NCBI GenBank assembly: GCA_023150615.1
Contig: JAKLKO010000011.1
Location: 1-64,000 of the forward strand
Source: Phycisphaerae bacterium
GTDB lineage: Bacteria > Planctomycetota > Phycisphaerae > UBA1845 > UTPLA1
Length of the DNA stretch: 64,000 nt
Reading direction: 5' to 3'
Under the pieces are notes generated by a model that saw only the letters and a list, made by a program, of their open reading frames with translations, had not been told where the DNA came from and ran no database searches. Below are positions 1-64,000 of the stretch, piece by piece (the first letter of the stretch is position 1; each line of letters opens with the position of its first letter). A program made the translations under genes and the position numbers.

Positions 1-106
1 GCATGTACGAACGGGTCGCAAGCTGGCACAATCGGCGTTCGGGCGGGGCTGTTCCAAGTGCGATAACGGACGCGGATTGCGCGTCCATGTCGCATCATGT
101 CTCAAA

Positions 107-177
107 GCGGGCGAACGGACTCGAACCGTCAACGTCTAGCTTGGAAGGCTAGTGCTCTACCATTGAGCTACGCCCGC
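107..177 (-). tRNA. tRNA-Gly (anticodon TCC)
   Basis: The reverse strand folds as a 71-nt tRNA. The acceptor stem pairs GCGGGCG with CGCCCGC over 7 bp. The D-arm contains AGCTCAATGGTAGAGC, the anticodon stem CTAGC/GCTAG encloses the loop CTTCCAA, and the T-arm has GGTTCGAGTCC. The loop places TCC at positions 34-36, so it reads GGA and other GGN glycine codons. CCA is not encoded. It is a stand-alone tRNA pointing away from the symporter that starts at 275. Confidence 0.95.
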
Positions 178-190
178 AGTTGGCCGCAAC

Positions 191-219
191 AATATCCGGC
201 GGCGCGGGCGGGTTGGCAA
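191..219 (-). promoter_or_regulatory. candidate promoter of tRNA-Gly
   Basis: On the reverse strand, TTGCCA (214-219) is followed after 17 bp by GATATT (191-196), 13 nt before the first tRNA base. Spacing and position fit a housekeeping sigma promoter; the match was found by eye. Confidence 0.4.
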
Positions 220-260
220 GGCCGCGGGCGATTTCGCTGGTCGGCCCGGGGCCGGTGCGG

Positions 261-266
261 CATAAT
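261..266 (+). promoter_or_regulatory. -10-like CATAAT next to a start codon
   Basis: CATAAT (five of six to TATAAT) ends 8 nt before the ATG at 275. If used, transcription would begin almost at the start codon and give a leaderless message. I see no convincing -35 box and no Shine-Dalgarno sequence. Confidence 0.3.
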
Positions 267-274
267 CGCGGTCG

Positions 275-1834
275 ATGAACGGAGTCATCGCTCAGGCCCT
301 GCCGCACGCACACTTCACGGCGCTCGACTGGACGGTGATCGCGGTCTATCTCGCGGGGACGACCTGGCTCGGCGCGCGGCTGGCCGGCCGGCCCTCAACG
401 ATCCGCGACTTCTTCCTCGGCGGTCGGCGCTTGCCGTGGTGGGCGGTGAGCGGGTCGATCCTGGCGACGGAGATATCGGCGGTGACGTTCGTGAGCGTTC
501 CGGCGCGGGCGTACGCGCCGGGCGGGGATTTCACGTATCTGCAACTGGCACTCGGGTCGATCGCGGCGCGGATCATCATCGGCTACTGGTTCGTGCCGGC
601 ATACTACGAGCGTGAGGTTTACAGTCCGTACGAGTACATGGGCCGACGTCTGGGGCCGGGAGTGAACACGGCGGCGACGGGGTTGTTCATGCTGGGGGCG
701 GTTCTGTCGCAGGGGGTGCGGTTGTTCCTGACGGCGCTGGTGCTGCAAGTGGCGTCGGGGATCGAGCTGTGGCGTTCGATCTGGCTGATCGGGGCGTTCT
801 CGGTGGCGTGGACGCTGCTGGGCGGGATCACGACGGTGATCTGGACGGACGTGATCCAGTTCATCGTGCTGGTGGGCGGGGCGGTGATGGCGCTGGTGTG
901 GGTGGTGACGTCCGTGCCGGGCGGGATGCCGGAGGTGCTTCGGCTGGCGGAGGAGGAGCAGAAGCTCCGCGTGTTCGACGTGTCGTTCGATCCGGGGCTG
1001 GAGTACACGTTGTGGACAGGGCTGTTCGGGATGGTGTTTCTGAACCTGGCGGCGCTGGGGACGGACCAGGTGATGGCGCAGCGGATCTTCTGCTGCCGTG
1101 GTTCGCGCGAGGCGCGGCGGGCGGTGATCTGGAGCGCGGTGGGGATCGCGGTGCCGGTGCTGATGCTGTTCGTCGGGATCGGGCTGTACGCGTACTTCGT
1201 TCATTTTCCGATGAGCGCCGACGAGCACGCGTTCGTCACGGAGCGGCGCGACCGCGTGTTCCCGCTGTTTCTGGTGCGGGTGCTGCCGGCGGGGATCACG
1301 GGGCTGGTGATCGCGGGCATCTTCGCGGCGGCGATCTCGACGCTCGATTCGACGCTGGCGGCGTTGGCGCAGACATCGGTGTCGACGATCGTCGGCGGGT
1401 GGCGCGAGCGGACGGGCCGTGGGCCGCTGAGCGACGCGGCGTCGCTGCGCTGGTCGCGCGCGCTGGTGGTGTTCTGGGGCGTGGTATTGTCGGCGGCGGC
1501 GACGGGGCTGACGGGCGTTCGCGGTCACGCGAACGTGATCGACATGGCGCTGGCGGTGCCGTCGTTTACGTACGGGGCGCTGCTGGGGATGCTGCTGCTG
1601 GCGCTGGGGCGCGGACGGCGCTCGGACGCGGGGCTGGTGGTGGGCGTGCCGGCGTCGGTGGGCGTCGTGATCGCGCTGCACTGGTTGACGTCGGCCTCCG
1701 GGGCCGCGCCGCCGATGCTGCGGCTGGCGTATCCGTGGTTCTATCCGATCGGGACGGCGGTCACGTACCTGGCGGGTCGGCTGCTTTCGCCAGTCTCGGG
1801 AGGCGATGGCGGACCGAGTCGCGCCAGGCGTTGA
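275..1834 (+). CDS. Sodium:solute symporter (SSS family)
   Basis: A 519-residue polytopic inner-membrane protein expected to couple sodium entry to uptake of a small organic solute; the substrate cannot be told from sequence. The N-terminus has the SSS layout: a first membrane helix ending in TTWLGARLAG, then FFLGGRRLPWWAV and the SxxATEISAVTFVSVPA stretch of the core helices. About a dozen hydrophobic segments follow, including the conserved AAISTLDSTLAALAQTSVS segment near residue 360. Length is normal for the family. The start is the first in-frame ATG after the -10-like box at 261; there is no clear ribosome site. The last 74 bp overlap the convergent epimerase gene, so both proteins' C-termini share DNA. 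Family is secure; solute unknown. Confidence 0.9.
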   Translation: MNGVIAQALPHAHFTALDWTVIAVYLAGTTWLGARLAGRPSTIRDFFLGGRRLPWWAVSGSILATEISAVTFVSVPARAYAPGGDFTYLQLALGSIAARIIIGYWFVPAYYEREVYSPYEYMGRRLGPGVNTAATGLFMLGAVLSQGVRLFLTALVLQVASGIELWRSIWLIGAFSVAWTLLGGITTVIWTDVIQFIVLVGGAVMALVWVVTSVPGGMPEVLRLAEEEQKLRVFDVSFDPGLEYTLWTGLFGMVFLNLAALGTDQVMAQRIFCCRGSREARRAVIWSAVGIAVPVLMLFVGIGLYAYFVHFPMSADEHAFVTERRDRVFPLFLVRVLPAGITGLVIAGIFAAAISTLDSTLAALAQTSVSTIVGGWRERTGRGPLSDAASLRWSRALVVFWGVVLSAAATGLTGVRGHANVIDMALAVPSFTYGALLGMLLLALGRGRRSDAGLVVGVPASVGVVIALHWLTSASGAAPPMLRLAYPWFYPIGTAVTYLAGRLLSPVSGGDGGPSRARR

Positions 1835-2747
1835 CGGCGTCGCGCGTGGTATGCGTGAAGCGGAAGCCGGCGTCGCGGCAGAATCGTTCGCCGTCGGCCA
1901 GCCAGGGATAGCGGATGTAGTTGAGCGCGCCGGGGGGCATTTCGTTGATCCAGCGGAGCCGCGCGTGGTAGGTGATGGCGGCGACCGCGCCGAGGATGGT
2001 CGCGGGGAGCAGGAGCGGCTTGCGCTTGAAGTCGTGGACGAGCTCGAGGTAGCGGATCGTGCCGGGCGGCGCGATGTTGTACGGCCCTTCGATGCGTGCA
2101 TCGACGGCGGCGAGGACGGCGGCGGCGATGTCGTCTTCGTGGAGGAACTGCATCGGCGGATCGGCGTCGCGGAAGCCGACGACTTTTGGCTTGAAGAGGA
2201 CGCGGGAGACGTAGTTGTCGACGTGCGGGCCGAGCACGATGGGGGCGCGGCCGTGGACGAGGGCGATGGCGGGATTGCGTCGGCGGAAGTCGGCGCAGAG
2301 TTCGTCGCAGCGGCGTTTTTCGTAGGCGTACTGGAAGGCGGGTTGGGCGCGGAGGGGGTCCGACTCGGTGAGAGGGACGGGGTTGTCAGGCTGCGCGCCG
2401 TAGGCGGTGGTGCTTCCGAGGACGAGGGCTCGATCGACGCGCGCGGCGAGGCAGGCGTCGAGGAAGTGGCGCGTGCCGTCGACGTTGACGGCGGTGGCGA
2501 GGGCGCGGTCGTGGATGGGCGCGAAGGTGTAGGCGAGGTGAATGGCGGCGGTGATTCCGCGGTGCGTGAAGATGTCGGCGAAGGGGTGACGGACATCGCA
2601 GTACTGGAATTCGAAGGGCGGCTCGGGCGGCCGGGCGGGCGTGCGGATGTCGAGTCCGAGGATGGTCTCGACCTCGCGGCGGTCGCGAAGCTGCTCGACG
2701 AGACGCTGGCCGATGTAGCCGGATGAACCGGTGATGGCGATGCGCAT
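1761..2747 (-). CDS. NAD-dependent epimerase/dehydratase (extended SDR)
   Basis: A 328-residue extended short-chain dehydrogenase/reductase, a family acting mostly on nucleotide sugars in the cytoplasm. The N-terminus MRIAITGSSGYIGQRL carries the GxxGxxG NAD-binding turn, and an acidic residue after beta-2 (LGLDI) suggests NAD. The catalytic Thr/Ser is in the GSTTAYGAQ region and the YxxxK pair is in FQYAYEKRR near residue 145. The substrate is not evident. It lies 38 bp downstream of the ParA-CBM48 gene on the same strand, so co-transcription is likely. Its 3' end overlaps the symporter gene on the other strand. No strong ribosome-binding site precedes the ATG. Confidence 0.85.
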   Translation of the reverse strand: MRIAITGSSGYIGQRLVEQLRDRREVETILGLDIRTPARPPEPPFEFQYCDVRHPFADIFTHRGITAAIHLAYTFAPIHDRALATAVNVDGTRHFLDACLAARVDRALVLGSTTAYGAQPDNPVPLTESDPLRAQPAFQYAYEKRRCDELCADFRRRNPAIALVHGRAPIVLGPHVDNYVSRVLFKPKVVGFRDADPPMQFLHEDDIAAAVLAAVDARIEGPYNIAPPGTIRYLELVHDFKRKPLLLPATILGAVAAITYHARLRWINEMPPGALNYIRYPWLADGERFCRDAGFRFTHTTRDAVNAWRDSVRHRLPRLAKAADPPGT

Positions 2748-2785
2748 TCTTCAGCCGCGTCGAGGGGATGATCGGCGCGGCGCGG

Positions 2786-4144
2786 TCACTGGACGACGAC
2801 GACGCTGTTGAGATCTCCGAAGGGGTTCGGCTCGACCTCGGCGTTGAACGGGTCATTGAGCCATCGGCCGTCAATCACGTAGCGGTAGCGATATCGGCCG
2901 GGCGCGAGGGGGAGCCGGACCTGGAACGTGCCATCGTCGGCGATGCTTCGGAGCGGCGTGATGTCGGGGTTCCAGCCGTTGAAGTCGCCTGCGAGGCGGA
3001 CGTTCTGCGCGCCGGGGAAGCGCGTGGCAAACACGACGCCGTCGTCGGCGCACTGCACGCCGTAGATGCGGTCGATCTTCCGCTGCGTGGCGGCGTGGTC
3101 GAAGGGGCGTGGTTCGCGCGGCGCGGGCGATCGGTCGATGTCGTCGTCGGTGCGCCGAACGGGCGCGGCGCGATCGGCGCGCGAGGGCGCATCGCGGCGG
3201 GTCGATTCCGCTTCAGCGAGGGCGCCGGAGGCTGCAGCGACGGGTTCGGCCGACTCGTCGCCCGGGATGCGCGTGCGGTGCGGGCCAAGGAGCGTTTCGG
3301 ACGTGGCGAGCAGGCGTTCGGCCTCGGCGGCGATGGCGTCGGCCTGCTGGAGGAGCGAGGGCGCGACGGACGGTTCCGCCCCGAGGGAGATCAGCTCGCG
3401 GGCGAGTCGGACGAAATCGCGGCAGCCGATGCTGGTCGGGTCGTACTCGGTGATGGGCTGTCCAAAGCTGGTGCTTTCCTTGAGCTTGGTGTTGAAGTTG
3501 ATGAAGGTGGAGAGCATGTTCGAGTCGTGGCGCTTGCGAAGCTCGGCGAGGATTTCGCGCGCGAGCTTGGTGCGGACATCGTAGAGATTGCCGACGATCC
3601 GCAGGGTGAGCGGGCGGCTGAGCTTCGCGGCGACGTCGCGGATCGATTCGAGCTGCTTCGAGAGTCCATGCAGGGCGAAGTAGCCGGTGTCGACCGGGAC
3701 GATGACCTCGTCGGCGGCGTGGAGGGTGCTCTGGGTGAGGAAGCCGACGGTCGGAGGGCTGTCGATGAGGACGAAGTCGTAACGGTCGGCGACGCGTTCG
3801 AGGATCTCGCGGAGTCGCAGGTCGCGGCCCTCGACGCCGGCGAGCTTCGTCTCGAGGTGCGCGAGGTCGGTCTTGGCGGGGGCGAGGTCGAAGTTGTTGG
3901 AGATCTGCCAGGTGATGCGGGTGAGGTCGACGCCGTTTTTTCCGGAAGGTTCGAGCAGCACGTCGGCGATGGAAAACTCGACCTGCTCTTCGGGCACGGC
4001 GAGTCCGAGACCGCAGTGGCCTTGCGGGTCGAGGTCGACGAGCAGGGTTCGCTGTCCTTCGCGGGCGAGACAGGCGGCGAGGTTGATCGCTACGGTGGTC
4101 TTTCCGCAGCCGCCCTTCTGGTTGGCGATCGCGATAATCCTCAT
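2786..4144 (-). CDS. ParA/Soj-type ATPase fused to a C-terminal CBM48 glycogen-binding domain
   Basis: A 452-residue cytoplasmic protein with two recognisable parts. Residues 1 to about 260 form a ParA/MinD-like ATPase: deviant Walker A KGGCGKTT at 10-17, LLVDLDPQGH, and Walker B-like FVLIDSPPTVG. A Pro/Ala/Arg-rich linker of about 90 residues follows. The last 85 or so residues form an early-set (AMPK-beta/CBM48) fold with the hallmark LAGDFNGWNP and a YRYRYVIDG strand, as in glycogen-binding subunits. ParA proteins use ATP-driven dimerisation to position cargo; here the cargo may be glycogen or another alpha-glucan, which is inference. The start at 4144 was chosen over an upstream ATG at 4177 because AAGGA lies 7 nt before it and the ATPase fold begins there. 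No ParB gene is nearby. Confidence 0.85.
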   Translation of the reverse strand: MRIIAIANQKGGCGKTTVAINLAACLAREGQRTLLVDLDPQGHCGLGLAVPEEQVEFSIADVLLEPSGKNGVDLTRITWQISNNFDLAPAKTDLAHLETKLAGVEGRDLRLREILERVADRYDFVLIDSPPTVGFLTQSTLHAADEVIVPVDTGYFALHGLSKQLESIRDVAAKLSRPLTLRIVGNLYDVRTKLAREILAELRKRHDSNMLSTFINFNTKLKESTSFGQPITEYDPTSIGCRDFVRLARELISLGAEPSVAPSLLQQADAIAAEAERLLATSETLLGPHRTRIPGDESAEPVAAASGALAEAESTRRDAPSRADRAAPVRRTDDDIDRSPAPREPRPFDHAATQRKIDRIYGVQCADDGVVFATRFPGAQNVRLAGDFNGWNPDITPLRSIADDGTFQVRLPLAPGRYRYRYVIDGRWLNDPFNAEVEPNPFGDLNSVVVVQ

Positions 4145-4543
4145 GGAAGCGTCCTTGCGAGAGGCGCCGAGGCGCACGGAATAGGCCGCCGATCCACCGG
4201 CCGCACGGCAGGTGGCCCGGTAATGTCAGCAGTCAAGTATGGATCGACGCGCCAGTGCTGATAACTTGAAGCGTTTATCGGACGAATCTTCGGCTGAAGC
4301 AAGGACTTAGGAGCGGCGTGGAGAATTCACATGCGGCGGTTCGGCGTGATGTGACGGCGGGTGGGCGACGGCGGGTTGCGAGGACGGAGGAGCGCGGATG
4401 GAAGTTTCGATGCGGACGTAGGTTCCGTGCGAGCACGATGACTGCAAACAGGATTTCACAGGTTCCATCCGTCCGCTGAAAGGCGTCTTGATGCAATCGC
4501 GCGCGGTCCCTACGATCGGGGTTCGAAAGGGCGGGTCGGCGAC
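4145..4543. other. intergenic region between divergent parA-like gene and hldE
   Basis: About 400 bp between divergently read genes. The only feature I can support is the candidate hldE promoter near its right edge. Small ORFs here, such as a 73-codon one at 4275-4496, lack a ribosome site and coding character. Confidence 0.5.
4488..4516 (+). promoter_or_regulatory. candidate promoter of hldE
   Basis: TTGATG (4488-4493), a 17-bp spacer, then TACGAT (4511-4516), 27 nt before the hldE ATG. The same TTGnnn-17-TACGAT arrangement precedes the HD-GYP gene at 44635, which strengthens the call a little. Confidence 0.45.
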
Positions 4544-6043
4544 ATGTCCAACTGGGAACGGCTGCTGCAATTGATGGAAGGTCCGGGCGGGGGCCGGATC
4601 GCGGTCGTCGGCGATTTCATGCTCGACGCGTACCTTTACGGCGACGCGGAGCGGATCAGCCCGGAGGCGCCCGTGCCGGTGCTGCGGGTGGTGCAAGAGG
4701 AGATCGCGCTCGGCGGGGCGGGATCGGTCGCGGCGGACGTCGCGGCGCTGGGCGATCGGGCGTGCTGCTTCGGGATCGTCGGGGATGACGACGCGGGGCG
4801 GACGATCCGCGAGCAACTGACGGCGCGCGGAGCGGAGGTCGCGGGACTGCTGACGGTCGCGGGCCGTCCGACGACGAAGAAGACGCGGCTCGTCGGATTG
4901 GCGCAGCACCGGCATCGCCAGCAGCTCATCCGCGTGGATGCGGAGCAGAGGGAGGCGATCGACGCGGGGGTCGCGGCGCGGATCATCGCGGCACTGCGCG
5001 GGGGGCTGACGGACTGCCGCGCGATCTGCGTCGAGGACTACGGCAAGGGGCTGGTGACCGATGCGTTGATGAAGCAGGTGCTCGAGTTGGCGCGGAGCGC
5101 GCGGTTGCCGGTGCTGGTCGATCCAGCGCGGACGAAGGACTACGGCCGGTACGCGGGGGCGACGGTCGTGACGCCAAACCGCAGCGAGACGGAACACGTG
5201 ACGGGGCTGCGGCTGGCGACGTTCGAGGCCGTGCGGTCGGCGGCGCGGACGATCTTGGAGGCGTGCGGGACGCAGCAGGTGTGCGTGACACTGGACGCGG
5301 AGGGGATGGCGCTGATCGGGCCGGATTCGCAGGTGTCGCACATCCCGACGCGGGCGCGCGAGGTGTATGACGTCACGGGCGCGGGGGACGAGGTGCTGGC
5401 GGCGCTGACGGTGGGGTTGGCGCGGGGCGCGACGCTGATCGAGGCGTGCGCGCTGGCGAACGTGGCGGGGGGTCTGGCGGTGGAGCGGTTCGGCTGCGTG
5501 CCGATCTCGCGGGACGAGGTGATCGCGGAGCTGATGCAACTGAGCCACGAGCAGATGGGCAAGCGGCGGGACCTGCCGCGGCTGCTGCCGGAGCTGGCGC
5601 GGCGGCGTCAGCGCGGACAGCGGATCGTGTTTACGAACGGCTGCTTCGACCTGCTGCACCCCGGGCACGTGGAGTATCTGAGCGCGGCGCGGCGCGAGGG
5701 AGACGTGCTGGTGGTCGGGCTGAATTCGGATGCGTCGGTTCGGGGGCAGTCGAAGGGGTCTGACCGGCCGATCCTGGGTCAGAACGATCGGGCGCGGATG
5801 CTGTCGGCGCTGGCGGACGTGGACTTCGTGGTGATCTTCGACGAGCCGACGCCGGCGCGTCTGATCGAGGCGATCCGGCCGGACGTGCTGGTGAAGGGGG
5901 AGGACTGGTCGGACAAGGGCGTGGTGGGTCGGGAGCTGGTGGAGTCGTACGGGGGTCGGGTGGTCCTGGCGAAGCTGGTGGAGGGTTTCAGCACGTCGGC
6001 GTTGATCGAGCGGATCCGACGGGGGTCGGGAAGCGAGATTTGA
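4544..6043 (+). CDS. hldE: Bifunctional heptose-7-phosphate kinase / heptose-1-phosphate adenylyltransferase
   Basis: A 499-residue cytoplasmic enzyme making the ADP-heptose precursor of lipopolysaccharide inner core. The N-terminal PfkB-type kinase (about 1-330) has VVGDFMLDAYLYGD, the substrate region RISPEAPVPVL, and the catalytic DVTGAGDEVLAAL near residue 277. The C-terminal nucleotidyltransferase (about 355-499) has TNGCFDLLHPGHVEYL near residue 363 with the HxGH motif, plus GLNSDASVRGQSKG. Kinase and transferase are fused as in Enterobacteria; the separate phosphatase (GmhB) and epimerase (HldD) genes are not adjacent. Its presence implies that the cell makes a heptose-containing glycolipid or glycan. 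The ribosome site is weak (GGGTCGG region). Confidence 0.95.
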   Translation: MSNWERLLQLMEGPGGGRIAVVGDFMLDAYLYGDAERISPEAPVPVLRVVQEEIALGGAGSVAADVAALGDRACCFGIVGDDDAGRTIREQLTARGAEVAGLLTVAGRPTTKKTRLVGLAQHRHRQQLIRVDAEQREAIDAGVAARIIAALRGGLTDCRAICVEDYGKGLVTDALMKQVLELARSARLPVLVDPARTKDYGRYAGATVVTPNRSETEHVTGLRLATFEAVRSAARTILEACGTQQVCVTLDAEGMALIGPDSQVSHIPTRAREVYDVTGAGDEVLAALTVGLARGATLIEACALANVAGGLAVERFGCVPISRDEVIAELMQLSHEQMGKRRDLPRLLPELARRRQRGQRIVFTNGCFDLLHPGHVEYLSAARREGDVLVVGLNSDASVRGQSKGSDRPILGQNDRARMLSALADVDFVVIFDEPTPARLIEAIRPDVLVKGEDWSDKGVVGRELVESYGGRVVLAKLVEGFSTSALIERIRRGSGSEI

Positions 6044-6538
6044 CGGGCACGATGACTCGGACGATGTGCCGGCGGGCGACGCGATTGCGGAGTGGGTGGT
6101 TCATTCCGGGCGAAGCGTCCGGGCGTTCGCCGTCGCCACCGCAGATTCTCGCCCATCGTCGAGGTCCGAGCACCGAGGCATGTGGACACGCAGCGGGCCG
6201 GGCCGGTGGGACGGCCGAAGGCGCAGCGGCGGCGGAAGAGGCCGAACGGGTAGGACCAGGCCGTTCAAGCGTGCGGCAAGAGAAGACGGGCCGGAGATTG
6301 ATAGATGGCTGTCCCGGATGGCCGCGGGACCGCCGCCGGCGCCAAGCAAGAACCGCAGTTCCATGGTCCAACGTCCGCCGACTCCGCGAGCGACCGGGAT
6401 CCAACGCGGATCGCCGGCGAGTGCTCTGCCGGTCCCGCTGCGATGGCGTTGAGGCCGAATTGGGGGAGCCGTGCGGGCGTTGCCCACGAATTTCACGTAG
6501 CCGCGATCGTGTTCGCGATTTGGTCGGCAGTGCCCGCG
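6044..6538. other. no convincing gene; left edge of an atypical region
   Basis: About 500 bp after hldE. Several overlapping arginine-rich ORFs cross it in both directions but none has a family motif, a ribosome site or matching codon bias. It contains one copy of a 12-bp direct repeat (6170-6181) whose second copy is at 10035-10046. It may be decayed coding sequence. Confidence 0.4.
6170..6181 (+). repeat. left copy of 12-bp direct repeat GCACCGAGGCAT
   Basis: Identical in sequence and orientation to 10035-10046. The two copies bracket the atypical 6.2-10.0 kb stretch, so they could be a duplicated target or attachment site; chance identity is also possible. Confidence 0.35.
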
Positions 6539-7903
6539 CTACGGATTGGCGCCGGGAGATCGACGCCGAGCAGGCGCTTCCCTGCCTGGAGAGCCTGGTT
6601 CATTCAAGCGGGCGATGCCGAGCTTCGCCAACTCGTCACGGATTTCCTTCTCCTGTTCTTCACCGCTCCAGCCGTGCCAGACGCGGACCACGATTCCTTT
6701 CTTGTCGATCAGCACGGTGTGGGGGATACCTCGCACGAAGAAGGCCTTCTCCGCTTTGCTGTTTGCGTCGTGCAGCACGAGGAAGGGCAGCGGACGATGC
6801 TTCAGAAACTTCGTCAGCTTATCCCGCCTGTCGCCGAGGCTGACGCCCACGACGGCCAGGCCCTTGTCGCCGAATTCTTCATGGAGCCGGCACAGCACCG
6901 GCATCTCGCGCAGGCAGGGGGCGCAGGCCGTGCTCCAGAACGACAGCAGTATGGCCCGCTCGCCGGTGTACTTGGCGAGACGCACGACCCGGCCGTCGAT
7001 GTCGGGCAGCTCAAGGTCTGGTGCCGGCTGTCCAACCGGAGTATTGGCGCGGAAGCGTGGATCGTCAGGCGCGATAAACGAACTGCCCTCGGGCGGATTG
7101 AAGGTGAAGGTATCCGCAGACAGTGCAACATTGACGTGGAGGTTCCGGTAGATCGTCTTGCGCTCCTGAGTCCCGGCGCTCAGCAGCCGCAGAACCCTTG
7201 CCTCCAGCACTTCACGCCTCTCCAGCAGCAGGTGGGAATCTGCGTCAAAGAAGAAAGCGTATTCGATATTGGCAGAAAGCGGTGGATCCGAGTGTCGCGC
7301 CCTTAAACGAAGTACCTTGCATCGACGGCCGTCTACAACTTCGTCGCTCACCCTTACGTGGCGAGCCTTCTGGATCACCTGGCGCAGGGAGCTGCACAGC
7401 GCGGAGTCCTTGCCCACCCATGACTCAGCGTGCGCCAAGGCAAACGGCTGCATGACGAGCAACCCCATCCTGGGCCTGGCGCGCGGAGACTCGGCGGCTC
7501 CGTACCGCGTCCAGGCGTTGTCCGCGCGTGACCACTCCGTCACTTGTTGTCCGTCGGAGAGCAGCAGACCTTCCAATGCCCCTTCGGGGTCCAGCAGTTC
7601 CACCCGGAAACGACCATTTCCGGCCATGATTATCCGACCTTCCTGTGGCTTGTCTCCCATCGGGAGGACTACCCCACCCGTGCCGTCGATATGATACTCG
7701 GCAGAGAATGACAACGAGCTTAGCGGCTCCAGAGTCCGAGCAACATCTGCCACGAGCCGCGCCGCATCCGGCGCCTGTTCAGCAAGCGCCGCGCCACACC
7801 CTGTGACCAGACAAAGCAGGCGCAGGGACGCTGTAATGCGACAAACTACTCTCCGGCGCCTGCGCTTCGATGCTGCGGCTGAAGGCCACCTCGGTTGACA
7901 CAT
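6539..7903 (-). CDS. Exported TlpA-like thioredoxin protein with DUF2092-like N-terminal domain
   Basis: A 454-residue exported protein. After an arginine-rich start and a hydrophobic signal (ITASLRLLCLVTGCGAALA) comes a lipoprotein-carrier-like domain (DUF2092 type) of about 220 residues. The C-terminal 150 residues are an AhpC/TSA-TlpA-like redoxin domain: VGQPAPDLELPDIDGRVV, then the redox-active WSTACAPC with C327 and C330, and the cis-Pro stretch GIPHTVLIDKKG. The thioredoxin part should reduce disulfides or peroxides outside the cytoplasm; the N-terminal part may bind lipid or lipoprotein. The start at 7903 was chosen for GGGAG at 8 nt upstream and because the signal follows; an upstream ATG at 7981 lacks support. 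This two-domain form recurs in planctomycetes. Confidence 0.8.
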   Translation of the reverse strand: MCQPRWPSAAASKRRRRRVVCRITASLRLLCLVTGCGAALAEQAPDAARLVADVARTLEPLSSLSFSAEYHIDGTGGVVLPMGDKPQEGRIIMAGNGRFRVELLDPEGALEGLLLSDGQQVTEWSRADNAWTRYGAAESPRARPRMGLLVMQPFALAHAESWVGKDSALCSSLRQVIQKARHVRVSDEVVDGRRCKVLRLRARHSDPPLSANIEYAFFFDADSHLLLERREVLEARVLRLLSAGTQERKTIYRNLHVNVALSADTFTFNPPEGSSFIAPDDPRFRANTPVGQPAPDLELPDIDGRVVRLAKYTGERAILLSFWSTACAPCLREMPVLCRLHEEFGDKGLAVVGVSLGDRRDKLTKFLKHRPLPFLVLHDANSKAEKAFFVRGIPHTVLIDKKGIVVRVWHGWSGEEQEKEIRDELAKLGIARLNEPGSPGREAPARRRSPGANP

Positions 7904-8037
7904 CGTCTTTTCTCCCGGTCCGCCTGACGTAGCAGAGCGCCCGCGGTCAGGCACTCCTAAAGGAGGGACCGGAGCGCCCAACGGTACAGACCCCGGTCCC
8001 GCGCCTTGCTACCCATTTTGCTCCGTGCCTTCAATCG

Positions 8038-8787
8038 TCACACGGCCTCGAGGACACCGATGATTCGGAATATCCAGCAAACCGCCCACGGTTCGCCGAG
8101 CAAACCGCACCAGCAGGTGCAGAGTATGCAGTTTGTCCCCGTTCGGACGGTCCCACCGGGGCAGACGGCCTCGCAGCAAAAGCCGGTCTCAGACTCATTT
8201 CCCGTTCCGATGGCTTCAAACTGCAACCCGTTTGGCGACAGGCCGAAGGTGAGGCTCGTCCCACTATCCGAGTTGTGCACGCGGATTCGAACGGCTGAGT
8301 TCTGCAACACCGTCACCGTCAGGCGGCCTGCGATCTCCACTACCGATGCCGTGTCGCTGTCCTCCGGATTGCCGGAAAGCTTGATAACAGAAACGTCCTT
8401 GCTCGAACCGCTCACGCTGGAAAGCTTCGCGCCATCCACGTCAAGGTATTTGTCTTTTCCGTCGATCACGACCGACAGTGACGCACCGGCGTTTGAGGGG
8501 GCGAAACCGAAGGTGTCGTCGGCGACGAAGACAGCCGGCCGGGTCGGGTCTTGATCCGGCTGAAGCGTTCCCGTGTGGATGACGATTCGTCCGTCATCCA
8601 AGACGAACGCCCGGCCATAGCGTCCGTCCAGACGCGTCCTTATCTCGTCAGCCGCTTCGTGCCCGTTGAGGATGCCAAGACAGATTGGGCCGCCTAAAGG
8701 CAGCAGGCCGACACAAAAGGAAGAGCACTGTATGAACGCGACATTGCGTATTCCTCCTTTCGAGAGCGTCAATCCTCCAAGCTTCAT
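8038..8787 (-). CDS. hypothetical protein with Cys-rich C-terminus
   Basis: A 249-residue ORF that I do not recognise. The N-terminus has a Gly/Leu/Cys-rich hydrophobic patch (residues about 15-40, CSSFCVGLLPLGGPICLGIL) that might act as a signal or membrane segment. The middle is a beta-rich region with several Asp/Gly/Ser stretches. The last 45 residues hold a tight cysteine cluster (GFCCEAVCPGG, then CILCTCWCG) ending in hydrophobic residues. The start at 8787 is preceded by CGGAAATGG. It lies upstream of and codirectional with the TlpA-like gene, 134 bp apart. Base composition is lower in GC than in neighbouring genes, which suggests foreign origin. Real coding is likely but not certain. 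Confidence 0.5.
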   Translation of the reverse strand: MKLGGLTLSKGGIRNVAFIQCSSFCVGLLPLGGPICLGILNGHEAADEIRTRLDGRYGRAFVLDDGRIVIHTGTLQPDQDPTRPAVFVADDTFGFAPSNAGASLSVVIDGKDKYLDVDGAKLSSVSGSSKDVSVIKLSGNPEDSDTASVVEIAGRLTVTVLQNSAVRIRVHNSDSGTSLTFGLSPNGLQFEAIGTGNESETGFCCEAVCPGGTVRTGTNCILCTCWCGLLGEPWAVCWIFRIIGVLEAV

Positions 8788-9091
8788 CCATTTCCGATTC
8801 TGACGGGGATCCTGCATGCCACGCGCAGGGTATGTGACGCCTGTGCGTTGGAGGAGCGCGCTCATACGGAATCAGTACTCGTTTCCGAGCCGTGCGACGC
8901 GGACGCCCCCCCCAGGGGAACGTGTGTATTGCTGAGAAGACCTCGCGGGGTACTCATAAGCTACCCTCGGAGTGACAGGATTCTGCCACGCCGTTTCGCG
9001 AGTGTCAAGCCTAAACTGGCCACTGGCTGTACGGCGCTGGCTTGTCCGAGTATGCACTTTAGCCAAGCGCGGTTGCGGAAACGAGTTAGCG
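8788..9091. other. non-coding or unassigned stretch
   Basis: About 300 bp without a gene I can support. ORFs in this stretch overlap each other and lack motifs. It belongs to the atypical region between hldE and the FabD-like gene. Confidence 0.4.
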
Positions 9092-9523
9092 TCACCGATT
9101 TGCCGCGAGTTTCAGGCCCCGGCCTTTCGCCACGGTGTGATACCCCTGCGGGGTTGGCATCCCCCAGCGGTTCGAGAAGGCCCCGAATCCGATTTCGTGG
9201 CCGGTGACGTTCACTGTCTCTGTTTGAATCGTGACGCCCCCGCCCGTATCCTCGGTACGGGGCTGCGCAGTCCCTTGTCCGTCGCGCATCGACTTCATCG
9301 CCTCGGCCCGCGCCAGTTGTAACAGGCCCATCAGATCATTCGGCTTCGGCAAATCCGACAAGTGCGTATCGAAGAACAACCTCGCCGCGCTGGCGACGTA
9401 CAGGTAGCGCGGGTCGGTGCGACTCCGATGGGCGGTACCTTTGCAGCCCTGCCAAGCCTGCGCCGCCATGTCCATGACGTGGGCCGCCAACCGGCGCGCC
9501 GTGGAATGCGATACTTCGCCCAT
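9092..9523 (-). CDS. hypothetical protein, possibly the 3' part of a broken gene
   Basis: A 143-codon ORF with no recognised domain. Its N-terminal half is Ala/Arg/His-rich and helical (TARRLAAHVMDMAAQAWQGC), followed by DPRYLYVASAARLFFDTHL; the C-terminal third is polar and Gly-rich. No ribosome-binding site precedes the ATG. In another minus-strand frame immediately upstream (about 9530-9640) the peptide AAFVMAGVNSLAGLAHSDP looks coding and would run into this ORF if one frameshift were repaired near 9520. The region may therefore be a frameshifted gene rather than an intact one. Confidence 0.35.
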   Translation of the reverse strand: MGEVSHSTARRLAAHVMDMAAQAWQGCKGTAHRSRTDPRYLYVASAARLFFDTHLSDLPKPNDLMGLLQLARAEAMKSMRDGQGTAQPRTEDTGGGVTIQTETVNVTGHEIGFGAFSNRWGMPTPQGYHTVAKGRGLKLAANR

Positions 9524-9724
9524 TCGAACGGGCCGGGTCGGAGTGGGCCAGGCCCGCCAAGGAGTTAACGCCGGCCATGACGAAGGCGGCCGAACCCGCT
9601 CCCGATGGCCGCATCACGCACGACACGACGCCGCTGGCCTTGGCGGGGTTTGTCTCTAACGACGCCTGGACATGATCCCCACCATCCAGATCACCCAAGA
9701 CTGTTAGACGCTCTAGAACCAGTT

Positions 9725-9916
9725 TCAAAGGTGTCTGCGTGCGATGAGCAAGCAGGCGACGTGAACGGACGCTTTGTCCACCTTGAGGTTGCGGTCGTGT
9801 GGGACGAGCACGCGACGGAAGTGCGTCAGCCACGCGATCGTCCGCTCGACGATCCAGCGACGCCGATAGCGCCGCAGAGCCCGGCCGTCCTGCTTTGAAC
9901 GGAGTGCATTCAACAA
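9725..9916 (-). pseudogene. transposase C-terminal fragment (IS5-like DDE type)
   Basis: 63 codons ending in a natural stop. The stretch RRRWIVERTIAWLTHFRRV with the following ASVHVACLLIA matches the conserved C-terminal helix of IS5-superfamily transposases, including the catalytic Glu of the DDE triad in the WIVERT context. The upstream two thirds, with both catalytic aspartates, are missing, so it cannot transpose. The sequence just past the stop, reading AAACTGGTTCTAG on this strand (about 9711-9724), resembles an IS terminal repeat but no partner was found. It is a remnant of a past insertion. Confidence 0.7.
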
Positions 9917-9965
9917 CCGGAGGAGGCCCCCCGACTTCAGAAAGCGACGCGGGGAGTCAGACTAT

Positions 9966-9982
9966 TTCATATCCGATATGAA
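9966..9982. promoter_or_regulatory. 17-bp AT-rich perfect palindrome (TTCATATC-C-GATATGAA)
   Basis: Perfect 8-bp arms around one central base in a region that is otherwise GC-rich. No T-tract follows, so an intrinsic terminator is unlikely. It could be an operator, a recombinase or IS-end site, or a structured 3' end for the minus-strand gene that ends at 10078, about 95 bp away. Confidence 0.4.
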
Positions 9983-10034
9983 TACTGCTCCGCGCCGGGA
10001 ATGTGATTGGTGCGGAACCCAAGATGTCGGGTGG

Positions 10035-10046
10035 GCACCGAGGCAT
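10035..10046 (+). repeat. right copy of 12-bp direct repeat GCACCGAGGCAT
   Basis: Same orientation as the copy at 6170-6181, with 3.85 kb between them. It sits just before the 3' end of the FabD-like gene, where normal codon usage resumes. Confidence 0.35.
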
Positions 10047-10077
10047 ACATGAACCCGAAGCACGAGCGAATGCGAAG

Positions 10078-11130
10078 CTATGCTTGAGTCCCCGTGACGA
10101 TTGCGAATTGCTCGTCGCGGCCCATGGCGAGGAGGAAGGGGTCGGACTTCTGCCGCGCGGAGAAGGCGGGGCGGTCGTTCATGCCGGACCACTGGTCGGC
10201 GACGAGGATCTGCCCGATCGCTCCCCCGAGCTGATCGCCGGGTCCGAGCAGGATGATGCAGTCCGGCCCGAACTCGCGGAGACCGACGCGGACCGAGTGC
10301 GTGAAGTCGTAGGTGTGCGTGACCTGGAGGACGAAGGTGTAGCCGTACAGCTCGGCCGGATCGGCGAGGTAGGGTTTGAAGATGTGGCCGCGGCCGTCGA
10401 TGAGGGGGATGGCGGGGGGTTGCAGCACGAGGTCGGCGAACTGCTCGACGGCGCGGTGCGAGGTGACGGCGAGCAGGGGCGTGTGATAGGCGGCGTGGCC
10501 GGGGAGGTCGAGGGGATAGGTCCGCGCGCCGCGCTGCACGTGGGGCAGGGCGCGCTTGAGGTGCGCGAGACCTTCGTCGGTGCCGGCGAGGACGGCGAAG
10601 CCGCCGAGTCGGATGGACCAGAAGGCGATCGTCTGTCCGCGGGAGTTGGTCTCTTTCAGGGCGCGTTCGACGGCGTCGTGCAGGGCGGGGTCGGGCTTCC
10701 ACTGCTCATCGGTGAGGGGATAGATGCATTGACCGCCGGCGCTGTACTGATCCTGGAGTCGGCTCATGGTCTGGATGAGTCGGAAGGCGGAGTGGAAGTC
10801 GAGGCTGCCGGAGACGTAGAGCGCGGTGTACCAGCCCATGCTGTTGCCGGCGATGGCGACGATTTCGTAGTCGTCGCCGATGAGTTCTGCGTCGACCGCG
10901 GAGCAGGTGAAGATGAGCGGGGAGGCGTGTGGCGTGGCGAGGTGCAGGGCGGGGTCGAAGCGGGCGGCGGCATCGAGTTCGCGGATTGCGGGGAGGCCTT
11001 CGGCGCGGCGGAGTTCGTCCGCGACGGCGACGAGGTCGTCGGCGGCGGCGCGTGCGCCGCGGCGGAGGTATCCCAGCTCGGCGGGGTTGTAGCTGCCGCG
11101 TCCCGGGCAGATGAGCAGGGCGCGCTTCAT
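10078..11130 (-). CDS. FabD-like acyltransferase (ACP S-malonyltransferase fold)
   Basis: A 350-residue cytoplasmic protein of the malonyl-CoA:ACP transacylase type. It begins MKRALLICPGRGSY, like the FabD start but with RGSY where FabD has the GQGSQ oxyanion loop. It has the nucleophile elbow AGNSMGWYTALY with Ser97, and the second catalytic residue as His216 in AAYHTPLL. The Arg that binds the malonyl carboxylate in FabD is not obvious, so a different acyl group or a specialised role is possible. No other fab gene is adjacent. The start at 11130 was chosen because homology begins there; a longer frame to 11535 is antisense to the glycosyltransferase. A 118-bp divergent intergenic region separates the two genes. 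Confidence 0.8.
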   Translation of the reverse strand: MKRALLICPGRGSYNPAELGYLRRGARAAADDLVAVADELRRAEGLPAIRELDAAARFDPALHLATPHASPLIFTCSAVDAELIGDDYEIVAIAGNSMGWYTALYVSGSLDFHSAFRLIQTMSRLQDQYSAGGQCIYPLTDEQWKPDPALHDAVERALKETNSRGQTIAFWSIRLGGFAVLAGTDEGLAHLKRALPHVQRGARTYPLDLPGHAAYHTPLLAVTSHRAVEQFADLVLQPPAIPLIDGRGHIFKPYLADPAELYGYTFVLQVTHTYDFTHSVRVGLREFGPDCIILLGPGDQLGGAIGQILVADQWSGMNDRPAFSARQKSDPFLLAMGRDEQFAIVTGTQA

Positions 11131-11234
11131 GTCGTCATCATGGCGATCGGGCCGGTCGAAGGCAAATGGCGCGGGCGGTGGGCCGGGGTGATTCGCAGGG
11201 GCGGCGATCGGCTGGCGTGTCGCGCGTCGTCGCG

Positions 11235-11240
11235 TAGGAT
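11235..11240 (+). promoter_or_regulatory. -10-like TAGGAT next to a start codon
   Basis: TAGGAT ends 8 nt before the ATG at 11249, the same geometry as at 261 and 13474. A weak Gly-rich purine stretch (GCGGGCGG) lies between. Candidate leaderless or short-leader promoter; no clear -35 box. Confidence 0.3.
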
Positions 11241-11248
11241 GCGGGCGG

Positions 11249-11983
11249 ATGTCGAAGGTTCGCGACGCGTTCGGCTCGCTGTCGGTGGTCGTGCCGGCGT
11301 ACAACGCGGCGGGGGTCCTGGCGCGGACGATCGGCGAGATTGAGGCGTACCTCGCTGCGGAAGGGGTTCCGAACGAGATCATCGTCGTCAATGACGGCAG
11401 CAGGGACGGGACGGTGGGGGTGATCGATGCGCTGGGGATGCGAGTGCAGTCGATCTCGTTCGGGGTGAATCGCGGGAAGGGCGCGGCGGTCCGCGCGGGG
11501 ATGGCGGCGTCGGGCTGCGACTGGGTGCTGTTCACGGACGCGGATCATTCGACGCGGATCGAGCACCTGGAGCGATTCGCGGCGCGGGCGGACTCGGCGG
11601 ACGTGCTGATCGCGTCGCGGCGTTTGCCGGAGTCGCGGATCGTGCGTGCGCAGCCGCGGTTCCGGCAGCGGCTGGGTCGGACGTTTCCGGCGTTTGTGCG
11701 GTGGCTTGCGCTGCCGGACATCGAGGACTCGCAGTGCGGGTTCAAGTTGTTCCGGCGGGAGGCGGCGCGGGAGCTGGCGGCGCGGCAGACGATCGAGCGG
11801 TTCTGCTTCGACGTGGAGCTGCTGGTGATCGCGCGGGCGCGGGGGCTGCGGATCGCCGAGGTGCCGATCGACTGGGACAATCCGCGGGACTCGACGCTGC
11901 GGATCGGCCGCGATGCGCCGCGGATGCTGTGGGACCTTCTGCGGATCAGCTACCGGGCGATGCGCGGGGGGTATTCGGGGTGA
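11249..11983 (+). CDS. Family 2 glycosyltransferase (dolichyl-phosphate-sugar synthase type)
   Basis: A 244-residue GT-A fold enzyme. It begins SLSVVVPAYNAAGVLARTI, has the nucleotide-binding VVNDGSRDGT and the metal-binding LFTDADHST (DxD-like), then the DVLIASRR and SQCGFKLFRREAA segments typical of the polyprenyl-phosphate mannose/glucose synthase subgroup. It probably transfers a hexose from a nucleotide sugar to a lipid carrier at the inner face of the membrane. It lacks the extra C-terminal membrane helices of some relatives. The stop codon lies one base from the end of the convergent secreted-protein gene. The sugar and acceptor are unknown. Confidence 0.88.
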   Translation: MSKVRDAFGSLSVVVPAYNAAGVLARTIGEIEAYLAAEGVPNEIIVVNDGSRDGTVGVIDALGMRVQSISFGVNRGKGAAVRAGMAASGCDWVLFTDADHSTRIEHLERFAARADSADVLIASRRLPESRIVRAQPRFRQRLGRTFPAFVRWLALPDIEDSQCGFKLFRREAARELAARQTIERFCFDVELLVIARARGLRIAEVPIDWDNPRDSTLRIGRDAPRMLWDLLRISYRAMRGGYSG

Positions 11984-11984
11984 G

Positions 11985-13343
11985 CTAGGGCGTTTCGGGG
12001 TCTGGGTTGGGGACCTCGCGCCAACTGACGATGCGCGGCGGCGCGCTGGCCGGACTGCGGGTGAGCATGAAGCACTCGTTGCCGTTCGGTCCGGCGAGAT
12101 CGGATGCGAGGACTTGGTAGCTCTGCAAGGATGAGCCGGTCCAGCGGAGCGTACCGAACGCGCCGTCGTTCTTTCGTTCGATGCCGACGAGGATTTCCGA
12201 GCCGCCGGTGGCGGGCGAGAGCTGGATGACGCTCGGCGGCTGGGAGATGTCCGGGCCGGTCTGTTCAGCGCTCCAGTTCGCGCCATCATAGGTGCGGTAG
12301 TAGACGTTGGACTGCGCCGACCGGCCGTAGAGGGCGAGGGCGCGCGTGCCGTTCGGCTCGAAGGCGACGTCGAAACCGCGGCGGTTGGTGTCGGGGTTGC
12401 TGGTCTGGACTTCGAGCGTCGAGCCCCAGGCGCTGCCGCTCCAGACGATGAGGTTGATGTCGGCGACTCCGTCGAGCGTCATGGCGATGAGCTTGTCGCT
12501 CGCCGGATCGGCGGCGAGCCGCATCCATCGGGTGTTTCCGCCGACGTCGGGGAGCGAGCCCTCGGCGAGCCATGCGGTTCCGTTCCAGATTCGGTACTTT
12601 GGTACGGTCGTACCGTTTCTTGCCCAGGCGACGATGCAGCGGCCGGACTGGCCCTCGTAGGCCGCGTCCATGCACTCGCAGCCGGTGAATGCGGCGTCGC
12701 TGTCGAGGAGGACGGCGTTGTCGAAGCTGCTGCCGTTCCAGACGAGCGCGGAGAGATCCCGGTTGTTGTCGAGCACGAGGAGCATGATCTCGTTCGAGGC
12801 GGGTTTCGGGACGAGCTTGCAGAACTTGGCGTCTCCGTTGCCGGGGGGAACGGTCGAGTTCTGCGCGGACCAGCTCGCGCCGTTCCACGTGCGGTAGTAC
12901 GCGGTCGAGTCGCTGCCGACGCGGTAAACGAGAAGTGCGTCGCCCGATTGCTGCTCGTACTCGATGTACATCGGCCGCTCGGACGCGGTGAAGAGCGTCG
13001 TGCTGGCCTCGATCAGGTTGGACCAGGCCGTGCCGTTGTACACGAACGCGTTGCAGTCTTCCTGGTTGTCGATGCACGCCACGATGAGTTCGTTTCGGGT
13101 CGGGCAGTTCTTCGCGACGATCCAGCGCGGAGCGCCGCCGACGTCGAGCGAGAGCGATTCGGAGTTCCACGCGGTGCCGCTCCACGTTCGCGAGCGCGGT
13201 GTGTTGTCGCTGGGAATGCCGTAGATGACGGTGCCGACCGTGCCGGGATCGGCGCGCCCGGATGCGGCGACCATCGCGAGTGCGGTGGTTGCCACGGCGA
13301 GGCGGGCGCGAGTCGAAATTCCGGCCGTGCTGCGGTTGCTCAC
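11985..13343 (-). CDS. secreted repeat protein with W-N-G-x-x-W motifs
   Basis: An exported protein of about 452 residues, not matched to a named family. With the GTG start chosen here the N-terminus is VSNRSTAGISTRARLAVATTALAMVAASGRA, a good signal peptide (shown here as its first 20-residue core plus tail is not needed for the argument). The mature part repeats a unit of about 45-55 residues with YRxWNGTAW or similar strands, suggesting a beta-propeller or beta-solenoid. GAGAG sits 6 nt before the GTG at 13343; longer starts at 13400 and 13490 lack a ribosome site and the latter overlaps manA. The role is unknown; surface or extracellular location is inferred. Confidence 0.65.
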   Translation of the reverse strand: MSNRSTAGISTRARLAVATTALAMVAASGRADPGTVGTVIYGIPSDNTPRSRTWSGTAWNSESLSLDVGGAPRWIVAKNCPTRNELIVACIDNQEDCNAFVYNGTAWSNLIEASTTLFTASERPMYIEYEQQSGDALLVYRVGSDSTAYYRTWNGASWSAQNSTVPPGNGDAKFCKLVPKPASNEIMLLVLDNNRDLSALVWNGSSFDNAVLLDSDAAFTGCECMDAAYEGQSGRCIVAWARNGTTVPKYRIWNGTAWLAEGSLPDVGGNTRWMRLAADPASDKLIAMTLDGVADINLIVWSGSAWGSTLEVQTSNPDTNRRGFDVAFEPNGTRALALYGRSAQSNVYYRTYDGANWSAEQTGPDISQPPSVIQLSPATGGSEILVGIERKNDGAFGTLRWTGSSLQSYQVLASDLAGPNGNECFMLTRSPASAPPRIVSWREVPNPDPETP

Positions 13344-13473
13344 GTCGAACTCTCGGCGAACGGGGCGCGCGTCGGTTGAGGCGTCGTCCTGTTCGTACAT
13401 CGGACGCCCGACGCGCGCGACGCGAATTCCGGCGGATCGAGGCGGCGAACTGCCGGCAAATCGCGGGCGGCGA

Positions 13474-13479
13474 TAGAAT
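13474..13479 (+). promoter_or_regulatory. -10-like TAGAAT next to the manA start
   Basis: TAGAAT (five of six) ends 9 nt before the ATG at 13489, with CTGCCG 18 bp upstream as a weak -35. There is no Shine-Dalgarno sequence between it and the ATG, so a leaderless transcript is possible. Confidence 0.35.
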
Positions 13480-13488
13480 CCCGGACGC

Positions 13489-14574
13489 ATGACCGGCGAA
13501 GTGTTTCCGCTCGTGTTCCAGCCGATTTATCGACCCAAGGTCTGGGGCGGTCGCAACCTGGAGCGGTTGTTCGGCAAGCGTCTTCCGGCGGGGGCGGCGA
13601 TCGGCGAGTCGATCGAGTGCGCCGACCTGCCCGGGCTGCAAACGGTCGATCAGACGGGCGCGACGCTGGCTTCGCGCGTCGCGGAATGGGGCGCTGATCT
13701 GCTCGGTCGTGCGGGACTGGACGAGGGGCGATTTCCGCTGCTGGTGAAGTTTCTCGATGCGGTCGAGCCGCTGAGCGTGCAGGTGCACCCGGATCGTGAC
13801 GCGGCGGCGCGGTATCCCGGCGCGCGGGCGAAGATCGAGGCGTGGTACGTGATCGAGGCGCGGCCCGGGGCGTTTGTCTATCTGGGACTTCGGCCGGGGC
13901 TTTCATGCGAGGCGCTTGCGGCGGCGGTTCGAACGGGGTGCGTGGAGGCCGTGCTGATGCGCGTGCCGGTGCGCGCGGGGCAGTCGTACCTCGTGACGCC
14001 GGGGATGGTGCACGCGATCGGCGCGGGGGTCGTCGTGGCGGAGGTCGAGACACCGTCGGACACGACGTATCGGCTTTACGACTGGGGCCGGCAGCGGTCG
14101 GTCGAGGATGGCGGGTTGGAGATCGAGCGGGGGCTGGCGTGCGTGCGCGAATCTGCGCCGACGGAGGCGGCCGGGCCGCGGTCGCACGTGGCGGGTCTGT
14201 TTACGACGGTGACGCGGCTGGCGGCGTGCGGGTCGTTCGTGGTGGAGAAGGTACGATTCGTCGAGGGACTGGAGTTGGAGATTCCGTACGCCGAGCTGGT
14301 GGTGTGGGTGATCCTGGAAGGGCGCGGGGCCGTGTCATGTTCGGGCGGGCGGGAGCAGAGGTTCGCGGCGGGCGACGTGATCGTGCTTCCGGCGGCGTTG
14401 AAGGAGGGGCGGGTGCGGACGGAATCGGACTGCGTCTGGCTCGAGGTGACGATCCCGATTCGGAGCGATCTCGCGGCGTATCCGCGGCCGGACGCGGAGG
14501 CATTGCGCGGGCCGGGGGAGCGCGCGGGGGGGACGATTCCGCTGAACGTGTCGCACCGCGGGCGGGGGTTGTAG
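13489..14574 (+). CDS. manA: Mannose-6-phosphate isomerase, type I
   Basis: A 361-residue zinc enzyme interconverting mannose 6-phosphate and fructose 6-phosphate in the cytoplasm, supplying GDP-mannose and other mannose-derived sugars. The cupin core shows PKVWGGRNLERLFGK, PLLVKFLDA, the metal-binding LSVQVHPD, and later GMVHAIGAGVVVAEVE followed by SDTTYRLYDWGR, all hallmark segments. The C-terminal beta-sandwich is present. Length fits the family. It starts within a divergent arrangement with the secreted protein gene at 11985-13343. Together with hldE and the glycosyltransferases it supports active surface-glycan synthesis. Confidence 0.9.
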   Translation: MTGEVFPLVFQPIYRPKVWGGRNLERLFGKRLPAGAAIGESIECADLPGLQTVDQTGATLASRVAEWGADLLGRAGLDEGRFPLLVKFLDAVEPLSVQVHPDRDAAARYPGARAKIEAWYVIEARPGAFVYLGLRPGLSCEALAAAVRTGCVEAVLMRVPVRAGQSYLVTPGMVHAIGAGVVVAEVETPSDTTYRLYDWGRQRSVEDGGLEIERGLACVRESAPTEAAGPRSHVAGLFTTVTRLAACGSFVVEKVRFVEGLELEIPYAELVVWVILEGRGAVSCSGGREQRFAAGDVIVLPAALKEGRVRTESDCVWLEVTIPIRSDLAAYPRPDAEALRGPGERAGGTIPLNVSHRGRGL

Positions 14575-14598
14575 GACGCGGGACGTGGGTCGCAGGCG

Positions 14599-14949
14599 CT
14601 ACCGGAATCGGCCACGGAACTGGTCGGCGGGGTACTTCGCCTCGTTCTTTCGGATCTTTTCGAGGACGGCGGTCGACAGGTCGATGTCGAGCGCGTTGGC
14701 GAGCGAAAGGGCGTAGCAGAGGATGTCGGCCAGCTCCTCGCGGACCTGCTGGAATTCGTTGGGGGATTCGCGAATGCAGAGCGACTCGGCGGAGTCGATC
14801 CACTGGAAGTGCTCCATCAGCTCGGCGGATTCGATGGCGATGGACATGGCGAGGTTCTTGGGGGAGTGAAACTGGCGCCAGTCGCGGGCATCGACGAACC
14901 GGCGAACGGCGTCGCGCAGTGCGCCGACGGTGATTTGGACATCGTTCAC
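14599..14949 (-). CDS. MazG-like nucleotide pyrophosphohydrolase
   Basis: A 116-residue all-alpha NTP pyrophosphatase of the MazG/DCTPP1 type, expected to hydrolyse non-canonical or excess (d)NTPs to monophosphates. It has DWRQFHSPKNLAMSIAIE, the metal-binding ESAELMEHFQW (ExxE) and the second acidic motif REELADILCYALSLANAL (ExxD), then the KIRKNEAKYP ending common to this subgroup. The GTG start at 14949 was chosen because AAGGAG lies 7 nt upstream; the frame extends further to 15021 without support. It ends 24 bp after manA on the opposite strand. Confidence 0.9.
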   Translation of the reverse strand: MNDVQITVGALRDAVRRFVDARDWRQFHSPKNLAMSIAIESAELMEHFQWIDSAESLCIRESPNEFQQVREELADILCYALSLANALDIDLSTAVLEKIRKNEAKYPADQFRGRFR

Positions 14950-15024
14950 GGCGAGACTCCTTCGCGTTGAAACCGACGGCGGATGATAACGCGCGTCGCG
15001 GCCGCGTGCCGGGCGGCGCATCGA

Positions 15025-15978
15025 TCATCCCGCGCGGACGTTGGTCAGATCGGAATGCGGCGCGGCCGAGTCGCTCCGGCCGGGCGGGGCGCCGTGCAGT
15101 CGTCGCACGAGGGCGAGAATGGGACCGCTGGCGGCGTAGGACATGGCGAGGACGGCGATGGTGAGTTGCGGCTTGATGATGGCGCCGACGAGAAGCGCGA
15201 AAAGCATGGCGACGACCTGCGCGAAGCTGCGCCGTCCGCGGAGGAGCAGGTTGATGAGGTGGGTGTAGCGGATGCGGCTGACCATGAGGAGACCGACGGC
15301 GAGCGTCACGAAGGGTAACGTCGCGGCGAGCAGTTCCGACGCCCAGTCGACGCGCGTTACGCGGATGATGTCCTCGTGGACGAGGACGAGGCTGATGACC
15401 GCGGCGGCCGCTCCGGGCGAGGGCAAGCCCTTGAATTTCATGTGGGCGGCCTCGTCGGCGACGTTTTCGACGTTAAAGCGGGCCAGTCGCAGCGCGGCGC
15501 AGCAGACGTAGCCGGCGACCATGACCCACTGGGCGCGCCACCACAGCCGGCCCAGTTCGGTGAGGTCGGCGACGGGAAGGAGCGGCTTGATGACGCAGAT
15601 GGCGAGCATGGCGGGGGCGACGCCGAAGCTGACGATGTCGGCGAGGGAGTCGAGCTGGGCGCCGAACTCGCTGGTCTTGCGCGTCAGCCGCGCGAGCCGG
15701 CCGTCGATGCCGTCGAAGAGGGCGGCGAGCATGACGAGATAGCAGCCGATGGCGGTGTAGGTCGGGAACCAGCGCTCCATGCGGGCGCTGTCGAGCGTCA
15801 CGACCGGCAGGTCGGAGCCGGCGGCGTAGTAGGAGAGCATGCAGAGATAGAGGGCGCCGAAGCCGGACGCGAGGTTGCCGAGTGTCGCCAGCGTGGGCAG
15901 GACGGCGATCGCGCGGAGGCGTCGTTCAGAGCGTTCCGGACGCGACGATCCGTGCTCGTGGGGGCTGACGATCTTCAT
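15025..15978 (-). CDS. pssA: CDP-diacylglycerol-serine O-phosphatidyltransferase
   Basis: A 317-residue integral membrane enzyme that joins serine to CDP-diacylglycerol, giving phosphatidylserine. The CDP-alcohol phosphatidyltransferase signature is complete: D92-G93-x2-A96-R97-x8-G106-x3-D110-x3-D114 (DGRLARLTRKTSEFGAQL then DSLAD). Several hydrophobic segments flank it. The start at 15978 has AGGAG 7 nt upstream and lies inside the end of psd, with a 53-bp overlap in different frames. It is the second gene of the psd-pssA unit, which together yields phosphatidylethanolamine. Gene order is reversed relative to the pathway. Confidence 0.93.
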   Translation of the reverse strand: MKIVSPHEHGSSRPERSERRLRAIAVLPTLATLGNLASGFGALYLCMLSYYAAGSDLPVVTLDSARMERWFPTYTAIGCYLVMLAALFDGIDGRLARLTRKTSEFGAQLDSLADIVSFGVAPAMLAICVIKPLLPVADLTELGRLWWRAQWVMVAGYVCCAALRLARFNVENVADEAAHMKFKGLPSPGAAAAVISLVLVHEDIIRVTRVDWASELLAATLPFVTLAVGLLMVSRIRYTHLINLLLRGRRSFAQVVAMLFALLVGAIIKPQLTIAVLAMSYAASGPILALVRRLHGAPPGRSDSAAPHSDLTNVRAG

Positions 15979-16654
15979 GGGAAGGCTCCTGCGCGCCGGC
16001 GACGTGCTGAAAACGGAAGAGAATGGACGAACCGCCGGCGACGCGATCACGAAGCCGTACGGCCGGGACGTAGCCGCGATCGGCCGGTACCAGCAATTCG
16101 GTCCGCGAGCCGAACTTGATGAGTCCGAAGAGCTGGCCGGCGGTGACGGACTGGCCGGGATTCAGGCGGCAGACGATGCGTCGCGCGATGAGACCGGCGA
16201 TCTGCCGCACGATGATCGGACCGGCGAGCGGCGCGGCGGGTTCAAGCTCGATGACCGTGTGTTCGTTGCGAAGCGTGGCAGCGGGGTCGCGTGCGTCGAG
16301 GAACTCGCCGGGGTTGTGTGTGACGCGGCGAACCGTGGCGGCGCACGGGGCGCGGTTGACGTGCACGTCGAAGACGCTGAGGAAGATGCCGATGCGAAGC
16401 GCCGGTCCGCCGAGGAGCGGGTCGTGCTCGACGCGCGTGATGTCGTCGATCCGGCCATCGGCCGGGGCGACGAGTGCGGCCGAGTCGGACGGAATCTCCC
16501 GCCGTGGGACGCGGAAGAAGGCCAATACGGCGAGCCAGAGGATGATCGGGATCGGGGCGAGTGGCGGGAAGCGAATTGCAAGCGCAACCGATGATCCGAC
16601 AAGGAGTAATGTCAGGATCAGTATTTCACGCAGGCCGTCTCGGGCGAGAGTCAT
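15926..16654 (-). CDS. psd: Phosphatidylserine decarboxylase proenzyme (short, PSD-A type)
   Basis: A 242-residue membrane-associated pyruvoyl enzyme that converts phosphatidylserine to phosphatidylethanolamine. An N-terminal hydrophobic hairpin (about residues 10-47) is followed by VAPADGRIDDI and the conserved FLSVFDVHVNRAP. The self-cleavage site that makes the pyruvoyl group is the Gly182-Ser183 pair in LIKFGSRTELLVP, as in the short PSD-A class rather than the LGST class. The C-terminal 20 residues, in the part overlapping pssA, look extra. It is first in the psd-pssA operon. A TACAAT box 40 nt upstream is the likely promoter. Confidence 0.92.
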   Translation of the reverse strand: MTLARDGLREILILTLLLVGSSVALAIRFPPLAPIPIILWLAVLAFFRVPRREIPSDSAALVAPADGRIDDITRVEHDPLLGGPALRIGIFLSVFDVHVNRAPCAATVRRVTHNPGEFLDARDPAATLRNEHTVIELEPAAPLAGPIIVRQIAGLIARRIVCRLNPGQSVTAGQLFGLIKFGSRTELLVPADRGYVPAVRLRDRVAGGSSILFRFQHVAGAQEPSHEDRQPPRARIVASGTL

Positions 16655-16694
16655 CGTTGGCCATCCGGGCAGGGGACGGGGTTACGCTGGGCGG

Positions 16695-16700
16695 ATTGTA
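16695..16700 (-). promoter_or_regulatory. candidate -10 box (TACAAT) for psd-pssA
   Basis: TACAAT on the reverse strand, 40 nt before the psd ATG. The -35 region is not clear (TTCCCT at 17 bp). Confidence 0.3.
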
Positions 16701-16823
16701 AGCCGAGTCGCGACCGAAGGGAACGGGTCGTGGGCGGGATTGCAGAGATGTGGGAGGACGGTGCACCCCGATTCGGGTAGGCGGCCGATTGACCGGAACT
16801 GTTGGAACGCCAAAGACTTGAGC

Positions 16824-16852
16824 TTGATCGCAGGATCGAGGGGCCATAAGAT
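16824..16852 (+). promoter_or_regulatory. candidate promoter of the NHL-repeat protein gene
   Basis: TTGATC (16824-16829), 17-bp spacer, TAAGAT (16847-16852). It would give a leader of about 140 nt before the ATG at 16998. Confidence 0.35.
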
Positions 16853-16997
16853 CATTCACTGAGGAGGTGAGAGAGACCGGATTCGGTACCATCTCCTCAG
16901 ACATTTGGGCTCTACGTCATCCCGAAGGCGGGCCAGGTACGCTGTGCGCCCAGAGACCGCGCGGGAGGCGGAGAGGGTGCCGGATGATGGTGGCAAG

Positions 16998-17981
16998 ATG
17001 AGGTACGCACGAGTCTTGATCCTTGCCTGCGCCACGTGGTTGGCGATCGGAGTTCCGCGCGCCAGCGCGGGACCGATTCCGTTCCGGCTGCTGGTCACGA
17101 GCTTTCTGACGAACCACGTTAAGGGCTACGACGGTGCGACCGGCGCGTTCACTGGGAACTACACGAGCGGAGGCGCGCTCAACGGTCCCAACGCGATGGT
17201 CGTCGGACCGGACGGAAACCTGTACGTCGGCAACACGACGGGCAACTCTGTCATGAAGTTCAATACGGCGACCGGGAACTTCCTTGGCATTTTCGTCACG
17301 ACGGGCAGCGGCGGGATCAACCAGCCGTTCGGCATGGTGTTTGGTCCGGACGGCAACCTCTACGTCGCGAACTCCGCAACGCACTCAATCCTGCGTTTCA
17401 ACGGCGTGACGGGCCTGCCGATGGGCACGTTCGTCACGGCGGGCAGCGGCGGGCTGGTTCGGCCGTGGGACGTGCTGTTCGGTCCGGACGGGAATCTGTA
17501 CGTCAGCAGCCGGGATACGAATGCGATCCTGCGTTACAACGGTGCGTCGGGCGCGTTCATCGATTCGTTCGTTTCATCGGGGAGCGGCGGACTGGATCGG
17601 CCGTCGGGGATCACGTTCGGTCCGGACGGGAATCTGTACGTTGCGGGCTTCAACAACGACGCGGTGCTGCGCTACGACGGTACGACGGGCGCGTTCATGA
17701 ACACGTTCGCGAGCGGCGGCGGGCTCGACGGGGCGTACGGTCTGACGTTCGGATTCGACGGGAATCTGTACGTCGGCAGCACGCTGAACGACGCGGTCAT
17801 TCGTTACAACGGCGTGACCGGGGCGCTGATCGGCACGTTTGTAACGGGCGGCAGCGGCGGGCTGGACGTGCCGCGCGACCTCGTGTTCGTTCCGGAGCCG
17901 ACGAGCGTTGCGCTGCTGGGCGGGGGGATCGTCATCCTCGGCTGGACGGCGCGTCGGCGAAGACGGCGCGCGGCGAGCTGA
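16998..17981 (+). CDS. PEP-CTERM NHL-repeat beta-propeller protein
   Basis: A 327-residue exported protein. Residues 1-23 form a signal peptide (MRYARVLILACATWLAIG, cleavage near ASA-GP). The mature region consists of about six blades of the NHL type, each with a copy of FGPDGNLYVG followed by a ILRYNG strand; blades are 46 residues long. The C-terminus is a PEP-CTERM sorting signal: VPEPTS, a hydrophobic helix (VALLGGGIVILGW) and a run of arginines. Such proteins are handled by exosortase, probably for surface or matrix attachment; exosortase is not in the window. The start at 16998 was taken because the signal begins there; an upstream in-frame ATG at 16905 adds 31 polar residues. Confidence 0.85.
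   Translation: MRYARVLILACATWLAIGVPRASAGPIPFRLLVTSFLTNHVKGYDGATGAFTGNYTSGGALNGPNAMVVGPDGNLYVGNTTGNSVMKFNTATGNFLGIFVTTGSGGINQPFGMVFGPDGNLYVANSATHSILRFNGVTGLPMGTFVTAGSGGLVRPWDVLFGPDGNLYVSSRDTNAILRYNGASGAFIDSFVSSGSGGLDRPSGITFGPDGNLYVAGFNNDAVLRYDGTTGAFMNTFASGGGLDGAYGLTFGFDGNLYVGSTLNDAVIRYNGVTGALIGTFVTGGSGGLDVPRDLVFVPEPTSVALLGGGIVILGWTARRRRRRAAS
17205..17880 (+). repeat. 138-bp tandem coding repeat (NHL blades)
   Basis: The GGnCCGGACGGnAAyCTnTACGT core recurs at 17205, 17343, 17481 and 17619 with exact 138-bp spacing, then at 17751 after 132 bp. Each unit encodes one propeller blade. The strict period suggests growth by unit duplication, with a 6-bp loss in the fourth interval. Confidence 0.85.
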
Positions 17982-18217
17982 TTCATCGTCATCAACCCAA
18001 TTGCGGTTTGCGAGTTCCTGCGGAACGATGGGACCAGGGGAGACTTTGTCCTCCCGGTCGGGCGTTTCGCGCGGGACGGGGCGTTCTGGATGCCTGCCGC
18101 GGATCGGCGTTGGGGGCGAGCCTTCGCAGGCATGATGATGCGGCTTGTCCGCGCGCTTCGTCGTGCGACGGGGCGGCCGGTCGCTGGGGGCGCTGCCGGT
18201 TCGGATGCGCCGACGGG

Positions 18218-19558
18218 CTACGGTGCCTCTGGGAGCTGGGAGGGCTGGCAGACGTCGCCGCTGCCGACGAGCCAGAAGCGGTTCTTGCCAGCGCGCTTGG
18301 CCTCGTAGAGCGCCTCGTCCGCGCGGATGAGCAGTTCGCGTGCCGTGCGCGCCTGCCACGGGAAGCGCGCCAGTCCGCCGCTGCAGGTCAGCGGCCCGTC
18401 CGAGTTCGGCCCGAGATACGCAAAGCGGTGCCGGGCGAGCATCTCGCGGAAGCGCGTGAGGATCCCGATCACATCGAGCGGATGCTGTGAGCCGGCGGTG
18501 CGCGGTCCGGCAGGATCCCAGAAGACGACGACGAACTCGTCGCCGCCGTAACGGCAGACGATGTCGTGCTTGCGGCAGCAGCTTGCGAAGAGCTGTGCGG
18601 TTTCGCGGATGATCTCGTCGCCGGCGTCGTGGCCGTGGCGGTCGTTGAACTGCTTGAAGTCGTCGATGTCGAACAGGAGCAGCGTGACGGGCATCTGATC
18701 GCGTTCGGCCCGCGGCAGGAGTTCGTCGAGAATTTCCATCAGGCGGCGGCGGTTGGCAAGACCGGTGAGGTCGTCGGTGAGGGCGTACTCCTGCCAGCGG
18801 GCGGTGCGTTCGGCGACGTCGAGGAGCGTGGCCGCGAGCGCGGCGTATTGCCGCAGGCGACGCGCGTCGCCGCGGTCGTAGACGCCGGTGAGGCTCGGTC
18901 CGAGTCGGATCTGGCCGGAGGCGCGTCCATGGCGCGGGATGTCCTGGGTGAGCGTGGCGCGGTCGATCAGCTCGGACGTCAGTTGTCCGACGGATCCGAC
19001 GCGGCCATCGACGACGATCATGGCCGACGCGGCGTGCATGGCGGCGGCGATCAGTCCGGCGAGATCGTTAAGCGTGTTGGGACCGCCGGCGGTGATGCGC
19101 GGGAGCAGTTCGGCGAGGCGTTGCAGTTCGTCGGGCGCGGGTCCGGCGAGGGCGTCGTCGGCGCCGAGCCAGCGGTCGATCGTCGGACGGGACGGCAATT
19201 GCAGAGCGCGTTCGAGGTCGAGCGGCGTCGGGGGAAAGAGGACGTAGTCATCCAGGCCGTCGGAGCGGAGACGTCGGGCGAGGGGTTCGTAGATCGGCTC
19301 GCAGCAGAGGATCAGTCGCCGCGTGCCGGCGGCGTCGCGCAGCGCGGCGATCGCGCGTTCGAAGCGCCGGCAGCTCGGATCGATGCCGAGCACGGCGGCG
19401 CGCGTCGAGGGCACACCGAGCTCGGCGATCCCGGCGAGGTAGTCGTCGGCGGCCGCGACAGCGATCGGAGCGAAGGCGCGTTGGACGTGCGGGACGATGC
19501 GCTCGCAGTCGGCGACGACGAGGAGTCGTTCGGCGGTGATCGTCGATGGCTCGATCAC
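18218..19558 (-). CDS. Diguanylate cyclase (GGDEF domain)
   Basis: A 446-residue soluble protein making cyclic di-GMP. The C-terminal domain (about 275-440) has ALTDDLTGLANRRRL, the metal-binding LLFDIDDFKQFND, and the active site YGGDEF at residues 337-342 with no degeneration. An RxxD product-inhibition site five residues before GGDEF is not evident (KHDIVCRYGG). The N-terminal 270 residues carry no recognisable transmembrane helix; they may hold a receiver-like and a GAF-like sensor region. The gene overlaps the upstream partner by 4 bp (ATGA), so translation is coupled. An HD-GYP hydrolase for the same messenger is encoded at 44635. Confidence 0.9.
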   Translation of the reverse strand: MIEPSTITAERLLVVADCERIVPHVQRAFAPIAVAAADDYLAGIAELGVPSTRAAVLGIDPSCRRFERAIAALRDAAGTRRLILCCEPIYEPLARRLRSDGLDDYVLFPPTPLDLERALQLPSRPTIDRWLGADDALAGPAPDELQRLAELLPRITAGGPNTLNDLAGLIAAAMHAASAMIVVDGRVGSVGQLTSELIDRATLTQDIPRHGRASGQIRLGPSLTGVYDRGDARRLRQYAALAATLLDVAERTARWQEYALTDDLTGLANRRRLMEILDELLPRAERDQMPVTLLLFDIDDFKQFNDRHGHDAGDEIIRETAQLFASCCRKHDIVCRYGGDEFVVVFWDPAGPRTAGSQHPLDVIGILTRFREMLARHRFAYLGPNSDGPLTCSGGLARFPWQARTARELLIRADEALYEAKRAGKNRFWLVGSGDVCQPSQLPEAP

Positions 19559-20244
19559 AGACCGCGGTCCTCCGTCGAATCGCGGGGCGGTTGCAGCAGG
19601 GCGTCCAGCTCGGCGGGCGTCAGGGTGGAATCGACGTCGGCGGGCGTCGCGGGCGCGGCGCGCGGCGGGGTGCGTCGGACCGGCGAACGGCCGGCGTCGG
19701 AGGTCATACGCTTCCGGACGGCATCGTGCATGGTGACGTGTTCGGCGCGTGCGGCATCCGGGATCTCGACGGGCGGCGCGGGCGAGGTTTCGGGCGGCGT
19801 CGCGGTCGGCGGCGTCGCGGTCGGCGGCGGTTCGATCCGCCGGGACGGCGGCACGCCGATCCGGGCGGAGCCGGATTCGAGCAATCGGCGCAGAGCGGTC
19901 TCCTCATCGAGCGCATCGGGCAACCACGCGCAGCGATTGGCGAGGCGTGCGTTGTCGGCGGGGATCCAGCGCGCGGGTGCGATCCACGGGAAGTAGCGTT
20001 GAACGAGGACGCAGAAGCGGTCGGCGAGGCCGTCGGCGGCTGCGACGTCGATCAGCACGGCGTGGATGGCGCGCTCGGCGTCGCGCTGCAATCGTCGCAT
20101 GGCGGCGTAAGCGTCGCCGACGAATTCCGCGCGCGCGTCGAGGGCCGTGGCCGCGTCGTCGAGCGGCGCGAAGTCGCTCCGCGGCCGGTCGGAGACGATC
20201 AGCACGACGGGTCGGGCGTTTTCGGGCGCGGATGTGTCGGTCAT
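19555..20244 (-). CDS. receiver-like protein coupled to the diguanylate cyclase
   Basis: A 229-residue protein with no secure family. Residues about 12-120 look like a degenerate response-regulator receiver domain (PVVLIVSDRP start, HAVLIDVAAADG as the beta-3 strand), though a phosphorylatable Asp with the full acidic pocket is not clear. A long Pro/Ala/Thr-rich linker follows. Near the C-terminus is STLTPAELDALLQP, similar to the S/T-x-x-E-I/L-D-A-L-L peptide found at the N-terminus of flagellar switch protein FliM. The 4-bp overlap with the cyclase gene points to a shared complex or pathway. Function unknown. Confidence 0.6.
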   Translation of the reverse strand: MTDTSAPENARPVVLIVSDRPRSDFAPLDDAATALDARAEFVGDAYAAMRRLQRDAERAIHAVLIDVAAADGLADRFCVLVQRYFPWIAPARWIPADNARLANRCAWLPDALDEETALRRLLESGSARIGVPPSRRIEPPPTATPPTATPPETSPAPPVEIPDAARAEHVTMHDAVRKRMTSDAGRSPVRRTPPRAAPATPADVDSTLTPAELDALLQPPRDSTEDRGL

Positions 20245-20479
20245 GCAGGATCCCCGCGCGGGACGATGAACGGTCGCTCGACGCGCGTCGCGGTGCTACG
20301 ATTCCGGACTCCGCGCGCCGGGCGACATGCGATCGCAAGCATCAGCCCCGGCGGCGGACGTTTTTTATTGGAACCCGGACGTGCAACTCGGCCGAATATC
20401 GTCGCATCGGAGTGTATCCATGCGGTGCGGGAGTGTCAAAAGCGCAATGAGTCGATTGCGTTCCGGTAACGAGGATCGG

Positions 20480-22024
20480 ATGGACGGGCGTGCGGCGATG
20501 GTCACGCGCTGCGCGGCGCTGCTGGCGCTCGTCGTCTCGACGCTGGCGTCGACGAGTGTTGCGTGCGCGGAACCGACCAGTGCGGATTTGCGCGCGGCGG
20601 CGGCGCGCCTGCGAGAGCAACTGGCGCGCTGCCTGAATGCGCACGGTCAGAAGAACGCGGTGCTCTCGGCGCGGGTCGTCAACCTGTCGACCGGCGATGT
20701 CGTGTTCGAGCAGGAGGCGGAGCGGGCGGTCATTCCGGCCAGCGTGATGAAGATGATCGTGATCGCCGCGGCGCTGGAGCGCCTGGGGACGGACCATCGG
20801 TTCGTGACGCGGGTGGGCGTCAGCCGCAGCGACCTGATCCTCATCGGCGCGGGAGATCCGACGCTCGGCGACGAGAAGCTGTGTGAGCGGCGTAACGAAA
20901 AGGCGACGGCGGTGCTCGAGCGCTGGGCGTACGTGCTGCGGCAGCGTGGGATTTCGCGGATTCCGGGCCGGTTGCTGATCGATGACTCGGTGTTCGATCG
21001 GCAGTTCACGAACCCGGACTGGCCGTCGGACCAGTACCAGGAGTGGTATTCGGCGCCGGTGGGGGGGCTGAACTTCGCGGACAACTGCGTTGAGCTGGAC
21101 GTGTTCGCGCGGGGGGACCGCGTGGAGATCTCGCTGTTTCCGCCGAATGCGTTCGTTCGGCTGGTGAACCAGGCGCGGACCGGGGCGAAGTCGACGGTCA
21201 CGGCGCGCCGCGCGCGCGGCGCGAGCGAGATTACGGTTCGCGGGACGGTGGCACGGTCCGGCCGGCTGGGGCCGGTTGCAGTGACCGATCCGGGCCTGTT
21301 CGCGGCGGGGTGCGTGCGTGCGGTCTTCGCATCGCGCGGGATCCGGATCGAAGGGCCGACGCAGCGAGCACGGATCCGGCGTGCCGACGGCTCACTGCCG
21401 TCCGACGTGCGGATCGTCGCGGAGACGGAGCGATGCATCACGGAGGCGACGCAGCGTGCCGGGCAGGACAGTCTCGGGATGATGGCGGAGGCACTGTTCA
21501 AGGCGCTGGGGGCGGCGCGCGACGGCGTGGGATCGTTCGCAACGGGCGCGGCGGCGGTGTCGGATTTCCTGCGCGAGCTGGGTGCGCGGGACTCGGCGTT
21601 CGTGACTGACGACGGCAGCGGTCTGTCGCGGCAGAATCGGCTATCGGCGCGGATCGTGACGGACGTGCTGGCGTACATGTCGGCGCGGCCGGCGCGCGAG
21701 GCGTTCCTGTCGTCGCTGGCGGAGGCGGGCGTGAGCGGGACGCTGAAGAAGCGGCTGACGGGCGTGGAGACGCGCGGGCGGGTGTTCGCGAAGACGGGCT
21801 ACATCAACGGCGTCCGGACACTCGCGGGGTACGTCCGTGCGAAGAACGGCGATCTGTTCGCGTTTGCATTCCTTTACAACGGGGCGCAGGCCACTCTGCC
21901 GCTGTCGCGGGCGCAAGATGAGGCGTGTCGGCGGATCGCGCGATGGCCGGACGTGCCGCCGTCGGCGGCGCCGTTGCGATCGACGGCGCAGAAGCCGGAA
22001 TCGCAGCGATCGCGGCGGCGGTAG
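20480..22024 (+). CDS. dacB: D-alanyl-D-alanine carboxypeptidase/endopeptidase (PBP4, peptidase S13)
   Basis: A 514-residue periplasmic penicillin-binding protein trimming or cleaving peptidoglycan cross-links. Signal peptide residues 1-30 (VTRCAALLALVVSTLASTSV). The three active-site motifs are present: SxxK as S88-V-M-K in PASVMKMIV, SxN as S-R-Q-N in DDGSGLSRQNRLS, and KTG in FAKTGYINGVRTLAGYV. The large insert domain of class C PBPs lies between the first two motifs. The start at 20480 was selected for GAGG 5 nt upstream and the signal peptide; the longer frame back to 20327 has no support. Its presence fits a peptidoglycan-containing planctomycete. Confidence 0.92.
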   Translation: MDGRAAMVTRCAALLALVVSTLASTSVACAEPTSADLRAAAARLREQLARCLNAHGQKNAVLSARVVNLSTGDVVFEQEAERAVIPASVMKMIVIAAALERLGTDHRFVTRVGVSRSDLILIGAGDPTLGDEKLCERRNEKATAVLERWAYVLRQRGISRIPGRLLIDDSVFDRQFTNPDWPSDQYQEWYSAPVGGLNFADNCVELDVFARGDRVEISLFPPNAFVRLVNQARTGAKSTVTARRARGASEITVRGTVARSGRLGPVAVTDPGLFAAGCVRAVFASRGIRIEGPTQRARIRRADGSLPSDVRIVAETERCITEATQRAGQDSLGMMAEALFKALGAARDGVGSFATGAAAVSDFLRELGARDSAFVTDDGSGLSRQNRLSARIVTDVLAYMSARPAREAFLSSLAEAGVSGTLKKRLTGVETRGRVFAKTGYINGVRTLAGYVRAKNGDLFAFAFLYNGAQATLPLSRAQDEACRRIARWPDVPPSAAPLRSTAQKPESQRSRRR

Positions 22025-22089
22025 TTCTGAGTTTTGCAGACCATTCAACGGGGGTCTCGCCGCAGTCGGCGTCGGGGAGGGTGCGGGCG

Positions 22090-22503
22090 CTACGGTCGTG
22101 GCGGCTGGCCGTCGGGCGGAGTCGGCGTCTGACCCTGACGGGCTTCGGACAGGGCGGTGATGAATTCGACGTAGGCCATTCGCAGGTTGTAGAGGGTGGT
22201 GTCGATGATCCGCTTTTCGGGGTCGGTCAGGTTGTTCTTCGTCTTCTGGTCGAGGATGTCGAGGAGGTCGATGTAGTGTTTCGCGATTTCGGGGTTCGGA
22301 GGGATGGATTGACCGCCGGGGCCGGACAATCCCCCGAGGCCGACCATGGCCTGCATCGCAAGGAGGTTGACCAGCTCGGCAAAGTTGACCTCGCGCGGCT
22401 CGGCGGGGTCGCGGGCTTCGACCTCGGACGCGAGCCGTTCCTTCTCGCGGCGGGCCTCGGCCTTCCAGTCATCATCTACGTGAATTCGCGCTTCGTCGGA
22501 CAT
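22090..22503 (-). CDS. DUF1844 family protein
   Basis: A 137-residue cytoplasmic protein of the small DUF1844 family. The core reads VNFAELVNLLAMQAMVGLG, then the Pro-rich loop, PEIAKHYIDLLDILDQKTKNNL and LYNLRMAYVEF, the usual order of that family. The N-terminus is charged (EARREKERLASEVEARDP) and the C-terminus is Pro/Gln-rich. Function is unknown; it is widespread in planctomycetes and delta-type proteobacteria. It stands alone and converges with dacB across 65 bp. Confidence 0.85.
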   Translation of the reverse strand: MSDEARIHVDDDWKAEARREKERLASEVEARDPAEPREVNFAELVNLLAMQAMVGLGGLSGPGGQSIPPNPEIAKHYIDLLDILDQKTKNNLTDPEKRIIDTTLYNLRMAYVEFITALSEARQGQTPTPPDGQPPRP

Positions 22504-22668
22504 CTTCCGGACGCTCCGCCCGCGGTGGACAATAAGGGCCAGGGTCCGGGCGCGGCTGGGGGGGACCGCGGGGAACCGGAGCGCCTGGCCGAGGTTCGAT
22601 AGGCTACCGCGTTCGAGGCTCGTTTCAAGCGAAAAACGCGGCCGGGACGGAACGTCGGATCGATTCGA

Positions 22669-23904
22669 CTACTCGACGTAACTACCGTTCTCGACACATC
22701 TTCGGCCCGCGACCCAGACATCGCGCACGGGACACGATTCGTCGAGGATTGCCGCCCACGGCGTCGCCGACCGGTGCGTGGGGAGTTCGATGGCCACGAG
22801 ATCGGCGGCGAGGCCGGGGTGTAGCGCGCCGCAGGTGCGCTCCAGTCCGAGCGCGCGCGCCGCGCGTCGGGTCGCCATTCCGACGATGGTCTGCGGTGGG
22901 AGGTCCGGCGCGCCCCGCGCGAGTTCGGTGAGTTCGGCGCGGATGGAGAGCGAGGGATTGCTGGCGAGGCTGTCGGTTCCGACGCAGACGTTGACGCCGG
23001 CCGCGATCATGTCGCGCCAGCGGTGCGGTGGGTGTCGGAAGAACTCGTGCGTGCGCGGGCAGTACGCGACGGACGCGGCTGATCCTGTCAGCGCCCGCCA
23101 CGCCGTGTCGTCGACGTAGTTGGCGTGCGCAAGGACGGGGCGGAGCCGCGTCAGTCCGGCGCGCGACAGCAGGTCCATCCAGTTGCCGCGGATTGCAGCG
23201 CGGGCGTTCGGCAGGCCGTAGCGCTGCAGGAACTCGGCCGTTCGTCCGGTGCCGTCCCGCAGCCACTCCAGCTCGTCGGGGGATTCGGCGACGTGGAGTG
23301 TGACGGGCAGGTCGCGTTCGGCGGCGATGGCCGCGACGCGGCGGAGGTCGTTCCAGGCGACGCTGTAGAGGGCGTGCGGACTGATGCCGACCGTCGTCCG
23401 ATCGTCTGCGGACTTGAGGGCGTCATCGAGCAGGGCGAGGAGTTGTTCCGGATCGCCGGGCGGCGTCGCGGCGCCGCTGATCAGCTCGATGAACGCGATC
23501 TTCCGGATGGGCACGGCGCGCAGTGCCGCGAGGTTGGTTCCGCTGCGCGAGATGTCCGCGACGCCGGTGACGCCCGCGAGCAGGGATTGGCGTGCGCCAT
23601 CGACGATTGCCTGTTGCTCCATCGGCGCTGCGCCTGGGGCGCGTCGCAGTGCGATCAGCGCATCGAGCCAGGACCAGAAGTCGGTCGGCGCGATGCGTCC
23701 GGCGTAGCACGAGAGTTCGAGGTGCGTGTGGGCGTTGATGAGGCCGGGCATGAGGACGATGTCGCCGAGGTCGACGGCGTCGTCGTGGGAGCGGAGTTCG
23801 TCCGCGCGGCCGATGGCGGTGATCGTGCCGGCATCGAACGCGACCGCGCCGCGCTCGATCGGCGGCGAGAGGATCGGCACGACCCATCGCGCGCGGAGGA
23901 TCAT
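22669..23904 (-). CDS. Amidohydrolase, probable aminodeoxyfutalosine deaminase
   Basis: A 411-residue metal-dependent hydrolase of the cytosine/adenosine-deaminase superfamily. It shows the N-terminal beta domain, MPGLINAHTHLELS with the HxH metal pair (His59, His61), LHVAES with the next metal His, VLAHANYVDD, and GTDSLASNPSLSI with the catalytic Asp. In bacteria using the futalosine route, an amidohydrolase of this kind (MqnX type) deaminates 6-amino-6-deoxyfutalosine. The assignment is supported by the operon: mqnC and an HD-like gene lie directly upstream and the start overlaps the HD-like gene by 4 bp (ATGA). Other amine hydrolase substrates cannot be excluded. Confidence 0.8.
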   Translation of the reverse strand: MILRARWVVPILSPPIERGAVAFDAGTITAIGRADELRSHDDAVDLGDIVLMPGLINAHTHLELSCYAGRIAPTDFWSWLDALIALRRAPGAAPMEQQAIVDGARQSLLAGVTGVADISRSGTNLAALRAVPIRKIAFIELISGAATPPGDPEQLLALLDDALKSADDRTTVGISPHALYSVAWNDLRRVAAIAAERDLPVTLHVAESPDELEWLRDGTGRTAEFLQRYGLPNARAAIRGNWMDLLSRAGLTRLRPVLAHANYVDDTAWRALTGSAASVAYCPRTHEFFRHPPHRWRDMIAAGVNVCVGTDSLASNPSLSIRAELTELARGAPDLPPQTIVGMATRRAARALGLERTCGALHPGLAADLVAIELPTHRSATPWAAILDESCPVRDVWVAGRRCVENGSYVE

Positions 23905-24674
23905 GCGTTGCCGAGGGGATCGAGGTCGATCTCGCGGATCTGGGCCTCGAGCGTGTCGAGCCAGGCGGCGAGTCCGGCCATGCGCCGCCGCGCGATGCGG
24001 CGCGATGCGTCGAAGCGGAGCCGGTCGCGGATCCGCGCCTCCCAGTAGCCGTACTCGCGGTGGCCGCGCCAGGTTTCGATCAGCTCGGCGGGGCCGCGGC
24101 CGGTGGTGAGGCTGCGTCGGAATTCCTCCCAGAGCCATATCGGACCGCACGAGTCGAGTTCGATCGCTTCGGCGAGCACGATGGCCTCGGGGACGGCGGT
24201 CTGGCGGTCGGCGGCCTGTCGGATGGCGGAGACGGCGCGGGCGAGCATGGGCGGTGTAAGCACGGCGGCGGCGTGCTGTTGCAGCAGATCGGCGGAGCGC
24301 TCGCGTTGTCGCGTGTCGAGCGGAGCGGTCAGCACGGCCGTGCGCGGGATGCGTCCGCGGGCGACGTCGTCGGCCCAGGCGCCGTCGTGGAAGATGGCGG
24401 CGGCCGCCAGGGCGCGGCGGTCGCAGCGTTGATCGGCGAGTTCCGGCAGGGCGGCGAGCCGTCGCGCGAGGCGCTCGATGCGGCAGGCGCGCTGCCAGAG
24501 CGCGAGATCTTCCGCGCCGTCGTCGGTTCGGAGGACGAGCACCGGGCGCGCGGCGGCCAGCAGCGCTGGATGGACGGCGCGCTCGGCCGCGGCGAGGTCG
24601 TCGGCGCGACCGGCCGGGCATCGTGTCGCCATCCCGGCGGCCGCTGTCGGCGACTGCGTGCGACTTCTGGTCAT
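23901..24674 (-). CDS. HD-like protein inside the menaquinone operon
   Basis: A 257-residue cytoplasmic, Ala/Arg-rich helical protein. Only a partial HD-phosphohydrolase signature is visible: WQRACRIERLARRLAALPELAD, then AAAIFHDGAWADD with the His-Asp pair. The first metal His of the family appears replaced within RIERLAR. Later QAADRQTAVPEAIVLAEA may be the distal Asp-containing helix. The start at 24674 has GAGGG 6 nt upstream and is 13 bp from the mqnC stop; its end overlaps the amidohydrolase by 4 bp. Fixed placement between two menaquinone genes suggests a role in futalosine processing, such as hydrolysis, a salvage step or regulation. No function is established. Confidence 0.7.
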   Translation of the reverse strand: MTRSRTQSPTAAAGMATRCPAGRADDLAAAERAVHPALLAAARPVLVLRTDDGAEDLALWQRACRIERLARRLAALPELADQRCDRRALAAAAIFHDGAWADDVARGRIPRTAVLTAPLDTRQRERSADLLQQHAAAVLTPPMLARAVSAIRQAADRQTAVPEAIVLAEAIELDSCGPIWLWEEFRRSLTTGRGPAELIETWRGHREYGYWEARIRDRLRFDASRRIARRRMAGLAAWLDTLEAQIREIDLDPLGNA

Positions 24675-24687
24675 CGCGGACCCTCGG

Positions 24688-25968
24688 TTAGTCGATCGGC
24701 TCGTAGTAGTAGTTCCGCTTGCGCGGGTGCCAGCCGGCATCGCTGATGAGGCGTCGGATGGCGGGCTCGTCGAGGCGGTACGTCGCGCCGGCGGCGGAGA
24801 CGACGTTCTCTTCCATCATGACGCTGCCCATGTCGTCGGCGCCGAAGAAAAGGGCCAGTTGGCCGATCTTCGGACCCATCGTGACCCAGCTTGACTGGAT
24901 GTGCGAGATGTTGTCGAGATAGACGCGCGAGAGCGCGAGCATCCGCAGGTACTCCGTCGCATCGGCGAGCAGCAGGTGCGCGCCGTCGGGGATCGGGCGG
25001 TGATCCGGCGTTTTCGGGCCGTCGAGCGGCATCGGTCGCGTCCGGCCGAGGGGCGTGTTCTCGGGTTGAAACGGCCAGCAGATGTAGGCGCCGAACCCGC
25101 CGCCGTTGTTGCGGGCCAACGATTGGTCCTGGAGTTCGCGGAGGAGACGGAGGTGTTCGATCCGCTCCTCGATGGTCTCGATGTGTCCGAACATCATCGT
25201 GCAGCTCGTGGACAGGCCGATCGCGTGCGCTTCGCGCATGACGGCGAGCCACTCGGCGGTGAGCGTCTTGCCCTGGCCGATCTTGCGCCGCACGCGGTCG
25301 GAAAGGATTTCGCCGCCGCCGCCGGGGACGGTGTCGAGTCCGGCCTCCTGAAGTCGGAGCAGGACGTCGCGGATCGGCATGTTGAAGACCTGGTGAAAGG
25401 CGAAGATCTCGGGCGGGCTGAACGCGTGGATATGGATCGTGGGGAATCGGCGGCGGATGAAGCGCATCAGGTCGAGGTACCATTCGAAGGGCAAGCCCTG
25501 CGGACCGTCGGCCGGGACGAGTCCGCCCTGCAAAAGCAACTGCGTGCCGCCGATGGCGACCAACTCGTCGATCTTCCGGGCGATCTCATCGAAGGAGAGC
25601 GTGTAGCCGGCGGGCAGGTCCTTGCGGCCGGAGTCCATGTCGGGCGGGTCGGCCTTGAAGTTGCAGAAGATGCAGCGGGCGGTGCACCAGTTGGCGTAGT
25701 TGATGTTGCGGTCGACGACGTACGTCCGCCAGGGCTGCGGGTGAAGGCGGCCGGTCACGCTGATGGCCATCTGGCCGAGGTCGTGGAGGGTGGCGGTGCG
25801 GTAGAGTTCCAGCGCATCGGTATCGGAAATCCTCGGAATTCGGGCGGCGGGTGCGGGGGAGGGTCGCGGACGGTGTGGAGTGGGAAAAGTCGGGGAATTC
25901 CGGACCGCGGCGGGGCGTTCATGAGGTAGAGGCCCGGCGGCTGGACGTGGGAGCGAGGAGGTTTCCAT
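24688..25968 (-). CDS. mqnC: Cyclic dehypoxanthinyl futalosine synthase (radical SAM)
   Basis: A 426-residue radical SAM enzyme forming the cyclic spiro intermediate of the futalosine menaquinone pathway. The [4Fe-4S] site is C95-x3-C99-x2-C102 in NWCTARCIFCNF. MqnC-type segments follow: GGTQLLLQGGLVP, IHIHAFSPPEI (MqnE usually has a different reading here), DTVPGGGGEIL, STSCTMMFGHIET and AYICWPFQPENTPLG. About 45 Pro-rich residues precede the fold and may be unstructured or mark a later true start. The start at 25968 lies 16 nt after a TACAAT box, so the message may be nearly leaderless. First gene of the three-gene operon. Confidence 0.88.
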   Translation of the reverse strand: METSSLPRPAAGPLPHERPAAVRNSPTFPTPHRPRPSPAPAARIPRISDTDALELYRTATLHDLGQMAISVTGRLHPQPWRTYVVDRNINYANWCTARCIFCNFKADPPDMDSGRKDLPAGYTLSFDEIARKIDELVAIGGTQLLLQGGLVPADGPQGLPFEWYLDLMRFIRRRFPTIHIHAFSPPEIFAFHQVFNMPIRDVLLRLQEAGLDTVPGGGGEILSDRVRRKIGQGKTLTAEWLAVMREAHAIGLSTSCTMMFGHIETIEERIEHLRLLRELQDQSLARNNGGGFGAYICWPFQPENTPLGRTRPMPLDGPKTPDHRPIPDGAHLLLADATEYLRMLALSRVYLDNISHIQSSWVTMGPKIGQLALFFGADDMGSVMMEENVVSAAGATYRLDEPAIRRLISDAGWHPRKRNYYYEPID

Positions 25969-25984
25969 CGTCGTATCGGGCGGG

Positions 25985-25990
25985 ATTGTA
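25985..25990 (-). promoter_or_regulatory. candidate -10 box (TACAAT) for the mqnC operon
   Basis: TACAAT on the reverse strand ends 16 nt before the mqnC ATG, leaving a leader of about 10 nt and no room for a good ribosome site. A -35 box at standard spacing is not clear. Confidence 0.35.
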
Positions 25991-26042
25991 TCGGTCCGAG
26001 GCTGTCGCAACCAGCAAACGGGCGGAGGGTCTGGTCGGGCAT

Positions 26043-26072
26043 TTGTGACCGGGCGGAGTGGCCCGGTATAAT
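26043..26072 (+). promoter_or_regulatory. promoter of the matrixin-like gene
   Basis: TTGTGA (26043-26048), an 18-bp spacer, and a perfect TATAAT (26067-26072). It lies in the 289-bp divergent region between mqnC and the metalloprotease gene and would give a leader of about 180 nt. Confidence 0.5.
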
Positions 26073-26257
26073 CAAGCGGATTCGGGGCGAGCCATCCTGT
26101 TTTCGGGTTCAACGCCGGGGCTGTGTCCATTCGCATCCCGGTGCCGCGACAGAGGTTGTGTCGTCCTTCGCAGTGGGCGATGCGACGTTCAGTTTGCTGT
26201 CGCGCCGGTCGATTCTTAGGGAACAGATAGCACCGAACACCGAGGAGTTCAGAGAAC

Positions 26258-29200
26258 ATGGGCAGCATGCGCCGACTGGCGGCTTTATGGGTTTGTACGG
26301 TGTCCCTCATCGGGGGGCTTGTCTGGTGGATGGGGACGCCGGTTGCTGAGCCCGCATCAGGTGTCGCGGCGGTACGGCCGCCGGCGCGGCCGGCGCTGGT
26401 CAGCCCGAACATCGTTTTCCCTGGCAAGCCGGTCTTGTCGCCGCTCGGCCCGGTGGCGGTCTGTTTCGAGGAAGGGACTCCGCCGGACGTCATGGCGCGG
26501 TACTACGACGCGATGCAGCATGGTCCCGAGGACCAGCGGTTCTTCATCGGGGGGTCGTGGGCGTCTCAGGGGACGCCGCGGACGCTGACGTGGAGCTTTG
26601 TTCCGGACGGGCTGTCGATCCCGCCGGCGATTCAGGGTGAGCCGACGGAAGCGAGTTCGCTGTTTTCGCGGATGGACTCGCTGTTCGCGGGACTGGGCGG
26701 TCGGGCGGCGTGGATCGCGCAGTTTGAGGCGTGCTTTGCGCGGTGGGCGGCATTGAGCGGGATGGCGTACACGCGGATCACATTCGGCGGCAACGACTGG
26801 GACGACGGGGCGGCGTGGGGCGCGAACGGCAGTTCGAGCCGCGGCGACGTGCGCATCTGCATGAAGCTGATCAACGGAGCGGGGGGCGTGCTGGCGTACA
26901 ATTTCTTTCCGACGAACAGCGACATGGTGCTCGATCGGGCGGAGTCGTGGTCTTCGACGAACAACTCGTTCCGGTTCTTGCGGAACATCGTGATGCACGA
27001 GCACGGGCACGGCCTGGGCTTCGCGCACGTTTGTCCGGCGAACGGCACGAAGCTGATGGAGCCGTTTTTGAGCACGTCGTTCGACGGGCCGCAGCACGAC
27101 GACATCCGCGCGGTGCAGTACAACTACGGCGACGCGTTCGAGAGCGACAATTCTCCCGGCGCGGCGCCGAACGTCGGCACGCTGAACGTCGGAGCGCCGT
27201 TGACGGTCGGGCCGATTCCGGCGCCGGCGGTTGCTTTCAGCTCGCTGCTGAGCATCGACAACAACGGCAAGCAGGACTACCTGGCGTTCACGGTGACGGG
27301 GCCGCGGGCGCTGGCGGTGACGCTGACGCCGCTCGGGCTGAACTACGACAGCAGCAGCCAGAACGGCGACGGCTCCTGCAACAGCGGGAACTTCATCAAC
27401 AGTCTGACGATCGCGAACCTCGCGATGCAGGTGATTGCGACGAACGGCTCGACCGTGCTGGCGACGGCCGATGCGCAGCCGGCGGGCGTGTCGGAGACGC
27501 TGTCGAACGTGCACCTGCTGACGGCGGGGACGTACTACCTGCGGGTGTTCGAGTCGAACACGCCGAACCAGCCGCAGCTTTACCAGGTGACGCTGTCGGT
27601 GACGGACCTGGACTGCAACGGCAACACGATTCCGGATCCGCTGGACATTTCGGGGGGGACGAGCCAGGACTGCAACGCGAACCAGTTGCCGGACGAGTGC
27701 GAGATCACGCAGTTCGACTGCAACGCGAACTCGGTGCCGGACGACTGCGACATTGCGCTGGGCACGAGCCAGGATTGCAGCGGCGACGGGATTCCGAACG
27801 AGTGCGAGCCGAACTGCAACGCCAATGGGGTGCCCGATCCGTGCGACATCGCCGGTGGCACGAGCCTCGATTGCAACACGAACGTCGTTCCGGACGAGTG
27901 CGAGCTGGTCAACAACGACTGCAACGCGAACCTGCGCCCGGACGATTGCGACATCGCGGTCGGGACGAGCATCGACTGCGATGACAACCTCGTGCCCGAC
28001 GAATGCCAGGACGACTGCAACAACAACCTGATCGCCGATCCGTGCGAGTTCAATCCGATCTTCACGTCGGCGTCGGGTCCGCTTTCGCCGATCAACAGCG
28101 CGTCGCCGCAGACCTATACGATTTCGGCCGCGCCGCAGGCGTTCGGCAACGTCTCGCTGGCGTTCTCCGCGAGCGGCGACTTCTCGGCGACGAACGAGTA
28201 CGTTTCGGTCGACATCAACGGCGTGCCGGTGGGCATTGTTTTCCAGGTCTCGGGCACCGATTGCGCCAACCCGGACAACGTGGATGAGCTGGTGATCTCG
28301 GCCGCGGCGTACAACGCGGCGGTGAACGGCGGCGACGCGGTGATCCACATGGTGCCGACGAGCGCGGTCGATCCGCCGCCGATCAGTTGCGCGGTGTCGC
28401 ACATCCAGGTGACGGTGACGCATCCGCTGGAGCCGGGGGACTGCGACGGCAACGAGGTGCTCGATTCGTGCGAGCTGGCGGCGAACGACTGCAACAACAA
28501 CGGCAAGATCGACGCCTGCGACATCTCGAGCGGCGTCGAGCTGGACTGCAACGAGAACGGCGTGCCGGACAGTTGCGACATCGCCGGGGCGACGAGCGAG
28601 GACTGCGACTCGAGCAACGTTCCGGACGAGTGCGAAGCGGACTGCAACAATAACGGGCTGGCCGACTCGTGCGACATCGCGTCGGGCACGGCGGACGACT
28701 GCAACCTCAACGCGATCCCCGACAGTTGCGACATCCTCGGCGGCACGGCGGTCGACGCGGACATGAACAACGTCATCGACGAGTGCGAGACGCCCGAGTT
28801 CGTGGTCTATCTGGTGAGTCCGCAGGCCGAACCGGGCACGGGCCAGACGGTCGCCGAGGCGCAGGCGTGGGGCCAGGCGCCGGTGCTGCCGAACCCCGGC
28901 TGCGGCCAGCCGCTGAACGCGACGGTCGAGGTCTGGCTGAAGGTGAACAACGTCGGGCCGCGCTTCCAGCAGGACGGATACACGACGCTGTTCTCCGGCG
29001 GGTTCGACGTGGCGGGCGAGAACGACAGCGTCAAGGCGTCGGACATCACGATCTACAGCGCGTTCGACCCGCCGCCGACGCGCTGGGACGCGGAATCGCT
29101 GAACGGCGGCGTCGGCGGCGCGGACTACCTGTGGCAGGGCACGATCTTCTATGCCGTGACCGGCACGGGCATCAGTTCGCAGGCCGGGGCGATGCCTCCG

Positions 29201-29701
29201 CAGAGCGCGGACGTTCCGCCGAACAACTGGAAGATCGCGACGATGACGCTGTCGATCGCCGACGCGGGGTCGATCAACGGCATGACCGACAGCTTCTTCG
29301 ATGTCTTCTTCGAGCTGCGTGGCGTGACGTGGTTTGCGTCGCCGGACTTCTTCACCTCGGTGGCGTACCTGGCGTGGGGTCTCGATGACCAGGACGAGAG
29401 CTTTCTGGCGGACCTGTCGCTCCGCGAGGGGCGGCGGAGCACCCATCCGGAGCTTCGGATTCGCACGTGCAACATCGTGGTGCCGCAGTGCGGTACGTGT
29501 CGCGGCGACGTCGACGGCGATAACGCGGTGGACGGCGACGACATCGACAACTTTGTCGCGTGCTACTTCGGCGGCGATCCGCTGGCCGGCGGGTGCGGCT
29601 GCGCGGACGTGAGCGCGGACGGGGCGTATTCAGCGCTCGACGTGCAGCAGTTTGTCAGCAAGCTGCTGGGGATCGGCGATCCGAACACGGCGTGTCCGTA
29701 G
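26258..29701 (+). CDS. secreted matrixin-like metalloprotease with DCN repeats and dockerin-like end
   Basis: A 1147-residue exported protein. Residues 1-30 form a signal peptide (MRRLAALWVCTVSLIGGLVW). The zinc-protease motif HExxHGxGxxH is intact: H247, E248, H251 and H257 in MHEHGHGLGFAHVCP, followed by a Met-turn candidate (KLMEP), as in M10-type matrixins. A pre-peptidase C-terminal-like beta domain follows (about 300-445). Two blocks of Asp-Cys-Asn repeats (nine and seven units) flank an Ig-like insert. The last 60 residues (GDVDGDNAVDGDDIDNF, then DVSADGAYSALDVQQF) resemble a duplicated dockerin calcium loop. The ATG has GGAG 11 nt upstream. It probably degrades protein outside the cell or at the surface. 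Confidence 0.85.
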   Translation: MGSMRRLAALWVCTVSLIGGLVWWMGTPVAEPASGVAAVRPPARPALVSPNIVFPGKPVLSPLGPVAVCFEEGTPPDVMARYYDAMQHGPEDQRFFIGGSWASQGTPRTLTWSFVPDGLSIPPAIQGEPTEASSLFSRMDSLFAGLGGRAAWIAQFEACFARWAALSGMAYTRITFGGNDWDDGAAWGANGSSSRGDVRICMKLINGAGGVLAYNFFPTNSDMVLDRAESWSSTNNSFRFLRNIVMHEHGHGLGFAHVCPANGTKLMEPFLSTSFDGPQHDDIRAVQYNYGDAFESDNSPGAAPNVGTLNVGAPLTVGPIPAPAVAFSSLLSIDNNGKQDYLAFTVTGPRALAVTLTPLGLNYDSSSQNGDGSCNSGNFINSLTIANLAMQVIATNGSTVLATADAQPAGVSETLSNVHLLTAGTYYLRVFESNTPNQPQLYQVTLSVTDLDCNGNTIPDPLDISGGTSQDCNANQLPDECEITQFDCNANSVPDDCDIALGTSQDCSGDGIPNECEPNCNANGVPDPCDIAGGTSLDCNTNVVPDECELVNNDCNANLRPDDCDIAVGTSIDCDDNLVPDECQDDCNNNLIADPCEFNPIFTSASGPLSPINSASPQTYTISAAPQAFGNVSLAFSASGDFSATNEYVSVDINGVPVGIVFQVSGTDCANPDNVDELVISAAAYNAAVNGGDAVIHMVPTSAVDPPPISCAVSHIQVTVTHPLEPGDCDGNEVLDSCELAANDCNNNGKIDACDISSGVELDCNENGVPDSCDIAGATSEDCDSSNVPDECEADCNNNGLADSCDIASGTADDCNLNAIPDSCDILGGTAVDADMNNVIDECETPEFVVYLVSPQAEPGTGQTVAEAQAWGQAPVLPNPGCGQPLNATVEVWLKVNNVGPRFQQDGYTTLFSGGFDVAGENDSVKASDITIYSAFDPPPTRWDAESLNGGVGGADYLWQGTIFYAVTGTGISSQAGAMPPQSADVPPNNWKIATMTLSIADAGSINGMTDSFFDVFFELRGVTWFASPDFFTSVAYLAWGLDDQDESFLADLSLREGRRSTHPELRIRTCNIVVPQCGTCRGDVDGDNAVDGDDIDNFVACYFGGDPLAGGCGCADVSADGAYSALDVQQFVSKLLGIGDPNTACP
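27611..28051 (+). repeat. DCN repeat block 1 of the metalloprotease (nine units)
   Basis: Nine units of 13-19 residues built on D-C-N-x-N-x-x-P-D-x-C-D/E, alternating a long form ending in I-A-x-G-T-S with a short form. The Asp/Asn spacing suggests calcium loops similar to thrombospondin type 3 repeats, each with a disulfide pair. Confidence 0.85.
28439..28789 (+). repeat. DCN repeat block 2 of the metalloprotease (seven units)
   Basis: Seven more units of the same motif, more diverged (last unit D-A-D-M-N), separated from block 1 by about 130 residues of Ig-like sequence. Confidence 0.8.
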
Positions 29702-29815
29702 CAGCGCGGGTTGCGGCGGATTCTGATGGACGATTGGCGGTAGAGTCGGCGCGGGGCTTCGCGCTCGCGACGCCGTTTCGGCAGGGGTGTCGGCGTCCCG
29801 AGTTCGGCTCGGCAG

Positions 29816-29851
29816 GGGCGTCGCGCGCCCAAGCGGGAGCCTCGCGCTCCC
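29816..29851. terminator. two tandem GC-rich hairpins between convergent genes
   Basis: GGGCG-TCGCG-CGCCC (29816-29830) is followed by GGGAGC-CTCGC-GCTCCC (29835-29851), separated by AAGC. They sit between the metalloprotease gene and the convergent MFS-PlsC gene. Without a T-tract they may be a Rho-type or bidirectional terminator, or a REP-like dispersed repeat. Confidence 0.4.
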
Positions 29852-29946
29852 AAGACTCCCTTTGTCAAGTGGAGGAGAGGCGAGCGAACGGTAATGCGAG
29901 ATTTCGGATTGCGAACGAATGTTTCCTGTGGGGTGAGCCCACGGGA

Positions 29947-31878
29947 CTACGGCGCGTTCCGGAGGCGCTCGATGGCGCGCCAGATTTCCTCGCTTGCGGC
30001 GCGGTAGTGCTCGCGGGACGGGCTTTCGGCGTCGAGGAAGCGCGACAGATCGACCGGCGGCCCGTAGCGGACGATGGCCCGATGTCGTCTCAGGAACGGC
30101 CGGATGACGCTGTCGGTGTACGCGAGTCCCCAGATGCAGGCGGGAATGACGACGGCGCGGCTGCGGAGCGCAAGCAGTCCGACGCCGTCGCGCAGTTCAG
30201 GCGGCTGGAGCGGCGGCTGGATGCGGCCCTGCGGGAAGATGCCGAGGACGCGGCCCTGGCCGAGGTGCCGCAGGGCGGCCTTGACCGAGGCGGTGTCGAT
30301 GCCGCTGCGGTTGACGGGGACGCACTCGATCAATTCGACGAGGCGTCGGAACAGCGGGAAGCCGGCGAACTCGCGTGCGATCATGAAGCTGACATAGCGG
30401 TTCGGCGAGGTGGCGGTCAACAGGAACGGATCGAGGCTTGAGCCGTGATTGGCGGCGACGATGACCGGTCCGGAGGCGGGGATGGTGCAGATTCCGTCGC
30501 GCCGCACGCGGTGCACGAGCCGGCAGTAGAACTCGTTGAGGTTCCGCCAGAAGGTGATGACGCGTCCGAAGCGTCCGCGGCGCAGTCTTAGCGATGTGGC
30601 CGTCGCGCCGACGGCGATCAGCAGGAGGGACGTGAGACCCATGATCCAGCCGATGTGGCGGTCGATGTTCGGCCAGCGTGGGATTCCGAGCAGCCCGGTC
30701 GCGAGCAGGAGGCCGGCGATGCTGCAGAGGTCGCTGACTCCGAAGACGCGTCCGCGGACATAGTCGGGCACCATGCGCTGAAGCAGGGCGTTGACGCTCA
30801 CCTGGATCCCCGCGCCGAAGCAACCGATGAGCGTGATGGCGGCCGCGCAGGCCGGCCGGCCCCACCGGAGCGTCGTCGCGGCGGTGAGCAGCGCGCCGGC
30901 GAGACCGGCGAGGGTGAGCGACCAGCTCATCGCGAGCTCCGGGCGGAGCGCCGGGCCGATCAGCGTGAGGAGTGCCGCGCCGATGAGCAATCCCAGCCCG
31001 AGCAGACCCTGGTAAAGCCCGATGTCCTGGTAACTTCCGGCGAAGACGTCGCGGACGACGGCGGGGATGATGCTGCGAACGACGGCGGCGGCGGTCCAGA
31101 GCACGGCCGCGATGAGGATGACCTCGGCGATGCGACGATGGCGTGCGACGTAGCGGAAGCCGTCGAGCAGCGCGCCGCCGGTGTTCGCTTCGGCGCGCGC
31201 GGTGTGCGTGACGGCGGGCGGGCGCAGGAAGGCGAGCAGGATCGCGCTGGCGAGGAACGTGAGGGCGTCGAGGCGGAAGTTCCAGCGGACGCCGACGGTT
31301 ACGACGAGGTATCCGCCGAGGACGGACGAGGCGATGGTCGCGATCATGCCGAGTCCAGCGGTGAGGGCGTTGGCGCGGACGAGCTGGTCGGGGCGGATGA
31401 GCGTGGGCAGCAGGGCGCTGCGCGCCGGGGAGAAGACTGCGGCGAAGATGCCGACGAACGCGAGCGGGAGCACGGCGATGGAGAGCGGGACCGGCGCGTC
31501 GGGTGCGTGTCCGGGCTGAAATCGATCGTGCAGCCAGAGGAGGACGGGGAGGATCTCGAACATAAGGATGGCGCGGATGAGGTCGGCCGCGATCATGATC
31601 GCGCGGCGCGGCAGGCGGTCGGCGAGCCATCCGCAGAGCGGACCGAGGACGAAGAACGGCAGCATGAAGACGAGGGTCATGACGGCCTGGCGGCGCGTCG
31701 TGTCGGTGGTGTGGGCGGCGAGGGCGTCCTGCAGCTTGAGCAGGCCCATCTCGGAGAGGTGATCGCCGAGGGCCGAGACGCCGTAAGCAGCCCAGAGCAG
31801 GACGAAGTTGGAGTTGGCCAGGAGGGTGTCGCCGCGGATGCGGCGGTCGTCGGCGATGGTCGATGTCGCGGTCGGCAT
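29947..31878 (-). CDS. MFS transporter fused to a PlsC acyltransferase domain
   Basis: A 643-residue membrane protein. Residues about 20-430 are a 12-helix major facilitator with the loop motif GWLADRLPRRA, most like lysophospholipid transporters (LplT). Residues about 440-643 are a 1-acylglycerol-3-phosphate acyltransferase domain with motif I as ANHGSSLDP (NHxxxLD in register). Motif III reads FPQGRI where most enzymes have FPEG. Comparable LplT-acyltransferase fusions are thought to flip lysophospholipids inward and re-acylate them. It follows the ribbon-helix-helix gene by 38 bp on the same strand, so they are probably co-transcribed. The Glu-to-Gln change could affect glycerophosphate binding. 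Confidence 0.85.
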   Translation of the reverse strand: MPTATSTIADDRRIRGDTLLANSNFVLLWAAYGVSALGDHLSEMGLLKLQDALAAHTTDTTRRQAVMTLVFMLPFFVLGPLCGWLADRLPRRAIMIAADLIRAILMFEILPVLLWLHDRFQPGHAPDAPVPLSIAVLPLAFVGIFAAVFSPARSALLPTLIRPDQLVRANALTAGLGMIATIASSVLGGYLVVTVGVRWNFRLDALTFLASAILLAFLRPPAVTHTARAEANTGGALLDGFRYVARHRRIAEVILIAAVLWTAAAVVRSIIPAVVRDVFAGSYQDIGLYQGLLGLGLLIGAALLTLIGPALRPELAMSWSLTLAGLAGALLTAATTLRWGRPACAAAITLIGCFGAGIQVSVNALLQRMVPDYVRGRVFGVSDLCSIAGLLLATGLLGIPRWPNIDRHIGWIMGLTSLLLIAVGATATSLRLRRGRFGRVITFWRNLNEFYCRLVHRVRRDGICTIPASGPVIVAANHGSSLDPFLLTATSPNRYVSFMIAREFAGFPLFRRLVELIECVPVNRSGIDTASVKAALRHLGQGRVLGIFPQGRIQPPLQPPELRDGVGLLALRSRAVVIPACIWGLAYTDSVIRPFLRRHRAIVRYGPPVDLSRFLDAESPSREHYRAASEEIWRAIERLRNAP

Positions 31879-31916
31879 CGGTGGCGATCCGGGGTCGAGC
31901 GTTGCGCGCGGCGGCG

Positions 31917-32240
31917 TCAGTGCCCGTGCTGATGTTCGGCGCAGTGCTCACAGAGATATCGGCCGGCGGCGGGGGCGCGTCGGGCACGGCCGGTCCGCGC
32001 CGGGTAGCGATAGAGGCAGCAGCGGCATTCGCGGCTTCGGGCGATGGCGAGCTGCTTCCTGGCCCAGCGGGAGATTTCGCCGGGCAGGACGCCGCGTCCG
32101 CGGCAGACGGGGCAGGCCTCGTAGTAGCTTCGCAGGATGACCTCGCGAATAAAGGCGGACTTGTCCGGAATCTCCTTGAGCAGATCGGCGAGGTGACCAT
32201 CGACGCGGAACGAGACGATGACGGGTTTGCTTGCGGCCAC
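31917..32240 (-). CDS. ribbon-helix-helix protein with cysteine/histidine metal-binding tail
   Basis: A 107-residue protein. Residues 1-42 resemble a CopG/Arc DNA-binding ribbon-helix-helix (VIVSFRVDGHLADLLKEI then KSAFIREVILRSYY). The rest holds three cysteine clusters, CPVCRGRG, CRCC and CEHCAEHQHGH, which would bind one or two zinc ions. The GTG start at 32240 has GGAG 6 nt upstream. Its position before the MFS-PlsC gene hints that it may regulate that gene. I know no named family with this exact layout. Confidence 0.7.
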   Translation of the reverse strand: MAASKPVIVSFRVDGHLADLLKEIPDKSAFIREVILRSYYEACPVCRGRGVLPGEISRWARKQLAIARSRECRCCLYRYPARTGRARRAPAAGRYLCEHCAEHQHGH

Positions 32241-32462
32241 GGGGTTCTCCTGCCGGCCGGCGAGTCCGACGTTGCGGTCCGGCCGGCGTTTCGAGTTTGG
32301 GCCGGTGCGGCTCAGGCCGTCCGTCGGCAGCCTACCGCGGCGGCTTGGGGCGGCAACGGGTCGGAGCGTGTCGGGGGCGGAGGCGGAGTACCTGGAACGG
32401 GGGTCTGACGATCTCCGACAACTGTAGCAGGATACCTCCGACAGGTGTCGTTGGGGTGGGCG

Positions 32463-34574
32463 TCAATTGGCGGGCGGTGGGGCGAGCAATTCGTTCACGA
32501 GCGCGTCGGCGTCGTAGATCTTCCGCAGGGCTTCGATGATTCCGCGGGAATCGACCGCGACGGCGCGGCCCTGTCGATCATCGTATGCGATGTCCCACAC
32601 CAGCGAGTCGATGTTCCCATCAAAGATCAGGCCGACGACCTCGCCGGCGCGGTTAACGACCGGGCTGCCGGAGTTTCCGCCGATGATGTCGGCGGTACAG
32701 ATGAAGTTGAACGGCGTGTCGAGGTCGAGCTTCGACCTGCGCTCGGTCCAGCGAGGCGGGAGGTTGAACGGATAGGTTCCGCCGCGCTGCTGCATGCGCG
32801 CGTACATCCCGGCGAAGGTCGTGACCGGCTCGATCGGGCGGCCGTCCGGGTCGGTGCATCCGCGGACCGGTCCGAACGACAGGCGGAGCGTGAAGGTCGC
32901 GTCCGGGTAGAGGTCTTCGCCGAACTGGGCGAAGCGGGCCGCGGCGATCTTCGCGTAGCAGTCGCGCTCGACGCTTTCGATCTCGTCCTCGTAGCGCGTG
33001 CGCAGGCGGCGGGCCTCCGGGTCGAGCACGTCGGCGACGAAGCGAATCAGCGGGTCCTTTGATGCGGCGATCGCGGCGGTGCCGCCGGCGGCGAGCTCTC
33101 GGCGCACGGCAACGTCGCGCAGGCGGGAGGCATGACCGACGAGCTGCATGGCGCGCTGGCGCGGCGACATGCCGGCGAGGGCCTTGCGGACGAATTCATC
33201 GTCGTAGCCAAACGCCTCGGCGAGGAACGAAAGCCCGGCCTGGAGCCGGAGGACTTCGAGGGCGGGGTAGATCGGCGCGGTGGAGTAGAGTTCAAGCTCG
33301 CGCGAGGGAAGCTCGGAGTCGGTGTATTCGCGGAGGCGGTCGGCGTTCGGCTTGCTCTTTTCCGCCGCCATGCGGACGACGGTCTGTGCGATGCTAAGCA
33401 GGTCTCCGCGGAGGACGCGGCGCCGGCCCTCCAGCGCGGCGTAGCGCTCGTAAAACGTGCGGTAGTTTTCGTGCGCCTTGGACAGCCGCTCCCAGGCATC
33501 GCCCCACTGGCGGCGATGCTCGGGATCGGCATCGACGGCGGCGCGGACTCTCGCTTCGTCGTCGGCCTTCTTTTTCATGAGGACGTGGTCGTGCAGGCCG
33601 GCGAGGATTCCGGAGAAGGCCTTGCGGCTGTTCTCGACCGATCGCCGATCGCCGTTGGCCATGCGGGCGTTCTCATCGCTCCGTGCGGCGAAGGTCTGGA
33701 GGATGACCTCGTAGCGCCAGAGCTTGCGGAGGATCGACGGGACTTCGACATCGCGGAGGAACCGGAGGTGATCGAGGGTGAAGAGCCGTTGGGTGCGTCC
33801 GGGGTGGCCGAGCACGAAGGTCAGCTCGCCGTCGGCGGCGCCGCTGCGGCTCCAGGGCAGGAAGTGTTCGCAGGTCAGCGGCCGGTTGTTTTCGTAGATG
33901 CGGAAGAAAGACACGTCGAGGTTGAATCGCGGGAACTCGAAGTTGTCGGTGTCGCCGCCGAAGAAGGCGATCTGTTCCTCGGGGGCCATGACGAGGCGGA
34001 CGTCGGTGTAGCGCTTGTAGGTGTAAAGGTGGTAGCGGGCGCCGTGGTAGAGCGTGACGATCTCGGCCTTGAGGCCGGTCTTCTTTTCCTGCTCGGCCTC
34101 GATGAGGGTCATTTGCTTTCGGCGCGCGGTGTTCGCGTCCGCGGTCGGCATGTCGGGCTTGACGGCCGCATTGACGCGGTCGGTCACGTCGTCGATCGAC
34201 CAGAGGATCTGCACTTCGGTGTCGGGGCAGCGAAGCTCGGCGGCGCGGGTGCGGGCGTGGAAGCCGGTGGCGAGGAGGTTGCGGTCCTTCGTGCTGAGTT
34301 TCTCGATCGCGTCGTGGCCGACGTGGTGATTGGTCATCACGAGTCCGTCGGCGGAGACGATCGACGCGGAACCGCCGCCGCCGAAGCGGACGCAGGATCG
34401 CTGGAGGTGTTCGAGCCAGGCGGAGGTCGGTTCGAAGCCGTATTTGTTCTTAAGTTGCTTCGATGGCGGCTTGTTGAACAGCCACATGCCCTCGTCGGCG
34501 GTCGTCGCGCCGGCGGGAAGCAAGGCGGCGACGATCAGGGCCGCGGTCGTTGAAGCAGAACGAAACAATCGCAT
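32463..34574 (-). CDS. S46 dipeptidyl-peptidase, DPP7-like
   Basis: A 703-residue exported serine peptidase of family S46, which removes dipeptides from peptide N-termini in the periplasm. Signal peptide residues 1-26. The mature start ADEGMWLFN is the family hallmark; the catalytic His is in VMTNHHVGHDAI (residues 83-84) and the Ser in GGNSGSPVVN near 630. After it, LIFDGNID has Gly where acidic-specific DPP11 has Arg, predicting DPP7-type preference for hydrophobic or small P1 residues. The OPT peptide transporter lies 31 bp upstream on the same strand, so peptide cleavage and uptake are probably linked. Confidence 0.92.
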   Translation of the reverse strand: MRLFRSASTTAALIVAALLPAGATTADEGMWLFNKPPSKQLKNKYGFEPTSAWLEHLQRSCVRFGGGGSASIVSADGLVMTNHHVGHDAIEKLSTKDRNLLATGFHARTRAAELRCPDTEVQILWSIDDVTDRVNAAVKPDMPTADANTARRKQMTLIEAEQEKKTGLKAEIVTLYHGARYHLYTYKRYTDVRLVMAPEEQIAFFGGDTDNFEFPRFNLDVSFFRIYENNRPLTCEHFLPWSRSGAADGELTFVLGHPGRTQRLFTLDHLRFLRDVEVPSILRKLWRYEVILQTFAARSDENARMANGDRRSVENSRKAFSGILAGLHDHVLMKKKADDEARVRAAVDADPEHRRQWGDAWERLSKAHENYRTFYERYAALEGRRRVLRGDLLSIAQTVVRMAAEKSKPNADRLREYTDSELPSRELELYSTAPIYPALEVLRLQAGLSFLAEAFGYDDEFVRKALAGMSPRQRAMQLVGHASRLRDVAVRRELAAGGTAAIAASKDPLIRFVADVLDPEARRLRTRYEDEIESVERDCYAKIAAARFAQFGEDLYPDATFTLRLSFGPVRGCTDPDGRPIEPVTTFAGMYARMQQRGGTYPFNLPPRWTERRSKLDLDTPFNFICTADIIGGNSGSPVVNRAGEVVGLIFDGNIDSLVWDIAYDDRQGRAVAVDSRGIIEALRKIYDADALVNELLAPPPAN

Positions 34575-34605
34575 GGAAGCACCTCCGCGAGTCTTGGAGA
34601 TCGGA

Positions 34606-36852
34606 TCAGCGTCTGGCGACGGCGGCGGGCGCCGGGGTCCTGCGGCTGCCGATCAGGGTGAGCACGGCGGCCAGTCCGGCAAAGGTCAGCACCGCGACGA
34701 TCTTCGGCCAGTTGGATTCGTGGTAGGACGGACCGAAGTGGCGTCCGACGTCCAGGGCCTTGTTGAAGCCGTCGGGCAGGAAGGTGAAGAAGGCGATGAT
34801 CAGGCCGCAGAGCGTGCCGCCGGCAATGTAGCCGCTGGCGAGCAGGACGCCGGGGCTGGTCTCGGTCTCGCTTTCGGAGGCGGACTTGCCGGCGAGGCGG
34901 TCGCAGGCCATGCGCAGGACGCCGCCGATGAAGATCGGCGTGGTGGAGCCGAGCGGGATGTACATTCCGACGGCGAATGGCAGGGCGGGGACGCCCGCGA
35001 GTTCGAGCGCGATGGCGATGAGCACGCCGATGATGACAAGGCCCCATTCGAGCGTACCGCCGAGGATGCCTTCGATGATGGAAGAGAATAGTTGCGGCTG
35101 CGGGGCGGAGAAGGACTTGGGCGCGAGTTCGCCGTTGTCCATGGTCTTCGATTCGCGCTGGATCGGCAGGTCGGTGCGGTATTTCGCGACTCCTTCGGCG
35201 TCGACGAGGTAGCGGCCGGGCTTTGCGCCCGGGACATCGCCTTTTCGGAGATGAACGACGCGGTATTCGGCGGAGTCGGAGGCGTACGGCCGGCCGACGT
35301 GCTCAATGGGGGCGGCGGCGGGAATGTCGAGCTTCGTCGTCGGAAGGTCTCTTGTCGTGTAGTGCACGCCGGCGGCGTTGAGCGCGAGCATGGTGACGCC
35401 GATGACGACGGCGGATGTGAGCGCGCCGACGAGGATGGCGATTTGCTGGGCGCGGGGCGTTGCGCCGACGAGAAAGCCGGTCTTGAGGTCCTGCGACGTG
35501 GTGCCGCCGTTGGACGAGGCGATGCAGACGACGGCGGCGACGGTGAGCGCGGTGAGCATGGCGGTCGCGCCGGTCCGGCCGAGCACCCAGAAGATCAGGC
35601 AGGTCATCAGGAGCGTGGCGATGGTCATGCCGGAGATGGGATTGGAGGAGGAGCCGACTTCGCCGGTGAGGCGGGATGAGACGGTGACGAACAGGAAGCC
35701 GAAGAGGAGGATCATGCAGGCGCCGAGCAGGCCCTGCGGCGTGAAGCCGAGGCCGAGCGCGGGGACCAGCGTCATGATCGCGACGAGCGCGACGCTGCCG
35801 AAGAGAACGGTGCGCATCGACAGGTCGTGCTCGATCCGGTTTCTTGCGCCGCCGCCGTTTCCGCCGCGCAGGTCGCGCAGACCGGAGACGATCGAGGCGA
35901 AGATCAGCGGCAGGGCGCGGCACATGCTGATGATGCCGCCGGCGGCGACGGCCCCCGCGCCGATGTAGCGGAGGTAGTTGGCCTTGATCGCGGCGGGGTC
36001 CATCGTGCCGATCAACTGGGTCGCGGGGGAGACGGTTTGTGTGAGCTTGTCGCCAAAGGTGGCGATCGTCGGACCGAGGACGAAGTAGGAGAGCACCGCG
36101 CCGGCCATCATCAGGCCGGCGATCCGGGGGCCGATGAGGAAGCCGACGCCGAGGAGTTCGGGCGACAGCTCGCCGGAGAGCGCCGCGCCCTTGAGGCCGG
36201 TCTTCGTTCCGTCGGGCGCGACGGCGTAGAGCTTCTGCTCCGGCTCGCCGTCCCAGAGCTTCATGGCGGCGGTGAAGAACTTGTGAACGAGGGCGATGCC
36301 GAATCCGAGGAAGACCATCCGCGCGGTGGTGCCGCCTTTTTCGCCGGCGATGAGCACCTCGGCGCAGGCGGTGCCTTCCGGGTACTTGAGCTTGCCGTGC
36401 TGCTTGACGATGAACGCGCGGCGGAGCGGGATCATCATCAGGATGCCGAGCAGTCCGCCGAGGACGGAGACGGTCATCACGCGGGTGACGTCCATCTCGA
36501 AGCCGAGCAGCAGCAGCGCGGGCATGGTGACGCCCACTCCGAAGGCGATGGACTCGCCGGCGGATCCGGTGGTCTGCACGATGTTGTTTTCGAGGATGGT
36601 GGCGGGGTGGCCGAGGGACTTACCGAAGACGCGGAAGAGGGTGATCGAGAGCACGGCGATCGGGACCGACGCCGAGACGGTCATGCCGACCTTCAGTAGG
36701 AGGTAGAGGCTGGACGCGCCGAAGATGATCCCGAGCGCTGCGCCGAGTATGACGGCCTTCCACGTCAGCTCCGGGATCGACTTTTCGGGGGGGATGAAGG
36801 GTTGATGCTCGGGCGGACGGACGGTAGACGCGCCGGGAAGTTCGTCTTTCAT
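34606..36852 (-). CDS. Oligopeptide transporter, OPT family
   Basis: A 748-residue inner-membrane transporter with about 15 hydrophobic segments. The N-terminus has the OPT pattern: PEKSIPELTWKAVILGAALG, then ILENNIVQTTGSAGESIAFG, and KYPEGTACAEVLIAGEKGG, all typical. Bacterial OPT proteins import di- to oligopeptides or metal chelates with protons. The start at 36852 has GGAG 6 nt upstream; an ATG at 36918 is less likely. A large soluble insert of about 80 residues (around 500-590, containing GDVPGAKPGRYLVDAEG) interrupts the helices and is unusual. It forms a codirectional group with the S46 peptidase and arginase. Confidence 0.92.
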   Translation of the reverse strand: MKDELPGASTVRPPEHQPFIPPEKSIPELTWKAVILGAALGIIFGASSLYLLLKVGMTVSASVPIAVLSITLFRVFGKSLGHPATILENNIVQTTGSAGESIAFGVGVTMPALLLLGFEMDVTRVMTVSVLGGLLGILMMIPLRRAFIVKQHGKLKYPEGTACAEVLIAGEKGGTTARMVFLGFGIALVHKFFTAAMKLWDGEPEQKLYAVAPDGTKTGLKGAALSGELSPELLGVGFLIGPRIAGLMMAGAVLSYFVLGPTIATFGDKLTQTVSPATQLIGTMDPAAIKANYLRYIGAGAVAAGGIISMCRALPLIFASIVSGLRDLRGGNGGGARNRIEHDLSMRTVLFGSVALVAIMTLVPALGLGFTPQGLLGACMILLFGFLFVTVSSRLTGEVGSSSNPISGMTIATLLMTCLIFWVLGRTGATAMLTALTVAAVVCIASSNGGTTSQDLKTGFLVGATPRAQQIAILVGALTSAVVIGVTMLALNAAGVHYTTRDLPTTKLDIPAAAPIEHVGRPYASDSAEYRVVHLRKGDVPGAKPGRYLVDAEGVAKYRTDLPIQRESKTMDNGELAPKSFSAPQPQLFSSIIEGILGGTLEWGLVIIGVLIAIALELAGVPALPFAVGMYIPLGSTTPIFIGGVLRMACDRLAGKSASESETETSPGVLLASGYIAGGTLCGLIIAFFTFLPDGFNKALDVGRHFGPSYHESNWPKIVAVLTFAGLAAVLTLIGSRRTPAPAAVARR

Positions 36853-36946
36853 GCAAGGCTCCGGCCGGGTCGGATGCTCGACGTTCCGGATTGTCGCGAT
36901 TGGGGATGGAAAACGCAACGGGAGGCGTGGTCCATGCGGTCCGGCG

Positions 36947-37867
36947 TCAGAGGATGCGCTTGCCGAGGAGGGAGAGGACGAGTTCGAGCCCGAGTTCGGC
37001 CGTACGGTTTCGGTCGTCGAGGACGGGATTGACCTCGACGAGGTCGATGGCGCGGATTGCGCCGCTGTCGCAGAGCAGCTCCATGGCGAGGTGCGCCTCT
37101 CGATAGCTCAGTCCGCCGCGGACGCGGGTGCCGGTGCCGGGCGCGTCCTCCGGATCGATCACGTCCATGTCGAGCTGGAGGTGAATACCGGCGGTGTTGC
37201 GGGTCGCGATCTCGACGGCGCGCTGGATGCAGGTGCGGATCCCCAGTTCGTCGACCTCTCGCATGGTGAAGACGGTCAGGCCGGTCCGCCGGACGTGCTC
37301 GCGTTCGCCGGGATCGAGATCGCGGACGCCGACCATGGCGACGTGTTCGGCGCGCAGCACGGGCGCGAATCCAGCGATGGCGGTGAACCGCGGATCGCCG
37401 AGCCCGAGCAGGATGGCGAGGCTCATGCCGTGGATGTTGCCGGTCGGCGTGGTCTGGGGCGTGTTGAGATCGCCGTGGGCGTCGAGCCAGACGACACCGA
37501 GGGCCTTCTGGCTTTCGCGGTAGAAGCCGGCGGTGCCGGCGACGCTGCCGATCGAGATGCTGTGATCTCCGCCGAGCACGAGGGGAAGGCGTCCGTCGGC
37601 GAGCGAATCGCGGACGATGTCGCGCAGGGCGGTGCTCGCTTCGAGGATGGCGTCGGCGTAGCGGAGGTTGGTTGAGCCGATCTGCTGCGTTTCGGGGATG
37701 CGGACTTCGAGATCGCCGAAGTCCTCGACGTCGCAGCCGAGCTGCTCCAGCGCCCGCTGCAAGCCGGCGACGCGCAGCGCCGACGGGCCCATGTCGACCC
37801 CGCGCCGTCCGCATCCGAGATCGAGCGGAACGCCGATGATCCGTGCTGACGGTCGATTTGCAGACAC
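36947..37867 (-). CDS. rocF: Arginase
   Basis: A 306-residue manganese enzyme hydrolysing arginine to ornithine and urea. Metal-binding motifs are complete: GGDHSISIGSV, WLDAHGDLNTP, GNIHGMSL, and LDMDVIDPEDAPGTGT. The start IGVPLDLGCGRRGVDMGP is characteristic of arginase rather than agmatinase. The GTG start at 37867 has GGAG 6 nt upstream. It lies 94 bp upstream of the OPT gene on the same strand, so arginine from imported peptides could be its substrate. No urease genes are in the window. Confidence 0.92.
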   Translation of the reverse strand: MSANRPSARIIGVPLDLGCGRRGVDMGPSALRVAGLQRALEQLGCDVEDFGDLEVRIPETQQIGSTNLRYADAILEASTALRDIVRDSLADGRLPLVLGGDHSISIGSVAGTAGFYRESQKALGVVWLDAHGDLNTPQTTPTGNIHGMSLAILLGLGDPRFTAIAGFAPVLRAEHVAMVGVRDLDPGEREHVRRTGLTVFTMREVDELGIRTCIQRAVEIATRNTAGIHLQLDMDVIDPEDAPGTGTRVRGGLSYREAHLAMELLCDSGAIRAIDLVEVNPVLDDRNRTAELGLELVLSLLGKRIL

Positions 37868-38079
37868 CGCGGACTCCGCAGGAGATCGCCGTCCGGGCCG
37901 GGCGGCGAGCGGGGATTCTACCGTCGGTTCGCCGGCCCCGCACGTACGCGCGTGGCGATGTTCGGCGCGGACGATCGGATTGACCGATAATCTCCGACAC
38001 GGCGTGACGAAGCGGGCCGCGCGGCGTACGATTCATCGTCGAGTCGCCGGCGGGGGCCGGTCGTTCAGCCTGGCGCGGG

Positions 38080-41077
38080 ATGGCGAGACCCGGTTGGACA
38101 ATTCTGCGAGGGCTGCCTGCACTGGTTGTGCTGATCGGCACGGCCGGATGCGCGGCGGTTCGCGCGCCGCGATTCTCGGTGTCGACCGAAGCGGCGTCGC
38201 ATCGTGTCGAGTTGGATCGGGGATTCTCCGGAGGAGCGGCGATCGCGCTGGAATCATCGCGGGGGGCGCTGATCGGGGGTCGTGGCGAGAGGGTCGCGTG
38301 CCAGCTTGTGATCCGCGCGGGGGATGCGCTCGTGACGGGCGTCGAACTGGTCGCCGAGGAGGCGGCCGGCCCGTCGGGCGCGGTGCTGCGTGACGCGGCG
38401 CGGCTGTACGTTCAGTACCCGGTGCGGGTCGCGGAGTTTCCGGCGTGGTATCTGCGGTTAAACGGCGGGGGCCGGCCGCGCGAGTTCCTCGACATCCTCG
38501 TGCCGATCGATGCGCCGCGTCGCGGACAGCCGTTCGCGCTTCAGCCCGGGGAATCGCTGGCGGTCTGGGCAGAGTGGTGTATCCCGGCGGGGGCATTTCC
38601 GGGTCGGTACCACGCGCGGGTGATCGTGCGTTCGGGGGACGGGGCGTTCGTCGAGACACCGATTGCGATCGACGTGCTCGATTGCGAGATGTCGCGACCG
38701 CCGCGGCCGGGCGTGCTCGCACGGGTGGACGTGCGGCAGTTGCTCTCGGCGCAGTTCGGCGTGGATCAGGCCGATCCGCTGTTGTTGAAGCTCCCGGGAC
38801 CGGCCGGCGATCGCGCGCGGGCCGTGCTTCGCGCTGCGTTCGAGATGCTGCATGCGCATGATGTCAGCCCGTACATCGACGAGGTGCTTCCGTCGATGAC
38901 GCTCGATGCCAACGGGCATGTGACCGTGTCGTGGACGGACTATGACGGCGTCGTCGGTCCGTACCTCGACGGGACGGCGTTCGCCGATCGCATCCCGGTT
39001 CAGGGCTGGCCGATCCCGGTCGGTTCAAGCGCGCCGGACCCGGCGCTGTATGGCGGCGCGCAATCGGCGCTCTACGCGCGGGTGCTGCGGGAGACGCTCG
39101 AGGCGGCCGCGCGGCATTTCCAGGAGAAGGGCTGGATTCGAAACGCGTTCGTGTGGTTTGAGGGGCCGCACAGGCTGCCGCCGACGCGCGAACGGTTGGC
39201 GCATCGCGAGCGCCTGGCGCGGATCACGCACTTCGCCGATCCGGGGCTGCGGTTCGTGTCGTCGTCGATTCCGCAATCGATGAAGCCGTTCGGCTGGACC
39301 GACCACGTCTTCGAGGAGCTCGGCGACGCGGTCGACATCATCGCGCCGCCGGCGGCTGCGGCGGTTGCGTCATCTCGGCCGCGAGACTTGGCTGCTGCCG
39401 GATCGTCCGCCGTTTTCCGGGTCGCTCGATATTTGCGCCCCGACGGCCGATCCTCGCAGCCTGCCGTGGCAGGCGTTTCTGATGGAGCACGGTTTTGTGT
39501 GGCTGCCGGATGTCGACGTCGTGCCGATGGACCGCATCGAGAGTCGTGCGGGGGCGACACGGCGCGGCGGCGCGCCGCTGATGTACTCGGGGCGGTTCTG
39601 CGGGATGGACGAACCGCTGCCGTCGCTGCGGCTCAAGCAGCTTGCGCTCGGCGTGCAGGAGGCGGGGCGGCTGGCGCGGCTGGCGGCGCTGGATCAATCG
39701 GAGACCGCGCGACTGATCGCCTCGTCGCTCATCAAGGCCACGGGCACGGACGTGTACGTTGATCATTTCGAGGACGCCGAGCTGTCGCGGCGGGTGGTCG
39801 ATCCCGCCGTGTGGGATATGGGCGGTGAGATTGCCGCGCGGGAGTTGGCGGCGGTGGCCCGCGCGGCTGCGGATCGGACGCGGAATCCGGCGTTTACCGA
39901 TCCGCCGAGCGGTGCGAGGGCCAGCGGCGCGACGCACGCGGCGTGGGATGCGTTCCTGCGCGCGACGCGCGCGGTGGAGACCTGGGTCGAGAGCGCACGG
40001 CTCGAGATGGGGGGAGGCTCCGGCGGACCCGCGTATGACGTCGAGCTGACCGTGGCGGCGCGGAACGACCTGCCGACGGCGGCCATCGGTCGATTCCGGT
40101 TCGGACGGCTTCCGGCGGACTGGACGGCCGAACCGGGCGGGTCGTCGCTCGAGACGCTTCCGCCCGGCGGCGTGCTCCGGCAAAAACTGCGGGCGCGGAC
40201 GACGCGCATTCCGCTCGATCTGTCCGGCCATTGCCGTCTGGCGGTGAAATTCGAGGCCTTCCGGCCGGATGGTGCGCGTGCGGGAGAGGCCGATCTATCG
40301 GCGACGCTATCTGCGTCGGCGTTGCCGCGTGCGTCGCAGTCGATCCAGATCGACGGCGATCTGCGGGACTGGCCGCTGGGCGAACAGAACGTGCTGGGCG
40401 ACTTTGCCCCTGTGATGGACACGCAGATTGTGCGCGTCAGCGATCGGCCGCGGGGGGCTGCGGGCGGACCGGCGGATGGGTTATCGCGGGGGACGCGGAC
40501 GCTGGCGTACGTCTGCGCGGACGAGGAATCGCTGTACATCGCGGTGCGTTCGGCGACGACGGGAGTCGATGGCGCGGGCGCGGCGGCCGACGATGCGCGG
40601 GAATCGCCGATCGGGCGGGCGATCCGGCACAATACGATCCGATATGAAGAACTGATGCCGTTGGGTGAGGAAATGGTCGAGATCCTGATCGACCCGACGC
40701 ACGGCGGGACCGACAGCGGCGACCTGTTCCACGTCGCGGTCAAGGCGTCCGGATCGCTGGTCGCAGAGCGGGGCGTCGGCACGAGTCCGGCGATCGGTCG
40801 CCGGGAGGCGTGGCCGGCGGACATTCGCTACGCGTGCACCGTTTCGTCGGATGTCTGGACGACGGAGGTTGCGATTCCTCTGCGCGCGTTCGGGTCGGTC
40901 CGCGGGATCGGGCCCGTCTGGGGCTTCAACGTGACGCGGTACGACACGCGACGCGGCGAGTACACGAATTGGGCATGGGCGGCCCGGTATTGCTACAACC
41001 CGAGGTCCATGGGCAACCTGGTATGGAACCGGCTTCCGGAGGCGTTCCTGGGGTCGGAAACGGGGGGGACTCCGTGA
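38080..41077 (+). pseudogene. DUF4091-like lipoprotein with CBM9-like C-terminus, interrupted by a frameshift
   Basis: Two open frames read as one protein of about 1000 residues. Frame 1 starts at 38080 with a lipoprotein signal (lipobox IGTAGC) and runs as a beta-sandwich then a glycoside-hydrolase-like barrel up to about 39360 (ELGDAVDIIAPPAAAAV). From there frame 1 turns into low-complexity sequence until its stop at 39762, while frame 2 continues the barrel (RHLGRETWLLPD, then GRFCGMDEPL) and ends at 41077 with a sugar-binding DOMON/CBM9-like domain (IQIDGDLRDWPLG). Dropping one base near 39367 joins them. Either a real inactivating mutation or an assembly error. Likely role when intact: surface glycan binding or hydrolysis. 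Confidence 0.75.
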
Positions 41078-41375
41078 ATCCGGCTCGAACGGGTTCGAGC
41101 GGCGGGGCTTGGCGGGCAAATCGAGTCGGTCTGGCCCGACGGTGGGCAACAACTCGCGGTTGACCCTGGACCCCCGGGCGGAGTATGATCTGATGAACAG
41201 GGGTAGCGGTCGCAACGATGGTCTCCGGCCGGTCTGCCCCGCGTACCTGCCTCCGGTACGAATCGCCGGTCTATCCGCCGGCGATGTGGGAACCATCGTG
41301 TTACCGCAATGCGGTCCGGCGTGTCTCCGCCCGTTTGACCGTTTTCTGGGAGTGGCTCGAGGAGAGTGTGCCCCG

Positions 41376-44300
41376 ATGTGGATGAACCAGGCGAATTCGG
41401 AGGCGGTCGCGACGGTGCGCGCTGCGTTCGGCCAGATGCGGCGGGGCGTGGCGGTGCGAGTCGCGTTAGTACTGACGCTGTGGGGGATCGGGGGTTGGTC
41501 GTGGGCGTCGGCAGACGAGGTCCGCGTCGTCACGCAGGACGTCGATTCGGCCGTCATCAACTTCAGCGAACTTCAGGAGCCGGCGACCCCGCGTGCGACA
41601 TCGGATCGCGTGCTTTTGCGTCGCGGGCGCGTGAATTCGCCGCCGGTCTGGCGCAGCGCGGATGAGGTCGTGGCCGAGTCACTGGGCGCCGCGGCGGCGG
41701 GGAGCAAGTCGACCGGCGGTCCGACGGTCGAGTCACCGTTCGAAGACGTGTTGGGGCAGACGGGAACGCCGCTGCCGCGGGTGGGGGAGGCCTTCCAGCG
41801 ATTCAACGGACCTGCGCAGATCGGCGGAATCAGGCCACCGGACCCGATCATCGCGGTCGGCAACACGCACATGCTGGTCGCGGTGAATACGGAACTTGCG
41901 GTCTACCTCAAGAACGGGAGTCGGGTCAGGCAACATTCGTGGGATACGTTCTTTCAATCGGTCGTCGAGGGCGCCAATATCGATCAGTTCTTCGATCCCA
42001 AGGTGCTCTACGACCCGATCAGCAATCGGTTTTTCGTTATCATCATCGGCGCGCAATTCGGTGCGACCGGCGTTCAGTCGAGCAGCTATTTTCTGGCGGT
42101 CACCAACACCGACAATCCGACCGGCGAATGGACGCTGTTCCGGAGCGATTCGACCGTGTCCAGCAGTTGGTCGGACTATCCGGGATTCGGCGTGGATGCG
42201 AACGCGATCTACGTCACGGCGAATTACTTCTCCACGCAGACGCAGGCCTTTACGTTCGCCGCCGTCCGGGTCTACGGCAAAGCTCAGTTCCTGAACGCAC
42301 GACCCGGTCAGCAACTGACGTTCGTCGAGTCCATCAACGTTCGGCAGGGGAACGATCAGACCGGTCGATTGGCGTTTACGATCCAGCCCGCCGTCTCGTT
42401 CAGCAACACGAGCCTGGAGTGGATGGTCAGCGCGGAGTTGCTCCCGGACAACGCCAGTCAGCTCTTCCTGTACAGCGTCAACGGCGGGACGTCTCCCCGC
42501 TCGATCCGCAAGTTTGCGATCAATCTCCCGGCCGGGGCGGCCTATACCGAGCCGCCGTTCGCGAGTCAGCCGGGCAACGTGTTGATCGATGCGCTGGACG
42601 GGCGCGTCACCAACGTGTGGCGCGTGGGCGACCGGGTGTGGGCCGCGCACGGCGTCCAGGCCCCGCAGCCGAGTTTCGGCGCGATTCGCTGGTACGAGTT
42701 TGACGTCTCGAACGCGAACATCCCGACGCTCCGGCAGACGGGACTCATCAACGTCAGCAACACGTCGTGCATCATTCCCGCGATCTGCGCGGACGCGCTC
42801 GGGGACGCGATCGTGACGTACACGCGAACGTCCGCAGCCGCGAATGAGTACCCGTCGATGTACTACTCGACGCGCACGGAGACGGATCCGGCAGGCGCGA
42901 TGCCGACGACGGTAAAGGTGGACGCGGGGTTGTTCTCGTATGAGGACTTCCGCTGGGGCGACTACGCCGGCGCGGTGATCGATCCGAGCGACGGGACGAC
43001 CGCCTGGTTGATTAATGAAGTGCCCTCCCATTCGCGTCTGTGGCGTACGTCGATCGCCCGCGTTCCGCTTTCGGCGGGCGGCGGCGGCCCGCCGCCGACG
43101 CTGTGTCCCGGCGGTGGCGCGGGTTCGCTGACGCTGCTCGGTCCGCTGGGCGGTGAGACGTGGGTCCGCGGACAATCGCAGCAGATCACGTGGACAGGCG
43201 CGGAGTCGGATCCGGACGGCACGCTCGTGAATCTCCTGCTGGCGCGCTTCAATCGCTGCACGCAGCAGTCCGAGGTGATCGGGTTCCTCCAGAACGGCGG
43301 CGCGATCGACTTCGAGGGCAATACGGGCAGCGCCTTCTGGACGGTCGGCGAGGACGTGATCGATCCGGTCGATCTGATGTCCTTCGTCAGCGTCCCGCGG
43401 TCGTGCGCGGCCAGTCCGACGCCGGGCTGTCCGCAGGAAGCCACGGACTGCAACTTCGCGGACTACCAGATCGTCGTGCAGTCGACGTTTTGTCCGGACG
43501 ATCCGGACATGATCAGCGCCAGTCCCAACTTCTTCCGCATCATCGAGCCGCTGCAAGTATCGGTTACGCCGGCGACGCAGTTGATCGTCCGGGGCGAGTC
43601 CGCGACGCTGACCGCCATCGTGAGCGGCGGCATGCCGCCGTATTACTTCCGCTGGCGGCCGACGGAATCGCTCGACAATCCGAACATCTTCCGTCCGATC
43701 GCGACGCCGCTGTCAGGTCGGCGGACGGGCTGCGATCCGGACCTCGAGTGCGTGGACTACACGGTTGAGGTGACCGACGCGTCGGGTCTCACCGCCCCGG
43801 TCCAGGCCGTGGCGACGGTGAAGATCGGCGATCCGCTCCGCGTCGACGCCGGTCCGACGAAGACGTTTGCGCCCGGCGGTACGGTTCTTCTCGAGGGCTT
43901 CGCCACGGGCGGCGGCCGGCCATACACGTATAGCTGGAACCCGATCCCCGATCCGACGCAGCCGCCGGGCAGCGACGGCGCGAACGTGCTACAGCCGCTG
44001 GCGCGACCGACGGCCGACACGACGTACACGCTGACCGTCACGGATCGGTTCGGGATGATGCAGAGCGATTCCGTCACGGTCCAGCAGGGCTTCACCGTGA
44101 CGATCCTGAATCAGCCGACGAACGGCGGCACGGTGACGCGCGACGTGGTGCGGGCGCTGTACCTGCCCGGTGAGCAGATCGTGTTCTCCGCGGCAGCGGC
44201 CTCGGGCTTCTCGTTCCTGCGATGGGAGATTGGTCCGACCGGACAGACGCCGGCGACGTTCAGCGACAATCCGCTGCCGTTCGCGATGCCGTCGGCCAAC

Positions 44301-44495
44301 GTCACGGTGACGGCCGTTTACTCGACTTCGGCCGCCGGCGGTGGTACGAGCCGGCCGCAGACCGGAACGCCGGGCCTCGACTTCGGCGGCATGCTGCCGA
44401 CGAACTGCGCGACGGGCGCGGTGCAATCGCTCTTCGTGCTCGGCGTGATGTTCCTCGTCACGACGTGCGCCCGAGTGCGGCGTCGCGTCCGCTAA
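41376..44495 (+). CDS. large exported surface protein with Ig-like and B-repeat domains
   Basis: A 1039-residue exported protein. The signal peptide follows a polar N-region (VALVLTLWGIGGWSWASA). Residues about 110-560 look like a propeller or sialidase-like fold, with the recurring PPDPIIAVGNTHMLVAVN and FFDPKVLYDPISNRFFVI. Two or three Ig/PKD-like beta domains follow (LLGPLGGETWVRGQSQQITW; VDAGPTKTFAPGG). Residues about 905-975 resemble the InlB-type B-repeat (FSAAAASGFSFLRWEIG). The end has a hydrophobic helix and arginines (LFVLGVMFLVTTCARVRRRV), a membrane anchor without a PEP motif. GGAGAG lies 9 nt before the ATG at 41376. Probable adhesin or structural surface protein; substrate unknown. 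Confidence 0.75.
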   Translation: MWMNQANSEAVATVRAAFGQMRRGVAVRVALVLTLWGIGGWSWASADEVRVVTQDVDSAVINFSELQEPATPRATSDRVLLRRGRVNSPPVWRSADEVVAESLGAAAAGSKSTGGPTVESPFEDVLGQTGTPLPRVGEAFQRFNGPAQIGGIRPPDPIIAVGNTHMLVAVNTELAVYLKNGSRVRQHSWDTFFQSVVEGANIDQFFDPKVLYDPISNRFFVIIIGAQFGATGVQSSSYFLAVTNTDNPTGEWTLFRSDSTVSSSWSDYPGFGVDANAIYVTANYFSTQTQAFTFAAVRVYGKAQFLNARPGQQLTFVESINVRQGNDQTGRLAFTIQPAVSFSNTSLEWMVSAELLPDNASQLFLYSVNGGTSPRSIRKFAINLPAGAAYTEPPFASQPGNVLIDALDGRVTNVWRVGDRVWAAHGVQAPQPSFGAIRWYEFDVSNANIPTLRQTGLINVSNTSCIIPAICADALGDAIVTYTRTSAAANEYPSMYYSTRTETDPAGAMPTTVKVDAGLFSYEDFRWGDYAGAVIDPSDGTTAWLINEVPSHSRLWRTSIARVPLSAGGGGPPPTLCPGGGAGSLTLLGPLGGETWVRGQSQQITWTGAESDPDGTLVNLLLARFNRCTQQSEVIGFLQNGGAIDFEGNTGSAFWTVGEDVIDPVDLMSFVSVPRSCAASPTPGCPQEATDCNFADYQIVVQSTFCPDDPDMISASPNFFRIIEPLQVSVTPATQLIVRGESATLTAIVSGGMPPYYFRWRPTESLDNPNIFRPIATPLSGRRTGCDPDLECVDYTVEVTDASGLTAPVQAVATVKIGDPLRVDAGPTKTFAPGGTVLLEGFATGGGRPYTYSWNPIPDPTQPPGSDGANVLQPLARPTADTTYTLTVTDRFGMMQSDSVTVQQGFTVTILNQPTNGGTVTRDVVRALYLPGEQIVFSAAAASGFSFLRWEIGPTGQTPATFSDNPLPFAMPSANVTVTAVYSTSAAGGGTSRPQTGTPGLDFGGMLPTNCATGAVQSLFVLGVMFLVTTCARVRRRVR

Positions 44496-44572
44496 TCGCG
44501 CGGAACTGATCGCGGAGAATCCCGGGGCGAGCGTGACTTTTGCGCTGCACGGCGAGAATCGCGCGCCGCCCG

Positions 44573-44601
44573 TTGCCGCGCCCCATCCCTCACGGTACGA
44601 T
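44573..44601 (+). promoter_or_regulatory. candidate promoter of the HD-GYP gene
   Basis: TTGCCG (44573-44578), exact 17-bp spacer, TACGAT (44596-44601), 33 nt before the ATG at 44635. Confidence 0.45.
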
Positions 44602-44634
44602 CGAGCAGGTCACCCTGACGCGACCGTGCGGACG

Positions 44635-45846
44635 ATGGACTCGCTGGACACCGCCAACCTGCGCCTCTCTGAAGCGTCGGATCGACTCGAACTCGACGCG
44701 GTGCTTCGGATCTGCGCCAATCTCACGTCCGCCAAGCCGCTCGCGAGCATGCTGGCCGACCTCGTCGATGAGGCCCGCGCGATCATTCCCTGCGACGCCG
44801 CGCGCTTCTTTCTGGTCGAGGAGGCCGGCGATCGCCGCGGACGCGCCGCGTCCGACGATCGCCCGCGGATCGCCTTCGATCGGGCGTCGTCGATGGCGCT
44901 GCGCGGCGGGGCGGTCGCGCTGCCCGACGATAACGCCGAGCGGCTGGCCGAACACGTCGCGACGACGGGTGAACCGATCAATATCCTCGATGCGTATCGC
45001 CTGCCCGACGATGCGCCGTACCGCTTCGATCCTGCGCTCGACCTGGTGCACGGCTATCGAACGGTCTCGATGCTGCTTTCGCCGATGCGCGATCAGCACG
45101 GGCGGATCGTCGGCGTGATTCAGCTCGTCAACCGGCGGGACACGAACGGCGATGTCGTCGGTTTTACGTCGCGCGACCAGCAGACGCTCCACGCGCTGGC
45201 ATCGGCCGCGGCGGTGGCGGTGCGGAACGTGCGGCTGCGGGAGGACCTCGACCGGGCCAACCTCGACACGGTGCTGCGGCTGGCGACGGCGGCGGAGGTC
45301 CGCGACGGCGAGACCGGCCAGCACATCCGCCGGATGAGCTGCTACTGCGAGGCGGTCGCCCGTGCGTCCGGGCAGCCGCTGGAGTGGTCTCGCGAGCTGC
45401 TCTTCGCCAGTCCGATGCATGACGTCGGCAAGCTGGCGGTGCCGGACGCGATTCTGCACAAGCCCGGTCCGTTGACGCCGGAGGAGCGGCGCGTGATGCA
45501 GCGTCATACGAGCGCGGGGGCGGAGATCCTCGCGGGAAGTTCGAACGAGGTGATCCGCATGGCGGAGCGGATCGCGCTGACGCATCACGAGTGCTGGGAC
45601 GGCTCGGGTTACCCGAACGGGCTGGCGGGTGACCGGATTCCGTTGGAGGGCCGGATCGCGGCGGTGGCCGACGTGTTTGACGCGCTGACGAACCGTCGCG
45701 TGTATAAGCAGGCGCTGTCGCTCGAGACGGCGTACGAGATGTTGGTCGCACAGCGTGGTCGGCAGTTCGACCCGCGGATCATCGACGCCTTCGTCGCGGC
45801 GCGGGACGAGATCGTGTCGATCCACGACGCGTACCGGGACGACTGA
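44635..45846 (+). CDS. GAF and HD-GYP domain protein (c-di-GMP phosphodiesterase)
   Basis: A 403-residue soluble signalling protein. Residues about 20-205 are a GAF sensor domain (LVHGYRTVSMLLSPMRDQHG, then GVIQLVNRRD). Residues about 215-400 are an HD-GYP phosphodiesterase: RDGETGQHIRRMSCYC, SPMHDVGKLAVPDAIL, then HHECWDGSGYPNGLAGDRIP and ADVFDALTNRRVYK. All metal ligands and the GYP triad are present, so c-di-GMP hydrolysis is likely. The start at 44635 was chosen because an upstream candidate (44533) has no coding character. acpS starts 14 bp downstream, so the two may be co-transcribed. It opposes the diguanylate cyclase at 18218. Confidence 0.9.
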   Translation: MDSLDTANLRLSEASDRLELDAVLRICANLTSAKPLASMLADLVDEARAIIPCDAARFFLVEEAGDRRGRAASDDRPRIAFDRASSMALRGGAVALPDDNAERLAEHVATTGEPINILDAYRLPDDAPYRFDPALDLVHGYRTVSMLLSPMRDQHGRIVGVIQLVNRRDTNGDVVGFTSRDQQTLHALASAAAVAVRNVRLREDLDRANLDTVLRLATAAEVRDGETGQHIRRMSCYCEAVARASGQPLEWSRELLFASPMHDVGKLAVPDAILHKPGPLTPEERRVMQRHTSAGAEILAGSSNEVIRMAERIALTHHECWDGSGYPNGLAGDRIPLEGRIAAVADVFDALTNRRVYKQALSLETAYEMLVAQRGRQFDPRIIDAFVAARDEIVSIHDAYRDD

Positions 45847-45860
45847 CGCGCCGGCGCGAG

Positions 45861-46289
45861 ATGCTCGAGTTGCAGTGGGGCGCTGGCCGCATGCGGATCG
45901 TCGCTCACGGGTTTGATCTGGTCGATTGCCGTCGCATTCAGGACGTGCTCGAACGGCACGGCGACCGGTTCCTGGCGCGGATCCTCACCGACATGGAGCG
46001 CCGCTACGTCGAGTCGAAGCGCGACCCGCTGCCGCACATCGCCGGCCGATTTGCCGCGAAGGAGGCCGTGCTCAAGGTCCTCGGGACGGGCTGGCGCGGC
46101 GCGATCGCGTGGACGGACGTGGAGGTGGTCAACGACCGCGCCGGTCAGCCGGTCGTGCGTTTGAGTGGCGAGTGCGAGCGGATTGCGCAAGGGCTGGGCG
46201 TGACGCGCGTACTGGTCTCGATCTCGCACACCGAAAAGCACGCCGCCGCGTCCGCCATCGGTCTGGCCGATGACGGAGCGGCGGCTTGA
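45861..46289 (+). CDS. acpS: Holo-[acyl-carrier-protein] synthase
   Basis: A 142-residue phosphopantetheinyl transferase that loads 4'-phosphopantetheine onto ACP. The motifs are VAHGFDLVDCRRI with the Mg-binding Asp, then HIAGRFAAKEAVLKVLGTG with the catalytic Glu and Lys, and LVSISHTEKHAAASAI. The Gly usually between I/V and D in GIDLV is shifted to GFDLV. An alternative start at 45891 gives MRIVAHGFDLV, closer to the usual AcpS beginning; neither start has a strong ribosome site. It is 14 bp after the HD-GYP gene and converges with the PEP-CTERM gene. Confidence 0.88.
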   Translation: MLELQWGAGRMRIVAHGFDLVDCRRIQDVLERHGDRFLARILTDMERRYVESKRDPLPHIAGRFAAKEAVLKVLGTGWRGAIAWTDVEVVNDRAGQPVVRLSGECERIAQGLGVTRVLVSISHTEKHAAASAIGLADDGAAA

Positions 46290-46313
46290 GTTCACGTGCT
46301 GTTGGGAACCGTT

Positions 46314-47213
46314 CTAGCGGCGTCGTCGCCGGAGGACCATCAGCAGGCTGCCGGCGGCCAGGCTGATCGAGGTCGGTTCCGGTATCAGTTCGCCGCTGAA
46401 CGCCACGCCGAGGCCAAGCTCATAGACGTAGCCGAGCGGCGCGCCGAAGGTGTTGCTTGGGATGGGATTGCCGGCTCCATCGTCCACGAGCGTTCCGGTG
46501 CCCGGGTTGATGATGCCTTCCCACTTCCACGAGACGACCGGGCCGGACGTCGCGAGGAAGTTGTAGTCCATCAGGTTGCCGTCCTTGTAGAACTCGCCCG
46601 GCACCTGGATATCGAGGAACCCGTTGCCGAATTCGTTGTATACGTTTGAGTTCGGCAGGTAGTAGAAGCGTCCGCCGCCGTCCCGCATGAACGAGACGAA
46701 GAACGAGTGCGGCGGATCCATCGGCCGCTGATCGACGTTCGGCGTCGCGGTCAAGGTGTTGACGAACGCGATGTTGCCGACCTCGACCGCGATGCGATCC
46801 GTCGCCGGCGCGTTCGGGTCGAACAGCGAGTCCGGACCCGGCGAGTTGATGCCCGCGCCGACGTCCAGCGGCGTGTCGATGTACCAGTGCGTCGTCCGGT
46901 TGCTCTCGACGCCGTTGACGGCGCCGTCGCTGACCAGCTTCAGGATGATCGGGTAGCCGCCCGACGTCGAGCCGATCTGGACGAAGCCTTCCGGATCTCC
47001 GTCCGTCAGCTTGAAATCGGTCGGAAACGGGACCGCCGGATTGTCGACGATCACGTTGCCGCCGTGCGTAATGCGGATCGAGAACGTGTTCCCCGGACCG
47101 GCCGGCATGATTTCGCCGACGTCGGCCATGGCCGTCGCAGCGGTGCCGAGCAGCGCCGTCAGCAACAGCGCCGATCCCCGAACGCCTCCCGTTTCTCTGT
47201 TGTTCGCTCTCAT
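46314..47213 (-). CDS. PEP-CTERM exported protein
   Basis: A 299-residue exported protein of unknown function. The N-terminus (GSALLLTALLGTAATAMA) is a signal peptide. The mature part is a beta-rich domain with DFKLTDGDPEGFVQIGSTSG and conserved aromatic strands but no known enzyme motif. It ends with a PEP-CTERM tail: IPEPTS, a short hydrophobic helix and RRRRR. It should be attached by the exosortase system to the surface or matrix. The start at 47213 has GGGGAG 8 nt upstream; the frame upstream to 47609 is not supported. Confidence 0.8.
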   Translation of the reverse strand: MRANNRETGGVRGSALLLTALLGTAATAMADVGEIMPAGPGNTFSIRITHGGNVIVDNPAVPFPTDFKLTDGDPEGFVQIGSTSGGYPIILKLVSDGAVNGVESNRTTHWYIDTPLDVGAGINSPGPDSLFDPNAPATDRIAVEVGNIAFVNTLTATPNVDQRPMDPPHSFFVSFMRDGGGRFYYLPNSNVYNEFGNGFLDIQVPGEFYKDGNLMDYNFLATSGPVVSWKWEGIINPGTGTLVDDGAGNPIPSNTFGAPLGYVYELGLGVAFSGELIPEPTSISLAAGSLLMVLRRRRR

Positions 47214-47681
47214 TATTGACTCTCCCCAATCTGTGCGCGATGCGCCGTCACGGATTCCGCGCGGCCCTGCCCCGAAAGCCGCTGCATTGGGCGCACCGGG
47301 TGCACCATGTCCCCCGGGCAGTTCCCTATCGAGGCTTTCACAAGCCCTCCGATTCGTGGCCAGTACAAAGGCAACCGTCGAACCACGGCGCTGCGAGGCG
47401 TGCCGATTGATCCTAGGCGCCGATAAGGTGCGTCGTCCAGCGGCGGGGCGGGCGAAAGAGTGGCCGTTTTTCGGTTTGTGCGGGATGCGTCGATTCAAAC
47501 GCGATGTCGCGAGCGCACGACGGCATGGCGTCGCGCGTTTGGCTAACTGATTGGTTCGAGGGAGCTTGCGAGGCGCGGGTCGGACGTTGCTTCGCGGCAA
47601 CAGTTCCAAGGCGCCGTTTGCAACATCGCGGGCGGCGCCGATTAGCGGACGGCCGCGCCGCTCGATTCATGACCGCCGACC
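47214..47681. other. non-coding region between PEP-CTERM gene and obgE
   Basis: About 470 bp, upstream of the PEP-CTERM gene and downstream of obgE. ORFs crossing it lack motifs and ribosome sites. I see no tRNA, riboswitch or clear hairpin with a T-tract. Confidence 0.5.
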
Positions 47682-48761
47682 CTAGGGCGGGGACGCATTG
47701 GGGGCGATCGATGGTTCACAGCTTGCGTCCTCCGGTCGGACGCCGATCGGCAGGGCCTCAGCCGGATTCGCCGCCAGCAATTGCCAGAGTCGTTCGCAAA
47801 GCTCGGTCAGTCCGGCGCCGCTGACGCCGGAGATGGCGATCGCGTCGGGGTTGCGCGACTCGCGGCGGAACTCATCGAGCGCGGCCTCGTGCTGCTGGAG
47901 GTCGATCTTGTTGGCGACGACCAGCTCGGGTTTGCCCGCGAGCGCGGCGCTGTATTTTTCGAGTTCGCGCCGCACGGTCCGGTAGGCTTCCCACGGGCGC
48001 GGCGCGCCTTCAAACGGAAAGAGGTCGACGAGGTGCAGCACGACGCGCGTGCGTTCGATGTGCCGCAGGAACTGATCGCCCAGCCCGGCGCCTTCGTGCG
48101 CGCCTTCGATCAATCCCGGGATGTCGGCGATGACGAAGCGGCGGAATCCGGACAGTTCGACGATCCCGAGGCTCGGAACGAGCGTCGTGAACGGGTAGGC
48201 CGCGATCTTCGGTCGCGCGCGAGAGACGCGTGAGACGAGCGTGCTCTTGCCGGCGTTGGGCATGCCGATGACGCCGACGTCCGCGAGCAGCTTCAGCTCG
48301 AGCCGCAGGCGACGGACCTCACCCGGTTCGCCGAGTTCGCGCTCGCGCGGTGACTGGTGCGTCGGACCGGCGAACGCCGCGTTTCCGCGGCCCCCGCGAC
48401 CGCCCCGGCCGACCCGCGCCCGCTGGCCGGCGACGCGCAGGTCGCGCAGCAGTGCGCCGCTTTCTCGATCGTAGATCAACGTTCCGACCGGCACGCGGAT
48501 GATCACGTCGCGGGCCGACTTGCCCGAGCGATTTGCGCCCTGACCCGGCCGGCCGCTCGGCGCGACCCAGATCGAATGTCCGACAAGGTCGACGAGCGTG
48601 TTGACGTCCGGGCAGGCCTCGATGATGACGCTGCCGCCGTGGCCGCCGTCGCCGCCGTCGGGGCCACCCTTGGGGACGTATTTTTCGCGTCGGAAGGAGA
48701 CGCAGCCATCGCCGCCGCGACCGCCGCGGACCTCGATTTCGGCCTCATCGACGAAGATCAT
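47682..48761 (-). CDS. obgE: GTPase Obg/CgtA
   Basis: A 359-residue essential GTPase acting in 50S ribosome assembly and stress control. The Gly-rich Obg fold fills residues 1-158 (RGGRGGDGCVSFRREKYVP, then GGDGGHGGSVI, and GRGGRGGRGNAAFAG). The GTPase domain has G1 GMPNAGKST, G3 DIPGLIEGA, G4 ANKIDL and a G5-like ISGVSGAG. The C-terminal extension is short and acidic, lacking the OCT domain of some Gram-positives. rpmA lies 93 bp upstream on the same strand, the usual neighbour. Confidence 0.95.
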   Translation of the reverse strand: MIFVDEAEIEVRGGRGGDGCVSFRREKYVPKGGPDGGDGGHGGSVIIEACPDVNTLVDLVGHSIWVAPSGRPGQGANRSGKSARDVIIRVPVGTLIYDRESGALLRDLRVAGQRARVGRGGRGGRGNAAFAGPTHQSPRERELGEPGEVRRLRLELKLLADVGVIGMPNAGKSTLVSRVSRARPKIAAYPFTTLVPSLGIVELSGFRRFVIADIPGLIEGAHEGAGLGDQFLRHIERTRVVLHLVDLFPFEGAPRPWEAYRTVRRELEKYSAALAGKPELVVANKIDLQQHEAALDEFRRESRNPDAIAISGVSGAGLTELCERLWQLLAANPAEALPIGVRPEDASCEPSIAPNASPP

Positions 48762-48854
48762 GCGTCGGATGCATCCGGTGCGCGGAGCATGGCATCGGCG
48801 CGGGCCGCGCGACGCGCGTCGGCCCGGAGTCGTGCGAATGAGACGAGGTGCGCG

Positions 48855-49121
48855 TCAGTTCGACGAAGCCGCGTTCGGCGCGCCGATCGGTTCGATGCAG
48901 ATTCGGCGGCCGCGAAACACGACCTTGCCGTCGATCTTCGCGAAGAGCGTATCGTCCCGGCCGCGGCCGACGTTGGGGCCGGGCAGGATCGGCGTGCCGC
49001 ACTGCCGCACGAGGATGGTGCCGGTCGTGACCTCCTGCCCCGCCCAGCGCTTGACACCGCGGAACTGCGGGCCGCTGTCGCGACCATTGCGTGTCGAACC
49101 CTGACCTTTCTTATGAGCCAT
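48855..49121 (-). CDS. rpmA: 50S ribosomal protein bL27
   Basis: An 88-residue ribosomal protein near the peptidyl-transferase centre. The sequence [20 protein letters not shown] begins like mature bL27 with no N-terminal cleavable extension. The core [18 protein letters not shown], with a C in place of R in RQRGT, then [18 protein letters not shown] and VVFRGR are as expected. The usual upstream partner rplU (bL21) is not present; a hypothetical gene occupies that place. Confidence 0.95.
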
Positions 49122-49167
49122 GACAAATCCTCAGCTTGGCGGCGCCGCTGCGGCGGGTCGCCTGATT

Positions 49168-49884
49168 CTATCTCATCACCCAGTACATTCGTCCGAGGCC
49201 CGGAACGGCCTGGCGTCGCGTGTTCGGATCGCCGGGCAGCGTGTAGGGCATGGCGAGCGTCTTCTGGAGCACGAATTCCTTGTCGCTTGGGGTGCCGCTC
49301 GTCGCGCCGGACTTCGACCGGTAGAGCGGATTCTCGACGACCTGCCGCTCGCCTGACAGGCCGCCGACATAGATGGTGAAGCGGCTGACGCGCGGGTCGA
49401 GTTCCGGAAAGACGATCACGCTGTCGCGGGCGTTGTCGAGACCCTGGCGGATGCGACCGATGACCTCGACCGGCGGGACGAGGAACGGATGCGACTTGCG
49501 ATGCAGGGCCTGGATCTGCCGGAAGACGCGCGCGTCCAGCCCGACGATCGCCGGGTCGACGCTGAGCCGCGAGGCGATGGAGGGCTGCGAGATACCTTCC
49601 CGCGCGGTCGCCTCGGTGTCGATCTCGGACACGCGTTCGACGAGCGGGAGGAAGTCGATGTCGTCGCCTGTTCGGTTCACGACGCGGTAGGGCAGGTACC
49701 AGAAGGTCCGCGCGGGCTGATCCCCTTCGGCCGGGACGGTGATCCGGCGGAGCTGGCCGGGCTGGAAGAGAAGTTCCCATGCGACGGGAGTCGGCGACGG
49801 CTGGAGGGCCGCGGGGGCGCGGAGCGACTCGTCGGCCCAGAGCAGCGGCGCGAGCACGAGCAGCGGCAACTTTTGAATCGCCAC
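49168..49884 (-). CDS. hypothetical exported protein
   Basis: A protein of about 238 residues with no recognised family. With the GTG start at 49884 the N-terminus VAIQKLPLLVLAPLLWADES can act as a signal peptide. The remainder has a beta-rich section (LRRITVPAEGDQPARTFWYL, YRVVNRTGDDIDFLPLVERV) and ends GLGRMYWVMR. GGGAAG lies 8 nt before the GTG. A promoter-like TTGACC-16-TAAACT element at 49985-50012 on the same strand lies downstream of the 50106 start of the longest frame, which argues for the shorter protein. It occupies the site where rplU is often found. Confidence 0.55.
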   Translation of the reverse strand: MAIQKLPLLVLAPLLWADESLRAPAALQPSPTPVAWELLFQPGQLRRITVPAEGDQPARTFWYLPYRVVNRTGDDIDFLPLVERVSEIDTEATAREGISQPSIASRLSVDPAIVGLDARVFRQIQALHRKSHPFLVPPVEVIGRIRQGLDNARDSVIVFPELDPRVSRFTIYVGGLSGERQVVENPLYRSKSGATSGTPSDKEFVLQKTLAMPYTLPGDPNTRRQAVPGLGRMYWVMR

Positions 49885-49984
49885 GTTCTGCACTTCCCAG
49901 GACCCGGTCCGGCGACGGTTTCCGATCGAACCGGTCGCAAAACCCCAGCGCGATTCGGACGGGCCGGTTCGTCCCGAACCACAC

Positions 49985-50012
49985 AGTTTACCACCGCCAT
50001 ACGATTGGTCAA
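49985..50012 (-). promoter_or_regulatory. candidate promoter for the 49168-49884 gene (and perhaps rpmA-obgE)
   Basis: Reverse strand: TTGACC (50007-50012), 16-bp spacer, TAAACT (49985-49990). It gives a leader of about 95 nt to the GTG at 49884. Genes downstream to obgE follow on the same strand. Confidence 0.4.
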
Positions 50013-50096
50013 TCAGCCGCGGGCGGGGCGGTTCGATCGCCTGAATCCGGCCGCGACGGGTCGAAAGTTCGAGGAGGTTGCGGTAGACTGGGTGTA

Positions 50097-51149
50097 ATGC
50101 GCTCAATGCGTTCCCGAATCTGCGTCGGTTGGTTCGTTCCTGTCCTTCTTGCGATCGCCGGCGGTGCGAGCGCCTGGGATGGCACCGGCCACCAGATCGT
50201 CACGCAACTGGCGATCGAGGCGATGCCGTCGAGCGTACCCGGTTGGCTGCGGGAGCCGGACGTCCGCGAGCGGCTGGCGTATCTTTCGATCGAGCCGGAC
50301 CGCTGGCGCGGCCAGGACGCCGACGTGCTCGACCACGTCAACTCGCCCGATCACTATTTCGACATCGAGGAGCTCGCCGAGTTTCAGATGAAGTTCGCCG
50401 AGCTGCCGCCGTTCCGAAACGCATTCATCGAGCGCCTGACCGAGTACCGCGTGGCGCAGAAGGTCGCGCGGCCATCCGGACGGGACCGCTCGCATACGCG
50501 AACGGTTCCCGGGATGCTGCCGTACGCCATCGCCGAGCTGCGCTGGAAGACCGCCGCGAGCATCACGACGTGGCGGAGCTACAGCGAGTATCGGGACGTC
50601 GCCACGCCGACCGAACTCCGCACGTCGCGCGACAACGTCATCCACCACATGGGCCTGCTAAGCCATTTTGTCGGCGACGCCGCGCAGCCGCTGCACACGA
50701 CCATGCATCACAACGGCTGGGTCGGACCGAATCCGAAAGGATACACGACGAGCCGGCGGTTCCATTACGTCATCGACGGCGACGTCTTCGACATGAACGC
50801 GATCACGTTTGAGACGCTGCGATCGCGCGCCCGGCCGCCGAGGCGATTTGACGCGGATCGCGAATGGGCGCAGACCCTCGCCTTCATCGAGGCCGCGCAT
50901 GCGAAGGTGGAACGCCTGTATGAACTCGACAAGACCGGTGGGCTGAACGGTCCGGCGGGCAAGCAGTTCATCGAGGACTGCGTTCTGGACGCCGGCGCGA
51001 ACCTGGCCGGTCTGTGGGTCGCGGCGTTTGAGTCGAGCAAGATCGACGACTACCGGGCCCGCGAGCTGGCGGCCCGGCGCCGGTCGGCCCCCGATCAGGC
51101 CTCGACGTCGCAGCCGGCCGCCGCGGCGGAGTTGCCGTCAAGCCCCTGA
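50097..51149 (+). CDS. exported S1/P1-type nuclease or zinc phospholipase C fold protein
   Basis: A 350-residue exported zinc enzyme of the S1/P1 nuclease-phospholipase C superfamily. The signal peptide ends GGASA, so Trp27 would become the N-terminal residue, as in S1/P1 enzymes where the free amine and carbonyl of Trp1 bind zinc. His32 follows in WDGTGHQ. Other ligands appear as LDHVNSPDHYFD, NVIHHMGLLSHFVGDAAQPLH and the next HH. The GDAAQPLHTT stretch is typical of the nuclease branch. The C-terminal 30 residues are Ala/Pro-rich. The start is 50097, with 50106 a close alternative; there is no good ribosome site. Substrate (nucleic acid or lipid) is uncertain. Confidence 0.8.
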   Translation: MRSMRSRICVGWFVPVLLAIAGGASAWDGTGHQIVTQLAIEAMPSSVPGWLREPDVRERLAYLSIEPDRWRGQDADVLDHVNSPDHYFDIEELAEFQMKFAELPPFRNAFIERLTEYRVAQKVARPSGRDRSHTRTVPGMLPYAIAELRWKTAASITTWRSYSEYRDVATPTELRTSRDNVIHHMGLLSHFVGDAAQPLHTTMHHNGWVGPNPKGYTTSRRFHYVIDGDVFDMNAITFETLRSRARPPRRFDADREWAQTLAFIEAAHAKVERLYELDKTGGLNGPAGKQFIEDCVLDAGANLAGLWVAAFESSKIDDYRARELAARRRSAPDQASTSQPAAAAELPSSP

Positions 51150-51198
51150 TCTGCTGTCGCATTCGAGCCCGTGGGAGCCGTCCGGTACGCGGCCGGTG

Positions 51199-51204
51199 TA
51201 TAAT
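51199..51204 (+). promoter_or_regulatory. -10 box (TATAAT) for the EF-P-like gene
   Basis: A perfect TATAAT 30 nt before the ATG at 51235, preceded by TG. No clear -35 box, so it may rely on an extended -10. Confidence 0.4.
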
Positions 51205-51234
51205 GCCCGTGCAGACCCGTCGGGAGGACTCGCG

Positions 51235-51804
51235 ATGGCGAACATTCCCCTGCGGCGCGGCATGTTCATCCGCCACCAGAACCACATCTACGTCGTGCAG
51301 GATTTCAACGAGCGGCATACGGCCAAGCAGCGTCCGACCGTGCACGTGGCGTTGCGGGACGTCCGCGATGGCCGGCCGGTCGACCGCACGCTCGACGACC
51401 TGATGCCGATCGACGAGGTCTCGCACGGCTATCGCTCGTTTCAGTATCTCTACGCCAAATCGCCGGCGCACGTGTTCATGGACAGCGAGACGTTCGAGGA
51501 GCACGAGTTCACGGCGGCGCAACTTCAGGGCGCCGAGCCGTTTCTCGTGCCGGGCGAGACCTATCGCGTCATGTGCGTGGAGAGTCGGCCGGCGATGCTG
51601 GAGTTGCCGGAGATTGTGTCGATCAAGGTTGAGTTTACCGCGCCGCCGAGCCATTCGGTGGGGGCCGCGGCGAACATCACGAAGGAAGCGCGGCTGGAGA
51701 ACGGACTGGAGATCCGCGTTCCGCTCTTCATCAAGACGGGCGATGTCATTCGCGTCGACACGCGCAGCCGTTCGTACGCCGGCAAGGACCACGGCGGGAA
51801 CTAG
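51235..51804 (+). CDS. Elongation factor P-like protein
   Basis: A 189-residue three-domain EF-P/EfpL family factor, which relieves ribosome stalling at proline runs. The N-terminal KOW-like domain reads PLRRGMFIRHQNHIYVVQDF, the middle OB domain HVFMDSETFEEHEF and LELPEIVSIKVEF, and the C-terminal OB domain LENGLEIRVPLFIKTGDVIRVDTRS. At the tip loop that reaches the peptidyl tRNA, the sequence is H-T-A-K31-Q-R-P-T instead of the PGKGQA or similar loop of typical EF-P, so a lysine is kept but its context differs. GGAGG is 7 nt before the ATG. It could be the cell's EF-P or an EfpL (YeiP)-like paralog. Confidence 0.88.
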   Translation: MANIPLRRGMFIRHQNHIYVVQDFNERHTAKQRPTVHVALRDVRDGRPVDRTLDDLMPIDEVSHGYRSFQYLYAKSPAHVFMDSETFEEHEFTAAQLQGAEPFLVPGETYRVMCVESRPAMLELPEIVSIKVEFTAPPSHSVGAAANITKEARLENGLEIRVPLFIKTGDVIRVDTRSRSYAGKDHGGN

Positions 51805-51818
51805 CGCAGCGCCGTCGG

Positions 51819-54800
51819 TTACAGCCCCAGCAGCAGTCCGATGAACAGCATCACGTCCACGTCGTCGACGTCGGTGTCGCCGTCGATGTCAGCCGCGGCG
51901 CACGGGCCGGAGCTGCTTCCGGCGTACAGGCACGCGATGAACGCGGCGATGTCGTCGCCGTCGATGTCGGTATCGCCGTCCATGTCGCCGAAGAGGCTCT
52001 CGCACGAGTCAGGGACGTTGTCGCCGTTCACGTCGGGCGTGCCGCCGGCGATGTCGCATGCATCGGGAACGCTGTTGCCGTTGCAGTCGTCGATGGCCGT
52101 GCGGAACGTCAGCGCCCAACTGTTGATCGTCCCCGCGTCGCCCGGTGAGTTGTCGATGACCGACAGCGTCCAGTTTCCGTAGGCCAGCTTTCCGCTCAGC
52201 GAGGCAAGCGTGCCGGGCGCGGGCTGGAACCGGCCGGTGAGCGGGGCCTGCGCGGCGATGAAGGAAAAGCCGGCGTCGTCGTCGAACGTGGTGTCGACGA
52301 AGCCGGGGCCGAAACCGCTTCGGAAGTTCGCGAGCACGACGCCGGTGCCGTCGGGATGGTTGAGGCGCAGCGCCAGGCTTTGCGGGTAGGGGTGCGTGAT
52401 GTTGACGGTGACGTCGAGGTCCTCGATCCGGCCGGCGTTATTGACGAACATCGCCGGCGTGGTCGTCGTGCCCGGGCCGCCGGGGATCGCAAGGCTGGGC
52501 GCAGCGCTGAAGACCTGGGCCGCGTTTCCCGTGCGGATCGTGCGGTTGAGCAGGCTGTAGAGGCCGCCCGCGGAGTTGACCAGCAGGTCGGTGCGCGCAT
52601 CGCGATCGGCGTCGACCGCGAGGATCCCGCCGGGGTAGCGGCGGATGATGTCCAGCGTCCGCCGCGTGGCGAATGATCCGTCGCCGTTGCCCGGGAGGAT
52701 CGAGAGGTAGTCTTCCAGTGTGCTGAGGTAGTTCATCACCGCGATATCGACGTTTCCATCGCCGTCGAAGTCCGCGACGGCCGGCCGGTATGCGCCGACG
52801 CGACCGGCGTCGTAGGAGACGGCGGCGGCGAAGGTGGCGTTGCCGTTGTTGAGCCGGACTTCGATGCGGTCGGTCGACGTGTTGGGCGTGATGAGGTCCG
52901 GGTCGCCGTCGCGGTCGAGGTCGGCGAGGGCGTACGTTCCCGAGCTGCTGAAGCTGCTGAACGGGATGCTTGCGCCAGCGGCGAAGGTGGCGCTGCCGTT
53001 GTTCAGGAAGACGAGCAGGGCGTTGGTGAGGAAGCTGTGCAGGACGACGTCGAGATCGCCGTCTTCGTCGAGGTCGGCGGCGAGCAGCGAGATGGGGTTG
53101 TCTCCGGCGGCGACGCTGGTGGGTGCGGAGAAGGAGATCGATCCGCCGACGGTGGTGTTGCGAATGACCGAGAGCCGATCGAACGAGCCTTCGACGAAGA
53201 CGACGTCTGCGTCGCCGTCGCCGTCGAAGTCGGCGGCCACGAGGTCGTTCGGCACGATCGCGGCGGTGGTGACTGACGACGGCGCCGCGAACGACAGCAC
53301 GCCGGAGGACATCGTGTTTCTCGAGACGAGGACGCGCCCGAACCAGGAGTCGGCGAGGACGAGATCGAGGAGACCGTCGCGATCGACATCGGCGACGGCG
53401 ACCGAGGCGTAGCCCTGCGACTGAAGGCCGGGCGGCGCCATCGCCGTATTGAATGCGCCGCTTCCGTCGTTTCGGGAGACGAGCATCGGGTTGTTGAACG
53501 CGCCGCCCACGGTGACGACGTCCGCGTCGCCGTCGAGGTCGAAGTCGGCGGCGACGACGCGTCCGGCGCCGCGATTCATCATGCCGAACGTCGTGCGCTC
53601 GAAATCCAATACCGCGCCCAGATCGAGCGCGTCGGGCCAGTTGTTGAGGTTGCAATCGGTCTCGCATTCATCGGGCAGGTTGTTGGCGTTGAGATCGAGG
53701 CTGGCCGACGACGAGCGGTTGGTGACGATGCGCGTTCCGTCGACCGCGAGCAGCGCCAGCTCGGGATCGCGATCGGCGTCGAGCCGCGCGGCGTCGAGGG
53801 CCCAGACGATCGAGCCGGTGTCAACGGTGCCGACGGACGTGAACAGGGTCGAAAAGACGGTGGAGATGTTGCGTAGCACGTAGACGCCGCGGCCGACGCC
53901 CGCACCACTGCCGCGGCAGGCTGCGACGATGTCGTCGCGCCCGTCGCCGTCGAGATCGAGGACGCGGAGGCTGGCCGGCGCGACGCCGACCGAGATGCTG
54001 GTCAGCGGCGTCAGGAGCCCCCATTCGTTGAGGTGGATCGCGACGCTGTCGGACGTGGCCGATCCGGGCGGCGCGTTGCCGACGATGACGTCGGGATCGT
54101 TGGCCGAGTTCTGATCGTTGATCCAGTCGAGGTCGGCGAGCGCGATGCTGACGGGCCGGCTGATGGTGGCGTAGCTGATGACGGCGTTGAAGCCGGCGCC
54201 GTTGTTCATGAAGTATCCGATCGAGTCGGTCAGGTTGCTGGCGACGAGCAGGTCGAGCCGGCCGTCGAGGTTCATGTCGCCCGCGACGATTCCGCGGGGC
54301 GAGCTGACGGCGTAGGTGGCCTGGGCGACGATGGAGGATCCGAAGGCGTTGAGCGAGAGGACGCGGACGACGGAGTCGGTCGTTTGCGTGACCGCGACGT
54401 CGAGGTCACCGTCGTTGTCGAAGTCGCCGATGGCGAGGTCGTCGGGCGGCGCGCCGGTGAAGGACAGCGAGACGGTGAGGAAGGCGGTGCCGAGTCCGTT
54501 GTTGTGGAAGACCTGCACGCTGCGACCGTTGGCGTTGAGGACCACGACGTCTTCATCGCTGTCGTGGTTCATGTCGATGATCCGAACGCGGATCGGCTCA
54601 TCGCCGGTGGCGAAGGTCGATTCCGCGTCGAACGTGCCGTCGCCGTTGCCGAATCGGACGTGGAACGAGTCGCCGTTGCGGTTCGTGCGGACCAGATCGG
54701 CGATCCGGTCGCCGTTGAGGTCGCCGAGCGCGATGTCGCCGAAGCCACCGGTCGCGTAGGACGCGCCGGCGCTGAACGAGAGCGGAGAGGCGACGACGTC

Positions 54801-56537
54801 GCACTCGTCGGGGACGGTGTTGGCGTTGCAGTCGTTGCTGGTGCCGTCGGCGATATCGCAGGCGTCCTCGATACCGTTGTCGTTGCAGTCGTCTTCGCAC
54901 TCGTCGGGCACGTTCGTGTTGTCGCAATCGTTGCTGGTGCCGCCGGCGAGGTCGCATTCGTCGGGCCGTGCATTGGTGTTGCAGTCGTAGCTGGTGCCGT
55001 CCGTGATGTCGCAATCGTCCGGGACGTTATTGCCGTTGCAGTCGGTCTCGCACTCGTCGGGGGTGGTGTTGGCGTTGCAGTCCAGGCTTGTTCCATCGGC
55101 GATGTCGCAAACATCGGGGACGTTGTTGTTGTTGCAGTCGGGCTCGCACTCGTCCGGGACGCCGTTGGAGTTGCAGTCGAGACTCGTGCCCGTGGCGATG
55201 TCGACCGCGTCCCAGACGTCGTTGTCGTTGCAGTCCGGCCGCTCGATGTAGTCGAGCGCGTCGAGGTCGTCGTCAAACGGCATCGGTCCGAAGAGCGCGA
55301 CGGCCGTGCCGTTCCGAATCGTGGCCAGTCCAAGGTGCTCGGCCGGTATGAAGATCGCCGGAAACGGCGACAAGCCGCCGGCGAAGGCCGGCAGCGGCGT
55401 CGTCAGGATGTCGCCGGCGGCGATCGGCGCGCCGTAGCGGCTGTCGGGGAATCCAATGACGGCGGAACCACGGCGCACCGAAAACAGCAGCATATCGCTG
55501 ACTCCGAATACCCAGTCATACGGTATGACCGACGCCTGGTAGCCGGGGATGCCGTTCTCGGCGAGGATCAGCGCGTCGAGATCGTCCGTGTCCGGACCGG
55601 CGACCAGGTCGAGACCGAGCACGGCGGCCGGGGCGTAGACGAACGGGCCGGCTGGATCGCCGGGAAACGCGATTTCGAGCACGTCGCCGCCGACGAAGCC
55701 GTTGGCAACGGCCGAGCCGAAATTCGGCGGCGCGGGCGGGGGCTCGAGCGGGTCGGCGAACGCGCAGTCGAGCGAGAAAAAGATCGCGTCCGCCAAGTCG
55801 CCGGGCAGCGTATCCATGTCGACCGCGTCGAGGTTGTCGCCCGGATCGAGGGAGAACGCGCCCACGACGAACGGGCTATCCGGCTCGATGAGTCCGACGC
55901 CCGCGTAGACGGTGCCGAGGACGTTCGGCAGTCCGTCGCCATCCGTGACCGCGACGTTTCCGGCCGGAGGCGACCCGGGCGCGGGCGGAGGAGGCGGGGG
56001 ATTGACGGGAATGGTGAAGGCGTTCGTGAACGTGTCGGCCGCAGCCTCGAAGTTGGGTCCGAACGCGCCTTCCGTCAGTACGGAGGGGGCGCCGCCGGCG
56101 GCAGGGTCGCCGGTCGCGAACTCATCGACGGAGAAGTAGAACGAGTCGATGAGCCAGTCGGTCTCGGGGACCAGGTCGTCGGTGCCGTAGGAGAGGGCGT
56201 CCACCTCCTGGAAGAAGGCCGGGGCCAGCATCAAACCCGCCGGGAAGGCGCCGACGATCGTTACGCCGGGAGGCGGGGTCGCAAACGAGGGCGTTCCGAG
56301 GGGCGGTCCGGGCAGCGGCGGACTGAGAATATCGCCTTCGAAGAAGGGGCCGACGGGCCACGAGGCGACGCCGACCACCATGGAGGGGCCCTGGGCATCC
56401 ATCGAGAAGGTCGGCTGAGCCGTTGCGCGATCGGCTGTGATCAGAAGCCCGAGCAACGTGAATGCGATTGCGACGCTGAGATTGGAGTGGGAGATATTCC
56501 GGAGGTATTTCGTCTTTAAGCCCGGTAAACCTGGCAT
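51819..56537 (-). CDS. giant secreted FG-GAP/DCN-repeat protein with P-type domain and dockerin-like end
   Basis: A 1572-residue exported protein. Signal peptide near residues 14-36 (SVAIAFTLLGLLITADRA, then TAQP). Residues about 40-430 hold two to three similar beta domains. Ten DCN units follow, then about ten FG-GAP/VCBS-like blades with calcium loops (DLNGDRIADLV, DFDNDGDLDVAV, DVDRDGLLDLVL, DFDGDGNVDIAV), forming propellers as in integrin-like proteins. Near the end is a proprotein-convertase P/Homo-B-type beta domain (ITHPYPQSLALRLNHPDGTG; GNWTLSVIDNSPGDAGTI), then a final DCN pair and a dockerin-like tail (GDMDGDTDIDGDDIAAFIAC). AGGAGG is 6 nt before the ATG at 56537. Likely adhesive or structural; no enzyme site seen. 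Ends 14 bp from the EF-P-like gene. Confidence 0.85.
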   Translation of the reverse strand: MPGLPGLKTKYLRNISHSNLSVAIAFTLLGLLITADRATAQPTFSMDAQGPSMVVGVASWPVGPFFEGDILSPPLPGPPLGTPSFATPPPGVTIVGAFPAGLMLAPAFFQEVDALSYGTDDLVPETDWLIDSFYFSVDEFATGDPAAGGAPSVLTEGAFGPNFEAAADTFTNAFTIPVNPPPPPPAPGSPPAGNVAVTDGDGLPNVLGTVYAGVGLIEPDSPFVVGAFSLDPGDNLDAVDMDTLPGDLADAIFFSLDCAFADPLEPPPAPPNFGSAVANGFVGGDVLEIAFPGDPAGPFVYAPAAVLGLDLVAGPDTDDLDALILAENGIPGYQASVIPYDWVFGVSDMLLFSVRRGSAVIGFPDSRYGAPIAAGDILTTPLPAFAGGLSPFPAIFIPAEHLGLATIRNGTAVALFGPMPFDDDLDALDYIERPDCNDNDVWDAVDIATGTSLDCNSNGVPDECEPDCNNNNVPDVCDIADGTSLDCNANTTPDECETDCNGNNVPDDCDITDGTSYDCNTNARPDECDLAGGTSNDCDNTNVPDECEDDCNDNGIEDACDIADGTSNDCNANTVPDECDVVASPLSFSAGASYATGGFGDIALGDLNGDRIADLVRTNRNGDSFHVRFGNGDGTFDAESTFATGDEPIRVRIIDMNHDSDEDVVVLNANGRSVQVFHNNGLGTAFLTVSLSFTGAPPDDLAIGDFDNDGDLDVAVTQTTDSVVRVLSLNAFGSSIVAQATYAVSSPRGIVAGDMNLDGRLDLLVASNLTDSIGYFMNNGAGFNAVISYATISRPVSIALADLDWINDQNSANDPDVIVGNAPPGSATSDSVAIHLNEWGLLTPLTSISVGVAPASLRVLDLDGDGRDDIVAACRGSGAGVGRGVYVLRNISTVFSTLFTSVGTVDTGSIVWALDAARLDADRDPELALLAVDGTRIVTNRSSSASLDLNANNLPDECETDCNLNNWPDALDLGAVLDFERTTFGMMNRGAGRVVAADFDLDGDADVVTVGGAFNNPMLVSRNDGSGAFNTAMAPPGLQSQGYASVAVADVDRDGLLDLVLADSWFGRVLVSRNTMSSGVLSFAAPSSVTTAAIVPNDLVAADFDGDGDADVVFVEGSFDRLSVIRNTTVGGSISFSAPTSVAAGDNPISLLAADLDEDGDLDVVLHSFLTNALLVFLNNGSATFAAGASIPFSSFSSSGTYALADLDRDGDPDLITPNTSTDRIEVRLNNGNATFAAAVSYDAGRVGAYRPAVADFDGDGNVDIAVMNYLSTLEDYLSILPGNGDGSFATRRTLDIIRRYPGGILAVDADRDARTDLLVNSAGGLYSLLNRTIRTGNAAQVFSAAPSLAIPGGPGTTTTPAMFVNNAGRIEDLDVTVNITHPYPQSLALRLNHPDGTGVVLANFRSGFGPGFVDTTFDDDAGFSFIAAQAPLTGRFQPAPGTLASLSGKLAYGNWTLSVIDNSPGDAGTINSWALTFRTAIDDCNGNSVPDACDIAGGTPDVNGDNVPDSCESLFGDMDGDTDIDGDDIAAFIACLYAGSSSGPCAAADIDGDTDVDDVDVMLFIGLLLGL
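54797..55235 (-). repeat. DCN repeat block of the FG-GAP protein (ten units)
   Basis: Ten units with the same D-C-N-x-N-x-x-P-D-x-C-D/E pattern as in the metalloprotease at 26258-29701. At DNA level it forms a run of related 40-57 bp units on the opposite strand from that gene. Confidence 0.85.
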
Positions 56538-56664
56538 GGTGGTCCTCCTGAGAACGACGGCGCTGAGGCATGCCGCGCCGCGTTCCAATGATGAAGACGC
56601 ACGGCGACCCGAAGCGGACAAAAATCTACTGGTATTCTCTTATGCCCGAACGGCCGACGGAAAG

Positions 56665-57330
56665 TCACCGATTGAAGATCAGCACGTCATGAAGCGGCTT
56701 TCGGGGGAGATCCGGGACCGTGCAGTCGTCGGCTGGATAGCCGACAGGGATGAGCAGGTACGGCCGCTCGTTTTCCGGCCGGTTGAGGATGGATCGGAGG
56801 AACTGCATCGGGCTGGGTGTGTGCGTGAGCGTTGCGAGTCCGGCCAGGTGGGCCGCCGTCAGCAGCATGCCGGCGGCGATGCCGCACGACTCGGCCGGGT
56901 AGTACGTCTTGAGGCGGCGGCCGTCGGCGGCGATTTCGAAGTCGATCCGGAACAGGACGATGAGCCACGGGGCGATCTCGAGGAAGGGCTTGTTCGCATC
57001 GGTCCCGATCGGCTCCAGTGCTTCGAGCCACTCGGGCGGCATGCGGTGCGCGTAGCTCTCGCGTTCTTCCGCTTCGGCGGCGATTCGAATCTCGCGCTTG
57101 ATGGCGGGATCATCGACGGCGACGAAGCGCCACGGCTGGCGATTGGCGCCGCTCGGCGCGGCGTGCGCGGCCCGCACCATCTCCACGATCAGCTCGCGAG
57201 GCACGGGGCGGTCGCTGAAATAGCGGCAGCTCCGCCGCTCGCGCATCCGCCGGGCGAAGGCGGCCGCCTCGGACCGGGCGACGGCCGGATCGATCGGCGG
57301 CAGTCGGTACGGGATCATGGGTGCGGGCAT
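56665..57330 (-). CDS. Nitroreductase-family flavoprotein (BluB/iodotyrosine-deiodinase-like)
   Basis: A 221-residue FMN-dependent enzyme of the nitroreductase superfamily. It has RRSCRYFSDRPVPRELI for FMN phosphate binding, then AAHAAPSGANRQPWRFVAV, close to the PSG-x-x-x-x-PW pattern of the BluB and iodotyrosine deiodinase branch. A lid-like insert (RESYAHRMPPEWLEALEPIG) and the conserved SCGIAAGMLLTAAHLAGLAT segment follow. Natural substrate unknown. GGAGG is 8 nt before the ATG at 57330. It lies 41 bp downstream of the GT-C gene on the same strand, but no functional link is evident. Confidence 0.85.
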   Translation of the reverse strand: MPAPMIPYRLPPIDPAVARSEAAAFARRMRERRSCRYFSDRPVPRELIVEMVRAAHAAPSGANRQPWRFVAVDDPAIKREIRIAAEAEERESYAHRMPPEWLEALEPIGTDANKPFLEIAPWLIVLFRIDFEIAADGRRLKTYYPAESCGIAAGMLLTAAHLAGLATLTHTPSPMQFLRSILNRPENERPYLLIPVGYPADDCTVPDLPRKPLHDVLIFNR

Positions 57331-57371
57331 GAGTCTTTCCTCCGTCGGCGGCGATGATCTTCCTGGGCCGG

Positions 57372-59072
57372 CTATGGGGCGTTGAGCCGCGCGAGGAACG
57401 GGCGCTCGCGCGCTGAATCGGAAACATGATCGAAATAGAAGAGCTTTAGCTGGGCGTAGGCGACCTTGATCTCGTCGAGCGGCTCGTCGGGCAATCCGCG
57501 GAGGTAGTCGTCGAGGTCGGCGAGAAAGTTCTTGAACTTCGCGCCGCGCCGCCGGAGCGACTCCATCACCGCGGGGTCCCAATGCAGAATCAGTCCCTGC
57601 ACGTTGTCGAGTTCGATGACGCGGAGCGGGAGCCGTGGCTCGATCCGGAGCACGTCTTTCGCGCGACGGTTGAACGCGAAATGCGCGCCGCGGGTCGAGA
57701 CGAGGTAGTCGAGCGACGCCGGTTTTTCGTGCCCGACGCGGCCCGGGCGCTCGAGCGGCTGACGCGCGATCTGCCGGTCGGTCAGGCCGGCGTGGCTCTC
57801 GATCGCCACGGGCACGCGGCCGACGTACATGTCCCTCGCTTCGCCTCCGAGGAACGCGACGACGACCGGCAGATCGGCGAAATAGCGTTGGTAGACCTCG
57901 CCGCGACGATCCTGCTCGGCCGCGAACTGCGGCGAGTAGCACATCCATTCGTTGGCGACGCCATCGCGCCAGCGGACATCCGTCACCGGCGGCGGTGTCC
58001 AGCGCAGTCCGGCCAGCAGGGCGAGGGATACGGCGGCCGCGACGGTTGGGCGCATCCGCCATCGCAGCACGCCGGCCTCGAGCACGATCAGGAAGAACGG
58101 CGCGGTGGGGATCAGCATCCGCGCGTGCATGAAGTCGCCGCCGATCCGCGCGACGTACGCGGCGTAGGCCAGTCCGAACGCGCCGGCCACGGCGGCGATC
58201 CGGCCGAGGCGGCGGTCTGGAAGTTCATCGTCGTTGCGACGGGCCGGTCGGGCCAGCAGCAGGACCGGTCCGACGAGGAGCGGCCAGTACTGCTGTGCGA
58301 AGAGCCGGAGGTAGCTCAGTCCCTGCGGCCAGCGAGCGAGCCAGGCGGATTTGGCGTAGTAGGTGTTCGGGACCCACTCGCCGTAATAGGCGAACCGCCA
58401 CGCCTGCGCCGGTAGGAGGATTGCGGCGAGCGTGACGGCGTATCGCACGGTGTCGCGGACGCGGCGCTGCGATTGCGCTGCGAAGACGGCGCCGGCGACG
58501 GCCGCGAAGATGACGCCGTCGGGTCGGGTGAGCGATGCGAGCGCGAGCACGATTCCGGCGGCGATCGGGCGTGCGCGTTCGCCGATCGCGGCTGGCACGA
58601 CGAGCAGATATCCGCCGAGGGCGAGTGCGGTGAACAGCGAGGTCTCGAGGCCGCTGGTGGCGTAGTAGTTCCAGTCGCGAAGGCACGCCGCGCCGAGCGC
58701 TGCGAGCGGCAGGAGGGCGGGCGTCTCTCCGGTCCGCGCCATACGACGCGAGTGGAACGCGAGCAGGACGATCGTGACGGCGTACGCGGTGATGCTCCAA
58801 ACGTGCGACCAGCGCTCGGCGGCGACGCCGAGCATGAGTCCGGCCGCGCAGAGGAGCGTCCACAGCAGGTTGGTGTAGCCCTCGACGCGCTCGCCGACGT
58901 TGAAGACGAGTCCGTGTCCTTCAACGAGGTTGCGGGCATAGCGGAACGAGATGAACGCATCGTCGCAGAGCCACGCGGCGGTGATCGCTGATCCGACGCC
59001 GATGCCCAGCGCGACGGGCATGCCGACCAGGATTGCAACTCGAGCCGAGTATCCGCCGGATGGTCCGCTCAA
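57372..59072 (-). CDS. GT-C fold membrane glycosyltransferase
   Basis: A 566-residue polytopic membrane protein with about ten hydrophobic segments. The first periplasmic loop carries the catalytic acidic pair D37-D38 in AWLCDDAFISFRYARNL followed by GHGLVFNVGERVEGYTNLLW, a pattern of GT-C enzymes using polyprenyl-phosphate sugars (similar to mycobacterial arabinofuranosyl- and mannosyltransferases). A soluble C-terminal domain of about 180 residues ends the protein. It probably adds a sugar to an exported glycan or glycoprotein at the periplasmic face. The donor could come from the GT2-type synthase at 11249, but that is inference. Confidence 0.85.
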   Translation of the reverse strand: MSGPSGGYSARVAILVGMPVALGIGVGSAITAAWLCDDAFISFRYARNLVEGHGLVFNVGERVEGYTNLLWTLLCAAGLMLGVAAERWSHVWSITAYAVTIVLLAFHSRRMARTGETPALLPLAALGAACLRDWNYYATSGLETSLFTALALGGYLLVVPAAIGERARPIAAGIVLALASLTRPDGVIFAAVAGAVFAAQSQRRVRDTVRYAVTLAAILLPAQAWRFAYYGEWVPNTYYAKSAWLARWPQGLSYLRLFAQQYWPLLVGPVLLLARPARRNDDELPDRRLGRIAAVAGAFGLAYAAYVARIGGDFMHARMLIPTAPFFLIVLEAGVLRWRMRPTVAAAVSLALLAGLRWTPPPVTDVRWRDGVANEWMCYSPQFAAEQDRRGEVYQRYFADLPVVVAFLGGEARDMYVGRVPVAIESHAGLTDRQIARQPLERPGRVGHEKPASLDYLVSTRGAHFAFNRRAKDVLRIEPRLPLRVIELDNVQGLILHWDPAVMESLRRRGAKFKNFLADLDDYLRGLPDEPLDEIKVAYAQLKLFYFDHVSDSARERPFLARLNAP

Positions 59073-59144
59073 TCGCTTGCCCCGACGGCGAAACTTCGGC
59101 GCGACGACGGGCCGCGCGATGTTCGCGCCGCATTGGAAAGGCGA

Positions 59145-59342
59145 CTACTCCTCGCTCTCGCCCGGTTCCTCCTCCGAGCCGCCGGCGGCGTCAGAGAGGA
59201 TTCTTGCCTTGACCTCGCCGCCCAGTCCGAGCCGCAGCTCCAGGTGTGCACCGGTGCGGGAGCACGTCATGTGAATGGTCGTCTCGGGCATGTCGAGCAC
59301 GTGGCTCGTGTTGCATGATGGACAGAGAAACCGTACCTGCAT
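59145..59342 (-). CDS. small zinc-ribbon-like protein
   Basis: A 65-residue protein beginning MQVRFLCPSCNTSHVLDMPE. One CxxC pair (C7, C10) and a further Cys near residue 27 (TCSRTGAHLEL) are visible; a fourth ligand would be His. The C-terminus is acidic (GGSEEEPGESEE). AAGGAG lies 5 nt before the ATG, a strong ribosome site, which is the main support for a real gene. It precedes the GT-C gene by 72 bp on the same strand. Function unknown. Confidence 0.65.
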   Translation of the reverse strand: MQVRFLCPSCNTSHVLDMPETTIHMTCSRTGAHLELRLGLGGEVKARILSDAAGGSEEEPGESEE

Positions 59343-59581
59343 GAAGGCTCCTTGCCGGCTTCGGCGCTCGGTCCGAAGCCCATCGGCCGCGACGGCGGGG
59401 CGATTATATCGTCGCGGACCCCGCATGCCGCATTGACGCTGCCAGTTCGACAGACGGCAGCCGCGGCCGGGCACGACTCGCACGATTCGTGCGTCCCAGG
59501 CCTTCCCGCGAATGGTACGGCCGTTGCAGTTCAATCGGACGGTCTGGTGCGCCTGCACCGGACCGGGAGACCGATGAGCCG

Positions 59582-62194
<2,613 letters not shown>

Positions 62195-62309
62195 CGCGAT
62201 TGCGGATTCGCCGTTGCCTCGCCACGGGCTTCCGCGTATGAAATCGGCCGACGGACCGCACCCGGCGGTCGCCATGGAAGGAACCGGACGCGGAAGGAGC
62301 CGTTGCCCA

Positions 62310-64000
62310 ATGCCTTCAGCGCATGCGAAGAACTGTCGCGACGCGCGTGGACTGCGCGGCGGGCGGCTTTCTGCGCAGGCGCGACGATTCGGGCGGCTCG
62401 CGGCGTTCGCGGCGTTCGCCGGGCTTTCGGGCTGTTCACTCTTTCAGCAGACCTACGTCGCCCGCTACCACGGCGACGACCGCATTCTGGTCATCGAAGT
62501 CCTCGAAGACGATCTGGTCCGGTTTGAACTGCTGCATGTCTCCGACGCTGCCGGCGTTGCCGGTCGGATTCCCGTGACGCCGATGGTCGAGCGGCGCTCT
62601 TTTCGTGGTCCGGCGAGATTGCGCGACAATCGTCGCGGGATGATCGAGACTGCGGACCTGCGGATCGAGGTGGACGAGCCATCGCTGGCGGTCACGATCT
62701 CGGCGCGGTCCGATCGCCGGGACGCCGAGCGCGTCACGATGTTTCCGCTTGAATCGGGCAACGGCCGGCTTCGCCTCGGCCTGCGCGCCGACTGGGTCCG
62801 GCACGCGTACGGTCTGGGTCAGCAATTCCTGGAACCCGGGCGGACCGACGGAGACTGGCTCGGCCAGGTTCGCCGTCCGGCGTCGAGCTTCGGCAACGGG
62901 CTGGTGAAGTTCAACGGCGGATCGGTCGGGAACACGCAGTTCCCGATCCTGATTGCCGAAGGTCCGCGCGGGGCGTTCGGCGTGTTCGTGGATGACGTTC
63001 ACGCGCAGATGTGGGACTTCACAAAATCGCCGTGGGACGTGCAGATCGCCTGCGACGTCACGGCGTGGTACTTCCTCGGCGGCGACGATCTGCGCGACAT
63101 CCGGCGCGACCAGATGGAGCTCGTCGGGCGGCCACCCGTCCCGCCGCGGAAGATGTTCGGCCTGTGGGTCTCGGAATACGGCTACGACGATTGGGCCGAA
63201 CTCACTGCGGCGCTCGCATCGCTGCGCTCGAACGGCTTTCCGGTCGACGGTTTCGTGCTCGATTTGCAGTGGTTCGGCGGCATCGCGAAGGAATCGGAGT
63301 TGAGCCGCATGGGCCGGTTGGCGTGGGACGAGTCGCGTTTCGTCGATCCGGCGGGTCGGGTGGCGGCGCTGGAGCAGGAACACGGCGTCGGTCTGATGCT
63401 GATCGAGGAGTCGTACGTCAGCCGCGGACTGTCGGAATACGAGGTGCTGCGGAAGCACGGCTGCCTCGTGCAGCGTTGCGATACGGATGAGCCCGTCGAT
63501 TTCGTCGACTGGTGGGGCGCGGGCGGCATGCTGGACTGGATCAACGATGCCGGGGCCGACTTCTGGCATGACTGGAAGCGACTGCCGCACATCGAGATGG
63601 GCGTGCTCGGGCACTGGACCGATCTCGGGGAGCCGGAGCGGTTCGATCCGCGCGGCTGCTACTTCGGCGGCGAGGATCGGCCGAAACGCCCGCACGCGGC
63701 GGTGCACAATCTCTACAACTTCAAGTGGGCCGAGAGCATCGCCCGCGGGTATCGACGGCACGGCCTGACGCGGCGGCCGTTCATCCTGACGCGTTCGGGC
63801 ACGAGCGGGGTTCAGCGCTTCGGCGCGGCGATGTGGTCCGGCGACATCGCGTCGAATCTCTCGAGCCTAGCGGCGCACCTTCAGGCGCAGATGAACATGT
63901 GTATGTCGGGCGTCGACTACTACGGCTCGGACATCGGCGGGTACTACCGTCCGGCGCTCGATGGCGACGCGAACGAGTGCTACACGCGCTGGTTCGCGCA
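62310..64000 (+). CDS. Glycoside hydrolase family 31 lipoprotein (3' end outside the window)
   Basis: At least 563 codons, open to the window edge. The N-terminus has an arginine-rich region and a lipobox (FAGLSGC, Cys43), so it is probably a lipoprotein. A beta-sandwich domain follows. The (beta/alpha)8 barrel begins around KMFGLWVSEYGYDDWAELTA, with VDGFVLDLQWFGG, the nucleophile motif HWTDLGEPERFDP (Asp in W-x-D), then LTRSGTSGVQRFGAAMWSGD with the acid/base Asp and GSDIGGYYR. Family 31 enzymes cleave alpha-glucosides, alpha-xylosides or sulfoquinovosides; specificity is unknown. AAGGAG lies 10 nt before the ATG. clpB ends 115 bp upstream on the same strand. Confidence 0.88.
   Translation, partial: MPSAHAKNCRDARGLRGGRLSAQARRFGRLAAFAAFAGLSGCSLFQQTYVARYHGDDRILVIEVLEDDLVRFELLHVSDAAGVAGRIPVTPMVERRSFRGPARLRDNRRGMIETADLRIEVDEPSLAVTISARSDRRDAERVTMFPLESGNGRLRLGLRADWVRHAYGLGQQFLEPGRTDGDWLGQVRRPASSFGNGLVKFNGGSVGNTQFPILIAEGPRGAFGVFVDDVHAQMWDFTKSPWDVQIACDVTAWYFLGGDDLRDIRRDQMELVGRPPVPPRKMFGLWVSEYGYDDWAELTAALASLRSNGFPVDGFVLDLQWFGGIAKESELSRMGRLAWDESRFVDPAGRVAALEQEHGVGLMLIEESYVSRGLSEYEVLRKHGCLVQRCDTDEPVDFVDWWGAGGMLDWINDAGADFWHDWKRLPHIEMGVLGHWTDLGEPERFDPRGCYFGGEDRPKRPHAAVHNLYNFKWAESIARGYRRHGLTRRPFILTRSGTSGVQRFGAAMWSGDIASNLSSLAAHLQAQMNMCMSGVDYYGSDIGGYYRPALDGDANECYTRWFA

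Follow-up and report, generated by a model that had tools for sequence, protein, structure and literature searches.

A ParA-type ATPase with a built-in glycogen-type binding domain, judged from its sequence to be ancient and clade-wide in the Phycisphaerae

What would a ParA-type ATPase do with a carbohydrate-binding module of the AMPK-beta type? The question is raised by a gene in the stretch of DNA analysed here (the window), which comprises 64,000 nt of Phycisphaerae bacterium GCA_023150615.1, contig JAKLKO010000011.1, positions 1-64,000. To our knowledge, no dedicated system for placing bacterial glycogen has been described. In the known ParA/MinD cargo-positioning systems, a separate partner protein connects the ATPase to its cargo, and the account of these systems that we consulted makes no mention of glycogen (PMC10241942). 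A search of the open-access literature likewise found no link between ParA and CBM48 or between ParA and glycogen. An earlier reading of the sequence alone had described the open reading frame at 2786-4144 as a complete planctomycete ParA/Soj ATPase joined to an AMPK-beta/CBM48 domain. Its coordinates are exact, the strand is minus, and the domain matches and structure models agree with the assignment (Table 1).

Table 1. Coordinates of the fusion gene, its parts and its neighbours in the window.
Feature	Position	Strand	Basis or remark
ParA-CBM48 fusion gene	2786..4144	minus	452 aa; ATG at 4144, stop ending at 2786
AAGGA Shine-Dalgarno-like site	4152..4156	minus	7 nt upstream of ATG; read from sequence
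ParA/Soj ATPase domain, residues 1-255	3380..4144	minus	AAA_31, Foldseek, residue counts
Conserved amphipathic helix, residues 262-287	3284..3361	minus	AF2 model and alignment column counts
Disordered Ala/Pro-rich linker, residues 288-349	3098..3283	minus	pLDDT, length, composition
AMPK-beta-type CBM48 domain, residues 350-452	2789..3097	minus	AMPK1_CBM 1.3e-10 and structure model
W391 codon (= AMPK-beta1 W100)	2972..2974	minus	W in 103/103 relatives
R421 codon (= AMPK-beta1 K126)	2882..2884	minus	R in 103/103 relatives
W428 codon (= AMPK-beta1 W133)	2861..2863	minus	W in 103/103 relatives
N446 codon (= AMPK-beta1 N150)	2807..2809	minus	N in 91/103 relatives
NAD-dependent epimerase gene, downstream of fusion	1761..2747	minus	not in any neighbour cluster common to at least 5 loci
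hldE-like kinase/cytidylyltransferase gene, divergent neighbour	4544..6043	plus	beside fusion in 16/90 loci

Pfam places AAA_31 over residues 1-179 (7e-50) and, in the C-terminal part, AMPK1_CBM over residues 378-452 (1.3e-10) and CBM_48 (5.9e-8), all above the curated cut-offs; the AMPK1_CBM match scores 41.7 bits against a gathering score of 26.8. In an AlphaFold2 model of the whole protein, for which 103 relatives were used, two domains are predicted with confidence (pLDDT mostly >90), and residues 289-345 between them stay below a pLDDT of 50. This predicted disorder bears out the Pro/Ala linker of the sequence-only reading, which had missed a conserved helix (residues 262-285 in the model, 262-287 by conservation) lying C-terminal to the ATPase domain. 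The hydrophobic residues of this helix follow a 4-3 spacing (columns counted: 264, 268, 271, 275, 278 and 285). The linker itself, taken between alignment positions 287 and 352, varies from 7 to 154 residues among the relatives.

The best Foldseek matches of the ATPase part are Soj and ParA structures, with TM scores (target) of 0.92-0.94. Its P-loop, KGGCGKTT, is a deviant Walker A with the signature lysine, and it is accompanied by the catalytic aspartates, as in ParA/Soj-type ATPases; K10, K15, D39 and D128 are each conserved in 103/103 aligned relatives. R191, at the position of B. subtilis Soj R189, is arginine in 97 of the 103 proteins, and K220, at the position of Soj R218, is lysine in 98. 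We take these two Soj residues to be DNA contacts in non-specific binding, and the basic residues kept at their positions predict DNA binding of this type for the fusion. K193 and R196 (the latter in 101/103) are basic residues specific to the fusion clade and mostly absent from the Soj proteins of the same genomes. The protein thus shares the ATPase fold, the signature lysine of the P-loop and the DNA-binding positions with the Soj proteins of T. thermophilus, B. subtilis and H. pylori, but it differs from Soj/ParA in forming a clade apart from the Soj of the same genome, in having no parB nearby and in its additional C-terminal helix, linker and CBM48. It scores below the curated cut-offs of two named families, the NCBIfam ParA_partition family NF041546 (110.6 bits vs 180) and the BcsQ cellulose-synthesis ATPase family TIGR03371 (89.1 bits vs 157.85). 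All 103 fusion proteins also have a tryptophan at residue 79 (window 3908-3910), a position at which their genomes' Soj proteins do not conserve it; W79 may serve to bind a partner.

Modelled alone, the CBM reaches a pLDDT of 91.8 and matches 1z0n_B with a TM score (target) of 0.87 at 1.5 Å, and further Foldseek matches include the cyclodextrin-bound structures 4yee and 4yef. The residues equivalent to W100, K126 and W133 of AMPK-beta1 are W, R and W in all 103 fusion CBMs, and W391, R421 and W428 belong to the 10 positions of the domain that show no variation at all. K126 and N150 of AMPK-beta1 are, we assume, sugar-contact residues. Sequence identity to the window protein falls to about 35-40% among the 103 aligned relatives, and the invariance of contact residues in proteins so diverged is the pattern expected for retained sugar binding. 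The retention of the glycogen-contact residues had been put forward earlier as a check on the assignment, and the domain passes it; with the fold, both contact tryptophans and the basic residue present, the module is predicted to bind glucan. The resemblance to the glycogen-binding domain of AMPK beta (PDB 1z0m, 1z0n, 4yee, 4yef) extends to fold, W100, K126 (as R), W133 and mostly N150, whereas the fusion CBM is joined to a ParA ATPase and stands outside any kinase complex. The plant protein PTST also carries a CBM48 with the same tryptophan pair, together with a coiled coil, and acts as a targeting adaptor (PMC4339375). Mutation of the equivalent tryptophan pair abolished starch binding by PTST (PMC4339375); PTST, however, has no ATPase and brings starch synthase to granules, while the fusion has one. 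In a single divergent member, from family f24 (L183:4969-6294), both contact tryptophans are lost and the ParA part is intact. The sugar site has apparently decayed in this copy, which we count against a glucan ligand. The window genome also encodes, in an unrelated neighbourhood of contig C70, a stand-alone 119-aa CBM protein of the AMPK type (L157:10560-10919), which groups with AMPK-beta and not with the fusion CBM.

The two domains are joined in the same frame in 89 of 90 distinct loci (duplicates removed) from planctomycetes of the class Phycisphaerae, and the fusion is carried by at least 86 of the 150 genomes that were sampled evenly across the class. Its presence in close relatives, which the sequence-only reading had asked to see, is therefore established and reaches far beyond them. 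The count began with 87 genomes matching at E <= 1e-30. Six of these matches (families f9 and f18: G061, G070, G079, G085, G091 and G097) consisted of the CBM only, and a reading of their loci revealed that each has a complete ParA ahead of the CBM; another (G145) is a CBM open reading frame without an in-frame ParA, which leaves 86. Divergent fusions also fall below the threshold (e.g., in G098, G157 and G182). Carrier counts are accordingly approximate, because the non-carriers of the sample hold such true carriers and because six matches were CBM-only until read. When 60 relatives were compared by family within the order, the same-frame fusion was present in six families and absent from two (f4 and f7). 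Of the orthologs that were extracted, 37 of 38 are full length, and the remaining one (L058) is split in its MAG. This split copy, together with CBM open reading frames without an in-frame ParA at L164 and L186, is what an assembly artefact, a frame error or chance would leave behind. Such an origin is nevertheless practically out of the question, since the fusion is uninterrupted in nearly all of the loci and in divergent families, including single-contig chromosomes, and recurrence in one frame at so many distinct loci excludes chance.

The named relatives are planctomycetes of the Phycisphaerae, Phycisphaerales and Sedimentisphaerales, with two exceptions: records whose titles give other phyla, probably through mislabelling of the MAGs. 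The same ParA-CBM fusion was seen outside the Phycisphaerae in a genome of another class of the phylum (L181:6106-7299, G233), where it would be ancestral, transferred or a MAG contamination. A mobile, plasmid or viral gene was considered and rejected: the viral search returned no relative, and the plasmid search with the CBM part returned no fusion; its 8 hits were partial matches to the CBM, and glgB is the annotation of five.

A stand-alone Soj-type ParA is present in all 51 genomes tested, carriers and non-carriers, so the idea that the fusion is the only chromosomal ParA of its genome is rejected; in carriers, it is an addition. When 50 ParA domains of fusions were placed in one tree with 28 Soj orthologs, the two sets separated cleanly, with a support of 0.998 for the fusion clade. 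A single fusion clade, distinct from the Soj of the same genomes, indicates an extra, dedicated ParA that was fused once and long ago. On the sequence evidence, then, the fusion is a single ancient event, kept across the Phycisphaerae alongside a separate Soj.

The surroundings of the gene say little about its role. As had been noticed earlier, no parB adjoins it and an epimerase gene follows on the same strand; the epimerase is not a conserved neighbour and is probably unrelated to the fusion. The only repeatedly conserved neighbour is the divergent hldE-like gene, found at 16 of the 90 loci. These loci contain no conserved neighbour gene suited as an ATPase-stimulating partner, nor any alpha-glucan gene within 10 kb, and we count the latter against a glucan role. 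Gene neighbourhood was accordingly rejected as a guide to function. In one genome (G009), a GT/GH57 pair lies about 10 kb from the fusion, which could be chance.

The genes of alpha-glucan metabolism are widespread in the class: in the 150 genomes, GlgB was found in 70, GH13 in 79, phosphorylase in 129 and GH57 in 125. Canonical GlgA is nearly absent (3 of the 150), and the nature of the stored glucan is thus unproven. At least one alpha-glucan gene occurs in 87/87 matching genomes and in 62/63 others; genes so nearly universal make co-occurrence with the fusion uninformative. A smaller share of the carriers than of the other genomes has GlgB (33/87 vs 37/63), and a GT5-like gene is enriched in carriers (26/87 vs 3/63, raw genome counts in a pattern that follows a few families). 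Phyletic co-occurrence with GlgA, GlgB, GH13, phosphorylase and GH57 does not discriminate, and we rejected it as functional evidence. In the window genome, a GlgB-GlgX-GlgE cluster lies on contig C6 (L189:7622-14149), and contig C33 carries a GH57 gene. The cluster suggests that this lineage, which has no canonical GlgA, makes alpha-glucan by way of maltose-1-phosphate.

We propose, with a probability of about 0.5, that the fusion is a dedicated ParA with its cargo adaptor in cis, which would tie alpha-glucan to the nucleoid and spread or partition the polymer. More tentatively, the fusion may work throughout the class as a ParA system complete in itself, by which alpha-glucan (glycogen) is distributed over the nucleoid and partitioned; its cargo module would reside on the ATPase and not on a ParB-like partner, and this would be the first storage-polysaccharide cargo of a ParA. 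Glucan binding, DNA binding and positioning are what we infer for the protein. ATP-bound dimers would sit on the nucleoid, and their CBMs, on flexible linker arms, would grip alpha-glucan (glycogen) particles; many weak contacts could then spread the glucan along the nucleoid, leading to its inheritance by both daughters. The arrangement suggests that the sugar store of Phycisphaerae cells is retained, or distributed, along the chromosome. If nothing stimulates ATP hydrolysis by the fusion, it would be a passive nucleoid-glucan tether, akin to PhaM, and not a moving positioning system. The placing of glycogen granules had been suggested at the outset; the suggestion fits the conservation of the protein and the fact that no sampled carrier lacks alpha-glucan genes. 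The fusion neither tracks nor is linked to these genes, however, and we continue to advance the suggestion conditionally. The companion suggestion of a coupling of storage to cell division is speculation.

There is a precedent among storage polymers, in that PhaM of Ralstonia eutropha ties PHB granules to the nucleoid (PMC3556143), as we propose the fusion to do with its own polymer. PhaM is a phasin-like DNA-binding protein with PHB as its cargo, whereas the fusion is a ParA whose proposed cargo is a glucan. With McdA/McdB, ParC/PpfA and other ParA/MinD systems, the fusion has in common a dedicated extra ParA per genome, probably for one cargo; McdA/McdB and ParC/PpfA use a separate partner, while here the putative cargo-binding domain is in cis.

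An alternative is that the fusion regulates alpha-glucan enzymes, the CBM sensing or docking on glycogen and the ParA switch recruiting or gating a synthase, a branching enzyme or a debranching enzyme. CBM48 has a sensor or adaptor role in AMPK-beta and PTST (PMC4339375), the coiled-coil-like helix 262-287 could dock a partner, and BcsQ, whose Pfam family CBP_BcsQ matches the fusion at 3.1e-16, is an example of a ParA-like ATPase in the service of polysaccharide machinery. A purely regulatory protein would, however, have no need of the Soj-type DNA-binding positions that are kept here or of the clade-specific K193 and R196, and the fusion has no linkage to any gene for a glucan enzyme; we consider this role less likely than the proposed one, but a serious rival to it. 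It is also conceivable, if rather unlikely, that the CBM48 fold was recruited to a protein or to a non-storage glycan, e.g., an exported or cell-envelope glucan, and that the target positioned or regulated by the ParA is not glycogen. The lack of linkage to, and of tracking with, alpha-glucan genes is in keeping with such a ligand, as is the loss of the tryptophans in one lineage (L183); moreover, several CBM48s do not belong to the W133 type, an example being the N-domain of GlgB in the same genome. Against it stand the two contact tryptophans and the basic residue, without exception among the 103 relatives even at the lowest identities.

A further reading is chromosome segregation, with the fusion as a second ParA working with the ParB of the genome and attuned to the energy store by its CBM. 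ParB is present in 18/18 genomes tested and does not adjoin the fusion, and in none of the 18 does a recognisable ParA gene lie within about 1.5 kb of the main ParB (L194-L211), so gene order does not fix the partner of ParB, which leaves room for the fusion. In the window genome, the main ParB lies at G000:C4:131857-132354, and parA and parB seem to be unlinked across the class. As a parABS component, the fusion would lie beside parB or be the sole ParA available to ParB; it is neither. Since every tested genome, with or without the fusion, has its stand-alone Soj-type ParA, and several families are entirely without the fusion, a segregation role appears very unlikely.

A dedicated, glucan-carrying ParA would matter in two ways. 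In E. coli, glycogen gathers at the cell poles, and daughter cells seem to receive unequal shares of it (PMC4836754); if our proposal is true, there are bacteria that actively distribute their carbon reserve, and the cargo adaptor of a ParA can be present in cis. The question is testable, since the substitutions W391A and W428A are expected to separate glucan binding from the other functions of the fusion.

Finally, stand-alone CBM48s closely like that of the fusion occur in family f25. One lies between GH57 and GH77 genes, with a starch-synthase-like GT beside GH57 and a DUF3536/GH57 protein after GH77 (L156:1126-7848); another adjoins GH57 and a starch-synthase-like GT (L155:9593-12892). These clusters tie the CBM type, not the fusion, to alpha-glucan. 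Clusters of GT, GH57 and debranching enzyme genes recur in other families (L192 and L193).
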